Shown here piece after piece: positions 1 to 64,000 of a stretch of DNA of 64,000 nt. Source of the stretch: an uncultured Rhodocyclaceae bacterium (GTDB taxonomy: Bacteria; Pseudomonadota; Gammaproteobacteria; Burkholderiales; Rhodocyclaceae); assembly GCA_907163225.1 (NCBI GenBank), contig OU015322.1, positions 496,001-560,000 of the forward strand. The letters are read 5' to 3'. The position numbers and the translations under genes are program-made. Position 1 is the stretch's first letter, and every line of letters starts with the position of its first letter. A model generated the notes under the pieces. That model was not told where the DNA came from. It saw only the letters and a list, made by a program, of their open reading frames with translations, and did not search any database.

Positions 1-1188
1 AGTTTTAGTGATATCCGGCAGTTTGGCCGGGTTTTCGACCTCGACGATCGAACCATCGCGCATGACGACCTGATAGACCACCGTCGGTGCCGTGGTGATC
101 AAATCCTGATCGAATTCACGCTCCAGTCGCTCCTGGACGATTTCCATGTGCAGCAAGCCTAAGAAGCCACATCGGAAGCCGAAGCCAAGTGCCTGTGAAA
201 CCTCAGGCTCGTATTGCAGCGAGGCGTCGTTGAGTTTGAGCTTTTCCAACGATTCACGCAGCGAATCATACTGATTGGACTCAACCGGGTACAAACCTGC
301 AAATACCTGTGGCTTGATTTCCTTGAAGCCAGGCAAAGCTTCAGTCGCTTTGCGGTCTACCGTGGTAATCGTGTCGCCTACTTTGGCAGCTTTCAACTCT
401 TTGATGCCGGAAATGACGAAGCCGACCTCGCCAGCCCGAAGCGCCTCACGCGATTCGGACTTGGGGGCAAAAACGCCAACCTGTTCACACAGTTGCTGAG
501 CACCGGTCGCCATGAATAGCAACTTATCCTTGGGCTTCATGACGCCATCGACGACACGCACCAGCATCACAACACCAACGTAATTGTCGAACCAGGAGTC
601 GATAATCAAGGCCTTGAGTGGAGCGTTTGAGTCTCCCTTGGGCGCGGGAATGCGAGCGACAACCGCTTCAAGAATGTCCTGGACTCCAAGCCCGGTCTTT
701 GCTGACGCAAGGACGGCTTCGGTTGCGTCAATCCCAATTACATCTTCGATTTCCTGACGGGCATTTTCCGGGTCAGCCGATGGCAGGTCGATCTTATTCA
801 AGACCGGCACCACTTCGACATCCAGCTCCAGGGCGGTGTAACAGTTGGCCACTGTCTGCGCCTCAACTCCTTGAGAAGCGTCAACAACCAGCAAAGCGCC
901 CTCGCAGGCAGATAGCGAGCGTGATACTTCATAAGAGAAGTCGACATGCCCCGGTGTGTCGATCAGGTTCAGGTTGTAAACCTTGCCATCACGCGCCTTG
1001 TAACTAAGGGCTGCCGTTTGCGCCTTGATGGTAATGCCGCGCTCTCGTTCGATATCCATCGAATCGAGGACCTGCGCTTCCATCTCTCGGTCAGAAAGGC
1101 CGCCACAGAGATGAATGATGCGATCAGCCAGCGTCGATTTGCCGTGGTCGATATGCGCAATAATCGAGAAATTTCTAATATGATCCAT
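1..1188 (-). CDS. lepA: Elongation factor 4 (LepA), 3' end cut by window
   Basis: Ribosome-bound translational GTPase (EF-4) that acts on stalled or mistranslocated ribosomes. Translation from the ATG at 1188 begins [20 protein letters not shown], which carries the G1 loop. It continues through the G2 region (RERGITIK), G3 (DTPGHVDF) and G4 (NKIDLP). The 396 codons present cover the G domain, domain II and part of domain III; the family is about 600 aa, so roughly the last third lies outside the window. A rho-independent terminator separates it from the mucD-glutaredoxin genes upstream, so lepA probably has its own promoter. Identification is secure. Confidence 0.97.
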
Positions 1189-1198
1189 TGGTGCCAGT

Positions 1199-1224
1199 AA
1201 AAAAGGGCGCTGTCCGGCGCCCTT
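1199..1224 (-). terminator. Rho-independent terminator after the glutaredoxin-like gene
   Basis: An 8-bp perfect stem (AAGGGCGC/GCGCCCTT) with a 6-nt loop is followed on the minus strand by a U run (A run on + at 1199-1204). It lies between the stop of the glutaredoxin-like gene (1248) and the lepA start (1188), and should end the rpoE-rseC-mucD transcript. Confidence 0.75.
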
Positions 1225-1247
1225 CCCTTTTCAGAAGACCCTGAATT

Positions 1248-1496
1248 TTAGCGGATTCCCGCTAAATATTCACGGGTTTTGGCTTCATCCAGAAAGTAAT
1301 GGCAAAGCTCAATCTCACCATGGAGCAACACCGGAACCAACTCGTCGTACTTTGCTTCGAGGGCAGGGTCGGCATCAACGTCAAGTACGATGATTGAAGC
1401 GCCGAACTCGTCAGCAAGCGGCTTCAGCGCCAATTCCATGTCGTGGCATAGATGGCAGTAGCCACGGCTCATGACGGTCAATTCAATTGGCCCCAT
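1248..1496 (-). CDS. Glutaredoxin-like small thiol protein
   Basis: Protein of 82 aa beginning MGPIELTVMSRGYCHLCHDM. The CHLC motif near residue 14 sits after the first beta strand, as in glutaredoxin-fold proteins of the DUF836 type. Such proteins have a thioredoxin-like fold; their substrate is usually unknown. An AAGGG lies 5 nt before the ATG. The start overlaps the 3' end of mucD by 14 nt, so translation is probably coupled. The placement between mucD and lepA suggests a role in envelope or redox stress, but this is only context. Confidence 0.8.
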   Translation of the reverse strand: MGPIELTVMSRGYCHLCHDMELALKPLADEFGASIIVLDVDADPALEAKYDELVPVLLHGEIELCHYFLDEAKTREYLAGIR

Positions 1497-2907
1497 TCAA
1501 ACCCTTGATGGTAATGAAGGTCTGCATCTCACCACGTCGGATCAGCAGGGTGACATTGCTTCCTTTCTCAAACTGAGCAAGAAGCTTGTTGAACTGATCA
1601 GTTGACTTGACCTCAGTTGTCGCGCCCTTGCTGATGACGGAAATAATGATGTCGCCGGGACGCAAATCTGAGCGTGCACCGATGCCGCGGACATCTTCAA
1701 TCAGCAAGCCAGAATTCATTTTTAGTTCGCGTTTTTGGTCTGCACTCAATTCGCTGACCACCAAACCTAGGCGATTGGTAGCCTGCTCCGCAGGCTTGGC
1801 ACTACGCTGTGGTTTCGTGCTGGCGAGTTTGTCGTCAGGAATTTCACCTACGATCACGCCAACTTCGCGGGTAGCCCCCTTGCGCCAAACCTGAACAGTG
1901 GAACGCGAACCTGGTTTGGTAATGCCCACCATACGAGGCAGGTCAGCCGAACTATTGATGGGTTTGCCATCAAACTTCAGGATGACGTCACCTGCCTCGA
2001 TCCCACCTTTCTCTGCCGGGCCACCTTTCTCGACGGAATTCACCACGGCACCCATCGGCTTAGTCAGACCCAGTGAATCGGCCAACTCTTTGCTTACCTC
2101 CTGAATCACGACACCCAATCGGCCCCGGCTGACTTTGCCGGACGTACGCAACTGGCTCTGAATTTCCATGGCTACATCTATGGGAATAGCGAATGAAACC
2201 CCCATGTAGCCACCGCTTCGGCTGTAGATTTGGGAATTGATGCCGACCACCTCGCCACGCATATTGAAGAGTGGGCCGCCGGAGTTTCCCGGGTTGATTG
2301 CCACATCGGTCTGAATGAATGGAACATAGTTTTCCTGCGGCAAGGAGCGACCTTTGGCTGAGACGATTCCGGCTGTTACGGAGTTGTCAAAACCAAATGG
2401 AGAGCCTATTGCGACAACCCACTCACCAACCTTAAGTTGCGCCGGATCGCCCAGCTTGGCGACGGGGAGACCCGTTGCCTCAATTTTAAGCAATGCTACG
2501 TCGGTACGCTTGTCGGCCCCGATGGTTTTTGCCTTGAACTCACGCTTGTCAGTGAGGCGCACCGTCACTTCATCGGCGCCCTCTACGACATGAGCATTCG
2601 TCAGGATGTAACCATCGCCGCTGACAATAAAGCCTGAGCCGAGCGATTTGTTCTCGAAATCACGAGGAATGGCACCGCCTGGATTGCGCGGGACGAAGCG
2701 CTTGAAAAATTCAAAGGCCGGATCGTTCTCATCGAACGGAAAAGGTGTCGCCTGTGAGTGTCCGCGTACAACATGTGTCGTGCTGATGTTGACTACGGCT
2801 GCGCCCTGCTTTTCTGCCAGTTCGGAAAAGTCTGGCAACCCGCGGGTTTGGGCAAAAGCAAATGAACTCAGGAATCCAAAGAAAAAAATCGAAATCAGGC
2901 GCTTCAT
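1483..2907 (-). CDS. mucD: Periplasmic serine endoprotease DegQ/MucD-type
   Basis: HtrA-family protease that degrades or chaperones misfolded envelope proteins. An N-terminal hydrophobic segment (MKRLISIFFFGFLSSFAFA) is a Sec signal peptide. Counted from the upstream in-frame ATG (2916), the catalytic triad is His109 (TNAHVV), Asp139 (RTDVALLK) and Ser212 (NPGNSGGPL), followed by two PDZ domains. I chose the ATG at 2907 because GGAGGT (2918-2923) lies 10 nt upstream of it, whereas it is only 1 nt from the ATG at 2916. It lies 24 nt downstream of rseC in the sigma-E operon, so it is likely induced by envelope stress. Confidence 0.95.
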   Translation of the reverse strand: MKRLISIFFFGFLSSFAFAQTRGLPDFSELAEKQGAAVVNISTTHVVRGHSQATPFPFDENDPAFEFFKRFVPRNPGGAIPRDFENKSLGSGFIVSGDGYILTNAHVVEGADEVTVRLTDKREFKAKTIGADKRTDVALLKIEATGLPVAKLGDPAQLKVGEWVVAIGSPFGFDNSVTAGIVSAKGRSLPQENYVPFIQTDVAINPGNSGGPLFNMRGEVVGINSQIYSRSGGYMGVSFAIPIDVAMEIQSQLRTSGKVSRGRLGVVIQEVSKELADSLGLTKPMGAVVNSVEKGGPAEKGGIEAGDVILKFDGKPINSSADLPRMVGITKPGSRSTVQVWRKGATREVGVIVGEIPDDKLASTKPQRSAKPAEQATNRLGLVVSELSADQKRELKMNSGLLIEDVRGIGARSDLRPGDIIISVISKGATTEVKSTDQFNKLLAQFEKGSNVTLLIRRGEMQTFITIKGLNGAN

Positions 2908-2931
2908 GGACAACATTACCTCCGGACTCGG

Positions 2932-3375
2932 TTAGGAACGGGAAATGATGTAAGGACGGTCAGAGAGATTTTTAACATTGCTGTATGAGCGAACAATGAC
3001 ATACAGGAAAGACAGGGCCAAGCCGACCCCGGCACCAACCGCGGCGCTCAAATCGCCACCCAATGAAGCGCCAAGCAAGGCCCCCGCAATTGTTGCGGTC
3101 AACGGTAAAACATAAGCCAAATTTGCACTCCGGCTTACGCTGCCAGCAGCGATCGCAATCGTTACCCGGTCGCCGATAGTCGCGCCAATCAAATTGTCGA
3201 CATGATAGGTTTTGGGGCCGCCACAAAACATCTGTGTCAGTTGCTGGCCACCACATCCCCCTTTTTCATGGCACCGGCCGCAACCACCGTGCTCGACTTC
3301 AACGTGGGCACGTTTACCGTCAATGGTGCGAACAATGGCTTGGACTACAGTCTGTTCCATTTCCCCAGTTACCAC
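2932..3375 (-). CDS. rseC: RseC/MucC-family membrane protein
   Basis: Protein of 147 aa with an N-terminal Cys-rich cluster (CGRCHEKGGCGGQ, residues 33-45) and two hydrophobic helices in the C-terminal half (around residues 86-102 and 112-130). This is the RseC/MucC architecture: an inner-membrane protein tied to sigma-E and to SoxR reduction. Its start overlaps the 3' end of rpoE by 7 nt, so it is the gene immediately after the sigma factor. In the usual order rseA and rseB come between; they are absent here. An R1-like repeat (3093-3129) overlaps the first membrane segment. Confidence 0.88.
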   Translation of the reverse strand: MVTGEMEQTVVQAIVRTIDGKRAHVEVEHGGCGRCHEKGGCGGQQLTQMFCGGPKTYHVDNLIGATIGDRVTIAIAAGSVSRSANLAYVLPLTATIAGALLGASLGGDLSAAVGAGVGLALSFLYVIVRSYSNVKNLSDRPYIISRS

Positions 3376-3968
3376 CGTTTATCAGAGGCCGTATCAAGCA
3401 AGGGGCGCAGTTTCGAAGCCACCGCTTCACGAGCGCGAAAAATTCTGGAACGCACGGTGCCAATCGGGCAGTCCATGATGCCAGCAATTTCCTCGTAGGA
3501 CATGCCATCGATTTCGCGCAACACGATGGCTGTTCTCAGCTCATCAGGCAGCGCGTCCAAGGCCGCGTTGATCGTTTGGCCAATCTGCTTGGTCAACAAC
3601 AGGCTTTCAGGTGTGTTGATATCGCGCAATTGCGACGCATCGTCGAAGGTTTCAGCCTCGTCGTTGTCAAATTCGGTCGTTGTCGGCGCCCTACGGCCTT
3701 GTGAAACGAGGTAGTTTTTGGCGGTATTGATGCCGATACGATACAGCCACGTATAAAAGGCACTGTCTCCTCTAAACGAAGGCAATGCACGATAAGCCTT
3801 GATGAATGCCTCCTGGGAGACGTCCTCAACTTCTGCCGAATTACGAATGAAGCGGGACAGCAAACGACCCAGCTTGCGCTGGTATTTGCTTACCAACAGG
3901 TCGAAGGCGTGCTTATCTCCGCCTTGCGCCCGCTCGACCAGTACTTGATCGATCTCGCGCTCACTCAT
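3369..3968 (-). CDS. rpoE: RNA polymerase sigma-E factor (ECF)
   Basis: ECF sigma factor of 199 aa. Region 2 spans roughly residues 20-90 (DLLVSKYQRKLGRLLSRFI, then EVEDVSQEAFIKAYRALPSF). Region 4 carries LRTAIVLREIDGMSYEEIA and CPIGTVRSRIFRAR. It should direct RNA polymerase to envelope-stress promoters. The C-terminus overlaps rseC by 7 nt, and the gene is divergent from nadB across 169 bp. No rseA/mucA-type anti-sigma gene lies next to it on either side, so its control is not explained by this locus. The family call is secure. Confidence 0.95.
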   Translation of the reverse strand: MSEREIDQVLVERAQGGDKHAFDLLVSKYQRKLGRLLSRFIRNSAEVEDVSQEAFIKAYRALPSFRGDSAFYTWLYRIGINTAKNYLVSQGRRAPTTTEFDNDEAETFDDASQLRDINTPESLLLTKQIGQTINAALDALPDELRTAIVLREIDGMSYEEIAGIMDCPIGTVRSRIFRAREAVASKLRPLLDTASDKRW

Positions 3969-4137
3969 GGCTCTCGTTTCCCTGGGGTTTGATCATTGCT
4001 ATATTTATGGCTTAAGTATAGCGCAGCCATTTTCACCAAGCCGATAGGTATTTATCCCTATTTGTGACTATCTGTAACCGGATGAATCGTTTTCTGCGTG
4101 CTATATTTGCCGAAAAATCACCTTTACAGAGAACAGC

Positions 4138-5718
4138 GTGCAGACATTTGATGTCCTTATTATCGGTAGCGGATTGGCCGGCCAATCCGCTGCCTTACGA
4201 CTGGCTTCATCCCATTGCAGTGTTGTACTGGTCAGCAAACGTAGCCTTGAAGACTCAGCCTCAGGCTGGGCCCAAGGAGGAATTGCTGCAGTTCTCGATA
4301 GCCATGATTCAATAGAAGCGCATATTCAGGACACTTTGATAGCCGGGGCCTGGCTGAATGATGAAAAGGCGACACGTTTTGTTGTCGAAAATGGCCGACA
4401 TGCCATCGAATGGCTCATTGAGCAAGGTGTTCCCTTCACCAAAGACGACGCTGGCTATCATCTGACACGAGAGGGTGGGCATAGCGCCCGCCGCGTCATC
4501 CACGTGGCAGATGCCACTGGAATGGCCGTCCAGGATACGCTGACCAAAAAAGTCCGAGCCAATCCGAACATTACGGTTTTGGAAGACCATATCGCCATTG
4601 ATCTAATTACCGGTGACAAATTGGGAACAGGCGAAAAACGCTGTTTTGGCGCCTATGTTCTGAACAACCGTGATGGCGAAGTCGTTACCATAGGCGCAGC
4701 TAACACACTTATTGCCACTGGTGGCGCGGGAAAAGTGTATCTCTATACAACCAATCCGGACACCTCAACTGGCGATGGCATTGCCATGGCTTTCCGTGCA
4801 GGTTGCCGAGTCGCCAACATGGAATTTATTCAATTCCATCCAACCTGCCTGTATCACCCGCAGGCCAAGTCCTTCCTGATATCAGAGGCAGTACGCGGCG
4901 AAGGCGGCCTCTTACGCTTGCCGGATGGCACCCGTTTCATGCCGGAACACGATGATCGTGCCGAATTGGCACCACGCGATATCGTTGCTCGCGCCATCGA
5001 CTTCGAAATGAAGAAGCGTGGACTGGATTGTGTTTTCCTCGATATCTCCCATAAGGGCGAGGACTTCATTCGGAATCACTTCCCGAATATTCACGCCCGC
5101 TGCCTGGAGCTTGGCATCGATATTGCTCAGGAACCCATCCCTGTGGTTCCGGCTGCCCACTACACGTGCGGCGGAATTGTCAGCGACTTAAGCGGCCGAA
5201 CCGATGTTGCCGGCCTATATGTCGCCGGGGAGGCATCGTGTACCGGACTACATGGCGCCAATCGCCTCGCCTCAAATTCGCTGCTTGAATGTCTGGTTTT
5301 CGCCGAAGCGGTGGTCAAGGATATTCTGACAAGCGCGAAAACGGGTGGTCCTTCGTTGCCGCTGTGGGACGAGAGTCGGGTTACTGATGCGGACGAAGAG
5401 GTAGTGATTTCCCACAACTGGGATGAACTTCGCCGTTTTATGTGGGATTACGTCGGGATTGTCCGTACTACAAAGCGCTTGAAGCGCGCCAAACATCGCA
5501 TTGGCTTGTTGCGCCGCGAAATCGAAGAGTTCTATGCCAATTTCAGAGTCAGCCACGACCTGATTGAGTTGCGTAACTTGGTGGCCACTGCTGATTTGAT
5601 CGTTCGCTGCGCCATGCAGCGTAAAGAAAGCCGCGGACTTCACTTTTCCCGGGACTATCCGGAAATCGCAAGCCAGGCAAAAAATACTGTGATCAGGCGT
5701 CGTCGCTCAGTACGCTGA
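4138..5718 (+). CDS. nadB: L-aspartate oxidase
   Basis: FAD flavoprotein that oxidises L-aspartate to iminoaspartate, the first step of de novo NAD synthesis. The 526-aa product starts at GTG (4138) with the dinucleotide-binding motif [13 protein letters not shown]. It also has [11 protein letters not shown], the catalytic-domain signature HFPNIHARC and the FAD-site segment [15 protein letters not shown]. Its length matches NadB. The position beside rpoE is conserved in many proteobacteria. The 3' end overlaps the convergent ygfX by 26 nt, so the two transcripts could form a tail-to-tail duplex. Confidence 0.96.
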
Positions 5719-6130
5719 AATTGGCCTGCCAGCGCATAAACATGCGCAAGCGTCTGAAATCTGCCTCATTTTGACTGTCGACCGTAGCAATCAGCGTCAC
5801 AGTTCGTCCATCCTCCGTCGTCAGACGGATGATGCTCAACCATGGATGAATCGTCGCCCTAGGCTGAGGCACAGCTTGCGAAAAATCGCTTTCACCGATA
5901 ACCGTAATGAAAATATCACCGTTACGTTCAAGTCGGATAGCCTTGATAGTCGGCGCAAGTGCATACCAAGCCTGGATTGCCAAAACCCATACAACGACAA
6001 ACAGCATTGCACGCACTGATGGGGCGCACTGAAAACTCAAAATTGCCGCACTAAGCAGTGCTGCAAGCATCAGAAGCAAAACATCCACAAAGCGCGAACG
6101 GCGCAGTCCGATGGTCATCGGAAACTGCAC
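5693..6130 (-). CDS. YgfX-like inner-membrane protein
   Basis: Protein of 145 aa with two adjacent hydrophobic helices ([17 protein letters not shown] and [18 protein letters not shown]) and a cytoplasmic beta-rich tail ending [10 protein letters not shown]. This layout and the location next to nadB and rpoE fit the YgfX/CptA family, where the partner is usually sdhE; no sdhE is seen here. The C-terminus overlaps nadB by 26 nt in the opposite direction. A diverged R1 repeat lies at 5751-5787. The call rests on topology and context, so confidence is moderate. Confidence 0.6.
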
Positions 6131-6154
6131 CGTTCATTTTCCTCAATAGCCGGA

Positions 6155-7390
6155 TTAGACGCGTTTAAAGACCAGCGATCCGTTGGTTCCGCCAAAGCCG
6201 AAGTTGTTTTTCAGGCCATACTCAATATTCATCGGCCGTGCCGCATTGGCGCAGTAATCAAGATCACATTCTGGATCCTGATTGAAAATATTGATGGTTG
6301 GCGGCGATATCTGATTATGAATCGCCAACACAGTGAACAGCGACTCGATGCCACCGGCGCCGCCCAGCAAATGCCCCGTCATCGACTTGGTCGAATTGAC
6401 TACCAGCTTGTAAGCGTGCTCACCGAACGCTGCCTTGACGGCATCCGACTCATTTTTGTCGCCAAGTGGCGTCGACGTACCATGGGCATTCAGGTACTGG
6501 ACGTCAGATGGAGCGATGCCGGCATTCTTCAGCGCATTGATCATGGAACGGCGCGGCCCATCCATGTTCGGCGCAGTGATGTGATAAGCATCCGCACTCA
6601 TGCCATAACCAACCAGTTCAGCATATATCTTGGCACCACGAGCCTTGGCGTGCTCGTACTCTTCCAGAACCATGACACCAGCGCCTTCGCCCAGAACGAA
6701 ACCGTCGCGATCCTTGTCCCAAGGCCGGCTGGCCGTAGTCGGGTCATCGTTTCGAGTCGATAGCGCACGAGCCGCACAGAACCCTCCCATGCCCAGCGGA
6801 GATACGGTCGATTCAGCGCCACCAGCAACCATGACGTCTGCATCACCGTATTCGATGATACGTGCCGCGTCGCCAATCGAGTGAGTACCGGTCGTGCAGG
6901 CAGAAACCAAGGCAATATTCGGTCCCTTGAAGCCAAACTCGATCGATAAATTTCCTGAGATCATGTTGATGATTGAACCCGGCACAAAAAATGGCGAAAC
7001 TTTACGTACGCCACCGGCCGTGTATTCATCTTTAGTCGCTTCAATCAGCGGTAAGCCACCGATACCGGACCCGATGGCAACGCCAACGCGCTCGAGATCC
7101 ACGGCGTTTTCTTTGTCCAAGCCTGCATCGCGCACAGCCTGAATGCCAGCAGCCAGGCCAAAATGGATAAAATCATCCATGCGGCGCGCATCTTTGGCGG
7201 AAATATACTGGGTAATGTCAAAGTTCTTGACCTCACCGGCAAACTGAACCGGGAAGGTCGTGGTATCGAACTTGGTGACAGCGGCAATACCGGATTTGCC
7301 GGCCAGAATATTCTGCCAGGCTTCTTCAACGGTGTTTCCGACTGGGCTAACAATGCCCAGTCCGGTAATTACGACTCTGCGACGTGCCAA
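6155..7390 (-). CDS. fabF: 3-oxoacyl-[ACP] synthase II
   Basis: Condensing enzyme that extends acyl-ACP with malonyl-ACP in fatty-acid elongation. From the TTG at 7390 the protein (411 aa) begins [18 protein letters not shown]. The catalytic triad is Cys165 ([11 protein letters not shown]), His303 ([11 protein letters not shown]) and His340 ([10 protein letters not shown]). I chose this TTG because it gives the family N-terminus and has GGAG (7397-7400) 6 nt upstream. An in-frame ATG at 7417 exists but lies inside the acpP-fabF hairpin. It is the last gene of the fab cluster. Confidence 0.95.
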
Positions 7391-7413
7391 GGTGCACTCC
7401 GAAAGCAAATGTA

Positions 7414-7442
7414 GCAAGGCCGGCCATGGGGGCCGGCCTTGC
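7414..7442 (-). other. Strong hairpin between acpP and fabF
   Basis: A 12-bp perfect stem (GCAAGGCCGGCC/GGCCGGCCTTGC) with a 5-nt loop lies in the acpP-fabF gap. There is no long U run after it on the minus strand, so it is more likely a partial terminator or a 3'-end stabiliser that lets acpP mRNA exceed fabF mRNA than a full terminator. Confidence 0.6.
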
Positions 7443-7461
7443 CTAAGTCAACGAGAATGAA

Positions 7462-7698
7462 TTACTTCTTGTTGGCGAGGATGAAATCGACAGCCTGCTG
7501 GACCGTGGTGATCTTTTCTGCCTGGTCGTCAGGGATTTCGCACTCGAACTCTTCTTCGAGTGCCATGACCAGTTCAACGGTGTCCAGGGAATCCGCGCCC
7601 AGATCGTCCACAAATGAGGACTCGTTCTTGATGTCCGCTTCGTTCACGCCCAGTTGTTCGGCGACGATCTTTTTGACGCGCTCTACGATGTTATCCAT
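7462..7698 (-). CDS. acpP: Acyl carrier protein
   Basis: Small acidic protein of 78 aa that carries acyl groups on phosphopantetheine. Ser37 in [18 protein letters not shown] is the attachment site. Length and sequence are typical of AcpP. It lies between fabG and fabF, with about 70 bp upstream that could hold an extra promoter. The hairpin at 7414-7442 after it may stabilise its mRNA. Confidence 0.98.
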
Positions 7699-7771
7699 TA
7701 GAAAAACTCCTTCCCCTCAGGGGTACGAAAAAAAACAATTCGATTCTATCAAAAGCCGAAGCTAAGCGAAA

Positions 7772-8512
7772 TCAATCCATAAACATGCCACCATTCACAT
7801 GTACGGTGGTTCCCGTAACATATGAGGCGGCAGGCGAAACCAGATAACCGACGGCGCCCGCTACATCTTCCGGTGTACCAGCTCGTGCCAGCGGAATGGT
7901 GGCTAGCATGGCCGCCTTCTGCTCTTCGGTCAAGGCATGGGTCATGTCGGTCGCTATAAAACCTGGGGCGACACAATTGACCGTAATATTACGGCTGCCC
8001 AGCTCGCGAGCCAGCGAGCGGCTAAGGCCTGCAACACCGGCCTTGGCGGCACAGTAGTTAGCCTGTCCGGCATTTCCGGAATAGCCGACCACCGATGAAA
8101 TATTGACGATGCGCCCGAAGCGCGCCTTCATCATGCCGCGCATGACGCCACGCGACAGACGAAAAACCGCCTTCAGATTGGTGTCGATAACCGCATCCCA
8201 TTCATCGTCACCCATGCGCATGGTCAGGTTATCGCGGGTAATGCCAGCATTATTGACCAGAATCGTGATGGGGCCGAACTCCTTGGCTATCGCTGCGAGT
8301 ACCACGTCCGTCTGCGTGAGATCACACACGTTCAGGGCAATACCCTTTCCCTTGATGCCCGCTTCAAGCAGATAAGCTGAAATTTTGCTCGCACCGTCAT
8401 CGCTGGTGGCAGTGCCGATTACCGTAGCGCCCTGTCTGCCTAACTCCAGCGCAATGGCGCGACCGATACCGCGAGTAGCGCCGGTAACCAACGCTATTTT
8501 TTCGTCCAACAT
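7772..8512 (-). CDS. fabG: 3-oxoacyl-[ACP] reductase
   Basis: NADPH-dependent short-chain reductase of 246 aa that reduces beta-ketoacyl-ACP. It has the cofactor motif TGATRGIG (residues 10-17), the NNAG motif and the catalytic set Ser140, Tyr153 and Lys157 (ANYCAAKAG). The start is the ATG at 8512, with GGAG 6 nt upstream formed from the last codons of fabD; a TTG at 8515 is directly ahead of it. The near-zero gap to fabD implies translational coupling. Confidence 0.96.
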   Translation of the reverse strand: MLDEKIALVTGATRGIGRAIALELGRQGATVIGTATSDDGASKISAYLLEAGIKGKGIALNVCDLTQTDVVLAAIAKEFGPITILVNNAGITRDNLTMRMGDDEWDAVIDTNLKAVFRLSRGVMRGMMKARFGRIVNISSVVGYSGNAGQANYCAAKAGVAGLSRSLARELGSRNITVNCVAPGFIATDMTHALTEEQKAAMLATIPLARAGTPEDVAGAVGYLVSPAASYVTGTTVHVNGGMFMD

Positions 8513-8515
8513 CAA

Positions 8516-9442
8516 TTACTCCAGACCAAGATTGGATTCGATGGAGGCAGCGTCAGCCAACGCGACACCGACAACACCGTCAGCACAACGCTTGGTCAGG
8601 CCAGCCAGTACCTTGCCCGGGCCACACTCTGCGACAGTCGTGATGCCCAGAGCAGCCATCGACTGGATCGTTTCTACCCAGCGCACCGGATTATAGGCCT
8701 GACGGATCAATGCGTCCTTGATCTGCTTGGGTTCATTTTCGATGGCAACGTCAACATTGTTGATCACTGGCGTCTGGGGGGCATTGAAGTTAAGTTCGGC
8801 AAGGCGATCAGCAAGTTTTTCTGCTGCCGGACGTATCAGTGAAGAGTGGAATGGTGCAGAAACCGGAAGTGCCTTCGCCATCTTGGCGCCACGCGCCTTG
8901 CAGGCTTCCATTGCCCGCTCCACAGCGGCCTTATGGCCCGCAATCACGGTCTGACCATTTGCGTTGAAATTTACAGGTTCCACGACTTCGCCTTGCGCCG
9001 CTTCGGCGCAGGCTGCGACAATACCTGCAGTATCCAGACCAAGTATTGCAGCCATGGCACCGGTGCCAAAGGGCACAGCTTCCTGCATAGCAGCTGCGCG
9101 CAAGCGAACCAGCGGCACGGCATCCTTGAAGTCAATGACGCCTGCTGCAACCAACGCAGAGTATTCACCGAGGCTATGCCCGGCCAGAACCGCGGGACAT
9201 TTGCCACCCTTATCTAGCCACATGCGCCAAACTGCGATACCTGCAGTCAGCATGACGGGCTGAGTGTTTACTGTCTGCGTCAATGCCTCGACTGGGCCGT
9301 CAGCAACCATCGCCCACAGATCGTCACCTAATGCTGCTGAGGCTTCGTCAAATGTAGCGCGAACCACGACTGAGTCGCCATAGGCTGCCATCATGCCAAC
9401 GCTCTGCGAGCCTTGGCCTGGAAATACGAATGCAAAAGACAT
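8516..9442 (-). CDS. fabD: Malonyl-CoA:ACP transacylase
   Basis: Transfers malonyl from CoA to ACP to supply the condensing enzymes. The 309-aa protein starts MSFAFVFPGQGSQSVGM. Ser90 in the GHSLGEYSAL elbow is the nucleophile. The open frame runs 39 codons further upstream into fabH, but the family N-terminus and an AGGA about 9 nt upstream support the ATG at 9442. It sits 16 nt after fabH and abuts fabG. Confidence 0.96.
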   Translation of the reverse strand: MSFAFVFPGQGSQSVGMMAAYGDSVVVRATFDEASAALGDDLWAMVADGPVEALTQTVNTQPVMLTAGIAVWRMWLDKGGKCPAVLAGHSLGEYSALVAAGVIDFKDAVPLVRLRAAAMQEAVPFGTGAMAAILGLDTAGIVAACAEAAQGEVVEPVNFNANGQTVIAGHKAAVERAMEACKARGAKMAKALPVSAPFHSSLIRPAAEKLADRLAELNFNAPQTPVINNVDVAIENEPKQIKDALIRQAYNPVRWVETIQSMAALGITTVAECGPGKVLAGLTKRCADGVVGVALADAASIESNLGLE

Positions 9443-9458
9443 CGCTTTGTATCCTGGT

Positions 9459-10418
9459 TCAGAATTCGAGAAGGGCTGCGCCCCACGTAAAGCCGCCACC
9501 AACACCCTCAACCAGGACTTTCTGGCCACGCTGGATACGTCCATCGCGTACTGCTTCATCCAGTGCTAGAGGAACGGAGGCGGCGGATGTATTGCCGTGG
9601 CGGTCGACAGTCACGATCACTTTGTTGCGGTCAACGCCCAGTTTCTTGCCAGTGGCTTCGATGATGCGAATGTTCGCTTGGTGCGGAATCAACCAGTCGA
9701 CATCGCCTGTTTGAATACCTGCGATATGACAGACTTCATCAGCAATGTCGGCCAGAACCCGCACGGCAAACTTGAAGACAGCCGGACCATCCATCCGCAA
9801 AAAGGGATCGCCCGTTACCTGCCCACCACAAATCTGCCCGGGAACATTCAAAATGCCATTCTGACTACCATCGGCATGCATCGCAGTAGCCAGGATGCCT
9901 GGCTTCTCAGACGCTTCCAAGATAACTGCGCCGGCACCATCACCAAATAGAACGCAGGTGCCACGATCATTCCAGTCAAGAATACGCGAGAACACTTCGG
10001 CGCCAATCACCAGCGCCCGCTTGTGGCTTCCGGAGCGGATAAATTTCTCCGCAATGCCCAGCGCATAGGTAAAACCGGCGCAAACTGCCTGTACGTCAAA
10101 AGCTGCCGCACCTTTGTTGCCCAACTTGGCTTGGATCAAACAGGCGGTGCTTGGAAAAATAAAATCGGGTGTTGATGTCGCAACAACGATCAGATCTAGA
10201 TCAGCCGCGGAGATGCCAGCCATTTCCAGTGCTCGCTGCGCAGCGACAAGACCGAGTTCGCTAGATGTCGTACCTGGATTGGCAAGGTGGCGGCTACGAA
10301 TACCCGTACGGGTGACTATCCATTCATCGTTGGTATCAATACCACGCGCTGCCAGATCCTGATTGCTGACGGGAGTACCTGGTAGATAACTGCCGGTACC
10401 GATCAAGCGTGCATACAT
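9459..10418 (-). CDS. fabH: 3-oxoacyl-[ACP] synthase III
   Basis: Initiating condensing enzyme joining acetyl-CoA and malonyl-ACP. The 319-aa protein has Cys113 in [12 protein letters not shown], the [10 protein letters not shown] motif with the catalytic His, and a later Asn in [10 protein letters not shown]. Length and motifs match FabH. It abuts plsX directly (10418/10419) in a conserved plsX-fabH-fabD-fabG order, so fatty-acid initiation and phospholipid synthesis share a transcript. Confidence 0.96.
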
Positions 10419-11447
10419 TCAGACATTCTCCTCGACGACAGCCGGGGTTGGCGTCATTTGAGCCAATCGGATGGTGATCCGCTCCACGACGTGGTTCTCG
10501 GCTGCATCGTAGGCGCGTGAAATAGCATTGCCAAAAGCCAGCATATCAGCCGAGCCATGGCTTTTGACCGATATGCCTTTGAGGCCAAGCAGGATCGCGC
10601 CGTTATAGCGGCGGTGATCAAAGCGCTTTTTAAAGTTATTGAGCACCGAAATCGCGATGAGGGCGGCGATTCTGGTTAGCCAGTTCCGCTTGAATTCAGT
10701 TCTCAATGACGATGCCAGCATCTGAGCAAGGCCTTCTGAAGTTTTCAAAGCGACATTGCCGACAAAACCGTCGCAGACGATAACATCGGCTTCGCCCTTG
10801 AAGATACCGTCCCCTTCGACGTTACCGATGAAATTGAGACCGGAGGTACGAAGCAATCCGGCTGCGGCTTTGACGACTTCGTTACCTTTGATGTCCTCTT
10901 CGCCAATATTGAGAATGCCGACAGTGGGCTGATCCTTGTGCTCCATGGCAGATATCAGCATGGCACCCATGATGCCGAACTGGAGCAGGTGCTCCGGTCC
11001 GCAATCAACATTGGCGCCAAGATCCAGCATGTGCGTATGTCCATTGACGGTCGGCAGCGGTGCACAGATAGCCGGCCGATCAATGCCAGGCAGCATCTTC
11101 AGAACGAAGCGGGAAATCGCCATCAATGCTCCGGTATTGCCAGCAGAAACGCAGGCGTCGGCATCTCCAGCCTTGACCTGGTTGATGGCAACCCGCATTG
11201 AAGAGTCTTTTTTGTTGCGTAGCGCAAGCGCCGGCGACTCATCCATGCCTACGATTTCGGAGGCGTGAACAAGGCGGATGCGTGAATCGCTAGCATGGTT
11301 GCCGAGCAACGGGCGCAACACATCTTCCTGTCCGACCAGGACGAGATTGGCTGACGGATGCTCCGCAAGAAATTGAATGGCCGCAGGCACCGTCACTGAC
11401 GGACCGTGGTCACCCCCCATGCAATCAATGGCAATGCGGGTTGTCAT
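10419..11447 (-). CDS. plsX: Phosphate acyltransferase PlsX
   Basis: Makes acyl-phosphate from acyl-ACP for glycerolipid synthesis; peripheral to the membrane. The 342-aa protein starts [16 protein letters not shown], a PlsX hallmark, and includes [10 protein letters not shown] and [13 protein letters not shown]. It lies just downstream of rpmF, with a terminator-like hairpin at 11453-11488 immediately before its start. The C-terminus abuts fabH. Confidence 0.96.
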
Positions 11448-11452
11448 GGCAA

Positions 11453-11488
11453 AATAAAAGGCAGGCGGCTCATCAAGAGCAGCCTGCC
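11453..11488 (-). terminator. Terminator or attenuator between rpmF and plsX
   Basis: A 7-bp GC stem (GGCAGGC/GCCTGCC) is followed on the minus strand by a UUUUAUUUU-type tract that runs up to the plsX start codon. It could uncouple the abundant rpmF message from plsX-fab expression by partial termination. Confidence 0.55.
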
Positions 11489-11501
11489 CTTCATTGAACG
11501 A

Positions 11502-11681
11502 TTACTCGCCCTTACCCTTGACTACTTTTTTGCCGCGGTAAAAACCAGCTGGCGAAATGTGGTGGCGCAGGTGGGCTTCGCCGGTGGTCGATTCAACGGC
11601 CAGCGGGGGAGCGGTCAGAAAATCATGAGCACGGTGCATGCCACGCTTGGACGGGGACTTTTTGTTCTGTTGAACGGCCAT
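11502..11681 (-). CDS. rpmF: 50S ribosomal protein L32
   Basis: Protein of 59 aa starting [20 protein letters not shown], the conserved L32 N-terminus, and ending [13 protein letters not shown]. The usual Zn-binding Cys residues of some L32 proteins are absent, as in many proteobacterial L32s. It sits between yceD and plsX, the standard order. It is easily missed because of its size. Confidence 0.95.
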
Positions 11682-11699
11682 TTTGTTACTCCAAAAAAA

Positions 11700-12188
11700 T
11701 CAGTTCGGCTTACCTTTTAGCCCGGACAATTTCGCGAAAGGATTGATCCGTTCGCCAGCATCAGCCGCGCCAGGTAAACCACATTTTTCGTGCCGCGGCG
11801 CCACTGGCAGGGCGAGGAGGATTTCATCCTCAACTAACTCGACCACATCCAGTTCGCGTTCCACGGGCAGGAAATCCCGGGTGTCGTCTTCCAGTTCGTC
11901 TTGCGACAATTCGGCACCGGCAGGAACAAGTTCCAGCAAGCTATCGACATCAAGATCAAAAGGTACAGCCTCCAGGCAGCGCTGACAGGCTAACGGGAGT
12001 AAACCCGAAACCTCCAGTTGCAACATGGCTTCTCCGCTATCACCCTTGAAACCAGCAAGACGGAAAGCAACTTCTCCGTCTTGACCCACGAGCAAATCAT
12101 GCAGGCGTTCAAGGCCTGAAACAGCCAGCGTCCCTTCGAGAACACGACCATCTCTGGCAAAAGCGAAAGCGTCTGAAATCCTTTTCAA
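11700..12188 (-). CDS. yceD: YceD family protein (DUF177)
   Basis: Protein of the YceD/DUF177 family, conserved upstream of rpmF and linked to 23S rRNA maturation or accumulation in some bacteria. It contains the family pattern LPLACQRCLEAVPFDLDV and the acidic stretch with PVERELDVVELVEDEILLALP. The frame stays open to an ATG at 12251, but family members begin near the SDAFAFARDGR segment. I therefore prefer the TTG at 12188, which has AGG 6 nt upstream. It is divergent from yceF. Confidence 0.85.
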   Translation of the reverse strand: MKRISDAFAFARDGRVLEGTLAVSGLERLHDLLVGQDGEVAFRLAGFKGDSGEAMLQLEVSGLLPLACQRCLEAVPFDLDVDSLLELVPAGAELSQDELEDDTRDFLPVERELDVVELVEDEILLALPVAPRHEKCGLPGAADAGERINPFAKLSGLKGKPN

Positions 12189-12300
12189 TCTTGACCTGTT
12201 ACGACCTAAACATTGAATGATATTATTTTTGGCTTTCCAAGTCAAAAACAAAGTGCTGCTTCAAGTATTCATCGCAAAGCTTTGTTGTAAAGAGCCTTTC

Positions 12301-12882
12301 ATGACGCAAAACATCATTCTTGCCTCCACCTCGCCATACCGTCGTGAGTTGCTGAGGCGCCTGGGCCTTCCTTTCGATGTCGCCAACCCAAAAACTGACG
12401 AAACCCCCCTCCCCGGGGAGTTACCCGAAAATATTGCTTTGCGTTTATCCGAAGCCAAGGCGCGAGCCGTCGCAGAGTTTTATCCTGACGCGCTGATTAT
12501 TGGCAGCGACCAGGTTGCTACGGTCGACGGCAAAATATTCGGAAAACCTGAAACGCACGAACGAGCCGTCGAGCAATTGCGCACATTGTCCGGAAAAACC
12601 GTCAATTTCTTTACAGGTTTGTGCCTGCTAAACACCGTCACAAACTCAGCAGAGGTTCGCGGGGTACCGACGCTGGTGACCTTCAGGGAACTCAGCGATC
12701 AGGAAATCGAGAACTACTTGCGGCGCGAACCGGCATACAACTGTGCCGGTTCCGCCAAATCGGAAGGGCTGGGTATCGCGTTGCTACGCAGCATGCGTGG
12801 CGACGATCCAAATTCACTGGTCGGACTGCCATTGATTGCATTGTGCGACCTGCTGCGAAATCAAGGCGTGGCAGTTCTGTAA
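12301..12882 (+). CDS. yceF: Maf/YceF-type nucleotide pyrophosphatase
   Basis: Maf-family nucleoside triphosphate pyrophosphatase of 193 aa. The start (residue 5 on) is [20 protein letters not shown], with conserved [17 protein letters not shown] and the [12 protein letters not shown] segment. The pattern is closest to the YceF (7-methyl-GTP) subfamily, and the neighbours yceD and rpmF agree. The ATG at 12301 gives the family start; an upstream ATG at 12217 would add 28 unrelated residues. It overlaps the next gene by one base (TAATG). Confidence 0.92.
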
Positions 12883-13589
12883 TGGCCGGAACTCTCTATC
12901 TGATTCCCGTTCCACTTGGCCCTACCGCCCCGCAGGAGTCGTTGCCCAGCAACGTGCTAGGTGTCATCCGACCACTGACCTACTTCGTCGTCGAACAAGC
13001 CAAGACAGCACGCGCCTTCCTGAAGGCGGCGGGAACCGACGCACCCCTGCAATCTTTGCAACTGGAAGAGCTGAACGAGCACACCAAGGACAACGCGCTT
13101 GATCGACTGCTGGCCCCGTTGCGGGCTGGGCACGATATTGGCCTGCTCTCCGAGGCGGGTTGCCCGGCCGTGGCAGACCCGGGAGCCAACCTTGTAGCGC
13201 TGGCTCAAAAGGAAAACATCCGTGTCGTGCCGTTGATTGGCCCCTCTTCCCTACTGCTGGCGCTGATGGCCTCAGGGCTGAACGGGCAGCGTTTTGCCTT
13301 CCAGGGCTACTTGCCCGCCAAGGAGACAGATCGGATGAAGGCGCTGCGCGAACTGGAAGGCGAATCACGGAAACGCCAGCAGACGCAGCTTTTCATCGAA
13401 ACGCCCTACCGAAATCGGGCCATGTTCGATGCAATATTGCTAGCGTGCCAGCCAGCGACTCGAATGACCGTAGCTACCGACTTGACACTCGCAACCGAAT
13501 CCGTTCAGACACGAACGATCCAGGGGTGGAAAAAAGAAACGCCGCCCGAAATCGAGCGGCGTCCGACGGTCTTTTTGTTACTGGCCTAG
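12882..13589 (+). CDS. SAM-dependent methyltransferase, tetrapyrrole-methylase (RsmI-like) fold
   Basis: Protein of 235 aa in the RsmI/tetrapyrrole methylase superfamily. It begins [15 protein letters not shown] and has LLSEAGCPAVADPG and PLIGPSSLLLALMASG, which form the SAM pocket, and later FIETPYRNRAMFD. RsmI methylates 16S rRNA C1402, but this shorter variant next to yceF is a distinct subgroup whose target is not certain. The start overlaps the yceF stop (TAATG), so translation is coupled. Its 3' end carries the terminator of convergent sppA. Confidence 0.88.
   Translation: MAGTLYLIPVPLGPTAPQESLPSNVLGVIRPLTYFVVEQAKTARAFLKAAGTDAPLQSLQLEELNEHTKDNALDRLLAPLRAGHDIGLLSEAGCPAVADPGANLVALAQKENIRVVPLIGPSSLLLALMASGLNGQRFAFQGYLPAKETDRMKALRELEGESRKRQQTQLFIETPYRNRAMFDAILLACQPATRMTVATDLTLATESVQTRTIQGWKKETPPEIERRPTVFLLLA
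13530..13562 (-). terminator. sppA terminator buried in the convergent methyltransferase gene
   Basis: ACGCCGC/GCGGCGT stem with a 10-nt loop, followed on the minus strand by a U run (A run on + at 13530-13535). It lies inside the last codons of the plus-strand methyltransferase and 31 bp past the sppA stop. Confidence 0.65.
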
Positions 13590-13592
13590 CGT

Positions 13593-14555
13593 TTAGTAGA
13601 GGCGAACCCCGAGAGCACTCTCGGAAAAACCCTTCCAGAAACCTGCAAAGGTGCTTGCACCGAGACGCTTGGCAAAGCGCTCAGCGATGTTGTCCTTGAC
13701 GGAGTAATCGAGAATTTTTTCCGCCTTGATGACATCGCGGGCAACCGAGTCGACGCTGCCAAAATCGTCAGCCAAGCCTAGCTGAACGCTCTGCGCGCCA
13801 GTCCACATCAGACCGGAGAACATTTCCGGCGTTTCCTTGAGTCGCTTGCCACGCCCTGCTTTGACAACATCGATAAACTGCTGGTGAATATCGTTCAGCA
13901 AGGTCTGGGCATGAGCCTTGTGTTGTGGAGCCTGAGGCGAAAACGGGTCAAGGAAACCCTTGTTGTCACCAGCCGTCAGAAGGCGACGCTCCACACCAGC
14001 CCTGTCCATCGTGCCGGTGAATCCGAAACCGTCCATCAAGACACCGATGGAGCCAACGATACTCGCTTTGTTTACGTAGATTTTATCGGCGGCGGCGGCG
14101 ACGAAATAGCCACCCGAGGCGCACATGTCCTCGACAACTGCGTAGAGTACTTTTTCCGGATGCTTAAGACGCAAGCGACGTATCTCGTCGTTGATGATCC
14201 CGGCCTGCACCGGGCTACCGCCGGGGCTATTGATGCGCAAGATAATACCTGCCACATTTTTCTCCTCGAAGGCACTGTTCAGCGCAGCAACGAGATTTTC
14301 GGCATTGGCCTCACCCTTGGCTTCGATAACACCGGTGAGATTGAGCATCGCGGTATGCCGCTCCTGATGCTCCCCCCCGCTACCCCAATCTACCACGGCA
14401 AAAAGTACGACGAGCAGATAAACGAAACCAAGCGCCTTGAAGGCTATCCCCCAGCGCCGCCGCGCTCGCTGCTCATCAAGGGCAGCAAACACCAGCTTTT
14501 CAAGAGTTTTCCGCTCCCAGGCGGATTCGTTGTTGGGGGGTTGGGGGTTATCCAT
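13593..14555 (-). CDS. sppA: S49-family signal peptide peptidase (SppA-like)
   Basis: Membrane-bound serine protease of 320 aa that degrades cleaved signal peptides. One N-terminal transmembrane segment (GIAFKALGFVYLLVVLFAVVD without further segments) anchors it. The catalytic Ser is in MCASGGYFVAAAADKIY and the Lys lies about 50 residues on, around ASIVGSIGV. The short length matches the single-domain SppA type. The start overlaps the Rieske gene by 8 nt. It is part of a tight rluC-HAD-Rieske-sppA operon and ends at an intragenic terminator. Confidence 0.92.
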   Translation of the reverse strand: MDNPQPPNNESAWERKTLEKLVFAALDEQRARRRWGIAFKALGFVYLLVVLFAVVDWGSGGEHQERHTAMLNLTGVIEAKGEANAENLVAALNSAFEEKNVAGIILRINSPGGSPVQAGIINDEIRRLRLKHPEKVLYAVVEDMCASGGYFVAAAADKIYVNKASIVGSIGVLMDGFGFTGTMDRAGVERRLLTAGDNKGFLDPFSPQAPQHKAHAQTLLNDIHQQFIDVVKAGRGKRLKETPEMFSGLMWTGAQSVQLGLADDFGSVDSVARDVIKAEKILDYSVKDNIAERFAKRLGASTFAGFWKGFSESALGVRLY

Positions 14556-14907
14556 GATAATTTTCTTGCTCTAAAAAAATCTGTCCGTCTATCTCGCGCA
14601 CCCTCAGGGGCTTCAAGCCATTTCCCTGGCAGCGTCCACCGAGGCATCTGCCTGATTCGGGAGCATAAAGTGCGCCATGAATCGAGCAAATCAAGTATAG
14701 CTTGGAATCATCGAAGAATTCGCCGGGCTGCCAGTCGAGTTCAGCCGGTACATGACCACATTGATTCACGTAGGCATGTATCAGGCCGCGAAAACGAATG
14801 ACGAACGCGGGAACCTCGCGCCCGTAGCGAGTTACCGCAAAGCGAACGCCCTTACCGGCTTCGGATACATCCTGAGCGGGGCAAATCAGGCGAAGTTCTG
14901 CAGCCAC
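14548..14907 (-). CDS. Rieske [2Fe-2S] protein
   Basis: Soluble 119-aa ferredoxin-like protein. The two ligand boxes are NQCGHVPAELDW (C-x-H) and CSIHGALYAPESG (C-x2-H), so the cluster site is complete. Such small Rieske proteins usually pass electrons to an oxygenase or act as redox sensors, but no oxygenase lies nearby. It overlaps the HAD gene by 22 nt and sppA by 8 nt, which implies co-translation. Function in this operon is unknown. Confidence 0.88.
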   Translation of the reverse strand: MAAELRLICPAQDVSEAGKGVRFAVTRYGREVPAFVIRFRGLIHAYVNQCGHVPAELDWQPGEFFDDSKLYLICSIHGALYAPESGRCLGGRCQGNGLKPLRVREIDGQIFLEQENYHG

Positions 14908-15536
14908 TGATCCAGCTCTTGAATGCTATTCAGGCACACAACAGGCTTGTGCTCCAGCAAATGCTCGTGAGGATGCGCACCATAGGTTACCGCCAGGCTA
15001 TCAACACCGGCGTTACTGGCCATCAACAGGTCGTGCGAGGTATCGCCAATCATCACGGTCGACGCGGCAGACATGCCGAATTCCGCCATCAGCTCCTCAA
15101 GCATCTGCGGATGCGGCTTGGAGTGGCATTCGTCAGCACAGCGCGAGGCGCGAAAAAACGGACGCAGCCCTGAGTGATCAAGTGCCCGTTCCAACCCCAG
15201 GCGGCTTTTGCCGGTCGCCACCGCCAACTGATGCCCTGCACCACTCAAACGTTGAAGCATTTCGGGAACGCCATCAAACAGTTTCAACGCTTGGTCACCG
15301 CCCAGATAATGGTGGCGGTAGCGGGCTATCATTGCCTGGTAGTTCTCGGGCTTCAGCTCCGGAACGGCGTGCTGCAGAGCGTCCGCCAAACCGAGACCAA
15401 TAACGTGGCGTGCGCGCGCGTCGTCAGGAATTGGCAAACCCAGATCACGTGACGCAGACTGAATGGCGCGAACAATCGCACCCGCCGAATCAAGCAAGGT
15501 GCCGTCCCAGTCAAAAACAACCAACTCATATTTCAT
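14886..15536 (-). CDS. HAD-superfamily phosphatase (Gph-like)
   Basis: HAD hydrolase of 216 aa with motif I FDWDGTLLDSAG (nucleophile Asp at residue 9), a helical cap, motif II Thr in AVATGKSR and motif IV VMIGDTSHDLLMA. This is the phosphoglycolate-phosphatase type; the substrate cannot be told from sequence alone. It overlaps rluC by 4 nt and the Rieske gene by 22 nt. Linkage of rluC with a HAD phosphatase and sppA is common in betaproteobacteria. Confidence 0.9.
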   Translation of the reverse strand: MKYELVVFDWDGTLLDSAGAIVRAIQSASRDLGLPIPDDARARHVIGLGLADALQHAVPELKPENYQAMIARYRHHYLGGDQALKLFDGVPEMLQRLSGAGHQLAVATGKSRLGLERALDHSGLRPFFRASRCADECHSKPHPQMLEELMAEFGMSAASTVMIGDTSHDLLMASNAGVDSLAVTYGAHPHEHLLEHKPVVCLNSIQELDQWLQNFA

Positions 15537-16537
15537 TTGCTGCCCAGCATCTGTTCGAGGTTATCAATTTTGAATTCTTGCTCGTTTTTCCGGTTGACCG
15601 CGGAAATGTAGCCGCCAAAACTGTCCGGCAAGGGGGCAACACATTCAAGCGGCGCCCCGGTCAGGGGATGACGAAAAGCCATCCGCCATGCGTGCAAGGC
15701 CATCCGCTTCAAGCCATCACGTTTGAGGTTCTTGTTCAGCGCAAAATCGCCGTATTTCTCATCGCCCAGAATAGGAAATCCAAGGTGCGCCAAGTGAACG
15801 CGAATCTGGTGCGTGCGTCCGGTTTTCAACTGGGCCTCAAGCAAGCTCATCCCCTGCCAGCGCGCCAGCAATCGGAAAATCGTATGCGACGCCTTGCCGT
15901 CGGGATTTACCGAAACGCGGCGCTCCCCACCTTCGGTAAGGTATTTGTGCAGCGGCAATTTGACGTGCTGGGTCAGATTCATCCAGCGCCCTTTCACCAA
16001 CACAAGATAGCGCTTGTCGGCGCCAGCTCCATGCTCACGGAACATGTCGTGCAAGGCGGTTAGTGCCAGGCGCTTTTTGCCGACAAGCAAGACGCCGGAT
16101 GTCTCCCTGTCCAATCGATGCGCCAGCTCTAGAAACTTGGCCTGTGGCCGCTGCCGGCGCAAGGCCTCGATAACGCCAAAGCTGACACCGCTACCACCAT
16201 GCACCGCGATACCTTCCGGCTTGTCAATCACCAGCATCGCTTCATCTTCGTAGATGATCGGCAGATCGACACGTTCCTTGGCCGCTTCGTCAACCTCATT
16301 CTGGGGCCGTTCAGCAATCCGAATCGGTGGAATCCGCACGGAATCCCCAGCGCGCAGGCGGTAGGTTGCATCAACCCGACCACTATTCACCCTTACTTCG
16401 CCGCTACGCAAAATCCGATAAATATGGCTCTTGGGAACCCCCTTGCAGCAACGAATCAGGAAGTTGTCGAGGCGCTGCCCCACTTCTTCTTCGCCGATCA
16501 GCGCATGCGTGACTGAATTGTTACCTACCCCGGTCAT
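15533..16537 (-). CDS. rluC: 23S rRNA pseudouridine synthase RluC-type
   Basis: Protein of 334 aa with an N-terminal S4 RNA-binding domain (about residues 15-75: GQRLDNFLIRCCKGVPKSHI) and a catalytic domain with HRLDRETSGVLL, whose Asp is the catalytic residue. It modifies 23S rRNA at the RluC positions. The gene is divergent from rne, as in many proteobacteria. The non-conserved C-terminal tail contains an R1 repeat (15567-15603) read in frame as AVNRKNEQEFKIDN. Confidence 0.95.
   Translation of the reverse strand: MTGVGNNSVTHALIGEEEVGQRLDNFLIRCCKGVPKSHIYRILRSGEVRVNSGRVDATYRLRAGDSVRIPPIRIAERPQNEVDEAAKERVDLPIIYEDEAMLVIDKPEGIAVHGGSGVSFGVIEALRRQRPQAKFLELAHRLDRETSGVLLVGKKRLALTALHDMFREHGAGADKRYLVLVKGRWMNLTQHVKLPLHKYLTEGGERRVSVNPDGKASHTIFRLLARWQGMSLLEAQLKTGRTHQIRVHLAHLGFPILGDEKYGDFALNKNLKRDGLKRMALHAWRMAFRHPLTGAPLECVAPLPDSFGGYISAVNRKNEQEFKIDNLEQMLGSK
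15567..15603 (-). repeat. R1 repeat inside rluC
   Basis: Near-complete R1 copy: the core CGGTCAACCGGAAAAA matches exactly, and the tail GCAAGAATTCAAAAT follows the intergenic copies. It is read in frame in the same sense as rluC and codes for the protein's variable C-terminal tail. Confidence 0.75.
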
Positions 16538-16547
16538 TTTCTAATAT
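16518..16547 (+). promoter_or_regulatory. Putative sigma-70 promoter for rne
   Basis: TTGTTA (16518-16523), 18 bp, TAATAT (16542-16547), with an overlapping TATACT. It overlaps the start of rluC and would give an rne leader of about 390 nt. Seen as a pattern only. Confidence 0.45.
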
Positions 16548-16550
16548 ACT

Positions 16551-16940
16551 GCCTGCGTTCTACGTCTCGGTTTGCAAGAGATGCCGAACCGTCAGACCGT
16601 TTGTGACCTTGCGCTAAATGCGCGACCGCCAAGCGGCAGGCTCGAAAGTCTCACCTGTGCCAACTGCCCAGGCCAGACCAACGTAAAACGACTGGTTAAG
16701 TTCACTCACCAAAAGTAGTGATGTTAATGGATAAGCCCACTGTAAGCACGCACGGATTGCCCGTTGCAGGAATTTTCAGGTCGCGCATTTCAATAAAAAG
16801 CACGCGACCGTTTTTTGATCAGCACATTCACCATCGCCTTTGCCAACCATCACTCATGACGCAACCCGATAACTGAAACTGTCGCTGCCTGCCCGGGCGT
16901 TTCGTTGCAGCGTGCCGCTGTGCGCTGGAGCCCGAAAATA
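16551..16940 (+). promoter_or_regulatory. Long 5' leader of rne
   Basis: No ORF fits this gap of about 390 bp between rluC and the rne start. It contains several inverted segments such as GGTCGCGCATTT...AAAAAGCACGCGACC. In Escherichia coli the rne leader of about 360 nt is a structured autoregulatory target of RNase E. A similar length and place here suggest the same role, but the structure is not demonstrated. Confidence 0.5.
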
Positions 16941-19601
16941 ATGAAACGCATGCTATTCAATGCGACACAGGCGGAAGAACTCCGTGTCGCCATTGTCGAT
17001 GGTCAGAAACTGATTGATCTCGACATTGAGTCCGCCGCCAAGGAACAACGCAAGAGCAACATCTACAAGGGTGTCATTACCCGCATCGAACCGTCACTCG
17101 AAGCCTGCTTCGTCGACTACGGTGCAGACCGCCATGGCTTCCTGCCTTTCAAGGAAGTCTCCCGTGCCTTCTTCTTGCCGGGAACTGAAGCTGGCCGCGC
17201 CCGCATTCAGGATGCGCTAAAGGAAGGTCAGGAACTGATCGTCCAGGTCGACAAGGATGAACGTGGCAACAAGGGCGCCGCCCTGACCACCTACGTTTCC
17301 CTGGCCGGCCGCTACCTCGTTCTGATGCCGAACAACCCGCGTGGCGGTGGTGTTTCCCGTCGCGTCGACGGCGACGAACGCGCCGAACTGCGTGACGTCA
17401 TGGATCAGCTCGAAGTGCCCAACGGCATGAGCCTGATTGCCCGTACCGCAGCCATCGGCCGTCAAGCCGAAGAACTGCAGTGGGACTTGAACTACCTGCT
17501 GCAACTGTGGACCGCCATCGACGGTGCCGCCCAGCAGCAGAGCGGCGCTTTCCTGATCTACCTCGAAGGCAGCCTGGTCATTCGCGCCATCCGCGATTAC
17601 TTCCAGCCGGATATCGGCGAAATCCTGATCGACACCGACGAAGTCTACGAGCAGGCCCGCGCCTTCATGGGCACGGTCATGCCGGGCAATGTCAATCGCG
17701 TTAAACGCTACCGCGACGACGTGCCACTGTTCTCGCGCTTTCAGATCGAACACCAGATCGAGACCGCCTTCGCCCGTCAGGTCAATCTGCCCTCCGGTGG
17801 CGCCATCGTCATCGATCACACCGAAGCACTGGTTGCTGTCGACGTAAACTCGGGTCGTTCGACCAAGGGTTCCGACATCGAAGAAACCGCACTCAAGACC
17901 AACCAGGAAGCCGCCGATGAACTGGCCCGCCAGTTGCGTCTGCGCGACCTTGGTGGCCTGATCGTCATCGACTTCATCGACATGGAAAGCCAGAAAAATC
18001 AGCGCGACGTCGAAAACCGTCTGCGCGACGGCCTGCGCTTCGACCGCGCCCGCGTTCAGATGGGCAAGATCAGCCGCTTCGGCCTGATGGAACTCTCTCG
18101 TCAGCGCCTGCGCCCGGCCCTGGCTGAAACCAGCTATATCCCCTGCCCGCGCTGTACTGGCACCGGCCACATTCGCTCCGCCGAATCCGCTGCGTTGCAT
18201 ATCCTGCGCATTTTGGAAGAGGAGTCGATGAAAGAAAGCACCGGCGCCGTCCATGTTCAGGTACCGGTCGATGTCGCCACCTTCCTGCTCAACGAAAAGC
18301 GCCCGGATATCCAGGCTATCGAATTGCGCCACAAGGTCACCATCCTGCTGATTCCGAACATTCATCTGGAAACGCCGGCGCACACGATCACCCGTTTGCG
18401 CCACGACGACCTGAATCAGGACGAAGCCCGCGAACCTTCCTACAAAATGGTCGACATGCCGCTTGAGGAGGCCATCAAGCAGGCCACCCAACAAGAAGCT
18501 GCCAAGCCGCGTCAGGAAGCTGCCATCAAGGGAATTTCCCCGGATCAGCCCGCACCTAACCTTCCGGAAAAAGTTGAAGCCCCCGTTGTCGTCGTTGCGC
18601 CGCAAGAACCCGGTCTTTTCTCCAAGATATTCTCCTGGTTCCGGGCACCGGCCAAACCTGACGAGCCGGTTGTCGCTGCCGAGCCAGCCAAGAAGCCCCG
18701 CGAAAGTCGTAACGACAATCGTCGTGATCGCGATGGCCGTCGCGGCGGACGCAACGCCAACAAGCGCGAAGAGGAGCGCGGCGAACGCAACAAGGAGCGT
18801 GGCAACCGTAACGAGCGGAATGCCGAAAAAGCACCGACCGAGGAAGCGAGTGCCGGCAACAGTGAACGCCAGGAGCGTCGCCCGCGTGGAGAGCGCAAGC
18901 CGCGCGGCGAACGTCAGCCAGCAGAAGCCGTCGAGAGCAAACTGAATCCGCAGGCAGTTGGCGCCGATCAGTCGGCGACGATCGCCCCGCTCGTCGGCAC
19001 CGACGCTACGGATGCCAATGGTGGTGACGATCAGGGCAATCGTCGCCGCGGCCGTCGTGGTGGCCGTGGTCGTGGCGATCGGCGCAATGAAGGCGAGGCG
19101 ACGACAGCTGTTGCTCAGTCCGCCGAGCACCCGGCACCGGAGTCAGTGGTAGCGATGGTTAGTCAGGAACCGGTGGTAGTGGTTGTTCCTGCCGCCGTCC
19201 CAGTCGCTGAATCTGCCCCAGCCGAATCCGTCGCTTCCATCGAAACGGCTGCCCCGGTTCTGGAGCCAGCTCCGGTTGTTGAAGCTGTTGAAGCCACGCC
19301 TGCCGCCGAACCCGCCCCGATTGCTGCGACATTGGTTGCAGACCCCGCCCCAGTAGACACTTCTACGGTCAACATGGAAATTAGCCCAAAAATTGAGGAG
19401 ATATCGCCGGCAGTTGCTACCGCCGAACCGATTGATATCGCATCAGCGCTCGCCGAGAGTGGCCTGGTTCTGGTTCAAACGAGTGCAGCAGCGCCGGCTG
19501 TCGCTCCAGTCGAAGCTCCGGTCAAGCTGGGCCGCCCGCGCAAGCCGAAGACGACACAGGCTGAAGGTGAGCCATTGCTCATGGTTGAAACCGGCAAATA
19601 A
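16941..19601 (+). CDS. rne: Ribonuclease E
   Basis: Endoribonuclease of 886 aa and likely degradosome scaffold. From the ATG at 16941 it begins [20 protein letters not shown], followed by an S1 domain (about residues 37-120) and a 5'-sensor region. The DNase-I-like catalytic segments are [19 protein letters not shown] and [13 protein letters not shown], and the Zn-link CPRCTGTGH is near residue 402. The C-terminal third is disordered: Arg-rich blocks at 18700-18830 and 19037-19100 probably bind RNA, then a Pro/Ala/Val-rich tail. An in-frame ATG at 16905 lacks family support. Confidence 0.96.
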
Positions 19602-19616
19602 AGTTATTTCAGTGCA

Positions 19617-19650
19617 TTAAAAATGGGCTCCCTTGGGAGCCCATTTTCAT
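19617..19650. terminator. Bidirectional terminator between rne and the phosphatase gene
   Basis: AAATGGGCTCC/GGAGCCCATTT stem with a short loop and flanking A/T runs lies between the convergent rne (ends 19601) and the gene ending at 19668, so it can serve both strands. Confidence 0.8.
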
Positions 19651-19667
19651 TTCTACGTTTAACCAGA

Positions 19668-20150
19668 TTACGAACGGCCAAGTTTCTTTTTGATTTCATC
19701 GACCAAACCCAGCGAGGCATCCTCCACCATATCCAGAACCAGATCAAAGCCGTGCCCCAAGCCATAGTACGGATCGGGAACCTCGTCATCATCGAAGTTT
19801 TTCGAGTAATCCATGAATAGGCCGATGCGCGCCTGTTGCTCTGGCGTTGCCATGCGCCTCAGGTTATCAAGATTGCTTTTATCCATGGCTAAGACCAGAT
19901 CAAAATAATCGAGATCCTGCCGAGCCACCTTGCGCGCGCGTAGCTGCGAAAGGTTATAACCCCGCGCCGAGGCGGCGCGCTGAGTTCGTGTGTCAGGTGC
20001 CTCACCGACGTGATAGCCGTGCGTACCCGCAGAATCAACTTCAACTACATCGCCAAGGTTATTGATTTTTATGAAGTATCTAAAAACACCTTCTGCCGTG
20101 GGTGAGCGGCAGATATTGCCCATGCAGACAAGTAGCACGCGATAGCTCAT
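19668..20150 (-). CDS. Low-molecular-weight protein tyrosine phosphatase
   Basis: Protein of 160 aa with the P-loop [14 protein letters not shown] (nucleophile Cys9, C-x5-R) and the general-acid segment EVPDPYYG. Length is typical for LMW-PTPs, which dephosphorylate protein tyrosine and in some species arsenate. No capsule kinase or arsenic gene is nearby, so the substrate is open. It overlaps the 3' end of uvrB by 4 nt and should be co-transcribed with it. Confidence 0.93.
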
Positions 20151-22216
20151 TTTGTCTCTCCGTAGGGGTCGTGCTGCGCCGCACCGAATACCAGCTCTCT
20201 AAGCCGGAAGAGTTCGTCGCGGGCCGCCGCCGCTTTTTCGAATTCCAGGTTTCTCGCACACTCCAGCATCGCTTTCTCGAGTCGCTTGATTTCCCTGGCC
20301 ACTGTTTTTTCATCCATGGCCTCGTATGCCGCTTGCTGCTGCGCTGCCTTCAACTCTGTCTGAGCAGACCCGGCGTCATAAACGCCGTCGATGATGTCCT
20401 TGATCTTTTTGGACACCCCACGTGGCGTGATCCCATACTCCAGATTGAAAGCAATTTGCTTCTCACGCCGCCGGCCTGTTTCGGCAATCGCCTGCTGCAT
20501 CGACCGTGTAATCGTATCAGCATACAGGATTGCTGTGCCATGGATATGGCGTGCGGCGCGGCCGATGGTTTGAATGAGGGAGCGTTCCGATCGCAGAAAT
20601 CCTTCCTTGTCGGCATCGAGAATCGCCACCAACGAAACTTCCGGAATATCCAGCCCCTCCCTCAGCAGATTGATGCCGACGAGAACGTCGAACTCGCCAA
20701 GGCGCAGATCGCGGATGATTTCAACGCGCTCGACAGTATCAATGTCCGAATGCAGGTAGCGCACCTTGATGCTGTTGTCAGCGAGAAAGTCTGTTAAATC
20801 CTCCGACATACGTTTGGTCAACGTTGTAACCAGCACGCGCTCGCCAACTAAAACCCGTTTGCCGATTTCCACCAGCAGATCGTCAACCTGTGTCGAGGCG
20901 GGACGGACGATCACCTCGGGATCAATCAGTCCGGTTGGGCGTGCCACCTGCTCGACAACCTGACCGGCATGCTGTTGCTCATATTCGGCCGGGGTGGCCG
21001 ACACAAAGACGGTCTGGCGCATGAGCGACTCGAACTCATTGAACTGCAAAGGCCTGTTGTCGAGTGCCGACGGCAGGCGAAAACCATAGTCAACCAGGTT
21101 TTCCTTGCGTGAGCGGTCACCTTTGTACATGCCGCCGACCTGCCCAATGCTGACATGGGATTCGTCGACAAACATCAGCGCATCAGCCGGCAGGTAGTCA
21201 ATCAGCGTCGGTGGCGATTCACCGGGCTTCCGTCCGGAGAAGTGCCTGGAGTAGTTCTCGATTCCCTTGCAGAAACCAATCTGATCAAGCATTTCCAGGT
21301 CAAACCTCGTACGCTGCTCGATGCGCTGTGCTTCGACAAGCTTGTGGTTATGCGTAAAGTACTCAATACGTTCGCGTAGCTCGTCCTTGATCGCCTCGAT
21401 GGCGCGCAGCACCGTAGCACGCGGTGTGACGTAGTGTGAAGCCGGAAATACCGTAAACCGCAAGGCCTTGTGTAACAAATGGCCAGTCAGCGGATCGAAA
21501 AACTGCAGCGCCTCGACCTCATCGTCAAATAACGAGACACGGATGGCGTGTTCGGCATGTTCAGCCGGAAAGATATCGATGATGTCGCCACGCACCCGGA
21601 AGGTGCCGCGATGGAAGTCAATCTCGTTGCGCTCGTACTGCATGTCGGTGAGGCGCTTGATGATGGCGCGCTGATCCAGCTTGTCGCCTACGCGCATGGT
21701 CAGGATCATGTTGTGGTATTCGTCGCGATCGCCGATACCGTAAATGCAGGAGACCGTGGCCACGATCACCACGTCACGACGTTCGATCAGGCTTTTTGTC
21801 GCTGATAGCCGCATCTGTTCGATGTGCTCGTTGATCGCACTATCCTTCTCGATAAACAGGTCGCGTGAAGGCACATAAGCTTCCGGCTGATAGTAGTCGT
21901 AGTAGGAAACGAAATACTCGACAGAATTCTCGGGGAAAAACTCCTTGAATTCGGAATACAGCTGCGCCGCCAGCGTCTTGTTTGGCGCCAGTACCAATGC
22001 CGGGCGGCCGGTACGAGCGATGACGTTGGCCATCGTGTAAGTTTTGCCGGAGCCGGTGACGCCAAGCAGCGTCTGAAACGACAAGCCGTCCCCCAGCCCT
22101 TCGACAAGTTGTCGGATCGCTTCGGGTTGATCGCCAGCCGGTGGAAACGGCTGATGCAATCGGAAGGGGCTGCCATCAAAGCAGACAACCGGAATGATGT
22201 TGTTGGTTTCGCTCAT
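20147..22216 (-). CDS. uvrB: UvrABC excision nuclease subunit B
   Basis: DNA damage recognition helicase-like subunit of nucleotide excision repair, 689 aa. It shows Walker A GVTGSGKT, the hairpin [15 protein letters not shown], Walker B DESHVS, the motif VI region QTIGRAARH and a C-terminal UVR motif ([19 protein letters not shown]). The ATG at 22216 ([11 protein letters not shown]) gives the family start; the open frame runs further but into the divergent aminotransferase. No LexA box is visible in the 76-bp divergent gap. Confidence 0.96.
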
Positions 22217-22292
22217 GCTAAAATTCTTCGGTTTTTCGTCGCGTGGCAAATTGGCTGCGCGGACATTGTTTGTATTATTCCACGGAGTTCCT

Positions 22293-23501
22293 ATGTCCTC
22301 TTCGATCTTCGCTGCGGTGGAAATGGCCCCGCGCGATCCTATCCTCGGTTTGAACGAAGCTTTCAATGCCGATGCGCGCACCACCAAGGTCAACCTCGGC
22401 GTTGGTGTGTATTTCGACGACAACGGCAAAATTCCGTTGCTGGCTGCCGTCAGGGCAGCCGAAGAGGCGCGCGTAAAAGCCGCCTTGCCACGCGGTTATC
22501 AGCCCATCGAAGGCTCGCCCGCCTACAACCAGGCAGTGCAGAATCTGCTGCTGGGCAAAGATTCCTCCCTCATCGCCAACGGCCAGGTCATCACTGCCCA
22601 GGCACTGGGTGGCACTGGCGCCCTGAAGATCGGTGCCGACTATCTGAAGCGCCTGAATCCGGATGCCAAGGTGTACATCAGCGATCCCTCCTGGGAAAAC
22701 CATCGCGCCCTGTTTGAATCCGCCGGCTTCGTGGTCGAAAATTATCCGTACTACGATGCAGCAACGCGCGGTGTCAATTTTGACGGCATGATGGCCTGCC
22801 TGAATGGCCTCGATGCGGGTTCGATCATCCTGCTGCATGCCTGCTGCCACAACCCGACCGGCGCCGATCTGTCCGATGCGCAGTGGGCAGAAGTCGTCGC
22901 CGTCTGCCAGAAGCGTGGCCTGGTTCCCTTCCTCGACATGGCCTACCAAGGCTTCGCCGATGGTATCGACGCTGACGCCGTTGCCGTCCGCGCCTTCTCC
23001 GCCTCCGGCCTGCAATTCTTCGCCTCCAGCTCGTTCTCCAAGAACTTTTCGCTGTACGGTGAGCGCGTCGGTGCGCTGTCCATTGTTACCGCCGCCAAGG
23101 AAGAATCGGGCCGCGTCATGTCGCAACTCAAGCGCGTCATTCGCACCAATTATTCGAATCCGCCGACCCATGGTGGCGCGTTGGTTGCTGGTGTATTGGC
23201 CTCGCCCGAACTGCGCCAGATGTGGGAAACCGAACTGGCCGGCATGCGTGACCGCATCCGTGCCATGCGCACCGGCCTGGTCGATGCCATCAAGGCTCAA
23301 GGCGTAGCTCAGGACTTCTCGTTCGTTGCTCAGCAACGCGGCATGTTCTCCTATACCGGCCTGACCGTCGCACAGGTTGATCGCATGCGCGACGAGTTTG
23401 GCATCTACGCGGTGTCCACCGGTCGCATTTGCCTGGCTGCGCTGAACACCAAGAATCTGGACTACGTGGCGAAGGCAATTGCTGCCGTCATCAAGGCCTG
23501 A
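22293..23501 (+). CDS. Aromatic/aspartate aminotransferase (class I)
   Basis: PLP enzyme of 402 aa in the AspC/TyrB family that transfers amino groups between aspartate or aromatic amino acids and 2-oxoglutarate. It begins [20 protein letters not shown]; the PLP lysine is in [16 protein letters not shown], and it has the [12 protein letters not shown] and final Arg-containing motifs. The ATG at 22293 has GGAG 5 nt upstream. It is divergent from uvrB and followed by a clear terminator. Whether aspartate or tyrosine is preferred cannot be read from sequence. Confidence 0.93.
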
Positions 23502-23526
23502 GCAGCTTAGTACCCGGTAATAAAAC

Positions 23527-23555
23527 GGCGGAACTTCGGTTCCGCCATTTTTTTT
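23527..23555 (+). terminator. Rho-independent terminator of the aminotransferase
   Basis: GGCGGAAC/GTTCCGCC stem closed by a TTCG tetraloop and followed by a run of eight T. It lies 25 bp after the stop codon. Confidence 0.9.
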
Positions 23556-23589
23556 GCGGCCGGAAAATCCGGAAGGCACCTCGCCTTCG

Positions 23590-24738
23590 CTAAAGCGGCA
23601 GTTCGGCTTGAACGGCAACCGCTGCATCCTCTGAAACCCCCAGCGGCACAAGGCCACTGGCCCGTACGCCCAGCAAGCGAATCCTTTGTGTTAGCGGCAC
23701 CCGTTTCAGGCACTCCCCCGCTGCCTTTCTGATTTCAGCGCCATCGCTCACACCGCCCGGCAAGGTGACATCCCGTGTCACGGCATGAAAATCCGAGTAG
23801 CGCAGCTTGATGCCGATGGTTCGGCTGGCGTAACCCTTTCGTTTCAGGTCGTCGGCCACCCGCATGCAGAGTGCGGTAAAAATCTCAGACAGTTCCGCCC
23901 TGTCCTGCTTCGCATGCAAATCCCGTTCGAAGGTGCTTTCACGGCTGATCGATTTAGGCTCCGATTCGGTCACCAGTGGCCGGTCATCGATGCCGTGGGC
24001 AACCCGGTGTAGCCAGGCGCCGGTGCTTTGGCCGAACTTGCGGACAAGAAGCTCGACGGGCGTAGCGGCCAACTCGCCGATGGTATTGATGCTCAGGCCA
24101 ATCAGTCGCTCGGTGGCCTTGGGGCCGATGCCGTTGATTTTTTTGGCGGGCAAGGGCCAGATTCGCGTCTGAACCTGTTCCATGTCGAGGATGGTGATGC
24201 CGTTCGGCTTGTCGAGGTCCGAACCTATTTTTGACAGCAGCTTATTGGGCGAAATGCCGATCGAACAGGTCAGGCCGGTGGCATCGAATACAGCCTGCTT
24301 GATGCGCCGCGCCAGCGATTCGGTTTCCTCCGGAATGTCGCTGAGATCGATGTAGATTTCATCGATGCCGCGATCTTCGATTTGTGGCGCTATGGTCGCC
24401 ACGGCAGCCTTGAAGCGGCGGGAGTAGTCGCGGTAGGCGTCAAAGTTGGCTGGCAGCAAAATGGCATCGGGGGCTAGCTGGGCGGACTTCATCAGCCCCA
24501 TGCCGGAAAAGACGCCCAATGCCCGCGCTTCGTAGGTCGAGGTGGTGATGACGCCGCGCCCGGCGTATTCCCGCAACCGGGAAAAATGCTTGCTGCCGTC
24601 AGGTTGTTCGACCGGCTGATGAACGTTGCGCCCGCCGACGACGACTGGCTGCCCACGCAGCTCCGGGTAACGGAGCAATTCAACGGATGCGAAAAAGGCA
24701 TCCATATCGAGGTGGGCAATTCGCCGACGACTGTTCAT
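23590..24738 (-). CDS. dinB: DNA polymerase IV (Y family)
   Basis: Error-prone translesion polymerase of 382 aa. It begins MNSRRRIAHLDMDAFFASVEL, with catalytic Asp in HLDMDAF and DEIYIDLSD (SIDE-like), then helix-hairpin-helix and little-finger domains (STFERDLHAK). The ATG at 24738 is fixed by the conserved HLDMDAFFASVE spacing. A LexA box overlaps this start codon, so SOS control is direct. It lies next to dnaE2 in the same direction but with its own operator. Confidence 0.95.
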   Translation of the reverse strand: MNSRRRIAHLDMDAFFASVELLRYPELRGQPVVVGGRNVHQPVEQPDGSKHFSRLREYAGRGVITTSTYEARALGVFSGMGLMKSAQLAPDAILLPANFDAYRDYSRRFKAAVATIAPQIEDRGIDEIYIDLSDIPEETESLARRIKQAVFDATGLTCSIGISPNKLLSKIGSDLDKPNGITILDMEQVQTRIWPLPAKKINGIGPKATERLIGLSINTIGELAATPVELLVRKFGQSTGAWLHRVAHGIDDRPLVTESEPKSISRESTFERDLHAKQDRAELSEIFTALCMRVADDLKRKGYASRTIGIKLRYSDFHAVTRDVTLPGGVSDGAEIRKAAGECLKRVPLTQRIRLLGVRASGLVPLGVSEDAAVAVQAELPL

Positions 24739-24746
24739 CTGTACAG
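24731..24746 (-). promoter_or_regulatory. LexA box overlapping the dinB start codon
   Basis: CTGTTCATCTGTACAG on + fits CTGT-N8-ACAG exactly. It covers the dinB ATG (24736-24738). A TATACT on the minus strand just upstream (24745-24750) is a candidate -10, which would make the dinB mRNA nearly leaderless. Confidence 0.85.
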
Positions 24747-24772
24747 TATAGCGAAATTTTCCGATCTTCCTG

Positions 24773-27700
24773 TCAGTGGAAATCCCGGCTCGACGTTTGC
24801 AGGCGGCCGAGCCAGTCTGAAAGATTGACCAGGCGCTTGGCGACGAGGTGGATGACTTCGCCTTCTATCTGCAATTGCCCATAAACGCCGAGCAGCGTTG
24901 AACCAAGCAGTTCGCGCCGCTGCTTTTCGACGAGCTCAGGTTTAACAACGACATTGACCAGCCCTGTTTCGTCCTCAAGCGTGACGAACACGATGCCGGT
25001 GGCGGTGCCCGGACGCTGGCGGCCGACGACGATGCCGGCCGCACGAACCAGAGCGCGATGGCCTGTGCCTTTCAGGTCAGCGGCGGTGACAAAGCGGCGC
25101 TCGGCAAGATGGTGACGCAACAGCGTCAGCGGATGGCTGCGTAAAGTCAGGCCCAGGCTACGGAAATCGGCGACGAGGTTTTCGCCATCGTTCGGCTCGG
25201 GAAGCTCGGTGGGCACCTCATGAATGGGCGAGGCGTCGAACAGGTCGCCCTGCACGACCGCCGCCGTGGCTGCCCAGGCGGCTTGTCGGCGGTGGCCGGC
25301 CAGGCTTTGCAGGGCGTCCGCTGCGGCGAGCTGATCGAGATCGCGGCGTTGTAGACCGGCTCTGGCGGCCAGATCGGAAACATTCAAAAATGGGTGATTT
25401 TTCCTGTCGACCGCAGCAATCCGTTCCACCGCCGCTTTTGACAGGCCACTGATCTGGCGCAGGCCAAGGCGGAGAGCACCGTTTTCGTCGAGGCGGCTAT
25501 CCCAGTCGCTGCTCGTAACATCGGGCGGCAGCACGCTGACGCCGTTGCGGCGAGCATCCTGAATCAACATGGAGGGGGCATAGAAGCCCATCGGCTGGCT
25601 GTTGAGCAGGCCGCACAGGAAGATAGCCGGGTGGTGGCGCTTGAGCCAGGCGGAGAAGTAGACGAGCAGCGCAAAGCTGGCGGCGTGCGATTCGGGAAAG
25701 CCGTATTCGCCGAAGCCCTGAATCTGGACAATGATGCGCCGGGCGAAGCTTTCCGGCAGGCCGTTGGCGGCCATGCCGGCGAGCAGCTTTTGCTCGAAGG
25801 GTTCCAGACCGCCCTTGCGCTTCCAGGCAGCCATCGCCCGCCGCAGCTGATCGGCCTCGCCGGGGGTGAAATTGGCAGCAACGACGGCCAGTTGCATGAC
25901 CTGCTCCTGAAAAATCGGCACGCCGTAGGTGCGCGCCAACACGGCATCGACGGCCGGCGATACTTTTTCGATGCGCTCCCTGCCCTGCCGCCGCTTGAGG
26001 TAGGGATGCACCATGTCGCCCTGAATCGGGCCGGGGCGAACGAGGGCGACTTCGACCACCAGATCGTAAAAGTTGCGCGGCTTGAGGCGTGGCAACATGG
26101 CCATCTGGGCGCGTGATTCGACCTGGAAGACGCCCATGCTGTCGGCGTGGCAGAGCATTTCGTAGGTGGCCGGATCTTCAGGCGGGATATCCTTCAAATG
26201 CCACGGTCGACCGGAAATTTCGCTCAAAATTGAAAGCATCCGGCGGATCGCCGAGAGCATGCCGAGGGCCAGCACATCGACCTTCATCAGGCCGACCGCA
26301 TCGAGATCATCCTTGTCCCACTGGATCACCGTACGGTCCGGCATCGCCGTGTTTTCGACCGGGACCAGCCGGGCCAGCGGGCCACGTGACATGACGAAGC
26401 CACCGACATGCTGCGTCAGGTGGCGTGGAAAGCCGCGCAGTTGTCCAGCAATCCACAACCATTTTTCGACGCGGGGCGAGGCCGGGTCCAGCCCCTGCTC
26501 GGCAAAACGCTCCGGCAGTTGCTCGCGCTTGTCCCACCAGGCGAGCGAAGCCGTCAGCGCGTCGATGCGCGCCGTCTCGAAACCAAGCACCCTGCCCGCA
26601 TCGCGCAAGGCGCCCTTGGTCCGGTAGGTGATCACCGCCGCGGCTAGCGCTGCCCGCTCGCAACCATATTTTTTGTAGATGTAGGCGATGACCTCGGGGC
26701 GGCGTTCGTGCTCGAAATCGACGTCAATGTCCGGCGGCTCGCCGCGCTCCTTCGAGATGAAGCGCTCGAACAGCATGCCGGAACGATCCGGACTGACCTC
26801 GGTGATGCCCAGCGCGAAGCAGACAATCGAATTGGCCGCCGAACCTCGGCCCTGGCATAGGATGTCGACGCTGCGGGCAAAGCAGACGATGTCGTACACC
26901 GTCAGAAAATAGGCCTCGTATTTCATTTCGGCGATCAGAAGCAGTTCGTGCTCGACGATTTTTCGAACCGAATCCGGAACACCCTGCGGATAGCGCCGCA
27001 GCAAACCCCGCTCGGTTTCGTTGCGCAGCCAGGAAGTCGGCGTATGACCGGGCTGCACGATTTCTTCCGGATATTCGTAACGCAGTTCGTCGAGCGAAAA
27101 GCTGCACAGATCGGCGATCTTCAGCGTTTCGGCGAGCAGTTCCGGTGGATAGAGGCGGGACAGGCGCAAGCGCGTGCGGAGATGGCGCTCGGCATTGGGA
27201 AACAGCGCATAGCCGGCGTCGAAAACCGTTGTTTTCAGGCGCAGCGCGGTCAACACATCCTGCACCGGCCGGCGGGATTTGATGTGCATGTGCACATCGC
27301 CGGTCGCCACCAGCGGCAAGTCGCAAGCCTCGGCCAATGCCTGCAGATCTGCCAATTTGGCGGCATCGTCTGGCCCGGCGTGCAGCTCTGTGGCAATCCA
27401 CAGGCGGCCGGAAAACCGTTCGGCCAGCCAGCGCCCGTCTTCGACCGAGGCAGCCTCGCCCGGCACCCACAGCACCAGGCAATCGGGCACTGCGCCGTTT
27501 GGCGAAACAACATTCAGGTCATGCCGCTGCAAGGTATAACCCCCCTTCTCCGCTCGCCGTCGGGCCAGCGTGATGAGCGCCGACAGGTTGCCGTAGCCCT
27601 CGCGGTTCCTGGCCAGGAAGACCAGTTTCAGGCCATCGACGGTCGTCATTTCGCTGCCGACAATCAGTTTCAGCCCGGCCTGTTTGGCCGCCTGATGCGC

Positions 27701-27856
27701 CCTCACAATACCGGCCAGCGAGCACTCGTCGGTCAGCGCCAGCGCCGAGTAACCCTGGTTCGTGGCCTGCTCAACCAGCTCGTTCGGATGCGAGGCACCG
27801 CGCAGGAAGCTGAAATTGGAGAGGCAATGCAGCTCGACGTAGTCAGGCAAAGACAT
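24773..27856 (-). CDS. dnaE2: Error-prone DNA polymerase DnaE2
   Basis: C-family polymerase alpha-subunit homologue of 1027 aa used in damage-induced mutagenesis with ImuA/ImuB. It has an N-terminal PHP domain (YVELHCLSNFSFLRGASHP), the palm segment DIDVDFEHERRPEVI and a C-terminal OB fold (GIVFVTLEDETGLVNVVV). The ATG at 27856 gives the family start MSLPDYVELHC. It follows imuB with a 20-nt gap. A diverged R1 copy is at 25380-25416. Confidence 0.95.
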   Translation of the reverse strand: MSLPDYVELHCLSNFSFLRGASHPNELVEQATNQGYSALALTDECSLAGIVRAHQAAKQAGLKLIVGSEMTTVDGLKLVFLARNREGYGNLSALITLARRRAEKGGYTLQRHDLNVVSPNGAVPDCLVLWVPGEAASVEDGRWLAERFSGRLWIATELHAGPDDAAKLADLQALAEACDLPLVATGDVHMHIKSRRPVQDVLTALRLKTTVFDAGYALFPNAERHLRTRLRLSRLYPPELLAETLKIADLCSFSLDELRYEYPEEIVQPGHTPTSWLRNETERGLLRRYPQGVPDSVRKIVEHELLLIAEMKYEAYFLTVYDIVCFARSVDILCQGRGSAANSIVCFALGITEVSPDRSGMLFERFISKERGEPPDIDVDFEHERRPEVIAYIYKKYGCERAALAAAVITYRTKGALRDAGRVLGFETARIDALTASLAWWDKREQLPERFAEQGLDPASPRVEKWLWIAGQLRGFPRHLTQHVGGFVMSRGPLARLVPVENTAMPDRTVIQWDKDDLDAVGLMKVDVLALGMLSAIRRMLSILSEISGRPWHLKDIPPEDPATYEMLCHADSMGVFQVESRAQMAMLPRLKPRNFYDLVVEVALVRPGPIQGDMVHPYLKRRQGRERIEKVSPAVDAVLARTYGVPIFQEQVMQLAVVAANFTPGEADQLRRAMAAWKRKGGLEPFEQKLLAGMAANGLPESFARRIIVQIQGFGEYGFPESHAASFALLVYFSAWLKRHHPAIFLCGLLNSQPMGFYAPSMLIQDARRNGVSVLPPDVTSSDWDSRLDENGALRLGLRQISGLSKAAVERIAAVDRKNHPFLNVSDLAARAGLQRRDLDQLAAADALQSLAGHRRQAAWAATAAVVQGDLFDASPIHEVPTELPEPNDGENLVADFRSLGLTLRSHPLTLLRHHLAERRFVTAADLKGTGHRALVRAAGIVVGRQRPGTATGIVFVTLEDETGLVNVVVKPELVEKQRRELLGSTLLGVYGQLQIEGEVIHLVAKRLVNLSDWLGRLQTSSRDFH
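25380..25416 (-). repeat. Diverged R1 repeat inside dnaE2
   Basis: CTGCGGTCGACAGGAAAAAT and an A/T-rich tail match the R1 consensus with a few changes. It is read in frame in the same sense as dnaE2, around the segment AAVDRKNHPF. Confidence 0.5.
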
Positions 27857-27876
27857 GATGGTTTCTGGCCGGAAAA

Positions 27877-29400
27877 TCAGGCAAACAGGCCGTGCAGGAA
27901 CCAGCCTTCGGCATCGCGGAAGATCCACGCCCATTGCCCGAGCGGGTTGCGGGCGACGAAATAGTCGCGTCGCACATCGCCGGCCGCGCCGCCCTCGCCT
28001 TCATCCCACCAGCCGCTTTCCAGTCGTTCGGAGCGCGACAGGAGTTTCAGCGGGCCATGCCATTGCGGACTGCCAGCCCGTTCGGGCAGGGCTTGCGGCT
28101 TGGGAAGCAGCCACAGCGGGCGGTTTCGGCCGATTTTTGGCGGCGGATTGGGCGTTTTTCCCGATGCTGCGACCATAGAAGCAACGGCTGGCCCTAGGGT
28201 TAACCGCGCCCCGAAGGAAGTCCCCTTGGGGGAGAAATTTAGCCCAAAATCGAAAACTACTTCGTGCGACCGCGTCGCGCATTCCGGTCGATGATCGGCC
28301 GCTTCGCCCAAAGCCTGCACCGCCCCGTCGCCCAGACGGGCGCGCAGGCGCTCCAGACAGGCCAGCGCCCCTTCGCCCTCCGCTGCCTGCTCGAACAACT
28401 GGGCGCTGGCGCTGGGCATATCGACCAGTTCATCCGCCTGCAAACGCAAGGCTTCGACTGGCGCCTTCAGTTTGAGGCTTGAAAGATGCTCGCGGAGCAG
28501 GCGCAGAAAGCGCGCCTCATCGGCTGCCGGCTCGGCGAAATTCAAGGCCAGCAAAGTCGGGGCGCCCTCATCATGAGTCAGTTGCAGACTGCAGCAACGG
28601 ACCAAAAACTGCCGGCCATGCAACCATCCGGCAAGCGACGCGAACAGGCGCTGCCCGGCGAAAGCCAGCGCTTCCGCGTGCTCGACGCGGGCAGGCAGCT
28701 CAATGTCGATGGCGAAATTTTCGGGAAAGACAAAAGACTTTTGCGGATCGTGCAGATCACCCCAGGCCCGCAGCAGATCATCGACTGGCCGATTTCCAAC
28801 GCGCCGCCGCAAACCGGCACCGGGAATGGTCAGCAATTCACCCAGCCGCTTCAGCCCGAAGGATTCCAGCCGATTTTCAACCTCATTCGGCCAGCCCGGA
28901 ATGGCACAAGGCAGCTTGGCCAAGGCCGACTGCATGCCCGCCATTTCCGGATAAACACTGGCCGCGCCAATCCGTGCCAGCCAGCCAGCCCCCAGCGGGG
29001 TCGGCGCAGCAGCCCAACTCACCGAGTACGCTTGTTCGGAACACCCGGCCAGCGCCGCAGCAATGATCGCCTCGGCGCCCCCGAACAAGCGAAGGCAGCC
29101 GCCAATTTCGAGCAGCAAGGTGTCCGGCGGCGCCAGACTGATCGTCGGCGTGAATCGACCGGCCCAGCAGGCAAGGTTTTCGAGCATCTGTCGTTCGCGC
29201 TTTTCGTCGCGCTCAAAAACCGCCAGCCCGGGCAGCAGGCCGAGTGCCGTCGACAGCTTCTGACCTGCACAAACTCCTGCCCCGACGGCGGCTCGATCCC
29301 CCACCAGCACCCGCCCGCGCGCGACGACGGCGCTAGGCGACTGGCGTAGCGGCAGCGCCTCGAGCGGCAACCAGGGAAAGTGAAGAGCCAGCCACAGCAC
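27877..29400 (-). CDS. imuB: ImuB, Y-family polymerase-like mutagenesis protein
   Basis: Catalytically inactive Y-family homologue that acts as the clamp-binding hub of the ImuA-ImuB-DnaE2 mutasome. The GTG at 29400 gives the family N-terminus [16 protein letters not shown] and has GGGAG 8 nt upstream. This start overlaps imuA by 68 nt. The acidic DxD/DE polymerase residues are not seen, as expected. An R2 repeat (about 28208-28243) is read in frame as FSPKGTSFGARLTL in the C-terminal part. Confidence 0.9.
   Translation of the reverse strand: MLWLALHFPWLPLEALPLRQSPSAVVARGRVLVGDRAAVGAGVCAGQKLSTALGLLPGLAVFERDEKRERQMLENLACWAGRFTPTISLAPPDTLLLEIGGCLRLFGGAEAIIAAALAGCSEQAYSVSWAAAPTPLGAGWLARIGAASVYPEMAGMQSALAKLPCAIPGWPNEVENRLESFGLKRLGELLTIPGAGLRRRVGNRPVDDLLRAWGDLHDPQKSFVFPENFAIDIELPARVEHAEALAFAGQRLFASLAGWLHGRQFLVRCCSLQLTHDEGAPTLLALNFAEPAADEARFLRLLREHLSSLKLKAPVEALRLQADELVDMPSASAQLFEQAAEGEGALACLERLRARLGDGAVQALGEAADHRPECATRSHEVVFDFGLNFSPKGTSFGARLTLGPAVASMVAASGKTPNPPPKIGRNRPLWLLPKPQALPERAGSPQWHGPLKLLSRSERLESGWWDEGEGGAAGDVRRDYFVARNPLGQWAWIFRDAEGWFLHGLFA
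28189..28245 (+). repeat. R2 repeat inside imuB
   Basis: Contains CGCCCCGAAGGAAGTCCCCT and the palindrome TCCCCTTGGGGGA. The flank GGCCCTAGGGTTAACCG resembles the R2 copy at 47945-48000. It lies antisense within the imuB coding strand but keeps the frame open. Confidence 0.6.
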
Positions 29401-30064
29401 GCGACGATCTCCCGAGATAAGGAATGGGACGAGGGATGGACAAATCGAGCGGCCGGGAAACGGGTCGACCACGCCGCTTGATGATGCGCAACGAAAGCAG
29501 GCCGGCTTCGGCGGCCGGGTTCAGCATCACCCGCAACGGGGCGGGCGACGGCATCTGCGCTGCTGCGGTCGACCGCCATAAACAGGCAAAAACCGAACGA
29601 CCTTCGGCAGCCACCTGCAATCGGCGCAAGGCCTGGGCACTGATTCCGGCATCCGGCCAAGCCAGCACGCCGGCAAAACCACCGCAGGCAAGTAGTTGTT
29701 CAACGCTCCACGCCGCGTTCTTGCCAGCCTGAACAATGACCAGGCGTTCCAGCGCCAGCCCGGCCGCCGCCCAGGCCGGGCCATGCGGCAACCACGGCGG
29801 CGCCACCAGTGCCAGCCAGCCGCCAGCCGCCGACAGTTGGGCCAGTGCCGGCAAGAGCAGGCTCATTTCGCCGACACTGCTACGGTCAACGAGAATTTCA
29901 GTCAAATTTCCGCGTGGCCAGCCGCCACCCGGCAATTCGGCATCGAGTTCGGCATGGCCGCTCGGAATCGCGCTTTCCGGCAGGCTGGCCAGCGTGTCGC
30001 CGCGCCAGACATCGCCTCTGGCCAGCACATCCGCCAAAGCGACCGGCAACGGCATGGCGTTCAT
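29333..30064 (-). CDS. imuA: ImuA, RecA-fold mutagenesis protein
   Basis: RecA/SulA-like accessory protein (243 aa) of the SOS mutagenesis cassette. The N-terminal pattern [23 protein letters not shown] is typical of the family and precedes a RecA-like core without a strong Walker A. It overlaps lexA by 4 nt (ATGA) and imuB by 68 nt, so the cassette is tightly coupled. Two R1-like sequences (29563-29599 and 29880-29916) are in frame. Confidence 0.88.
29563..29599 (+). repeat. R1-like repeat in imuA (copy 1)
   Basis: CTGCGGTCGACCGCCATAAA and then GGCAAAAACCGAA; core and tail spacing fit R1 with several substitutions. It is antisense to imuA. Confidence 0.45.
29880..29916 (+). repeat. R1-like repeat in imuA (copy 2)
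   Basis: CTACGGTCAACGAGAATTTC and an A/T-rich tail (CAAATTTC). Diverged R1, antisense to imuA. Confidence 0.4.
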
Positions 30065-30666
30065 GACAGTTTCGAGATGGCTCCGCGGATCAGGCCGACG
30101 GCAATGCCTTCGATGGCAAATTCGACCTCTTCCGGGTTGACGATGATCGGCTGGAAATCAGGATTCTCGGCGATTAGTTCGATAAAGCCACCCCGATGCT
30201 GCAGGCGCTTGACGGTCACCTCCTCATCGATCCGCGCGACGACAATCTGCCCGTCGCGGGCCTGATTAGTCTTGTGCACGGCGAGCAGGTCGCCGTCAAA
30301 CATGCCGATGTCGATCATCGACAGCCCGCGCACCTTGAGCAGAAAATCTGCCTTGGGCGAAAACATGTTGGCATCGAAGGCGTAACGGCCCTGGACGTTT
30401 TCGACGGCCAGAATCGGCGAGCCGGCGGCGACGCTCCCGATCAGCGGCAAACCAAGTTGTTCGACCAGGCGAATACCCCGCGCCGAGCCCGGCTCAAGGA
30501 CGATGGCGCCCTTTTTGGCCAGCGCCTTGAGGTGATCTTCAGCCGCATTGGGCGAGGCAAAGCCGAAGGCACTGGAGATTTCCATGCGCGTCGGTGGCGC
30601 GCCGAGCACTTCCAGCGTGCTTTTGATGAAATCGAGAATTTCCTGCTGACGTGGCGTGAGTTTCAT
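30061..30666 (-). CDS. lexA: LexA repressor
   Basis: SOS repressor-protease of 201 aa. It has an N-terminal winged helix ([20 protein letters not shown]), the autocleavage site Ala81-Gly82 in SVAAGSPI, and the Ser116 (RGLSMID) and Lys153 (VTVKRL) dyad. A perfect LexA box lies 27 bp upstream, so it is autoregulated. It heads lexA-imuA-imuB-dnaE2, with imuA overlapping by 4 nt. Confidence 0.97.
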
Positions 30667-30692
30667 GGCCGGTCTCCGCTAAAAACCAATAA

Positions 30693-30708
30693 CTGTATTT
30701 TTGTACAG
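30693..30708. promoter_or_regulatory. LexA box of the lexA-imuAB-dnaE2 operon
   Basis: CTGTATTTTTGTACAG, an exact CTGT-N8-ACAG palindrome in the AT-rich gap upstream of lexA. Confidence 0.93.
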
Positions 30709-30743
30709 TAACTGGTTTTTGGCAAGCAGAAAATGAAAGCACG

Positions 30744-30769
30744 CAAAAACCTTCGCCCCCGGGGTGAAG
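30744..30769 (-). terminator. Probable terminator of the chemoreceptor gene
   Basis: CTTCGCCCC paired with GGGGTGAAG (one G-U), followed on the minus strand by a short U run (A run on + at 30745-30749). It lies just past the chemoreceptor stop (30777). Confidence 0.55.
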
Positions 30770-30776
30770 CCGCCCG

Positions 30777-31895
30777 CTAAGCGTGGCAGAGCACCGCTGG
30801 ATCGCTCATGGCCGTATCCGACATGCGCTGCAGATTGTCGATGACTGCGAAGCTGGCACGTTCCATCTGCTCAAGGTTTCGCAGCATTGTGTCGGTATTG
30901 CCACTCTGTCTTGCCTCAAGCGCGGCGATGCCTGTTTTGTGAACTTCGATGTGCGGCGCCTCGATTTCACGGTAACCGGCAAGACGGCTGAAACAATCCC
31001 GGCCTTCTCCTTCGTAGTACCACTTGCCAAGCCGGCAGGTGGTGTGCGTTGCCACTTGGCTGGCCTGCAGGTCAATCAGGCCGAACAGGCCCAAATAGAT
31101 CCGGAACTTGAAAACAAGATGATCAACCTTGGCCACTTCGATAAAGCTCTGCAAGGCGCTGCCGGCGATCACCTCCTCCATCTTTCGCGACAGTCCCATC
31201 AGTTGCCGCATATCTTCGGTGGCCCGGCCGCCGCGCTGGCTGAAATCATCAGCCGTGCGCGACAGGATTTCCATCGCATCCTTGGCGGCCGAGGAGTTCT
31301 TGGTGATACCTGAAACCAGGCCTTCGATATCGGTCGTCGCCTTGGAGGTGCGTTCCGCCAGCTTTCTGACTTCGTCGGCGACCACCGCGAATCCGCGCCC
31401 GGATTCACCGGCCCGCGCCGCCTCGATCGCCGCATTGAGCGCCAGCAGATTGGTCTGGTCGGCGATTTCATGGATCAACTGGACGATTTTTCGGATCTCG
31501 CTGGCGAGCAGGGCCAGCCCTTCGACTTCCTTGGCAGTCAGGGCAGAATCTTCGGCAAGACGATGCAGGTTGGAAGCGATTTCAGTCGTTGTCTGACCAC
31601 TGGCGATCGAAACCTCAGTCGCTTTGATGGCCTGGTTTTTTTCTTCCTTGAGCGTCGCGGCCATTTGACCCAGGCTTGCCTGCGAGCCTCCCAGCGTCTC
31701 GCTAAACGAAGCCAGGTTGCCGAGAATACCCTTGAGGGCATCGAATTCCCGCTCCCGCAGGCTGGCCGCTTCCTGCTGCGAGCTCAACTCGTAGCGCAAA
31801 GCCTGGAGTTCACTTTCAAGCGCTGATTCTCTGGACTGCGCGGCCTGAAGATCGTGTTTGAGGGCCGCCAATTGCTTGCTACCTGAAAAAAACAT
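30777..31895 (-). CDS. Soluble methyl-accepting chemotaxis protein with C-terminal CZB domain
   Basis: Cytoplasmic chemoreceptor of 372 aa with no membrane segment. An N-terminal coiled coil (residues 5-60) leads to the MCP signalling hairpin with the tip [21 protein letters not shown]. The end is a CZB zinc-binding domain with [24 protein letters not shown] and the H-x3-H pair in [13 protein letters not shown] receptors sense zinc or hypochlorite through the Cys ligand. No chemotaxis genes adjoin it. The small protein at 41205-41561 carries a related CZB domain. Confidence 0.93.
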
Positions 31896-32043
31896 GTTTT
31901 GTCCTCTGCTTTTTATTCGTTTTAGCGACGTTCATCAGGAAAAATCATCGCAACTCTGTCGAAGGAAATTTTTACAGCTGGCAATTTACCGCACATCACG
32001 TGCTCATGCCATTCGTCATACATAAGCAAACTCAGGTAGATAG

Positions 32044-33390
32044 CTAGGTCGGCAGATCGAAGCCCTTGAGCTTGCGGTACATGTCCACTGCGTAGGAATC
32101 AGTCATGCCGGCGACGAAATCGGCCACTTGCAGCAGGCGAATATACGGGTCGGAATCCGGCTCGCCGCCGTGGCCGAGGAACTGCGTCGGCAGCAGCTTG
32201 AGCAGCATGCGTTCGCGGGTTGTGAGGCGGGCATGCCCTGCCCCCGCCTCGACCGCATTGGTAAATAACCCGAGCAAGGCGCCGAGAACCTCGAAACCGG
32301 CTGTTTCGATCTCCAGCGCCGGGCGGGCGGTGTAGATCGTTTCCTTGGCCAGCTTGAGAATGGCCTGTAGCGGGTGCGCGATGGGCGAGCTTTCGAGCAG
32401 TTCGTCATCGAATTTGCCGCTCAGGATAGCGTCCTCGTTTTCGAGGAAGACCGCCGCCGCGCTTTCGAGCAGGCAGCCGATGGCCTTGGCGCGCAAGTAT
32501 TCGAGGCGTTCCTTGGGATCATGCAGATGGTGCAGCCGGGCGGCGTTGATCGTGTTGCCAGCAAGGTCGGCGAGCAGGCATTCGGCATCCTTGTAGGGCA
32601 CGAAGCCGAGCCGGGCTGCGTCTTCGAGATCGACGATCAGGTAGCAGGTGTCGTCCGCCACTTCGACGAGAAAAGCCAGCGGGTGGCGGTGCCAGGCGGC
32701 ATTTGGAATTCGCTCGATTAATCCGGTTGACCGCGCAACCTGCCTGAAATTATCGGAATCCTGCTGGAAGAAGCCGAATTTCTTGCCGCTCTTGCCGTCA
32801 AGCTCTGTTTCGAGATGCGACGGGCGCGGATATTTGGTGAAAGTTGCCAGCACCGCGCTGCTCAGTTGCAGGCCGCCCGGATTGGCCGGGCTTTGCAGCC
32901 GGCTGACGATACGAAAACCCTGCGCATTGCCCTCGTAGCGTTCAAAATCGGCTTTCTGGGCCGGTGTGAAATCATGGCGATCCAGCAGACCGGAATGGCG
33001 AAACCACTCACGGATGGCATCCTCGCCGGCGTGGCCGAACGGTGGATTGCCGATGTCGTGGGCCAGGCAGGCAGCAGCGACGATGGCACCGAAATCGCCC
33101 GATTCAACGTGTTGCAGGCCGTGCCGGGCAATGATTTCGCGGCCGACCACAGCGCCCAGCGAGCGGCCGACGCAACTGACTTCAAGACTGTGCGTCAGGC
33201 GGGTGCGAACGTAATCGCTCTTGGACAGCGGAAAAACCTGCGTCTTGTCCTTCATGCGCCGAAAGGCGGAGGTAAAGACAATGCGGTCGTAATCCTGCTG
33301 GAAGGCCGTGCGCTCGGCCGTACCGGGTGCCTTGCCGGCTCCCAGGCGTTCGCTCGACAGCAGTTTTTCCCAGATTTTTCGTTTGCCCAT
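32044..33390 (-). CDS. dgt: Deoxyguanosinetriphosphate triphosphohydrolase-like protein
   Basis: HD-domain dNTPase of 448 aa that hydrolyses dNTP to deoxynucleoside and triphosphate. It has the family segments YDRIVFTSAFRRMKDKTQVF, TRLTHSLEV (first His) and CLAHDIGNPPFGHAGEDA (HD plus FGH). I prefer the ATG at 33390 (MGKRKIWEKLLS) to the open extension up to 33498, which reads into the thioesterase gene. An R1 copy (32700-32736) is in frame. It follows the thioesterase gene by 35 nt. Confidence 0.92.
   Translation of the reverse strand: MGKRKIWEKLLSSERLGAGKAPGTAERTAFQQDYDRIVFTSAFRRMKDKTQVFPLSKSDYVRTRLTHSLEVSCVGRSLGAVVGREIIARHGLQHVESGDFGAIVAAACLAHDIGNPPFGHAGEDAIREWFRHSGLLDRHDFTPAQKADFERYEGNAQGFRIVSRLQSPANPGGLQLSSAVLATFTKYPRPSHLETELDGKSGKKFGFFQQDSDNFRQVARSTGLIERIPNAAWHRHPLAFLVEVADDTCYLIVDLEDAARLGFVPYKDAECLLADLAGNTINAARLHHLHDPKERLEYLRAKAIGCLLESAAAVFLENEDAILSGKFDDELLESSPIAHPLQAILKLAKETIYTARPALEIETAGFEVLGALLGLFTNAVEAGAGHARLTTRERMLLKLLPTQFLGHGGEPDSDPYIRLLQVADFVAGMTDSYAVDMYRKLKGFDLPT
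32700..32736 (-). repeat. R1 repeat inside dgt
   Basis: Core GCGCGGTCAACCGGATTAAT with tail GCGAATTCCAAATG; sense with dgt and read as VARSTGLIERIPN. Confidence 0.6.
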
Positions 33391-33425
33391 GCTCTTTGGT
33401 TTCGACGATGCGATGGGCTGCGAGT

Positions 33426-33836
33426 TTACTCTGCTTCGAGGCTGGCCCGCACGTGATCGGGTAACGGCACCGATTTTCCGGTCTGCGTATCCATCCACAC
33501 CACCTTGGCGGCGCCTTCGGCAAAAATGCGTTCATCGCCTTCGATGCGCATTTCGACGTAGGTCTGGCAGCTGGAACGGCCGATGGCACCAACGAAGGTG
33601 CGTACCTCGACCATGCCCGGATAGTTCATCGGAATCAAGAAGGTGCAGCTGGCATTGATGATCACCGGCCCGGCGCCACCAGGACGCACCGGCACCTGCA
33701 TATCCTCGATCCACTCGACCCGCGCCTGCTCCATGTAGCGGAAATACACCGTATTATTGACATGCCCATAGGCATCCATATCACCCCAGCGGATGGGCAT
33801 CTTCGTGACATGTATCAGCTTTTTCTTGTGTTCCAT
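33426..33836 (-). CDS. Acyl-CoA thioesterase, 4HBT hot-dog fold
   Basis: Protein of 136 aa with the 4-hydroxybenzoyl-CoA thioesterase motif RWGDMDAYGHVNNTVYFRYME, whose Asp in DMDAYGHVN is the usual catalytic acid. It likely hydrolyses short acyl-CoA or acyl-ACP thioesters in the cytoplasm; the substrate is unknown. The ATG at 33836 (MEHKKKLIHV) is chosen over an upstream start at 33866 because it gives the normal length. It is divergent from the ETF-QO gene. Confidence 0.88.
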   Translation of the reverse strand: MEHKKKLIHVTKMPIRWGDMDAYGHVNNTVYFRYMEQARVEWIEDMQVPVRPGGAGPVIINASCTFLIPMNYPGMVEVRTFVGAIGRSSCQTYVEMRIEGDERIFAEGAAKVVWMDTQTGKSVPLPDHVRASLEAE

Positions 33837-33923
33837 AAACCTGACTACTAGAGTGGTGTTGATCAAAGTATTTCCATACTGTACCGTATTGAAATCAAGC
33901 TAACAATAAAATCAGGAGACATC

Positions 33924-35570
33924 ATGGAACGTGAATCCATGGAATTCGACGTCGTCATCGTGGGTGGCGGCCCGGCCGGCTTGGCGGCAGCAATCCGCCT
34001 GAAACAACTGGCGGCAGAAAAAGGGAGCGATCTGGGCGTTTGCCTGATCGAAAAAGGCGCCGAAATCGGCGCCCACATTCTTTCCGGTGCCGTCATGGAC
34101 CCGCGCGCCCTGACTGAACTGCTGCCCAATTGGCAGGAAAGCGGGGCTCCGCTCAATGCCCCCGTCTCCGAAGACCGTTTCTTCATCCTCTCCGAAACCG
34201 GCGCCACCAAGGTACCGAACAGCCTGCTGCCCGATTGCTTTCACAACGAGGGCAACTACGTCATCTCGCTCGGCAACGTCTGCCGCTGGCTCGGCGAACA
34301 GGCCGAAGCGCTGGGCGTCGAAATCTACCCCGGTTTTGCCGGGTCGGAAGTGCTGTTCGACGAGAACGGCGCCGTCAAAGGCGTCGCCACTGGTGACATG
34401 GGCCGTTTGCATGACGGCTCGGAAGGCCCGAATTTCCAGATGGGCATGGAACTGCACGGCAAATACACCTTCTTTGCCGAAGGTTGCCGCGGCCACCTCG
34501 GCAAGCAATTAATCGAAAAATTCCGGTTGACCGCAGATGCCGACCCGCAAACCTACGGCATCGGCCTGAAGGAATTGTGGGAAATCGACCCGGCCAAGCA
34601 CCAGCTAGGCCTGGTCATTCACAGCGGCGGCTGGCCGATGCAGCCGGACACCTACGGCGGTGGTTTTCTTTACCACCTGGAAAATAACCAGATCGCCGTC
34701 GGCTTCGTTGTCGGTCTCGGCTACAGCAACCCGCACCTGTCGCCCTACGAGGAGTTCCAGCGTTTCAAGACACATCCGGAAATCCGCAAGTTTCTCGAAG
34801 GCGGCAAACGCATTGCCTATGGTGCCCGCGCCCTGACCGCTGGCGGCCTGCAATCGCTGCCCAAACTGACTTTCCCCGGTGGCGTGCTGATCGGTGACGA
34901 TGCCGGTTTCCTTAACGCGGCGCGCATCAAGGGGTCGCATTGCGCCATCAAGACCGGCTCGCTGGCCGCCGAAGCCTGCTTCGAGGCATTGGCCAGCGAA
35001 CGCCAGCGCGATGAGCTAACTTCCTACCCGGAGTTGTTTAAAAACAGCTGGTTGTACGATGAACTTCATAAATCACGTAACTTCAAACCGTGGATGAATA
35101 AGGGCCTGATGCTCGGCTCCATCATGTTTGGCATCGATCAGGTTGTGCTGCGCGGCAAGGCGCCGTGGACCCTGCACAACACCAAGCCCGACCATGCCAA
35201 GCTGAAACCGGCCGCCGAGTGCGAGCCCATCGTTTATCCCAAGCCTGATGGCGTCATCACCTTCGATCGACTGTCCTCGGTCTTCCTGTCCAGCACCAAC
35301 CACGAGGAAGACCAGCCCTGTCACCTGCAACTCAAGGATGCCAGCGTGCCGATTGCCGTCAACCTGGCGCAATATGACGCGCCGGAACAGCGTTTCTGCC
35401 CGGCCGGAGTCTATGAAATCCTGCGCGACGAGGGCGGTGCCAACCCGCGTCTGCAGATCAATGCGCAGAACTGCGTGCATTGCAAAACCTGCGACATCAA
35501 GGACCCGACCCAGAACATCAACTGGGTGGTGCCACAAGGCGGCGAAGGCCCGACCTACCCGAATATGTAA
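33924..35570 (+). CDS. Electron transfer flavoprotein-ubiquinone oxidoreductase
   Basis: Membrane-associated FAD/4Fe-4S enzyme of 548 aa that passes electrons from ETF to ubiquinone during fatty- and amino-acid oxidation. It shows the N-terminal GGGPAGL FAD motif, [11 protein letters not shown], and C-terminal cluster ligands in [25 protein letters not shown] lies 5 nt before the ATG. No etfAB genes adjoin. An R1 copy (34500-34536) is read antisense inside it as [10 protein letters not shown]. Confidence 0.95.
34500..34536 (-). repeat. R1 repeat inside the ETF-QO gene (antisense)
   Basis: CTGCGGTCAACCGGAATTTT on the minus strand, opposite to the gene. The core is exact; the tail is diverged. 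Confidence 0.55.
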
Positions 35571-35659
35571 GCCCGAACCCGGAAACGGTGTTCGCATAAC
35601 GCGAATCACTGTTTCCCGGTTTATAATCCTGCGGCTAAACCCCTTAGGGAGAACAAAAC

Positions 35660-36457
35660 ATGGGCTTTCTCGCCGACAAAAAAATTCTGATCACCGGGCT
35701 GCTGTCCAAGCATTCCATTGCCTACGGCATCGCCAAGGCTTGCCATCGTGAAGGCGCTCAACTCGCCTTTTCGTACCAGAACGAACGCTTCATCGACCGC
35801 ATCAACAAGTTTGCTGCCGAATTCGACAGCACGCTGGTTTTCCCGCTGGATGTCAGCAGCGACGAGCAGATCACCAGTCTGTTCACCGAACTGGCCAAGA
35901 GCTGGGACGGCCTGGACGGCCTGGTTCACTCCATCGCCTACGCCCCAACCGAAGCCATCGAAGGCGATTTCCTGAACGGTATCACCCGTGACGCCTTCCG
36001 CATCGCCCACGAGATTTCGTCGTACAGCTATCCGGCGCTGGTCAAGGCCGCTCGCCCGATGATGCAGGGCCGCAAGAGCGCCGCCCTCGCCCTCTCCTAC
36101 CTCGGCGCCGAGCGCACCATGCCGAACTACAACACCATGGGCCTGGCCAAGGCCAGCCTTGAGGCCGCCACGCGCTACCTGGCTTTCTGCCTCGGCCCTG
36201 AAGGTATCCGCGCCAACGCCATTTCGGCTGGCCCGATCAAGACCCTGGCGGCTTCAGGCATCGGCAACTTCGGCAAGCTGCTCGCCTACAACTCGCACAA
36301 CGCCCCGCTGCGTCGCAACGTGACCATCGAGGAAGTCGGCAATGCCGCTGCCTTCATGCTCTCCGACCTCGCCAGCGGCATCACCGGCGAAATCATGTAC
36401 GTCGATGGCGGCATGAACACGGTTGCGCTGGGTAACGCCGACCCGCTGCCGGGCTGA
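35660..36457 (+). CDS. fabI: Enoyl-[ACP] reductase (NADH)
   Basis: Short-chain reductase of 265 aa that performs the last step of fatty-acid elongation; the target class of triclosan. It has [17 protein letters not shown] and the catalytic Tyr147, Tyr157 and Lys164 ([19 protein letters not shown]), matching the FabI spacing Y-x9-Y-x6-K. The start has AGGGAG about 10 nt upstream. It is monocistronic, with a terminator at 36508-36544, and is far from the main fab cluster. Confidence 0.96.
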
Positions 36458-36477
36458 TCGTTCGCTGCGGACGTTTC

Positions 36478-36514
36478 CTACGGTCAACCGGAAAAAACGT
36501 CAAAAATAAAAACG
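36478..36514 (+). repeat. R1 repeat, intergenic after fabI
   Basis: Full copy: CTACGGTCAACCGGAAAAAA then CGTCAAAAATAAAAACG. It abuts the fabI terminator, so the repeat lies in the 3' UTR. Confidence 0.8.
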
Positions 36515-36544
36515 CCGATTCGGTTCATCCCGGTCGGCGTTTTT
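36508..36544 (+). terminator. fabI terminator
   Basis: AAAAACGCCGA/TCGGCGTTTTT stem with a 15-nt loop; A and T runs on either side make it usable in both directions. Confidence 0.8.
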
Positions 36545-36577
36545 CATGGAGCTTGCGTAGCAGCAAAGTACGGACAA

Positions 36578-36604
36578 CAAAAAAGCGGGCCGCAGCCCGC
36601 TTTC
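36578..36604 (-). terminator. ppiD terminator
   Basis: GCGGGC/GCCCGC stem with a CGCA loop, followed on the minus strand by a U run. It lies just past the ppiD stop at 36623. Confidence 0.8.
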
Positions 36605-36622
36605 TGTCATTCAGGTCGCTGT

Positions 36623-38509
36623 TTATTTGTCCTTGGACTCCAGCGCCGCCTGATTAATTTCAACCTTGTAGCGACCGCGCAGGGCAGCCAGGTAGAGCTG
36701 GACTTCCTCCTGGGCAACCATATTGCCAAGTTGTTTCATCATGCCCTGCTTGCGTGCATCGTCCAGCTTTTCACCCGCTTCAACCTTGGTCAGCTTATAC
36801 AGTGCGTAGCCTGCTCCCGGCAATTCGACGCCGGTATAGGAAGGCAACTTGCCGGTTTCCATGCGGAAAACGGACTGCGCAGCAGGCGGCGGCAGCAGGC
36901 GGGCATCCATGCGCGAAATGCTCTTGGCGGCCCCCCAGGTCAGCTTGTCTTCGCCTTTTTTCAAGGCATCCAGTCGAGCTTCGCCATCCTTGCTGGCCAG
37001 CACTTGAGCTTCCTTGTGTTTGAGCAGGGTTTCGATGCTGGCCTTGACGCCGTCAAACGGCTGCAAAGCCTTCGGCTTGTAATCGGCGATGCGGGCTGCG
37101 ACCAGCGTGTTGGTCGCGATTTCAACGGCCTCGGTATTGCGCTTGTTCTTCACTGCCTCGTCGGAAAACAGGGCAGCGAGGAGTTTTTCGTTGCCCAGCG
37201 TGCCATTGGCCGGATTTGCCTGGCGGCCGAGCCAGTCGGACTTCTGGATCGTCAGCTTGAACTTGTCGGCAACCGGCTTCAGGCTGTCTGATTGCTCATA
37301 AACCATGTTGCTGAAAGCTTCGGCCGCTTCGGCAAACTTGCGTGAACCGGCGGCTTTCTTCAGCTCGGCTTCAATGTCGGCACGCACTTCGGCCAGCGGC
37401 TTTTCCTTGGCTGCATGAATGCCGGTCAGCTTGATGATGTGGAAGCCGAAATCAGATTCGACAACACCAGAAATCTCGCCTTCCTTCAAATTCTGGGTCG
37501 TATCTTCGAAGGCCTTGACCATCGCGCCGCGACCGAAAAAGCCAAGATCGCCCCCCTTGGAGGCTGAGCCGGGGTCATCGGAATTTTTCCTGGCGAGGTC
37601 GGCGAACGCGGCTGGGTTGCTGCGGATTTCCTTGAGCAGCTCTTCGGCCTTGGCTTTTGCCTTGTCCTTGCCCAGCTTTTCGGTGGCGATCAGGATGTGG
37701 CTGGCACGGCGCTCTTCCGGTTGCTGGTAACGATCCTTGTGACCTTCGTACCATGCCTTGACTTCGGTTTCGGTCACGGCCAGCTGGGACGCGATCGATT
37801 CCATCGAGAGGACAAGGTATTCAGCCTTGGCCTGTTCAGGCGTTTCAAATTGCTTGGCGTTTTCGTCGTAGAATTTTTTCGCAGCGTCGTCAGCCAGTTT
37901 GACCTTGCCGAGATAGCTGTCGAGAGCGAGACGATATTCGAGTACGTCGCGCTTTTCAGTTTGCAGGGCAAGCACGCGATCGGCAACCGAACGCGAAACC
38001 ACGCCGGACTGGCCGATGGCACCGGCCAGTTGCTGCAGGGTCAGATCCTGGCGCAGCTGCGCTTCGAAGCCGGCGGGCGTCATGCCCTGGGCGCGCAAGG
38101 CAGCTTCGTAGCGTTCGCTGGAGAACTTGCCGTCGACCTTGAAGGCGTCGATCCCGCCAATCGCCTGACGGATAGCATCGTTGCTGGCAAACATTTTCTT
38201 CTTGCCGGCTTCGATGACCAGCAGGCGCTGGTTGATCAGATCGTCAAGAATGGCCTTGCGGGCTTCCGGGTTCTCCAGCAGCTTGGGGTCAAACTGGGCA
38301 CCGAGCTGCGTGCGCAGTCGATCCTGCTGCTCGCGCAAGGACTGCTGGAACTGCTGCTGGGCGATCTTGACGTCGCCGATGGTGGCGACATCGCTGCCTG
38401 AATCTCCGTTGCGCATGTAGGAATCAACGCCGAAGAAGGCAAACGGCAGGGTGATCAGCGCGAGAAATACCTGGACGATTCTTTTGTTGTTGCGGACTGC
38501 GTCGAACAT
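36623..38509 (-). CDS. ppiD: Periplasmic folding chaperone PpiD-type (SurA_N/parvulin)
   Basis: Membrane-anchored periplasmic chaperone of 628 aa. From the ATG at 38509 it starts MFDAVRNNKRIVQVFLALIT, with a single N-terminal transmembrane helix. A SurA_N-like domain follows (residues 35-210), then a parvulin PPIase domain (RRASHILIATEKLGKDKAKA ... GDLGFFGRGAMVKAFED) and a degenerate C-terminal parvulin domain. Upstream in-frame codons to 38689 lack family support. It should help outer-membrane protein folding. Confidence 0.92.
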   Translation of the reverse strand: MFDAVRNNKRIVQVFLALITLPFAFFGVDSYMRNGDSGSDVATIGDVKIAQQQFQQSLREQQDRLRTQLGAQFDPKLLENPEARKAILDDLINQRLLVIEAGKKKMFASNDAIRQAIGGIDAFKVDGKFSSERYEAALRAQGMTPAGFEAQLRQDLTLQQLAGAIGQSGVVSRSVADRVLALQTEKRDVLEYRLALDSYLGKVKLADDAAKKFYDENAKQFETPEQAKAEYLVLSMESIASQLAVTETEVKAWYEGHKDRYQQPEERRASHILIATEKLGKDKAKAKAEELLKEIRSNPAAFADLARKNSDDPGSASKGGDLGFFGRGAMVKAFEDTTQNLKEGEISGVVESDFGFHIIKLTGIHAAKEKPLAEVRADIEAELKKAAGSRKFAEAAEAFSNMVYEQSDSLKPVADKFKLTIQKSDWLGRQANPANGTLGNEKLLAALFSDEAVKNKRNTEAVEIATNTLVAARIADYKPKALQPFDGVKASIETLLKHKEAQVLASKDGEARLDALKKGEDKLTWGAAKSISRMDARLLPPPAAQSVFRMETGKLPSYTGVELPGAGYALYKLTKVEAGEKLDDARKQGMMKQLGNMVAQEEVQLYLAALRGRYKVEINQAALESKDK

Positions 38510-38601
38510 GAGGAGAAAAATCCTTCGAATGCGTTCAAAAAGGCAAATACTGCTTGCCCAAAAGGCCGAATGATACCGTAATTTTCGACTCGCCCCTTTG
38601 C

Positions 38602-40023
38602 TCAGGGGCTGGAAAAGATGGCACCCAAGCGGCGCACGGCGTCCTCGATTTCCGGCGTATGCGGGTTGCCGCAATTGAGGCGCAGGCAATTCCGGTACAT
38701 GCCGCTGGCCGAGAACAGCTCACCCGGCACGTAGGCCAGATTTTCAGCGATCGCTCGCTCGTACAAACGGGTGGTGTCGATCTCTTCCGGCAATTCCACC
38801 CACAGCACATAACCGCCCAGCGGCTGGGCGATCCGGGTAGCGGCCGGAAAATACCGGCCGACTGCCAGGCGCATGGCTTCGACCTGCCGCTCGTAGGTGC
38901 GCCGCAAGCTGCGCAAGTGGCGCTCATAGGCGCCGGACTCCAGATATTCGGCCAGCACCAGTTGGGTGATCGGATTGGTGCCGCCGCTGGTAATGGTTTT
39001 TTGCAGGGCAATTGCCGGGCGGCGACGCCCCGCTGCGACAAAGCCGATGCGTAAAGACGGTGACAGGCATTTCGAGAACGATGAGCAAAGCATGACGTTG
39101 CCCGTCTTGTCGAAAGCCTTGATCGGCCACGGGCGCTCGCCACCCAGGTGCAGATCGCCGTAGATATCGTCCTCGATCACCGCGACGCCGCGTGCTGCGG
39201 TCAACTCGGAAAATTGCCGTTTTTTTGAATCCGGCATCACGCAGCCGAGCGGATTGCTGCCATTCGAAACGATCAGGCAGGCGGCGATGCCGCCGTTGCG
39301 GGTCGCCAGATCCAGCGCCTCGACCGACATGCCGGTGCGCGGGTCGGTCGGAATCTCCAGCGCCTTCAGACCCAAGGTTTCCAGCAGTTGCAGCATCAGA
39401 TAGTAGGCCGGTGATTCAACCGCCACGGTGTCGCCGGGCTTGGTCACTGCCCGCAAACACAAGCCAAGCGCTTCGGTGCAGGAATTGGTGATGACAAACT
39501 CTTCAGCCGCCAGCGGCCCGCCCCAGGCCAGCGAGCGGCGCACCAGCTGGCGAACCAGGGCCGGCTCATCCGTATTGATATGGCTGCCGCCTTCGAGCAA
39601 CTTCGGGTGGCGCCGCGCCACGCCGGCATATAAACGGTGCAAGGCCGCCACCGGCAGCAGTGACGGCGCCGGCAAGGCAGCAGCCAGCGGCGCAACGCCT
39701 CGCCTGGTACCGGCCTGCAGAACACGCACCAGGCGCTGGGAAATATCGACAGGAATCGGCGCCTCTGGCGTCAGTCGCACTACCGGTTCGGCCCGTAGCG
39801 GCATGGCTCGCCGGACAAAATGCCCGGACTGCGGCCGTGCCTCGACCAAGCCTCTATCCTCAAGCTGGCGCAGGGCCTGAACCACGGTCGACACGGAAAC
39901 CCGCTTTTCCTGCGACAAGCGGCGCACGGATGGCAGGCGCTCGCCGTGCGACAGAATGCCGTTGGCAATCATCCCCGCCAACTCGGCGGCCAGACGCTCG
40001 TAACGCAACAATTCTTCAGACAT
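38602..40023 (-). CDS. MocR/PdxR-type transcriptional regulator (GntR-HTH + aminotransferase domain)
   Basis: Protein of 473 aa: an N-terminal GntR winged helix (residues 5-75, GERLPSVRRLSQEKRVSVSTVVQALRQLEDRGLV) fused to a class-I aminotransferase-like domain with CSSFSKCLSPSLRIGFVA, whose Lys would bind PLP. Such proteins sense PLP or amino compounds and control a divergent gene. Three CAACTGT-type sites in the divergent gap to the DUF2917 gene are candidate operators. An R1-like sequence (39195-39231) is in frame. Confidence 0.92.
   Translation of the reverse strand: MSEELLRYERLAAELAGMIANGILSHGERLPSVRRLSQEKRVSVSTVVQALRQLEDRGLVEARPQSGHFVRRAMPLRAEPVVRLTPEAPIPVDISQRLVRVLQAGTRRGVAPLAAALPAPSLLPVAALHRLYAGVARRHPKLLEGGSHINTDEPALVRQLVRRSLAWGGPLAAEEFVITNSCTEALGLCLRAVTKPGDTVAVESPAYYLMLQLLETLGLKALEIPTDPRTGMSVEALDLATRNGGIAACLIVSNGSNPLGCVMPDSKKRQFSELTAARGVAVIEDDIYGDLHLGGERPWPIKAFDKTGNVMLCSSFSKCLSPSLRIGFVAAGRRRPAIALQKTITSGGTNPITQLVLAEYLESGAYERHLRSLRRTYERQVEAMRLAVGRYFPAATRIAQPLGGYVLWVELPEEIDTTRLYERAIAENLAYVPGELFSASGMYRNCLRLNCGNPHTPEIEDAVRRLGAIFSSP
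39195..39231 (+). repeat. R1-like repeat inside the MocR gene
   Basis: CTGCGGTCAACTCGGAAAAT and a T-rich tail ending GAATC; antisense to the gene. Confidence 0.45.
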
Positions 40024-40032
40024 AAATCACCA

Positions 40033-40116
40033 ATACAGTTGAGGCATCGAGCGACCAGCACAGATTAATTTCCGCGCAACTGTGCCGGTCACAATTTTCT
40101 TTAATTGCAACTGTAT
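40033..40116. promoter_or_regulatory. Candidate MocR operator sites
   Basis: ATACAGTTG (40033-40041), CAACTGTG (40077-40084) and CAACTGTAT (40108-40116). The outer two are perfect 9-bp inverted copies 66 bp apart in the divergent gap between the MocR gene and DUF2917, the normal place for MocR-type operators. Confidence 0.5.
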
Positions 40117-40167
40117 CAACAAATCGTGGCGACCTAAACTGCTTTGCATCAATGAAGGGAGAACGCC

Positions 40168-40491
40168 ATGCCACGTGACCAGCCTCAGGGAGAAATCGAA
40201 CTCTTCACCAACCAACCGCTTCGGCTGAACAAGGCCGGCGGGCTTGGCGTCACCTGCATATCAGGTACGATCTGGATCACCGTTGCCAACGAGCCAGGCG
40301 ACATCTTTCTCAGAACCGGGCAGCGCTATGTTTTAACCAGCAACAAACTGGCGCTGGTTGAAGCCATCGGTAGCGGCAGCGTTTATCTGCGCCCAGCAGG
40401 AGAGCGTTGGCCAGGGCTGCTCGCCCGAATCGTCAATCACCGGACACAACTCAGCGCGTTGCTGCGCCTGTTCGCCGACAGCCGAAATTAA
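40168..40491 (+). CDS. DUF2917 family protein
   Basis: Protein of 107 aa with the DUF2917 pattern: ELFTNQPLRLNKAGGLGVTC, GTIWITVANEPGDIFLRTGQ and a beta-rich cupin-like remainder. Function is unknown. It is divergent from a MocR-type regulator, which probably controls it. The ATG at 40168 is 26 nt after AAGGGAG-like sequence, so the start is not well fixed. Its 3' end overlaps the minus-strand gene at 40488 by 4 nt. Confidence 0.8.
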   Translation: MPRDQPQGEIELFTNQPLRLNKAGGLGVTCISGTIWITVANEPGDIFLRTGQRYVLTSNKLALVEAIGSGSVYLRPAGERWPGLLARIVNHRTQLSALLRLFADSRN

Positions 40492-40700
40492 TCGAACAAA
40501 TCCGGCTGCATCGGCACAAGGTTGTCGCGCTTGACCGTGAAACGCACCAGAACACCACGCTTGCCAATGGCTTCGACCACCATGCGGCCTGCCGATGCCT
40601 CGGCCACAACCCGTACGTTACGCATCGACTGACGCGTACGGCCGCGATAGGTCGCAAGCGCGCCGGCCGGCGGAATCCAGGCAGATTTGGGGCGCGCCAT
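40488..40700 (-). CDS. Small basic protein, divergent from an SOS-type peptide gene
   Basis: Protein of 70 aa starting MARPKSAWIPPAGALATYRG and ending VKRDNLVPMQPDLFD. I do not recognise a family. The N-terminal half is basic and the middle (VVAEASAGRMVVEAIGKRG) is beta-like; the tail PMQPDLFD resembles a beta-clamp-binding motif but this is a guess. The start could also be at 40703 or 40733. AAAGG lies 6 nt before the ATG at 40700. Two LexA-like boxes lie upstream, shared with the gene at 40860. Confidence 0.6.
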   Translation of the reverse strand: MARPKSAWIPPAGALATYRGRTRQSMRNVRVVAEASAGRMVVEAIGKRGVLVRFTVKRDNLVPMQPDLFD

Positions 40701-40765
40701 CATGAGCCTTTCATTTTCCTGTGAACGATGCACAAGACTACCGCGTTAAATATTTTTTCCGAACA

Positions 40766-40781
40766 CTGTACATCCATACAG
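40766..40781. promoter_or_regulatory. LexA box in the 40.7-kb divergent gap
   Basis: CTGTACATCCATACAG, an exact CTGT-N8-ACAG match midway between the minus gene (starts 40700) and the plus gene (starts 40860). Confidence 0.8.
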
Positions 40782-40813
40782 CTTTCCGATAATCTGCAAA
40801 CAAACGCCATGTA

Positions 40814-40829
40814 CTGTATATCCAACCAG
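40814..40829. promoter_or_regulatory. Second, weaker LexA-like box
   Basis: CTGTATATCCAACCAG, one mismatch (CCAG for ACAG), 48 bp from the first box and 30 bp before the plus-strand ATG. Two boxes suggest tight SOS control. Confidence 0.55.
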
Positions 40830-40859
40830 TCACCAAAGTAACCCGAAGGAGTCGCCATC

Positions 40860-41024
40860 ATGAAACGTTTGCAACAGTGGTTCGATCTGATCGCCGGCAT
40901 TTCCCATGACGAGCAAGCCCGTCTCGAACGTGCCCACGCCATTTTCAGCACTCGCCCCACCGATGTTGAAGCGCTTAAAACACCGGCCTGCTGGCGACGT
41001 CGCGCCCGTATCGTTCGCACCTGA
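40860..41024 (+). CDS. SOS-type small protein, 54 aa
   Basis: The ORF starts MKRLQQWFDLIAGISHDEQA and ends CWRRRARIVRT, with GAAGGAG 8 nt before the ATG. It has an amphipathic N-terminal helix and a very basic C-terminus (WRRRARIVR). Two LexA-like boxes stand upstream. No family is recognised. It may be an SOS-induced regulatory or membrane-active peptide, but this is inference from position and charge. Confidence 0.65.
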   Translation: MKRLQQWFDLIAGISHDEQARLERAHAIFSTRPTDVEALKTPACWRRRARIVRT

Positions 41025-41038
41025 AGAGGCCTGCGAGA

Positions 41039-41075
41039 AACGTCAGTTTTTGGCGGTTATTCCGGTTGACCGCAG
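41039..41075 (-). repeat. R1 repeat, intergenic after the 54-aa gene
   Basis: CTGCGGTCAACCGGAATAAC with tail CGCCAAAAACTGACG, starting 15 bp after the small gene's stop. Confidence 0.75.
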
Positions 41076-41204
41076 CATTCATGAGAAAGTGCTGCGGAAA
41101 GCCACTGCAAGCCCCTTGTCCATACACGCGTCTGCGGCATAATTCAGTCTTCGGCAAGCAGCGGCACCCAAGCCGCTGGCCAACAGCACTCCGGAGAATC
41201 GCCC

Positions 41205-41561
41205 ATGAAGCGTATCGACATCGACAGCGCCATACGCTTGCACACACAATGGCGGCGACAATTTCTGAATGCCTTTGCCGGCGGCGACTACGCCGACATG
41301 CCACTCTCGGAACATCGCGGCTGCACGCTCACCAAAGCGTTTCAAGACGCACAGGACGTCGACCGGGCTTCAGCTGACTTTCGCCAGCTGCTCGCCATCC
41401 ACGACCGCTTTCATGCGCTGGCCAACGAGATCGTTGAGCTCAGCAGCAACGGCCTCGGTGATTCAGCCGACCTGCTCCTGCCCGAACTCAACGACGCCTC
41501 GCACCAGCTGGTTGGCCAACTCGACAAACTTCGCGTCGCTCAGGATCGCCATGCCAAATAA
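41205..41561 (+). CDS. Stand-alone CZB (zinc-binding) domain protein
   Basis: Protein of 118 aa made only of a CZB-like four-helix domain. Candidate ligands are His13 (RLHTQWRRQF), Cys40 (EHRGCTLTKAF) and the H-x3-H pair His66/His70 (LLAIHDRFHAL). This matches the order in the CZB domain of the chemoreceptor at 30777-31895. There is no signalling domain, so it may buffer zinc or sense oxidants alone or with an unknown partner. A GAG lies 8 nt upstream of the start. Confidence 0.72.
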   Translation: MKRIDIDSAIRLHTQWRRQFLNAFAGGDYADMPLSEHRGCTLTKAFQDAQDVDRASADFRQLLAIHDRFHALANEIVELSSNGLGDSADLLLPELNDASHQLVGQLDKLRVAQDRHAK

Positions 41562-41572
41562 AACTTCGGTGA

Positions 41573-41761
41573 AGTGACATAGCCCACTGCAACACTGACC
41601 ACGAGTGCTGGCTCGAAAAGGTCAAACCCTTGGCAAAGCCAAACGAAGCGGTCATCGTCATCTGCTGCACCGGCAACCGAACCAAGGCCGTCAGCCAGTT
41701 TCTCTCGCAACAAGCCGGCTACGCCACGGTTTACAACGTCAAGGCCGCGAAAACTTGCTGA
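41573..41761 (+). pseudogene. Rhodanese-domain remnant
   Basis: The frame 41573-41761 has no start codon of its own but reads EAVIVICCTGNRTKAVSQFL and then GYATVYNVKAA, the end of a rhodanese (sulfurtransferase) fold with the active Cys in the loop CCTGNR. The N-terminal half is missing and the reading ends after VYNVK, where a normal protein would continue with GG. It looks like a decayed gene. Confidence 0.6.
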
Positions 41762-41970
41762 ACCACGCCGTCGACCGCAAAAGGTGCGCCAGTTGCGAGC
41801 ACTGGCGCGGTTGGCGCCAACCTGGCGAAGAGCCGGGAACCGTCAAAATCGAAGCGGAAACCTCGGAAGGCCTCTGCCAGGGCGGTGGCTGGGACAACGC
41901 CGAACGCCGCGCCCGCTCGGCTTGCGGGCATTGGCGAATTTGGCAAGCGCTGGATCAGACGCCACCATGA
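41755..41970 (+). pseudogene. Cys-rich small protein or gene fragment
   Basis: From a TTG at 41755 the frame gives 71 aa with CASCEHWRGWRQ, GLCQGGGW and SACGHWRIW, four Cys that could form a zinc site. No ATG start exists in a sensible place, and no ribosome site is visible. Its last about 40 bp belong to the 69-bp direct repeat, so a second, nearly deleted copy lies at 43181. It may be a remnant; a TTG-started gene is possible. Confidence 0.4.
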
Positions 41971-42000
41971 CCCAGCACCCCGCTTGCCACGGTCAACCGG
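41932..42000 (+). repeat. 69-bp direct repeat, copy 1 (with R1 end)
   Basis: Aligns without gaps to 43181-43249 with about 8 mismatches (61 of 69 identical). It covers the 3' end of the Cys-rich fragment and ends with the R1 core CCACGGTCAACCGG (the R1 tail after it is lost). Confidence 0.85.
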
Positions 42001-42147
42001 GTTTACTACGTGAAACGTAAAAAGCGGCGAAAATTGAAGTCTGGGTGAGGTGGCTGCAAAGTCAAAACAACCGCATAAATAAACCGCTGGGCGGGTCCCC
42101 AGTTGCCACCTTAAACTCTCCCACTGGAACCCTCAGCCTTTGACTAT

Positions 42148-42585
42148 ATGAAAACACCTATCCACAGCCTTCGCATCGTATTCGCACTGAGCGCGCTCGC
42201 TTGCTCAGTCATCCTGGTGCTATTTGCCCACGGCAGAGCCCAATGGACGCCTGAGTTCTGGCTCCAACTCCTTGCCACATCCCTTGCCATCAGTGCCGCA
42301 GTCTGCTTCCTTGCCTTTCGCAAGGGGAAAATGCAGCTTGTCGATGTTCCGCTGGGATACTTTGTAGGTGTATTCCTTCGTCATCTGTTGCTCACCTATG
42401 TCGCTTCGGCCATAGCGCTCAGCGCAATTGGCTGGGCCTTGATCTACCTGGTAACGCGTACGGCACCCAATGCGCTGGCACTGGCCATTCTCGCCGGGTC
42501 GTGGCTCTCACTCTGGCTTGCACCGGGTATCGCGTCCATCACTACCTGGCGCAAACTGCAAGGCGTGAGTAACAGCGATGCGTGA
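42148..42585 (+). CDS. Small integral membrane protein, unknown function
   Basis: Protein of 145 aa with four hydrophobic helices (IVFALSALACSVILVLF, LLATSLAISAAVCFLAF, LLTYVASAIALSAIGWALIYL and LALAILAGSWLSLWLAPGI). No family is recognised. It lies between the two copies of the 69-bp direct repeat, 56 bp ahead of a DUF4160/DUF2442 gene pair, so it may be cargo of the same small cassette. The start ATG has no clear ribosome site. Confidence 0.6.
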   Translation: MKTPIHSLRIVFALSALACSVILVLFAHGRAQWTPEFWLQLLATSLAISAAVCFLAFRKGKMQLVDVPLGYFVGVFLRHLLLTYVASAIALSAIGWALIYLVTRTAPNALALAILAGSWLSLWLAPGIASITTWRKLQGVSNSDA

Positions 42586-42641
42586 AACGATATTTCCTTG
42601 CTGTGCTAGCATCAAAGTCTCTTCAAACCACCTTTCCGTTT

Positions 42642-42902
42642 ATGCCAACCATCAGCCAATTCTTTGGCATCGTCATCCAGATGTTCTGGCAGGAGCATGC
42701 ACCACCACACTTTCACGCCATGTATGCAGAACACGAAGCCCAGATCGATATTCGGACACTTGAAGTCATCGTAGGCTACCTGCCAAAACGTGCTTTGAAC
42801 CTCACCATCGAGTGGGCTATCGAACACCGGACAGAGCTCATGGAGGACTGGAATCTATGTCAAGCCAAACAAGCACCCAAGAAAATTCAACCCCTGGAAT
42901 AA
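42642..42902 (+). CDS. DUF4160 domain protein
   Basis: Protein of 86 aa starting MPTISQFFGIVIQMFWQEHA; the core PPHFHAMYAEHEAQIDI is the DUF4160 signature (H-x-H near a Tyr). These proteins are usually encoded just ahead of a DUF2442 protein and have been suspected of toxin-antitoxin function, but no activity is established. The ATG at 42642 is favoured because the family begins MPTI. It overlaps the following gene by 46 nt. Confidence 0.82.
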   Translation: MPTISQFFGIVIQMFWQEHAPPHFHAMYAEHEAQIDIRTLEVIVGYLPKRALNLTIEWAIEHRTELMEDWNLCQAKQAPKKIQPLE

Positions 42903-43177
42903 TTCCAGCAGCTCCTTGGCGAATCCAGGCGGTATCGGTTCTTCCCGATTACAAACTGGCCGTGACCTTTCGTGATGGCAGGAGCGGAATCATTGATTGC
43001 TCCGGAATTTTGACAAGTTCAAATCCCGGCATCTATGCGCCATTGACTTCTCCCGAGTTTTTCGCCCAGGTAAAACTTGAGCTAGGTGCGCTTACCTGGC
43101 CGAACTGCGCTGATCTTGACCCAAGCTGGTTGCATAGTGAACTAGGCACCAAAAAAACGTGGTCTGTCCCCTTTTAA
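42857..43177 (+). CDS. DUF2442 domain protein
   Basis: Protein of 106 aa with the DUF2442 pattern VSVLPDYKLAVTFRDGRSGIID and a C-terminal LTWPNCADLDPSWLHSEL. It is the standard downstream partner of DUF4160. The first 16 codons of the longer frame (from 42812) are unlike the family, so the ATG at 42857 is chosen. The gene ends 4 bp before the second copy of the 69-bp repeat, which suggests that the pair was inserted with the repeat ends. Confidence 0.8.
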   Translation: MSSQTSTQENSTPGIIPAAPWRIQAVSVLPDYKLAVTFRDGRSGIIDCSGILTSSNPGIYAPLTSPEFFAQVKLELGALTWPNCADLDPSWLHSELGTKKTWSVPF

Positions 43178-43180
43178 TGC

Positions 43181-43249
43181 TGGCGGATTTGGCCAGTGCT
43201 GAATCAGACGCCGCCATAACCCAGCATTCCGCTTGCCACGGTCAACCGG
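43181..43249 (+). repeat. 69-bp direct repeat, copy 2 (with R1 start)
   Basis: Same sequence as 41932-42000 with about 8 changes. Here it continues into a complete R1 element (43236-43272). It encodes a degraded C-terminus of the Cys-rich protein. Confidence 0.85.
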
Positions 43250-43272
43250 AAAAAATGCCCAAAATAGAAATC
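43236..43272 (+). repeat. R1 repeat, intergenic (after DUF2442)
   Basis: CCACGGTCAACCGGAAAAAA with tail TGCCCAAAATAGAAATC. Very similar to 44417-44453 over the whole length. Confidence 0.85.
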
Positions 43273-43287
43273 GGGTAGCGCAATAAT

Positions 43288-43319
43288 TTATACTCACTTG
43301 TAAATTACGTGCGTATAAT
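43288..43319 (+). promoter_or_regulatory. Putative promoter/operator of the nucleotidyltransferase gene
   Basis: TATAAT (43314-43319) lies only 6 bp before the ATG (43326), so the message would be leaderless or start at the ATG. TTATAC (43288-43293) and GTATAA (43313-43318) form an inverted repeat that could be a self-operator. Confidence 0.4.
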
Positions 43320-43325
43320 TTCATC

Positions 43326-44402
43326 ATGAAGCGACTTTCCGAAACCTGCGCCACCTTGTATGCCGACCTCAAGGACCGGGCCTGCGGGGATGCGGGCCGA
43401 CTGCCGCCGGGCGGCGCGTTCACCAAGAAAACTGTCAACGGCGGGATCTACTGGTACTACCAGACACCTCAGGTCGACGGGCAAAGGCGGCAAATCTCGC
43501 TGGGCAGGGAATCCGACGAATTGCTGGCAAAAATCGACCAGTGGCGGACAGCGCAGTCAGATGCCGCAGGCTTGAGTGACGCGCGCAAACGACTCGTCGC
43601 CATGTTGGGCGTAGGTGGTGCCCATCTGGAGCCAGGGCGCCCCGCAAAATTGCTGTCACGCATGAGCCAGGCGGGCCTGTTTGACGCCGGCGGGGTCCTC
43701 GTAGGTTCCTTTGCCTTCGCTTGTTACGGGAACATGCTGGGAGTCTCCTTCGGCTCGGCCCTGATGCGAACAAGCGACATGGACTTTTCCCTGGAGCGGG
43801 AACTCGATATCGGCCTCCAGCGCTCAATACCGGACGATCTTCGGCTAGCCGAGCCGGCCCTGAAGTGGCCGCCACAACTGCTACCAAGCGCTCCCCCCTT
43901 CAACCTGATTGCCCCTGACGGCTTCAAGGTCGAATTTTTAACCGCACAACACGCTGCGACAGAGCGAACCCCCGTGCTCATTGAGCGCTTCTCTGTTCAC
44001 GCCATGCCGCTTCCCTACATGGACTACCTTCTCAACCAAACTCAGGACGCCGTGGTCCTCAACGGCGCAGGAATCCCGGTAAAAGTGCCGGACCCAGCGA
44101 GGTTCGCACTTCACAAACTGGCCGTTTCCCAGCTACGTCCGGTAGGTGAGAAAACCAAATCCGATAAGGACATACGCCAGGCTGAGCAACTCCTGGAAGT
44201 ACTCCTGGCCGATAACCCGGGTTCCGCGATGCTCGCCGCCGATGCCGTCAACGAACGGGAAGACCTTCTGGGGAATTTGATCCTCAAGGGTGCGAGTCGG
44301 TTACCACCAGAAATGCGGGAGTCCTTGCGCGGCTGGGTTCACGAGAAGGTTTGGGATGCTGAGCTTGGCAAAGCCACTCCTGGAGAGTCGCAAGAACGAT
44401 GA
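43326..44402 (+). CDS. GSU2403-type nucleotidyltransferase-fold protein
   Basis: Protein of 358 aa. The N-terminal part (TFTKKTVNGGIYWYYQTPQV-like, residues 30-60) is followed by a region with GSFAFACYGNMLGVSFGSAL and TSDMDFSLE, which resembles the DxD pair of nucleotidyltransferases (GSU2403 family). The C-terminal part is helical. Such proteins occur in defence and toxin-antitoxin islands; no antitoxin gene is clear here. The ATG follows a TATAAT by 6 bp and has no Shine-Dalgarno. Confidence 0.75.
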   Translation: MKRLSETCATLYADLKDRACGDAGRLPPGGAFTKKTVNGGIYWYYQTPQVDGQRRQISLGRESDELLAKIDQWRTAQSDAAGLSDARKRLVAMLGVGGAHLEPGRPAKLLSRMSQAGLFDAGGVLVGSFAFACYGNMLGVSFGSALMRTSDMDFSLERELDIGLQRSIPDDLRLAEPALKWPPQLLPSAPPFNLIAPDGFKVEFLTAQHAATERTPVLIERFSVHAMPLPYMDYLLNQTQDAVVLNGAGIPVKVPDPARFALHKLAVSQLRPVGEKTKSDKDIRQAEQLLEVLLADNPGSAMLAADAVNEREDLLGNLILKGASRLPPEMRESLRGWVHEKVWDAELGKATPGESQER

Positions 44403-44416
44403 CCTCCGGGGGAAGG

Positions 44417-44453
44417 CCACGGTCAACCGGAAAAAATTGCCAAAGTTGAAATG
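44417..44453 (+). repeat. R1 repeat, intergenic (after the nucleotidyltransferase)
   Basis: CCACGGTCAACCGGAAAAAA with tail TTGCCAAAGTTGAAATG, 15 bp past the stop codon. Together with 43236 it brackets the nucleotidyltransferase gene. Confidence 0.85.
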
Positions 44454-44633
44454 GGGTTGAGGCATTGAGATGGCGGCTACGCCAAATCAAGCTGACCCCA
44501 ATGTCGATTTGACCTGCTGAAAGATGGAACGAAGCACCAAGAAAACTTTCAAACAAAAACATTTGCATCGTGCTAACCTTCAACTTTAGGCCAGAAGTCG
44601 GAAAAATTTCACCGAGTACGCGATGGAGATATC

Positions 44634-45941
44634 ATGATTATCGATTTTACCGCCTCAAACTTTCGCTCACTTAAAGGTGAGCATGTGATTAGCATGCACG
44701 TTGACAACCCAAAAACACATTTGCCAACCCATGTCGCCTATCCTTCTGGAGACAAGATTGGAGTATTGAGAAGTGCGGGAATCTATGGCGCTAATGCATC
44801 TGGTAAGTCAAATGTTCTACTCGCTTTTCGTGCTCTGCAATACATTGCAACCGAATCTGGAGGACTGAAAGAAAATGACGTTATCCCTTGTTATGAGCCC
44901 TTCAGACTTTCTGCGTCTTCAACAAACTCCCCAGTAACATTCGAGATCGAGTTTGTTAATGATGATGAATTGAGATATGTGTATAAGATCTCCTATAACA
45001 AAACTTCAATTTTAGAGGAGTCTCTGGACTTTTATCCTTCTAGGCAAAAGGCTAATTTGTTCAAAAGAAACTCCCAAGATAATTGGGAAACAATAAGTTT
45101 TGGTGGTCTCTACAAAGGCGGAGAAAAGCGGATCGCATTTTTTGCAAACAATAGTTACTTGTCAAAAGCTGGAAATAACGCTTCTTCGCCTGAGATGATT
45201 AGATCCGTGTACAACTTTTTTCTTAATAAAATTGTACATCTTCGCTCGTCTGAAGAATTATTTGTTTCCGATGTATCACTTGATACACATTCGCTTGAAA
45301 AAATATCAAAATTACTTTGCCACGTTGACACAGGTATTTCAGAAATAAAAAGGAACGACAAGCCAAGACTTCCTAATATTTTATTTCCAGAAGGAATTCC
45401 TGAAAATGTCAAGAAGAGGGTTATTGATCAAAACAGCGATGGATTTGTATTTCTTCACAAAAACGAAGAAGGAGTCGAGGTTCCGTTCTCCAAGAAACTT
45501 GAGTCAGATGGGACTCAAAAGATGTTTGGATTTATGCCATTGCTTATTCGGGTTTTTTCTACCGGAGGCGTGCTAGTAGCAGATGAACTTGATAGTAGCC
45601 TCCACCCCCATATAGCGGAGCTGATCATTAAGCTTTTTAATGACGCAGATATAAATACTAAGTGCGCTCAGCTTATATTTTCGACCCATAATATTCATTT
45701 AATGAAGCCAAGCAACCTAAGAAGAGATCAGGTTTGGTTTACCGAAAAGTCAGAAGGGGCCACAAAGCTATACTCATTGGCTGATTTTGATAAACAAATG
45801 GTGAAGCAAGATAGTCCATATGGTCACTGGTATGATGAAGGTCGCTTTGGTGCTCTTCCTAGATTTAATTATCAGGCCATTGCAAACCTCCTCCGTCCTA
45901 GCAGTTCCGATTTTTCAGTCGCTAACGAAGTTGAGTGCTGA
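44634..45941 (+). CDS. RloA-type AAA ATPase (AbiLi-like)
   Basis: Protein of 435 aa starting MIIDFTASNFRSLKGEHVIS, an ABC/SMC-like ATPase with Walker A GIYGANASGKSNVL. Late motifs are LESDGTQKMFGFMPLL (signature-like) and Walker B VLVADELDSSLHP, then STHNIHLM. This is the RloA/AbiLi family, which pairs with RloB and restricts phage in related systems. GGAG is 5 nt before the ATG. Base use is strikingly AT-rich compared with neighbours, so horizontal transfer is likely. Confidence 0.88.
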   Translation: MIIDFTASNFRSLKGEHVISMHVDNPKTHLPTHVAYPSGDKIGVLRSAGIYGANASGKSNVLLAFRALQYIATESGGLKENDVIPCYEPFRLSASSTNSPVTFEIEFVNDDELRYVYKISYNKTSILEESLDFYPSRQKANLFKRNSQDNWETISFGGLYKGGEKRIAFFANNSYLSKAGNNASSPEMIRSVYNFFLNKIVHLRSSEELFVSDVSLDTHSLEKISKLLCHVDTGISEIKRNDKPRLPNILFPEGIPENVKKRVIDQNSDGFVFLHKNEEGVEVPFSKKLESDGTQKMFGFMPLLIRVFSTGGVLVADELDSSLHPHIAELIIKLFNDADINTKCAQLIFSTHNIHLMKPSNLRRDQVWFTEKSEGATKLYSLADFDKQMVKQDSPYGHWYDEGRFGALPRFNYQAIANLLRPSSSDFSVANEVEC

Positions 45942-45951
45942 GAACTAGATA

Positions 45952-46605
45952 ATGCCAAAAAAAAGACCAGTTGCATCTTTACCGCTTTTACCCGTATTGC
46001 ATATATATTGCGAGGGAGAGAAAACAGAACCTAATTATTTAAATAGTTATATTGGGCTAAAGTTCCCTCGGGACTGCCGTCGCCGTAATGTTGTAAAAGT
46101 TGAGCCAACCAAAAAAAACACCCCTGTACAACTTGTTGATGTTGCTGTTGCGCATAAAAATAGTAGGGATTGCCCCTCGCACGATATTTTTTGGGTTGTT
46201 TACGATAGAGAGTCCGCAAGCAAGTACCCTGATAGTTTTCATCTAAAGGCTTACAATAAAGCGCAAAAAAATGGAGTAAAAATTGCGCTTTCGAATGTAT
46301 GTTTTGAAGTATGGTTGTATCTTCATTTTCAAGCCAACACTGCGCCATTTGCTAGTTACGATGACTTTATGAATCAAAGTCAATTTAAATATCGCTTGGC
46401 CGAAGTTGGAATAAATAGCTATGAAAAAGGAGACAAGTCATTTTTTGAGGCTATACAAAATAGCCATATTGTAAATGCCCGCAATAGAGCAACTTCTATG
46501 AATTCCAGTACTCTAGCAAGCGCACCTTCGGGCGTTATAATGCCGCACCTATTGAATCCATATACTGATATGCATTTACTATTGGATTCTATAGATTCGT
46601 TTTAG
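45952..46605 (+). CDS. RloB-like protein, partner of the RloA ATPase
   Basis: Protein of 217 aa starting MPKKRPVASLPLLPVLHIYC. It has the RloB features CEGEKTEPNYLNSYI, DIFWVVYDRESASK and SNVCFEVWLYLHF, which resemble a TOPRIM-like nuclease fold (E...DxD type). It follows the ATPase gene by 10 bp and shares its AT-rich composition, so the two form one operon. Together they are a candidate abortive-infection system. The activity of this pair is not known from sequence. Confidence 0.82.
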   Translation: MPKKRPVASLPLLPVLHIYCEGEKTEPNYLNSYIGLKFPRDCRRRNVVKVEPTKKNTPVQLVDVAVAHKNSRDCPSHDIFWVVYDRESASKYPDSFHLKAYNKAQKNGVKIALSNVCFEVWLYLHFQANTAPFASYDDFMNQSQFKYRLAEVGINSYEKGDKSFFEAIQNSHIVNARNRATSMNSSTLASAPSGVIMPHLLNPYTDMHLLLDSIDSF

Positions 46606-46749
46606 TAACTGCATGTGTTTTTAATATTTATTGTTAAAGCTTTCGAATCAAAGGCGTCAGATTCATTTCCGTTTGCTCCCAGCCATCATCAGCCGTTGCC
46701 ACTAACGACCACGCGCCGTAGCCTAACTCCACTACGCCAGCCCAGAAAA

Positions 46750-46784
46750 GCAAAAAGCCCAGTCTTCTGAACTGGGCTTTTTGC
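46750..46784 (-). terminator. Terminator of tRNA-Asn
   Basis: GCAAAAAGCCCAGT/ACTGGGCTTTTTGC, a 14-bp stem with a 7-nt loop, 10 bp past the tRNA 3' end. Confidence 0.85.
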
Positions 46785-46793
46785 TTGTATTTT

Positions 46794-46869
46794 TGGCTCC
46801 CCGACCTGGGCTCGAACCAGGGACCTACGGATTAACAGTCCGGCGCTCTACCAACTGAGCTATCGAGGA
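46794..46869 (-). tRNA. tRNA-Asn (anticodon GTT)
   Basis: A 76-nt cloverleaf with encoded CCA. The acceptor TCCTCGA pairs with TCGGGGA allowing one mismatch or wobble; the D-loop is AGCTCAGTTGGTAGAGC; the anticodon loop CTGTTAA gives GTT; the T-loop is GGTTCGAGCCC. Its 3' end faces the RloAB genes, so it may be an island attachment site, but no integrase or duplicated 3' end is visible. Confidence 0.95.
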
Positions 46870-46969
46870 ACGGTGCTGTCGGCCTTGCGGCTGACAGGGC
46901 GCGAATTATATACAAATCTGCTGAGAGGCTGCAATAGAGAGCGTCTTGCAGCGGTAAATAAATTGAAAA

Positions 46970-47893
46970 TCAGGCTTTCCCGTCGTCGACCGCAAGATCG
47001 GGATTCACCGGCAGTTTGCCCGCAGCCTTCAACTCGGCTTGCCGGGAAGCCCGCAGCGCCGGCGTTTCGAGGCTGATGCGGCCGAGGGCACCGGAGCGGT
47101 AGTCGAGGATCAGGATGGCGGCGGCTCTTTCCATGTCGAGTTCACCGCCCCGCCCCTTGATCACGCAGCCGCGCTTTTTGGCGATGGCTTCGATGACGCC
47201 GACGGCGTCCATGCCTTCGGTGGCAAAGCCGTAGCGGGCCATGAGTAGCTTGGGGTAAGCCTCAAGCAGGTAGGTGGCGAGCCAGGTGCCGACTTCTTCA
47301 TCGATGTAGGCGTTGACGCCGACGGCGTGGCTGGCGGCGAGCATGAGGCCGTCGATGGGGTGGTCGATCTTCGGCCAGAGCATGCCCGGGGTGTCGTAGA
47401 GGGTCAGGCGGTTGCTGATGTCGATGCGCTGCTGGCTCTTGGTGACGGCCGGCTGATCGCCGACGGCGGCCACCTTTTTCTTGACCAGCGCGTTCATCAG
47501 CGTCGATTTGCCGACGTTGGGAATGCCCATGATCATCAGGCGTAGCGGCTTGACGGCGTCGTTGCGGTGCGGCGCCAGCTTCTGGGCCAGACCGGGGATG
47601 CGCGCCACGTCGCTGGCTTTCTTGCAGGAGATGGCGACAGCCTTGACGCCGGGCTGGGCGTCAAAATAGGCCAGCCAGGCCTTGGTCGCTTCGGGGTCGG
47701 CCAGATCGGCCTTGTTGAGCAGCTTGAGACACGGGCGCTGACGGAAGACGCGCAGCTCGTGGATCATCGGATTGCTGCTCGCCTGCGGCAGGCGGGCGTC
47801 GAGCACTTCGACGACGACGTCGGCCACGGCCAGTGTTTCGCCGGCCTTCTTGCGGGCCTGGGTCATGTGCCCCGGGAACCATTGGATGGACAT
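46970..47893 (-). CDS. rbgA: Ribosome biogenesis GTPase YlqF/RbgA
   Basis: Circularly permuted GTPase of 307 aa needed for 50S assembly. It begins MSIQWFPGHMTQARKKAGET, then the G4 motif LNKADLAD, the G1 loop GIPNVGKSTLMN and G3 DTPGMLWP. The order G4-G1-G3 is diagnostic. The start is clear. The last residues carry a short R1-like GACCGCAAGAT stretch. Upstream lies the 147-bp inverted-repeat element. Confidence 0.95.
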   Translation of the reverse strand: MSIQWFPGHMTQARKKAGETLAVADVVVEVLDARLPQASSNPMIHELRVFRQRPCLKLLNKADLADPEATKAWLAYFDAQPGVKAVAISCKKASDVARIPGLAQKLAPHRNDAVKPLRLMIMGIPNVGKSTLMNALVKKKVAAVGDQPAVTKSQQRIDISNRLTLYDTPGMLWPKIDHPIDGLMLAASHAVGVNAYIDEEVGTWLATYLLEAYPKLLMARYGFATEGMDAVGVIEAIAKKRGCVIKGRGGELDMERAAAILILDYRSGALGRISLETPALRASRQAELKAAGKLPVNPDLAVDDGKA

Positions 47894-47913
47894 TTATATT
47901 CTTTCTATTACGA

Positions 47914-48060
47914 CTTAGAGGCGCTAACAAAAGGCAGCGAAGCGGCCCTGGCTAGGCGGACCGACGCCCCGCAGGAAGTCCCCTTGGGGGACGAAGACAG
48001 TACGAGCAGTACGGCGAGGAGGTTCAACGACGCCAGGGGCATTTTGTTGGCGCCTCTTAG
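47914..48060. repeat. 147-bp inverted-repeat element containing R2
   Basis: Arms CTTAGAGGCGCTAACAAAA (47914-47932) and TTTTGTTGGCGCCTCTTAG (48042-48060) match in 17 of 19 positions as an inverted repeat. The interior holds R2 (TCCCCTTGGGGGA palindrome), a second weak inversion (GGCCCTGGC/GCCAGGGGC) and a CAGTACGAGCAGTACG direct repeat. The right arm covers the moaD stop codon. No ORF is present. It could be a miniature mobile element or a structured 3' UTR. Confidence 0.6.
47945..48000 (+). repeat. R2 repeat between moaD and rbgA
   Basis: GGACCGACGCCCCGCAGGAA then GTCCCCTTGGGGGACGAAG; same family as 28189-28245 and 63289-63330. Confidence 0.7.
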
Positions 48061-48305
48061 CCGCCGGTGACCGGCGGGAAGAAGGCTATTTCGTCGCCGT
48101 CTTTTATTGTGGCATCGAGCTTGGCCATGTCCTGATTGACGGCGCAGCGCAGGTTTTTGGCGGTGGCCAGCTTGTCGCGTCCCTGGCCGACCAGCCAGTC
48201 ACGCAGGCCGCCGACGGTAGCGACGCTGGCCGGCAGTTCGATGGTTTCGCCGGGCAGGCCGAGGGCCTCCTTGAGGCCGGCGAAGTAGAGAATTTTGACG
48301 CTCAC
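48057..48305 (-). CDS. moaD: Molybdopterin synthase small subunit MoaD
   Basis: Ubiquitin-fold sulfur carrier of 82 aa starting [20 protein letters not shown] and ending FFPPVTGG. The C-terminal Gly-Gly is thiocarboxylated to make the dithiolene. The GTG at 48305 overlaps the moeA stop (GTGA), so translation is coupled. The frame reads on upstream but only this part fits the family. moaE is not seen here. Confidence 0.93.
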   Translation of the reverse strand: MSVKILYFAGLKEALGLPGETIELPASVATVGGLRDWLVGQGRDKLATAKNLRCAVNQDMAKLDATIKDGDEIAFFPPVTGG

Positions 48306-49510
48306 GACAGCAGCTCCGCGAAGGATACAAAGCTCACCGTGTCGCCGACGGCGATGGTGTTGCCCGGCGGATTGAGGACCAGCCCATCGCTCCAGCACAG
48401 CGAGGTGACGACGGCCGAGCCCTGGTTCTTGTACAACTCGACGGCGCCGTTGTCGTTGAGCCAGCCGCGCAGGAATTCGAGGCGGGCGCCATCGGCCCTG
48501 CCCCACACCGAGGCGGATGGCAGGTTCAGGACGCGCGGCGAAACGCTGGCCGCCCCCTGCAAACGCAGGATGAACGGGCGAACCATGGTCAGGAAGGTGA
48601 CGAAGGCGGCAACCGGATTGCCCGGCAGGCCGAGGAACCAGGCCTTGCCATCCGCCTTGCGGATTTCGCCGAAGGCCAGCGGCTTGCCTGGCTTGATGGC
48701 GATCTTCCACATATTCAGGCTGCCTTCGGCTTCGACGGCCGGCTTGACGTGGTCTTCCTCGCCGACCGAAACGCCGCCGCTGGTCAGTACCAGATCGTTG
48801 TCGGCAGCGGCGCGGCGCAGGGCGTCGCGGGTTGCTTCGAGGGTATCGGCGACGGCGCCGAGGTCACGCACTTCGCAGCCCATGCCTTCGAGCAGCGCGC
48901 GCAGGGCGTAGCGGTTGGAGTTGTAGATGGCGCCCGGCGGCAGCGGTTCGCCGGGCTGGACGAGTTCGTCACCGGTGAAGAAGACGCCGACGCGGACGCG
49001 GCGATAGACCGGCAGTTCGGGCAGGCCGGCCGAGGCGGCCAGGGCGATTTCCTGCGGGCGCAGCTTGGTGCCGGCTTTGAGGATATCGGCGCCGACCGAG
49101 ATGTCTTCGCCGGCCCGGCGAATGTTCTCGCCTTCACGCGGCAGGTGGTTGATGACGACGCCATTTTCGCCATGCTCGCAGCGTTCCTGCATGATCACGG
49201 CGTCGGCACCGGCCGGGACCGGAGCGCCGGTGAAGATGCGGGCTGCGGTACCGGGCTGCAGCGTGGTGCCAACCGTGCCGGCCGGAATGCGCTGACTGAC
49301 CGGCAGGCAGACGCCAGCGGCGGCGATGTCGGCAACGCGCACGGCGTAACCGTCCATGGCCGAGTTGTCGAGCGGCGGGACTGCTACGGTCGACTGCTGC
49401 GAAACGGCCAAAATGCGGCCGGCAGCGGCGGTAATCGGCAGCGAGCGGATTTCCTCGACCGGCTGGGCGGCGGCCAGCAGCTTTTCCAGGGCTTGTTCAA
49501 AACTCAGCAT
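48302..49510 (-). CDS. moeA: Molybdopterin molybdenumtransferase
   Basis: Protein of 402 aa that inserts molybdenum into molybdopterin-AMP. It shows the MoeA landmarks [44 protein letters not shown] and [12 protein letters not shown]. The start overlaps mobB by 7 nt and the end overlaps moaD by 4 nt, giving a mobB-moeA-moaD operon. Confidence 0.96.
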
Positions 49511-50010
49511 GGGCGGGCCTGCAAATTAAGGTGGTTCATGACGAAATCGGCCATCGCGGCGTAGTCGTTGAGCGGCAGCGTCGGCAGTCCGGTTTCGATG
49601 GCGGCATCGGTGGCCACGGCGACGATGTCCTTGCGCTCGGGGAAGAGTGGCGGCTTGCCGTTTTCCGGGCGGTAGACTTCGAGCTTGGGCACCGGTTCCT
49701 GCTTGAAGCCTTCGATCAGCACGAGGTCGCAGGGCGAGAGGTGGCCGATCAGTTCGTCGAGCGTCGGCTCAACCTCGTCGCGCCGCTCGTGCATGAGCGC
49801 CCAGCGGTCACCGCAGGAGAGCAGCACCTCCGTGGCGCCGGCTTCGCGGTGGCGGTAGGAATCCTTGCCCGGGCGGTCGATGTCGAAACCATGGTGGGCG
49901 TGCTTGATGACCGACACCTTGAGGCCACGTGCCGTCAGTTGGGGAATGAGCTTTTCCAGCAGGGTCGTCTTGCCGGAGCCGGAATAACCGGCGATACCGA
50001 AAACTTTCAT
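49504..50010 (-). CDS. mobB: Molybdopterin-guanine dinucleotide biosynthesis protein MobB
   Basis: GTP-binding protein of 168 aa with the P-loop [18 protein letters not shown] near residue 5, [20 protein letters not shown] and [10 protein letters not shown]. It supports MGD cofactor synthesis. It is the first gene of the mobB-moeA-moaD run. The gene upstream on the same strand ends 18 bp before it. Confidence 0.95.
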
Positions 50011-50027
50011 GGGCGGATTTTAACCGT

Positions 50028-51161
50028 TCATGCCACGAAAACCGGGGCGAAACCGCCACCCGGCGTCCGGAAATTGGTGGTTTGGCCCTGGTACAGGCGG
50101 GCGGCGACGAGCTGGATGCGGCCGGCGTAGACGTAGCAGCGGATGTCGGCTTTCATGGTCGTTTCGACACCCTCAACCGGCACGACATGCTCGGACGGCG
50201 GTGCGATTTCCTGGGCGATGTAGCCGCCGTGCAGGATTTCTTCAAAGACCCGCTTGGTCAGCTTGTCGCCGCGATAGGCAGCGCGGCTGCCGAAGCCGGC
50301 CGGCGGTTTGAAGAACCAGCGTTTGCGTTCGGCCCAGAATTGCTCGCCCTGCTCCGGCGTCACGGCGACGGTTTTCGGGATGCCGGCGAGCAACATCTGG
50401 CGGGTGGATTCGTCGACACCCAGCGCCTGTAGAGCGGCTTCGTCGGAGAGCTGCATGAGATTGCGCTTGTCGGCGTAGAGAGCGTGGGCGCGTGGATGCG
50501 GCGTGATAACGACACCACCCGATTCGAAAATTGCGCGAATTTTCCGGTTCACCGTGGCATCGAGGGCAAAGTCGGTCAGGCGGTTGTAGAGCAGGTCGAT
50601 GGGCTGGCCGGCGTGCAGAAGCTGCTGGCCATCGCTCTCGAATTCGCCCGGATCAGCCACTACGGCGGCGATGCCGTGCTGCTCGAACAATTCCTTGAAG
50701 AGCGCGAATTCGGGGGCGAGAAACTGCTCGGCCGGGTTTTCATCGACGATGGCGATGCGGCGCAGCGGTGCGTCGCCGCGTTCCAAGCGCCATTCCTCGC
50801 GGAACATGGCGACGTATTCGTCACGAATTTGCGCGGCCTCTTCCACCTTGCCGTGCGAGGCGAGCAGATAGGCGTTGAGCAGGCCGCCGCCAGCGTTGGT
50901 GTTGATTTCGATGAGCTTGGGGCCGGTTTCGGTGAGGTGAAAATCGTAGCCCATGAAAACGCCGCGCGACTTGACCGGCAAACGGGCGATTTCCGGCGCC
51001 TGAGCCAGCGCATGCGCCTGGTAGGCCGGCATGGCGATGACCGACTCGATGGCGGTGATGATCCCGGCCATGGCCTGCATCGGCTCGGCGGCGATGGTGA
51101 TGTCGGCGCTGGAGAAGAATTGCGGCTGCTGGGCGCGCATTTGCTCGAAGATGGTTTTCAT
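50028..51161 (-). CDS. ATP-grasp-like protein of unknown substrate
   Basis: Protein of 377 aa. FKPPAGFGSRAAYRGDKLTK looks like the flexible glycine-rich ATP-grasp loop, and EINTNAGGGLLNAYL and IRCYVYAGRI fit metal- and nucleotide-binding strands. The arrangement, with the EINTN segment before the loop, suggests a permuted ligase. The reaction cannot be named. It sits between mobB and a DinG-type helicase gene, close to both. An R1 copy (50521-50557) is read as DATVNRKIRAIFESG. Confidence 0.65.
   Translation of the reverse strand: MKTIFEQMRAQQPQFFSSADITIAAEPMQAMAGIITAIESVIAMPAYQAHALAQAPEIARLPVKSRGVFMGYDFHLTETGPKLIEINTNAGGGLLNAYLLASHGKVEEAAQIRDEYVAMFREEWRLERGDAPLRRIAIVDENPAEQFLAPEFALFKELFEQHGIAAVVADPGEFESDGQQLLHAGQPIDLLYNRLTDFALDATVNRKIRAIFESGGVVITPHPRAHALYADKRNLMQLSDEAALQALGVDESTRQMLLAGIPKTVAVTPEQGEQFWAERKRWFFKPPAGFGSRAAYRGDKLTKRVFEEILHGGYIAQEIAPPSEHVVPVEGVETTMKADIRCYVYAGRIQLVAARLYQGQTTNFRTPGGGFAPVFVA
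50521..50557 (-). repeat. R1 repeat inside the ATP-grasp-like gene
   Basis: CCACGGTGAACCGGAAAATT with tail GCGCAATTTTCGAATC. Sense with the gene; one core change. Confidence 0.6.
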
Positions 51162-51165
51162 CCGC

Positions 51166-53091
51166 TTACCGGTTGGCGAAGAAATCGAGGACGACCTGCA
51201 ATTCGCGGGTCCGTTTCATAGGTGGCAGACTTTGCCAGACGCGGCGGCCGTAGGGCTTTGATATGAGTCGTGGATCGCACATCATGAGCACGCCCTTGTC
51301 GTTCTCGTCGCGAATCAGCCGGCCGGCGCCCTGCTTGACGTTGATGACGGCGCGCGGCAGCTGGTATTCCATGAAGGCGTTGCGGCCTTCCTTTTTCATC
51401 TGCTCGATGCGGGCCGAGAGCACCGGGTCATCGGGCGGCGCGAAGGGAATCTTGTCGATGACGACGAGCGACAGCGCCTCGCCGCGCACGTCGACACCTT
51501 CCCAGAAGCTCTGGCTGCCGACCAATATCGAATTCCCATGGTGGCGGAAGCGTTGCAGCAGATCGTTCTTGCTGCCCTCGCCCTGAACGAGCAGCGGCAT
51601 GTCGATGTTCTCGTCTTCGAGCTTGGCCTTGAGCAGTTCGTGTGTGCGACGCATGGCGCGCAGGCTGGTGCACAGGAAGAAAGCCCCGCCGTTGGCCGCC
51701 TTGACGGCCGGCCAGGCGGCCTCGACGACGGCGTCGGTGTAGTTCCAGGCATTCGGGTCGGGCATGCCGAGCGGGGCGTAGAGGATGGCCTGCTTGTCGT
51801 AGTCGAAGGGGCTGTGCCAGCAGGCGGAATCCGGCTCACCGAGGCCGAGTTCGGCGCAGTAGTGGTGGAAATGCCCTTGCACGGCCAGGGTGGCCGAGGT
51901 GAAGATCCAGGCCCGTGGATGGCCGCCCATCTGCTTGCGGAAGATTTCGGCGACATTGAGCGGCGTTGCGTTGAGCTGCAGCGAATGGGTGAAGGCTTCG
52001 GCCCAGCGGACGTAGCCGGCGTCCGTCAGGTTGCGCCACTGACCGAGCCGCTGCTCAAGCTCGGTGGCGCGTTGCCAGCATTTTTCGAGACCTTCGGCGC
52101 GTTCGGCTTGCGTTTCGAGCAAGGCGGCAAAAGCGGCGACTTCGTCTTCGAGCACCTTCAGGGAAATTGCGAATTCGGGCTTTTCTTCCAGTTGACCGTA
52201 GGAAAAGCGGCCAGAGTCTACGCCGACTGCCAGGCGCAGATCCTTGGCGGCTTTTTCAATGCTCTTGCTGGCCATCGGCAAGGCCAGGCAGTCACGCGCC
52301 GAGGTCAGGCCTTCGGCGCGGGCATCGCGGGCCAGATCGAGCACTTGCGCGGTCGACACCGTGTCGCCGAAGAACAGCGTCGCCACTTCCGGCAACTGGT
52401 GGGCTTCGTCGAAGATGACCGTGTTGCAGGCGGGGAGCAGTTCGGCCATGCCTTCGTCGCGGAGCATGACGTCGGCGAAGAAGAGGTGGTGATTGACGAC
52501 AACCAGATCGGCCGCCATCGCCTCGCGCCGCGCCTGCATGACGAAGCATTCCTTGTAGTCCGGGCAATCCTGGCCGAGGCAGTTGTCGCGCGTCGAAGTG
52601 GCGTGGCTCCACACCGGTGAATTCTCGGAAACCTCGATGCATTCGGCCTTGTCGCCGCTCTGCGTAGTCTTGGCGAAGACCGAAATGCGGCGGGCGTCGG
52701 CGGCATCCTCGCGGGTCAGGAAACGGCCGTCGGCGATGGCGTGCTGAAGGTGGTAGGGGCAGACGTAGTTGGCCCGGCCTTTGAGCAGCGCGATCTTGAC
52801 CGGCGCCTTGAGGGCGTCGCGGACCATCGGCAGGTCTTTGTTGAACAGCTGGTCCTGCAGGGTCTTGGTGCCGGTCGACACGATAACCTTGCCGTTCGAC
52901 TGCAGCGCCGGGACGAGGTAGGCGAAAGTCTTGCCCGTGCCGGTGCCGGCCTCGGCGATGAAGACCGAACAGCCTTTGATGGCGGCGGCGATGCGCTCGG
53001 CCATGTCGAGCTGCTGTTCGCGAATGCGATAACCGCTGATGGCCCGGGCGAGCGGGCCTTCGGGAGAGAATATTTCCGGGAGGGAAGACAA
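51166..53091 (-). CDS. DinG/YoaA-type ATP-dependent DNA helicase
   Basis: XPD-like superfamily 2 helicase of 641 aa. It has Walker A EAGTGTGKTFAYLVPAL, an Fe-S domain with Cys in NYVCPYHL, NCLGQDCPDY and KECFVMQ, the DEAH box FDEAHQLPE, and the late motif VKQGAGRLIRDENDKG. It unwinds forked or R-loop structures. It lies 4 bp upstream of the ATP-grasp gene. An R1 copy (52165-52201) is in frame between motifs. Confidence 0.94.
   Translation of the reverse strand: MSSLPEIFSPEGPLARAISGYRIREQQLDMAERIAAAIKGCSVFIAEAGTGTGKTFAYLVPALQSNGKVIVSTGTKTLQDQLFNKDLPMVRDALKAPVKIALLKGRANYVCPYHLQHAIADGRFLTREDAADARRISVFAKTTQSGDKAECIEVSENSPVWSHATSTRDNCLGQDCPDYKECFVMQARREAMAADLVVVNHHLFFADVMLRDEGMAELLPACNTVIFDEAHQLPEVATLFFGDTVSTAQVLDLARDARAEGLTSARDCLALPMASKSIEKAAKDLRLAVGVDSGRFSYGQLEEKPEFAISLKVLEDEVAAFAALLETQAERAEGLEKCWQRATELEQRLGQWRNLTDAGYVRWAEAFTHSLQLNATPLNVAEIFRKQMGGHPRAWIFTSATLAVQGHFHHYCAELGLGEPDSACWHSPFDYDKQAILYAPLGMPDPNAWNYTDAVVEAAWPAVKAANGGAFFLCTSLRAMRRTHELLKAKLEDENIDMPLLVQGEGSKNDLLQRFRHHGNSILVGSQSFWEGVDVRGEALSLVVIDKIPFAPPDDPVLSARIEQMKKEGRNAFMEYQLPRAVINVKQGAGRLIRDENDKGVLMMCDPRLISKPYGRRVWQSLPPMKRTRELQVVLDFFANR
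52165..52201 (-). repeat. R1 repeat inside the helicase gene
   Basis: CTACGGTCAACTGGAAGAAA with tail AAGCCCGAATTCGCAATT. Sense with the gene; read as SYGQLEEKPEFAIS. Confidence 0.6.
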
Positions 53092-53190
53092 GGGAAGATG
53101 CCTGAAAAATCAGGGCCGAATCTTAGCAGATGGCCCTCAGCCCGGAACGACTTTCCGGCAGCAAAACGCAGCAGTGATCAGGCCGCAGCC

Positions 53191-55431
53191 TTAGTGTTTC
53201 ACCGATGTCTGCAGCCATTTCAGCAGCGTCACGAAAAGCAGATCCGGCGCCACCGGCTTGGCCAGAAAATCGTTCATTCCGGCCTCTGCGCATTGGGCGT
53301 TGCTGTCGGCAAAGGCATTGGCGGTCATTGCGACGATCGGAGTGAACACGTATCCGGGTAATTGGCGAATGCGCCGAGTGGCTTCCAGGCCATCCATTTG
53401 GGGCATCTGCATATCCATCAAAATCAAGGCGTACTGGTGTTCCTTCGCCAGCTGAACGGCTTCTTCGCCATTTTCAGCAATATCCAGATGGAACCCGACA
53501 ACATCTCGCAACAGCTCATGCACCATGACCAGATTCACCCGGTCATCATCGGCCAGTAGCAGTCGTGTTCCACGGAAATCGGCCCGCAGCCGCTTTTCCG
53601 CTTCATCACCCGAGAGTTCAACGCGCGGCAAATCCTCTGCCAGCAATTGGGTTTTGCCAAACTGAAGCGAAAACGAAAACCTGCTGCCAGCATCAGGGGC
53701 ACTCTCCACGCTGATTTTGCCGCCCATCAGCTGAACAAAGCGCTGACTGATGGTCAGCCCCAGGCCCGAACCGCCAAATTTCCGAGCGGCAAAGCTGTCA
53801 ACCTGCTCGAAGGGAGCGAAAATTCGCTCCAGCAACGCCGGCGCTATGCCGATGCCGGTGTCGGAAACGGCGAAATCGAGACGAAGCGACGAATCGGCCT
53901 CGTCCGCAAGGCGAACGGAGACGGTTACGGTGCCCTTGCTGGTGAATTTAATGGCATTGCCGACCAGATTGACCAGTGTCTGCTGCAGGCGCAAGGCATC
54001 ACCCACTAGGACTTTATCCAGCAGGCTGCGCTCAATATCGAAAACCAGCTTCAATCCCTTGGCCTCGGCCCGCCTGCTGACCAGGCTCTCCAGATGACGC
54101 AGCAAGGCGCCCAACGTGAACTGGGTTTGCTCAAGGTGAATTTGATCGGCATCCAGCCTCGACAAGTCGAGTACGTTGTTGAGCAATTGCATGAGCTGGT
54201 CAGCTGCGTGGCGGATTACGCCCAATTTGTCGCGCTTCCCGGGATCTTCACTGCTGCGGGACAAAATATGGGTCATCCCGACGATAGCGTTCATGGGCGT
54301 CCGCACTTCATGGCTCATATTGGCGATAAATTGGCTCTTGGCCCGCATGGCCGCTTCGGCTTTCGCGCCGGCAGCCGCCATTTCTGCATTCCGGGTCGCC
54401 AGACCTTCGCTCAGCGCATCAAGTACATCGGTAACAGAGCCAATGTCGCAGCGGGTGGACGAGTGAATTTCGCGGCCAGTCAATTCCAGCGCCATCGTTT
54501 GAACGCGTTGGCGCACCTGGGCCAGCGGACGCAGGATCAAGCTCAGGCCAAGCATGCCGAGCGCAACGCCCAATAGCGCAACACCCAGCAAAATAACCAT
54601 GCCATAACGACTGCCCGGCACCGGTGGCAGGTCACTCGTGGTTTCAATGACCAGCATATAGGCGCCATCAACCAGCATCGTTGGAAAATACCCCCGCATC
54701 CGCTGCAGGGCATCATTGCTGCGGTAGACGGGTAATTTCTGCGAAAACGCTTCGTTGATGGCCTGAATGTCGATGCGTTCGAGCGATTCTGCATTCGACG
54801 CCAGGATCTTGCCCTCTCTCGACAACAGGGCAACGTCGGCCCCCAGATTTCGGGTGATTTCCCGGAGGATGTCCGGGGTGATTCTTAGCCCCGCTGTCAC
54901 TACGCCGACGACCGCCTTGCTGAAATACACAGGTTCGCTTGCCCGCACGGTGAGCAAACCTGATTCAACGGCGCCGGATACCACGTTGCGGCCAGAGAGG
55001 CCCTCAAATGCCCCCCAGCTGACCGTCGGATCGGTCGGCGCATCGGATGGATTGGTTCGATAAACCACCTGCTCATTGCGATCGATGATCTCCAGAAATG
55101 CAATACCGGAATCCTTCAACGATTGGTCGAGAACCTCCTTGATGGCCGCATGAGCGCCTTCCGTATTGCTACTGACAAGGTTTCTTCCCAGACTATTGCG
55201 GTTGGCTGTGAGGCTTGCTGAAACCTCCACGTGGCGATACTGAGCGGCTACCAGGTTTTCCAGCGCCAGGCTGATCGTCAGCACCTTCTCTTCGGCTCGA
55301 CTGATTGATGCCTGCTTCAACTGGGCAGCCGCCTGCTGCGACGCAGCCCAATACGACAGTGCTGCCACCAGGATAATCAGCAAGGACAACCCCAGGCGCA
55401 GCGGATTCGATGATTTGATGGACATCATCAT
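53191..55431 (-). CDS. Hybrid sensor histidine kinase
   Basis: Inner-membrane kinase of 746 aa. TM1 ([16 protein letters not shown]) is followed by a periplasmic sensor region (about residues 35-270), TM2 ([20 protein letters not shown]), a HAMP-like linker, and the HisKA domain with His in [12 protein letters not shown]. Then come HATPase_c ([18 protein letters not shown]) and a C-terminal receiver with the phospho-acceptor Asp in [13 protein letters not shown] (about residue 673). No output regulator is adjacent, so it may relay to a distant partner. It starts inside the stop of the PstS-like gene (ATGA). Confidence 0.93.
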
Positions 55432-56270
55432 CTGGCGGCAACCGGAACCAGCACGCCGTGCATGGCCAGAATTTTTGCCCCATCCGGCGAATTGACGAAC
55501 TCGATGAAATCCTTCGCCGCGGGAGAAAGACCGCCAGGCCGATGAATCAGCCCAAACTCCATTGACAAGGGATACCGCCCGTTGGCGAGACTGTCGAGAT
55601 TCGGGACAACATCGTCGAGCGCCAGAACGACCACCTTGGTCTTGCAGGCAAAAAGCGCCGAGCGATTCATGACCGAAAAGCTGGTCGGATACCGATCCAG
55701 AAGCTCGATCAAATAGGGGTCAAGATGAACGATCTTGACCGAATCGGCGTAAATCAGATCCTTGTATTGACCGGAGAGCTGACGCCGTAACGCATCTGAG
55801 CTTTCCTTGCTGATCGCCCGGATTGGTGCGCGCTGGCCACCCAGATCACGCCAGTCGGTAATTTTTCCGGCGAATACGGCGGCAAGCTGCTCCGACGAAA
55901 TACCTTTTGCCTTCACCTCTGCCCCGGCCACCACAACAATTGCATCGCGGCCCAGCGGCAAATAGGTGAGCCCTTTTGCCATTTCCTCGCTGTTGAGCGG
56001 ACGGCCCACCCGTCCGAGTGGCGCGCGTCCCTCACTGACATCGCGTACGGCCCCGGCGTGACCCGACGAAGGCGGAATCACAACGCGATGCGCAGCTTGG
56101 CGGGCATTGAAGGCCTTGGCCAACTCGCCCAGAACGTAGGCCGGATTTCCACTCCCCGGGATCGTCAAAACCTCGGCGAACGCAGGCTTCCCCAGAAAAA
56201 CGGAGAGCGAAACAAGCATGGCCAAGCGAGTCGCAGAGGGAATTGTTATGACGGGCAAAACAGCTTTCAA
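55428..56270 (-). CDS. PstS-like periplasmic substrate-binding protein
   Basis: Protein of 280 aa with a signal peptide ([20 protein letters not shown]) and the phosphate-binding protein pattern: [33 protein letters not shown] and [17 protein letters not shown]. No ABC permease or ATPase genes follow; instead it overlaps a hybrid kinase by 4 nt. It probably presents a ligand, perhaps phosphate or a similar anion, to the kinase sensor region. This role is inference from the fusion-like arrangement. Confidence 0.85.
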
Positions 56271-56440
56271 AATTAATTTGAATTATGACCTTGGGCATAT
56301 CGCCCGGTCAATTGTTGTACCGCCTTGAGGCCGTAGCACTCTGACCAAGCTGATTCAACTCTCTTCCCGAGCGCAAGCCACATTGCCAACCATGATTTTT
56401 GGGCATACACACAACGACACTGACTGTTGCAAACCGTTAC

Positions 56441-56469
56441 TTGAAATGCGTGGGCGATGCCCCTATCTT
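56441..56469 (+). promoter_or_regulatory. Putative sigma-70 promoter of a small RNA
   Basis: TTGAAA (56441-56446), 17 bp, TATCTT (56464-56469), near ideal in spacing. Transcription would start near 56476. No protein-coding gene with a ribosome site follows before the terminator. Confidence 0.6.
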
Positions 56470-56475
56470 GGACAC

Positions 56476-56573
56476 ATGCGCTGACCAGACATCAGCCTGA
56501 CGGCCCCCACCTCCCCCTCCCCCTTGGGCCGTCCAGAAAGCCTCGTACTCCCCCCGGTACGAGGCTTTCGCCT
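56476..56573 (+). ncRNA. Predicted small RNA with two C-rich-loop hairpins
   Basis: Between a good promoter and a terminator lies about 98 nt without a credible ORF. Hairpin 1 is GACGGCCC (56499-56506) paired with GGGCCGTC (56526-56533), an 8-bp perfect stem with a 19-nt loop of CCACCTCCCCCTCCCCCTT. Hairpin 2 is the terminator with a TCCCCCCG loop. C-rich, CCTCC-containing loops can pair with Shine-Dalgarno GGAGG, as in known C-rich-loop small RNAs. This is prediction only; expression is not shown. Confidence 0.55.
56536..56572 (+). terminator. Terminator with 13-bp stem
   Basis: GAAAGCCTCGTAC/GTACGAGGCTTTC, perfect 13 bp, loop TCCCCCCG, then GCCTTTT. No protein gene precedes it on this strand within 200 bp, which is why I infer the small RNA. 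Confidence 0.8.
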
Positions 56574-56658
56574 TTTCAGGGCCATTTTTGTCCACTGAAT
56601 GGCCGCCTGGAGAATTCAGATTATTCTTCGTATGTAGCTCATCACCCGGCTGACGCCC

Positions 56659-57150
56659 ATGCCAAGAAGACGAAAAAAGAAAACTGTTCGCATCATTTAC
56701 CCATCAGCCGGCCCGCTCCCCCTGCGGCTTGCTGCTCGCTACGCCGGCGTTTTACTGGTATTCAGCGACGCCAGCGCGAAACGACATGGCGGGCTGGCCG
56801 CTGTGCTCTTTGACACTGCGGAAAGCGAAGCCGTGATCAGCACGCAGACCGTGCCGATCGTCGGCAGCAACGAACTCGAACTACAGGCAGCCCTGTTCGC
56901 ATTGACGCAGGCGGAACAACATTTTCCTGGCCGGCCGCTCGCCTTGTTTTCAGACAATCAGGATGCGGTGATCAGACTGACCCGCACCCAGGAAAAAGGC
57001 AGTACCCAAGACCCTGAGTTATCGCAGATGCTGAGCGAACGAGGCATCGCCCTCTTGCTGGATCACGCCACAATCTACTGGATCAAGGGCCACTCAAGCT
57101 GTCGCGGAAATATGCTGGCGGATTTGCATGCAGCGGAAGCCGCCAGCTAG
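56659..57150 (+). CDS. RNase H-fold protein
   Basis: Protein of 163 aa. After a basic N-terminus (MPRRRKKKTVRI) it shows the four acidic positions of RNase HI: LLVFSDASAKRHGG (Asp), SNELELQA (Glu), LFSDNQDAVIRL (Asp) and GNMLADLHAAEA (Asp). The order matches RNase H of the HI or retroviral type, but the sequence is short of the classic handle. It may cut RNA in RNA-DNA hybrids or act on RNA. It lies 85 bp past the small RNA and its start has no strong ribosome site. Confidence 0.75.
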   Translation: MPRRRKKKTVRIIYPSAGPLPLRLAARYAGVLLVFSDASAKRHGGLAAVLFDTAESEAVISTQTVPIVGSNELELQAALFALTQAEQHFPGRPLALFSDNQDAVIRLTRTQEKGSTQDPELSQMLSERGIALLLDHATIYWIKGHSSCRGNMLADLHAAEAAS

Positions 57151-57181
57151 CTACCGTAGAAAGGCGCGCAAAACCTGCCTG

Positions 57182-57218
57182 CTGCGGTCAACCGGAAAAA
57201 ACACGCAAAAATACAATG
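57182..57218 (+). repeat. R1 repeat, intergenic (after the RNase H-fold gene)
   Basis: CTGCGGTCAACCGGAAAAAA with tail CACGCAAAAATACAATG. The best full-length copy; it ends 3 bp before the stop of the converging 2H phosphoesterase gene. Confidence 0.85.
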
Positions 57219-57220
57219 AT

Positions 57221-57928
57221 TCAGCGCAGCGTACGATGCCAACGCATCTGGCCAGTCGCCAGCTCGTAATCCGCCAGACAACTCAGCGCCCCGCCAACCA
57301 GTGACGGCAAATAGCTCATCAGGCTGATGCGCTCGACCCGGCAGCACAATCGTTCGCCCGCTGCGTAGTTACTGAAGCGCGCCGCGATGGCCTCGACCGG
57401 CCAGGCATCGGCATATAGCCCGACCGTCACATGCGGCACATAGTCGCCGAGCAGCCGATTCTGGCCGTCAATGGCGAGGCAATGGCGCAGCACGGCAATG
57501 TGTCCGTGGCGATCATCAACCGTCAAAAACGGCGCCGAGGAAAAACTGGCCAAGCCCCCCACCTCGATCTCCACAGCCGGCACACTCGCTGTGCGCAAGG
57601 CCGAACACTGGCGATCCAGCAATTCGTGAGCAAACTCGTCAGCCTGTTCGGGAGCGACCGACGGAAAGCCGCAAAGATCCAACGTGACGTGCGGCTGGCG
57701 ACAATAGCCATCGAGCAGCAAGCCAGCCAGATGATCGCCAGCCCGCCGAATCCGCGCCCTGACTTCCGGGAAATCGACGTCCAGTGCCCAGAGAACATAA
57801 GGCGAGCGCCCGAGATGCCACTCCGGAAAATCGCGGCAAACGTTACGCACCGTATGCGCCCCTTCAATCCGGCTCAAATCGCCGTCGACCGGCGCATCCG
57901 GGCGCGCCACGTCAGCCACGCGATTCAC
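57221..57928 (-). CDS. 2H phosphoesterase-like protein (2'-5' RNA ligase superfamily)
   Basis: Protein of 235 aa with two H-x-T motifs, HVTLDLCGF and HVTVGLYAD, the active site of the 2H phosphoesterase fold. Probable substrates are cyclic phosphates of nucleotides or RNA ends. The GTG at 57928 overlaps the upstream 2H gene by 17 nt. It is unlike its neighbour in sequence outside the motifs, so this is not a recent duplication. Confidence 0.75.
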   Translation of the reverse strand: MNRVADVARPDAPVDGDLSRIEGAHTVRNVCRDFPEWHLGRSPYVLWALDVDFPEVRARIRRAGDHLAGLLLDGYCRQPHVTLDLCGFPSVAPEQADEFAHELLDRQCSALRTASVPAVEIEVGGLASFSSAPFLTVDDRHGHIAVLRHCLAIDGQNRLLGDYVPHVTVGLYADAWPVEAIAARFSNYAAGERLCCRVERISLMSYLPSLVGGALSCLADYELATGQMRWHRTLR

Positions 57929-58505
57929 CCGCTAACGGAAACTCGCCGATGATCCGGTAGTTGCTCCCCGTTGCCGACAACTGCGAGCGAACCAGCACAA
58001 AACGGGAACAAGGCCAGCGCAGCGTGCCGACCGGCAGCGGACAATCAGCCGACGAAACCGCGCCCGCAGGCACCCGTCGCACCAGCGAGACATGCGGCGA
58101 AAACTCGCCCCCGGCTCGCCCGGTCTTGAAGCCAGCTACCCTCAATGCCTCGCACAACGTGGAAACCAGCTCAGCCAGCTGCGCAGGTGGCGCCGAACAA
58201 CCGGCCCACAAAAGATGGTTGTGTGCCCAAAAATCGAGTCGGTTGATACTCAGCGTGAAAGCTTCGGCGCTGACGGCAGCAGCGACAGCCAACAATGCCG
58301 GCAACCGCGCCTCGGGCACGTTACCGAGGAAAGCCAGCGTCAGGTGAATACTCTCCGGCCGCGTCGCCCGACCGCCAAAACGGGCAGCCGCTTCGCGGGC
58401 GATCTGGCCCAGTTCACCCGCCGACTCGGCCGACGGCCAGAGGGCGAAGAAAACTCTGGCGGTTGCCCGCTTGGCAGTGACTTGTTGGCGGCTCTCAGCC
58501 GGCAT
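57912..58505 (-). CDS. thpR: RNA 2',3'-cyclic phosphodiesterase (ThpR family)
   Basis: Protein of 197 aa in the ThpR/LigT family. It shows RVFFALWPSAESAGEL, HLTLAFLGNV and HVSLVRRVPAG, with the two H-x-[TS] dyads. It should open 2',3'-cyclic phosphates on RNA. It overlaps the following 2H protein by 17 nt, and the two seem to be co-translated. Confidence 0.9.
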   Translation of the reverse strand: MPAESRQQVTAKRATARVFFALWPSAESAGELGQIAREAAARFGGRATRPESIHLTLAFLGNVPEARLPALLAVAAAVSAEAFTLSINRLDFWAHNHLLWAGCSAPPAQLAELVSTLCEALRVAGFKTGRAGGEFSPHVSLVRRVPAGAVSSADCPLPVGTLRWPCSRFVLVRSQLSATGSNYRIIGEFPLAGESRG

Positions 58506-58602
58506 CTGCGGAAGTAGTCGATTTAAGATAGGGGATGCTCAGGAACATTGAAGTTGAGCCATGGATCGAGGCTAGCCAAGGGGCGTAGGCTCGACCGCCT
58601 AG

Positions 58603-59448
58603 TTAGACAGTGGCACTTGGGAGCACCCCAATTACTTTGAGCACCAGTTTTTCGGAGGCACCACGCTCTGCAAATAAAATTGCTGGATTGCGCGCATCGA
58701 ATGTTAAATCGCCATCGGCAGGTACAGCACTATTGAACACAGGAAGAACGTTAATGAACGGCTTAGCTCTTGCATTTTGGTTGGAGCCCCCACTTAGCAC
58801 ATTTCCGTAGTGAGAATTAACGACCCCAGCATAAATATGGTGGGAACCTTGCCATGTATGGAATGCCAAGTACCCATGGCGAAGCTCGTTAGGATTTTCC
58901 TGCTCTACAGGATCGTCTAGTAACGGAAGTTGCATATAGTGAAGCAAGGACAGCAGGCAGATTTCAATATCTGAGCCTTGCTTTGCAACAGTATCAAGCT
59001 CGATTGCCTCAGGGAAAATCTCCGGCAAAAAGCTTAGAAAGGCAATAGTGAGGTCGTAAGCCTTAAGCGGCTTAATCGCTGGGGGAAGTGCGATATTAAT
59101 CGTTTTCGATTGTTCGTCCGTCGAAAATATTCTGTGACGTGGCATTTTCTTGAGCGCCTTCGCCATTTGAAAATCAGCGCTCTTTACATAGTTTCGAATT
59201 GGCCCCTGATCCTTCATTTCGGGATGCGCAATTGAGTGTGCTATATCCACGAGATAAGGAAGCCCAAGGCGGATCGCTGCCGGAGCGCTCTGCATCTGGC
59301 GACTTTTCAAGGAAGCCTCCTGCAAGCAATCACGCATACCAAGCAACAAATTCTTGATGTCTCCCTCATCAAAAGTTCCCTCATATATTCTGCTCAACGC
59401 CAAATGCATTAAGACAAGATGCTTTGGGTTAATGTATCTGGCGGTCAT
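58603..59448 (-). CDS. Protein of unknown function, 281 aa
   Basis: From the ATG at 59448 (MTARYINPKHLVLMHLALSR) the protein has a mixed alpha/beta pattern and no recognised motif. FHTWQGSHHIYAGVVNSHYG is the most distinctive patch. Codon use is more AT-rich than that of ispF/ispD next to it, which hints at later acquisition. The frame is open further upstream into ispF but those codons are a shadow. It starts 25 bp after the ispF stop, so it may ride on the ispDF transcript. Confidence 0.55.
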   Translation of the reverse strand: MTARYINPKHLVLMHLALSRIYEGTFDEGDIKNLLLGMRDCLQEASLKSRQMQSAPAAIRLGLPYLVDIAHSIAHPEMKDQGPIRNYVKSADFQMAKALKKMPRHRIFSTDEQSKTINIALPPAIKPLKAYDLTIAFLSFLPEIFPEAIELDTVAKQGSDIEICLLSLLHYMQLPLLDDPVEQENPNELRHGYLAFHTWQGSHHIYAGVVNSHYGNVLSGGSNQNARAKPFINVLPVFNSAVPADGDLTFDARNPAILFAERGASEKLVLKVIGVLPSATV

Positions 59449-59473
59449 CGGGTCGTCGCAGTACAGAAGATAT

Positions 59474-59968
59474 TCAGCCGGCAAGCTCCACCAACACAAT
59501 GGCCTGCGCCTCGATGGCCTCTTCGCGGCCGAGATAGCCCAAGCGCTCGTTGGTCTTGCCCTTGATATTGACGCAATCGGCCGCAATACCGAGATCGGCT
59601 GCGACATTGGCGACCATCGCCGCGGCATGCGGGGCCAGCTTGGGTTGCTGGGCGATCAGCGTTGCGTCTACATTGACTGGTCGCCAGCCTTTTTCAGCCA
59701 GCAAGGCCACGGCGCCACGCAGCAGGACGCGGCTGTCGGCGCCTTTGTAGCGCGGGTCGGTGTCGGGAAAATGGCGGCCGATGTCACCGAGGGCGACGGC
59801 ACCGAGCAGCGCGTCAGTGATCGCATGGAGCAAGGCGTCAGCGTCGGAGTGGCCGAGCAGGCCGGTCGGGTGCGGAATCTCGACGCCGCCTAGGATCAGC
59901 TTGCGGCCTTCGACCAGTTTGTGCACATCGTAGCCCTGCCCGACACGAAAATTGATTGGCTTGGTCAT
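59474..59968 (-). CDS. ispF: 2-C-methyl-D-erythritol 2,4-cyclodiphosphate synthase
   Basis: Enzyme of the MEP isoprenoid pathway, 164 aa. The zinc and active-site residues are in [10 protein letters not shown] (Asp14/His16), [12 protein letters not shown] and [11 protein letters not shown]. It starts [10 protein letters not shown] and overlaps ispD by 4 nt, the usual ispD-ispF pairing. Confidence 0.96.
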
Positions 59969-60651
59969 TTGCGTGCTCTCAGGATCATGGCGGCCAGGGT
60001 GAGGTCGGCCGGATAGGTAACTTTCAGATTGGTCGAATCGGCGCGCACCAGTTTTGGCTTGAGGCCGAGTGCTTCGATGGCGCCGGCTTCGTCGGTGACT
60101 GACTTTTCATTTTTGAGCGCTTTTTCCAGTTGACCGTAGCGGAACATTTGCGGCGTCTGCGCCTGCCATAAGCCGTCGCGGGGCTCGGTGGCGGCGACGC
60201 GTTGTTCGCCATCGGCGCGCTTCAGGGTGTCAGCCACCGGCACGGCGAGGATGCCACCGACCGGGTCATCGGCCAGCTCGGCAAACAGGGCGTCAAGCAT
60301 GACGGCCGAGAGGCATGGCCGGGCGGCGTCGTGCACCAGAATCCAGTCGTCGTCGGCGGCCACCATGGCTGCGGCCTGCAAGCCGTTGCCCACACTTTCG
60401 GCCCGCGTCGCGCCGCCGCAGCGCACGGTTTCGAGCTTGGGGCCGAGTTCGCTCCAGTCGTAGCGCGGCCACCACGGGTCGTCTGGCGCCAGCACGACCC
60501 ACACGCGTTCGATGTCCGGGCAGGCCGTCAAGGCGGCCAAGGTGTGAAATATCAGCGGGCGGCCGAGCAGATCAAGATACTGTTTGGGCTTCTCTGCACC
60601 GAAGCGGGAGCCGCTGCCGGCAGCGGGAACGATTGCGTAATGGCGTGGCAT
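59965..60651 (-). CDS. ispD: 2-C-methyl-D-erythritol 4-phosphate cytidylyltransferase
   Basis: CTP-dependent cytidylyltransferase of 228 aa in the MEP pathway. The start is [20 protein letters not shown] with the KPKQYLDL loop, VHDAARPCL and LQAQTPQMF-type end. A 41-bp gap separates it from the divergent DUF4010 gene. An R1 copy (60103-60139) codes for [15 protein letters not shown]. Confidence 0.96.
60103..60139 (-). repeat. R1 repeat inside ispD
   Basis: CTACGGTCAACTGGAAAAAG with tail CGCTCAAAAATGAAAAG, matching the intergenic R1 tail closely. Sense with ispD. Confidence 0.65.
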
Positions 60652-60692
60652 GGCTTAATTTTACTGAAGAACGCAGACAAAAGAGGAATCGC

Positions 60693-61949
60693 ATGACCTT
60701 TGTCGTTCCCGAACTGGCGGTGCCGGTCGAGGCTTTTGCCACGGCGCTCGGTATCGGCCTGCTCATCGGCATGGAGCGCGAGCGGCGGCCTGACGCCTCG
60801 GCCGGGCTGCGCACCTTCGCGCTGGTTGCCATGCTGGGCTGCCTGTTTGCCCTGCTCGGCGAAAAAACCGGCGGCCCGTGGCTGCTGGCGGCCGGCCTGC
60901 TGGTCATCTCGGGCAGCATGGTCGCCTCCAATTTTTCGACCCGGCAGGAAGAGCAGTTTCGCGGCTTCACGTCGGAGGCGGCCATCATCATCACTTACGG
61001 GCTGGGCGCGGCCGTCTGGTTCGGTTATTCGACGCTGGCCGTCATGCTCGCCATCACGACCACGGTGCTGCTTTATTTCAAGGCGGAATTGCGTCAGTTC
61101 AGCGAACGCACTACCCCCAAGGACATCAACTCCATCCTGCAATTTGCGGTGCTCTCGCTGGTCATCCTGCCCATTCTGCCGAGCGAGGATTTCGGGCCGT
61201 ACAACGCCATCAACCCACGGCAAATCTGGTACATGGTGGTGCTCATCTCCGGTCTGGCGCTGGCCGGCTACCTTGCCCTGCGCATTGTCGGTGCCCGCCA
61301 CGGCGCGGCGCTGCTTGGCATTTTTGGCGGCCTGGCCTCGTCGACCGCAACAACCATGATGTTTTCCCGCCATGCTCGTGACCACGCCAATCTGATCCGA
61401 ATGTCGGCCATCGTCATCCTGATCGCCAACGTGATGGTGATGATTCGCATCGGCATCGTTGCCGGCATTGTAGCGCCGACGCTGATTGTTCCGGTTGTTA
61501 CCGTCTTCGCCTGCGGCATCGTGCCGGGCATCGCCTTGACGCTCTATGGCTGGCGCACGCTCGCCAGCGCGGGCGATCTGCCGATGCCGGAAGTGAAGAA
61601 CCCGACCGAATTGAAGACCGCCATTTCCTTTGGCCTGCTCTACGCCGTCGTATTGCTCGCCTCGGCGTGGTTGCAGGACATTGCCGGTAGCAGCGGCGTC
61701 TTTATCGTGGCGCTGGTTTCCGGGCTGACCGATGCCGACGCCAGCGTGCTTTCCACCCTGCGCATGTTCAATCTGGCAAAGCTGGCCGGGGGCGATGCCG
61801 TCATCGCCGTGACACTGGCCTTGATGGCCAACCTGGTCTTCAAGATCGGGCTGGTTCTAAGCATTGGCGGTGCCAATCTGGCCCGTTATGCCCTGCCCGG
61901 CCTGCTCGCCATCGGCCTCGGCATGGCCGGCGGATTACTGCTCGTTTGA
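60693..61949 (+). CDS. MgtC/DUF4010 family membrane protein
   Basis: Polytopic membrane protein of 418 aa. It begins MTFVVPELAVPVEAFATALG and then GIGLLIGMERERRPDASAGLRTFALVAMLG, the MgtC/SapB-like signature, and continues with about ten hydrophobic segments of the DUF4010 domain. Transport function is unproven. AGAGGA lies 5 nt before the ATG. Upstream in-frame codons overlap ispD and are ignored. It precedes the Memo gene by 10 bp. Confidence 0.85.
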   Translation: MTFVVPELAVPVEAFATALGIGLLIGMERERRPDASAGLRTFALVAMLGCLFALLGEKTGGPWLLAAGLLVISGSMVASNFSTRQEEQFRGFTSEAAIIITYGLGAAVWFGYSTLAVMLAITTTVLLYFKAELRQFSERTTPKDINSILQFAVLSLVILPILPSEDFGPYNAINPRQIWYMVVLISGLALAGYLALRIVGARHGAALLGIFGGLASSTATTMMFSRHARDHANLIRMSAIVILIANVMVMIRIGIVAGIVAPTLIVPVVTVFACGIVPGIALTLYGWRTLASAGDLPMPEVKNPTELKTAISFGLLYAVVLLASAWLQDIAGSSGVFIVALVSGLTDADASVLSTLRMFNLAKLAGGDAVIAVTLALMANLVFKIGLVLSIGGANLARYALPGLLAIGLGMAGGLLLV

Positions 61950-61959
61950 GGAGTCGATC

Positions 61960-62760
61960 ATGATCACTACCCGACCTCCCGCTGTCGCTGGCCTGTTCTA
62001 CCCCGGCGATCCCGGCGCGCTGGCGTCCGCCGTCGACCAACTGCTGGCCGACGCACGGAGCGAGCAGGCAACGCAACCCAAGGCCCTGATCGTGCCGCAC
62101 GCCGGCTACGTCTATTCCGGTGCGACGGCGGCCACGGCCTACGCCACGCTGGCGCCGTGGGCCAAAACGATCCGCCGCGTCATCCTGCTCGGGCCGACGC
62201 ACCGGGTGGCGCTCAACGGCATTGCGCTGCCCGAAGCCGAGGCATTTTCGACGCCGCTCGGTACCATTCGCCTCGACGCCCAGGCCATTGCCGCCATCGC
62301 CGATATGCCGCAGATCGTTTTCAGCGACAAGGTGCATGCCTTCGAACATTCACTGGAGGTGCACCTTCCCTTCCTGCAGCGCGTGCTGACGCAGTTCACG
62401 CTGGTTCCGCTCGCCGTTGGCGAAGCCTCACCGGAAGCCGTGGCCGAAGTCCTCGACCGCCTGTGGGACGGCCCGGAAACACTGATTGTGGTCAGTTCCG
62501 ACCTCTCGCATTTCCTGCCCTACGGCACGGCGCAGCAGGTTGACCGCAACACCTGTCAGCACATTCTTCAGCTTGACGACCACCTCCAGCCGGAACAGGC
62601 CTGTGGCGCCTTCCCGATCAATGGCCTGCTGCTCGCCGCCCGCCAGCGTGGCCTGACGCCGTCGCTGCTCGGCCTGTGCAACTCCGGCGACACGGCGGGT
62701 GACCGCAACCGGGTGGTTGGCTACGCCGCCTTCAGCTTCCCGGAGGTTCGCCATGCCTGA
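61960..62760 (+). CDS. amrB: AmmeMemoRadiSam system protein B (Memo family)
   Basis: Protein of 266 aa of the Memo family. It starts MITTRPPAVAGLFYPGDPGA and contains VPHAGYVYSG, LLGPTHRVAL, FEHSLEVHLPFLQ and VVSSDLSHF, whose His residues bind metal in homologues. GAGGAG is 6 nt before the ATG. It overlaps the AMMECR1 gene by 8 nt and precedes the radical-SAM gene. The role of the trio is unknown. Confidence 0.92.
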   Translation: MITTRPPAVAGLFYPGDPGALASAVDQLLADARSEQATQPKALIVPHAGYVYSGATAATAYATLAPWAKTIRRVILLGPTHRVALNGIALPEAEAFSTPLGTIRLDAQAIAAIADMPQIVFSDKVHAFEHSLEVHLPFLQRVLTQFTLVPLAVGEASPEAVAEVLDRLWDGPETLIVVSSDLSHFLPYGTAQQVDRNTCQHILQLDDHLQPEQACGAFPINGLLLAARQRGLTPSLLGLCNSGDTAGDRNRVVGYAAFSFPEVRHA

Positions 62761-63301
62761 ACTAGGCTTGACCTTGTTGATGGCTGCCCGCAACGCCATC
62801 GCCGCCCGTCTCGGTCAGCCGATAAAAGCGGTGGTCGACCGACCGGAACTCCACGAAAAAGGTGCCACTTTCGTTACGCTGACCCAGCATGGAAACCTGC
62901 GCGGTTGCATCGGCAGCCTTGAAGCCTGGCGGCCGCTGCTCAAGGACGTGCATGAAAACGCCCTCGCCGCTGCCTTCCGCGACCCGCGCTTCAAGCCGCT
63001 GAGTGCTGAAGAGTTACCAAACACCCAGGTCGAAATTTCATTGCTGACGCCGGCCGAGGCCATCTCCTTCACCAGCGAAACCGACGCGCTCGCCCAACTT
63101 CGGCCGGAAACCGATGGCGTCATCTTCACCGCAGGCAATCACCGCGCGACCTTCCTGCCGCAAGTCTGGGAACAATTGCCCGATCCGGTCAGTTTCATGG
63201 CCCATCTGAAACAAAAAGCCGGCCTCCCGGCCGATTACTGGGGGCCGGGCGTCCGGCTTGAGCGCTATCAAGTTCAAAAATGGAAGGAAAATTCGTGTTG
63301 A
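62753..63301 (+). CDS. amrA: AmmeMemoRadiSam system protein A (AMMECR1 family)
   Basis: AMMECR1-domain protein of 182 aa starting MPELGLTLLMAARNAIAARL. It has GATFVTLTQHGNLRGCIGSLEAWRPL, the family signature LRGCIG, and NALAAAFRDPRF. Function unknown; it is always in the trio with Memo and a radical SAM protein. Its last codons overlap the amrS start region and fall next to an R1/R2 repeat junction. Confidence 0.92.
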   Translation: MPELGLTLLMAARNAIAARLGQPIKAVVDRPELHEKGATFVTLTQHGNLRGCIGSLEAWRPLLKDVHENALAAAFRDPRFKPLSAEELPNTQVEISLLTPAEAISFTSETDALAQLRPETDGVIFTAGNHRATFLPQVWEQLPDPVSFMAHLKQKAGLPADYWGPGVRLERYQVQKWKENSC

Positions 63302-63330
63302 CCGCGCCCCAACGGAAGTCCCCTGGCGGG
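63289..63330 (+). repeat. R2 repeat at the amrA-amrS junction
   Basis: GTGTTGACCGCGCCCCAACG then GAAGTCCCCTGGCGGG, resembling the other R2 copies. It forms the amrS N-terminal codons. Confidence 0.55.
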
Positions 63331-64000
63331 ATTGAATCCCTCCACCCCGCCCGCTGGTGGCACGCCCTGCCCGACGGCCGCGTGCAATGCGACCTCTGCC
63401 CGCGCGACTGCCAGTTGCACGAAGGCCAGCGCGGCGCCTGCTTCGTCCGCCAGATGGTCAATGGCGCCATGCAGCTGACGACCTACGGCCGCTCATCAGG
63501 CTTCTGCATCGACCCCATCGAGAAAAAACCGCTCAACCACTTCTACCCGGGCAGCAGCATCCTTTCCTTTGGCACCGCCGGCTGCAACCTGGCCTGCAAG
63601 TTCTGCCAGAACTGGGATATCTCCAAGTCGAAAGACATGGACCGTCTGATGGACAGCGCCAGCCCGCAGGAGATTGCACAGGCGGCCAAACGCTACGGCG
63701 CCGATGCGGTCGCCTACACCTACAACGACCCGGTGGTTTTTGCCGAATACGCCATCGACACCGCGCTCGCCTGCCGCGAGCAAGGCATCCGCAATGTGGC
63801 GGTCACCGCCGGCTACATTCACCCCGAGCCGGCGCGTGAATTCTTTGCGGTCATGGATGCAGCCAACGTCGATCTCAAGGCCTTCACGGACGGCTTCTAT
63901 CACAAGCTCTGCGTCGCCCACCTGCAGCCCGTTCTCGACACCCTCGCCTACATCCACCACGAAACCGACTGCTGGCTGGAAATCACCACGCTGCTCATCC
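63295..64000 (+). CDS. amrS: AmmeMemoRadiSam system radical SAM protein, cut by window
   Basis: Radical SAM enzyme; 235 codons are present and the 3' end is outside. The cluster motif C-x3-C-x2-C is in GCNLACKFCQNWDISKSKDMD, preceded by a Cys-rich N-terminal block (CDLCPRDCQLHEGQRGAC). The GTG at 63295 has AAGGA 6 nt upstream; a TTG follows at 63298. Its first codons (VLTAPQRKSPGGIES) come from the R2 repeat, so the N-terminal extension is not conserved family sequence. Confidence 0.9.
   Translation, partial: MLTAPQRKSPGGIESLHPARWWHALPDGRVQCDLCPRDCQLHEGQRGACFVRQMVNGAMQLTTYGRSSGFCIDPIEKKPLNHFYPGSSILSFGTAGCNLACKFCQNWDISKSKDMDRLMDSASPQEIAQAAKRYGADAVAYTYNDPVVFAEYAIDTALACREQGIRNVAVTAGYIHPEPAREFFAVMDAANVDLKAFTDGFYHKLCVAHLQPVLDTLAYIHHETDCWLEITTLLI

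Follow-up and report, generated by a model that had tools for sequence, protein, structure and literature searches.

A probable small-RNA gene with two C-rich hairpin loops, one of a sibling family mostly confined to Dechloromonas/Azonexus

Within the 64,000-nt stretch of Rhodocyclaceae DNA that was analysed as a whole (the window), a promoter-like site is followed by two hairpins with C-rich loops and then by an RNase H-like gene, and the question raised by this locus is whether it encodes a free small RNA and, if so, what its loops would do. The locus very probably is a genuine small-RNA gene with a putative transcript and belongs to a family of siblings; the free small-RNA gene of the original prediction is strongly supported by comparison of its copies, which show a promoter at fixed distance, two covarying stems (in a 40-copy alignment) and varied neighbourhoods.

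The features of the locus are collected in Table 1. The predicted promoter-like site was present, with TTGAAA at 56441-56446, a 17-nt spacer and TATCTT at 56464-56469, and the RNA would begin near 56476. The predicted hairpin with an 8-bp stem and a 19-nt loop was also recovered at 56499-56533, where GACGGCCC (56499-56506) pairs with GGGCCGTC (56526-56533), and the predicted 13-bp terminator stem with a T-containing loop corresponds to the hairpin at 56536-56569, folded here as 14 pairs (arms 56536-56549 and 56556-56569, innermost pair T-G). That inventory was right in the promoter and two hairpins it named but missed the 5' hairpin, the upstream block of about 37 bp and the second copy in the genome. 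The 106-nt stretch folded at -43.8 kcal/mol, versus -25.3 (sd 2.96) in 200 shuffles (z -6.24), and 0 of the 200 folded as well. The T tail is short and offset, and the hairpin at 56536-56569 was absent from the list of a generic terminator scan because only 4 T occur in the 8 bases after it and the threshold was 5.

Table 1. Features of the locus in window coordinates
Feature	Position	Strand	Description and basis
Conserved upstream block	56408..56444	+	CACA..GACAC....TGTTGCAAACCGTTACTTGA; information content over 81 loci
Core promoter	56440..56469	+	CTTGAA-N14-CCCCTATCTT; also readable as sigma-70-like TTGAAA-N17-TATCTT
Small RNA gene (putative)	56475..56576	+	About 100 nt; R1 match 56475-56575, 109.4 bits (window copy itself among the model's seeds); fold
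Hairpin 1	56480..56496	+	GCTGA-CCAGACA-TCAGC; 56480-56484 pairs with 56492-56496; fold
Hairpin 2	56499..56533	+	8-bp stem, 19-nt C-rich loop at 56507-56525; fold, covariation
Terminator-like hairpin 3	56536..56576	+	CCCCCC loop, T tail 56573-56576; fold, covariation
RNase H-like gene (PF00075)	56659..57150	+	Follows 37 of 82 copies; regarded as separate from the RNA

A 118-aa ORF running across the RNA (56457-56813) was rejected because the lengths of the RNA in the 82 copies occupy all three modulo-3 classes (30, 29 and 23 copies), which upholds the earlier statement that no credible ORF is present. In most sequences of a 40-copy alignment, the conserved start of the RNA, CATGCGCTGA (56475-56484), includes a minimal ORF that reads either ATG-CGC-TGA or ATG-TGC-TGA; no ribosome-binding site for it was seen by eye, and it is probably just hairpin sequence.

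Relatives were collected with a covariance model, R1, built from the RNA alone and excluding the promoter, for which matches of at least 57 bits were counted as strong. The covariance search proposed with the original prediction was thereby carried out: at E<=0.001 there were 91 matches in 64 of 76 genomes of the genus (Dechloromonas/Azonexus), 82 of them strong, in 63 of the 76. Among these 63 genomes, 48 hold one copy, 13 hold two, one holds three and one holds five. Eight of 51 good-quality genus genomes have no R1 match, and the RNA is therefore dispensable. The nine genus matches below 57 bits were excluded from the counts; seven have no promoter, one ends at a contig edge (L238), and the last (L237, G084:C24:52595-52689, 39.5 bits) is a degenerate RNA copy with its promoter block kept (1 mismatch), possibly decaying or redirected. 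A DNA search of 60 genomes matched 31, comprising the source genome and 30 of 35 other genus members, and matched 0 of 24 genomes of other families. Most of its alignments stop near the terminator (about query positions 156-163 of 181); its query starts within the promoter block, and the upstream boundary was therefore taken from the information content of the loci found with the RNA model. The source genome itself has a second copy at C1:616861 (70.4 bits) with the same promoter and layout and a shorter loop, and a 20-bp core, TGTTGCAAACnGTTACTTGA, occurs in that genome twice within 3 mismatches, at the window locus and at C1:616861.

The three-hairpin structure was paired in 94.6% of cells over 40 copies, versus 26.5-45.1% with the partners slid, a comparison in which the tested structure, being derived from the window copy, favours the real arrangement by itself. 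Eleven of 27 pairs were changed on both sides yet still paired, versus 5.1 in shuffles, and 0 of 500 shuffles reached 11, although related sequences can beat shuffles of this kind without any structure. Two of the three stems covary: both-side changes were found in 6 of 8 pairs of hairpin 2 and in 5 of 14 pairs of hairpin 3 in the 40-copy alignment. Hairpin 1 has no covariation support in the 40 copies because it is almost invariant, with 95.5% of its cells paired.

Across all 82 copies, C makes up 70.6% of loop 2 and 87.6% of the terminator loop, and G makes up 1.6% and 0%, respectively; 63 copies have CCUCC in loop 2 and 74 have CCCC in the terminator loop. Both loops vary in length and sequence while their C-rich, nearly G-free character stays, a pattern that fits a loose binder of G tracts or a C-binding protein over one fixed target. 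Unpaired C/CU-rich loops on conserved stems, a feature of C-rich-loop regulatory sRNAs, are present. Loop 2 had been described as almost only C and CCTCC; in the window it is indeed C-rich, consisting mostly of C runs, but it is not an exact CCUCC copy.

With one to five copies per genome at scattered sites, the element might instead be a repeated DNA element (REP-like) or a mobile piece with no RNA function. The compensatory changes in the stems, the promoter at fixed distance and the low copy number speak against this, and blastn (E<=1e-5) against plasmid and phage collections gave no match; we regard the idea as barely credible. Nor is it at all probable that the functional strand is the other one, with GGA-rich loops that titrate CsrA. 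CsrA is linked to GGA motifs, and such motifs do lie in the hairpin loops of the reverse complement, but it is on the + strand that 81 of 81 copies have the promoter block at a constant spacing and that the 40-copy alignment shows a conserved GCCTTT tail, and no T run follows the stem on the - strand.

If the terminator hairpin controlled read-through into the RNase H-like gene at 56659-57150, the element would be a leader or attenuator of that gene and no trans-acting RNA would exist. The gene does lie downstream of 37 of the 82 copies, within about 85 nt in 36 of them and at 816 nt in the other (L217). No RNase H-like gene was detected behind the remaining 45; for 43 of them the available downstream DNA spans 1 kb or more, and the other two are cut short by the contig end. 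The genes downstream of the 82 copies lie on both strands, which together with those 45 copies argues against a leader of one gene, and the neighbourhoods are varied. The sibling copy at C1:616861 is without an RNase H-like gene yet keeps the promoter and the RNA. A leader function is accordingly very unlikely, and a free-standing small-RNA gene is preferred. A Pfam scan of five neighbouring proteins in the window gave a PBP-like protein, a histidine kinase, the RNase H and two RNA-ligase-like proteins.

The promoter of this small-RNA gene was assessed at loci found with the RNA model only, because loci from a promoter-pattern scan had been selected by their promoter; independence of model and promoter is partial, since most seeds came via the DNA query that included the promoter. 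The promoter block was present in 81 of 81 strong matches with upstream DNA, 49-51 nt before CATGCGCTGA and with no more than 4 mismatches; the 82nd strong match runs off its contig and was left out of this count. Information content over the 81 loci is at background upstream of the block of about 37 bp and falls after the -35. The block holds four GTTACA-like half-sites at steps of about 10 bp (consensus CACA, GRYAC, GTTGCA, GTTACT), which in the window are CACA (56408-56411), GACAC (56416-56420), GTTGCA (56426-56431) and GTTACT (56436-56441), and is probably a regulator site that overlaps the -35.

Two readings of the core promoter compete. As a sigma-70 promoter, TTGAAA-N17-TATCTT scores 9 of 12 against consensus; a promoter match alone is weak evidence here because the 2.2 kb around the locus contain 3 promoter-like sites, versus 0.6 (sd 0.8) expected from shuffles. 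Read as CTTGAA-N14-CCCCTATCTT, it shares its form with the promoter of groES (PF00166 match) in this genome, CTTGAA-N14-CCCCTATTAT, and conservation over the 81 copies is 74% and 79% for the two C's that precede TATCTT at -3 and -2, although the conserved -10 letters fit sigma-70 as well. A scan of the genome with CTTGAA-N13-16-CCCYAT found six places, versus 1 for the reversed control: the window sRNA, groES, a Lon gene (by eye), a pair of identical IS-like genes and one site that appears to be intragenic. Since only 2 of the 5 other places precede heat-shock-type genes, few sites underlie the RpoH reading. From these likenesses we infer an RpoH-type stress promoter. Of the predicted promoter, the site stood, and its sigma-70 reading may be wrong, given the match in form to the groES promoter.

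The main rival on this point keeps the same sRNA and places it under an ordinary sigma-70 promoter controlled by an OmpR/RstA-type response regulator, not under RpoH. It draws on that 9 of 12 score and on the half-sites, whose 10-bp spacing and GTTACA-like sequence resemble the OmpR site GTTACAnnnnGTTACA and the RstA site TACAtntngtTACA as quoted in an excerpt of PMC7315122. Set against it are the likeness to the groES promoter, the conserved C's before the -10 and the lack of a regulator gene that recurs near most copies; the 14 largest clusters of neighbouring genes include one response-regulator-like, one CRP-like and one LysR-like cluster (by eye), each present at just 5 of the 82 loci. 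We consider this rival a serious possibility that falls somewhat short of an even chance. Two further GTTACA-N4-GTTACA sites were seen in the source genome (L149 and L152, at C1:353028 and C1:3194237), one upstream of a 91-aa ORF and the other just after an RstB-like (by eye) histidine kinase gene; they may be chance, because the reversed control pattern gave 1.

The promoter-pattern scan returned 59 stretches, of which 7 were without the RNA by eye, namely L048 and six from unrelated organisms (L069, L078, L082, L097, L100 and L102); the RNA was present by eye in the others, a few of them cut by the end of the locus or decayed. At L048 (1232-1500) the promoter block precedes an ORF of 277 aa, TPR-like by eye, which may be another member of the regulon.

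Outside the genus, a draw from the family gave matches at E<=1e-6 in 4 of 395 genomes, from two other genera, and only one of them (L140) has both RNA and promoter. The other three were rejected: L141 has no promoter and by eye is a gene end plus terminator, and L142 and L143 have another kind of C-rich RNA, preceded by a small ORF. In a draw of 399 genomes from the order, no genome outside the genus exceeded 38.3 bits. Weak R1 matches (29.8-38.3 bits, in 13 further genera) were rejected, since no promoter was found in the 12 loci with enough upstream DNA; 13 were looked at, L123, with 23 nt upstream, was left out of the promoter verdict, as was a second match in G311, and L124 showed the promoter block only at 7 mismatches. 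By eye, several weak matches from the order resemble tRNA or plain terminators. The RNA family thus appears mostly confined to Dechloromonas/Azonexus. Other Rhodocyclaceae genera hold a promoter-like stretch with TTGTTGCA (L244-L247 at about position 1530; L142 and L143; L122, which is the same place as L245 and of the same small-ORF kind). In these loci a core resembling TTGAA-N14-CCCCATCTA lies before a tiny ORF, roughly MNMQSDSILKFLADSRRYLAR, behind which come a C-loop hairpin and a terminator, an arrangement like that of the CcaF1-CcsR locus. The small-ORF peptide was found in 6 of 199 family genomes, with a C-loop hairpin by eye at L244-L247 and not at L248 or L249.

No Rfam 15 family reaches its gathering score at the window copy, and Rfam scans of three further copies (L043, L218 and L223) returned no match within the RNA at E<=0.1. 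Subthreshold matches on the 241 bases searched around the window copy came from RF02344 ar14 (24.4 bits, gathering score 58.8; E 0.0069) and RF01066 6C (32.2 bits, gathering score 47; E 0.0086). We take ar14 to be the CcsR 'cuckoo' RNAs of Alphaproteobacteria. Like the window RNA, CcsR1-4/ar14 are homologous sibling sRNAs, with C-rich loops in the Rfam consensus, and the subthreshold match falls in the right place on the window RNA. CcsR RNAs come from an RpoHI/RpoHII promoter according to PMC8307010 and PMC10253847; the window promoter may be of that type, its form matching the genome's own groES and Lon-like promoters, a small number of sites. Unlike the CcsR locus, where the RNAs are co-transcribed behind a DUF1127 small protein gene, the window RNA directly follows its promoter and no small protein gene intervenes, and each copy of the window family has its own promoter whereas CcsR RNAs come from one precursor. 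The 6C RNA of Actinobacteria likewise combines two strong, C-looped stems with a T tail behind the second one, but belongs to another phylum, and the window RNA has an extra 5' hairpin and scores below the gathering value.

The Betaproteobacteria toxic sRNA, double-hairpin RNAs and S17 (RF02278, gathering score 50 bits) resemble the window RNA in their CU-rich unpaired stretches, several homologues per genome and an upstream motif shared by three of four, as described in PMC5688073 and PMC11722255. RF02278 nevertheless gave no match on 56400-56640 even at E<=10, while the same genome has two separate RF02278 genes (64.4 and 55.2 bits), the window element not among them. In the reverse test no R1 match at E<=10 overlaps either of these genes; L040 has none at all, and L041 has R1 matches at 587-678, 1314-1401 and 1361-1453 with its RF02278 gene at 1501-1559. 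At L223 (G024:C1 near 1410402) an RNA copy is followed within about 70 nt by an RF02278-like RNA (33 bits against the cut-off of 50) with its own promoter-like sequence, placing two kinds of C-rich sRNA in tandem. The NmsR sRNAs of Neisseria meningitidis are siblings too, and their unpaired CU-rich stretches can pair with ribosome-binding sites by complementarity (PMC5688073), but the NmsR copies are in tandem, and they are likened to the window RNA by description only. No such RNA appeared in the titles and abstract openings of the papers found on Dechloromonas sRNAs. We file the window RNA as a new family within the functional class of C-rich-loop RNAs, and not as a member of CcsR/ar14, 6C or RF02278.

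Taken jointly, the favoured reading, which we consider reasonably probable, is an sRNA of about 100 nt with three hairpins, its own promoter and terminator, RpoH-type control and loops that pair with G-rich tracts. The RNA would be non-coding and ended by its own terminator-like hairpin, and is one of the two siblings in this genome; comparison shows that the RNA, two of its stems and the promoter block have been retained jointly at many unlinked sites across the genus. An RpoH-type core promoter would be combined with an upstream regulator site of four 10-bp-spaced GTTACA-like half-sites, so that the RNA would be made under heat or related stress. The two C-rich loops would then reduce the translation of several mRNAs by pairing with G-rich tracts at or close to their ribosome-binding sites, an action reported for B11 and S17. 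In excerpts of the respective reports, the loops of B11, the 6C RNA of M. abscessus, repress a G-tract target and either loop suffices (PMC10470900), S17 represses BP2158 (PMC11722255), and pairing at ribosome-binding sites is predicted or shown for the double-hairpin RNAs (PMC5688073, PMC11722255). By analogy with CcsR, 6C and the double-hairpin RNAs, an anti-Shine-Dalgarno action of the loops is plausible. In the 64-kb window, the loop-2 duplex energy was no better at start regions than at controls, either for 44 genes with first-ATG starts (p 0.81) or for 43 genes with best-SD starts and matched controls (p 0.80), a weak test because the control sites are coding DNA and the start calls are crude. 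The predicted regulation of translation through GGAGG pairing thus has published C-rich-loop sRNAs as parallels, but complementarity at starts in the window does not add to it.

That same result would suit loops that bind a protein, for instance Rho or another C-tract binder, or else a chaperone, so that the RNA acts as a sponge or decoy with no mRNA pairing; the loops also keep composition and not sequence. Rho prefers C-rich RNA, but short loops capped by strong stems, as here, are not typical Rho sites, and the functional relatives are reported or predicted to base-pair. A protein decoy is therefore considered unlikely, and pairing with G-rich tracts remains the preferred action.

Members of Dechloromonas/Azonexus are used in work on perchlorate, denitrification and phosphorus removal, and to these bacteria the analysis adds a multi-copy sRNA family whose window copy lies below every Rfam 15 gathering score. 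Tentatively, and with more doubt than confidence, the siblings may be driven by a heat- or stress-type sigma factor and tuned by a response regulator, with loops selected only for C-richness, and would form an adjustable brake, acting on mRNAs whose ribosome-binding sites carry G tracts, that arose independently of CcsR, 6C and RF02278 and works beside the RF02278 genes. The question this opens is whether C-rich loops on RpoH-type promoters are the same stress brake evolved several times, and the 82 natural loop variants offer a ready-made test of the specificity that such pairing needs.
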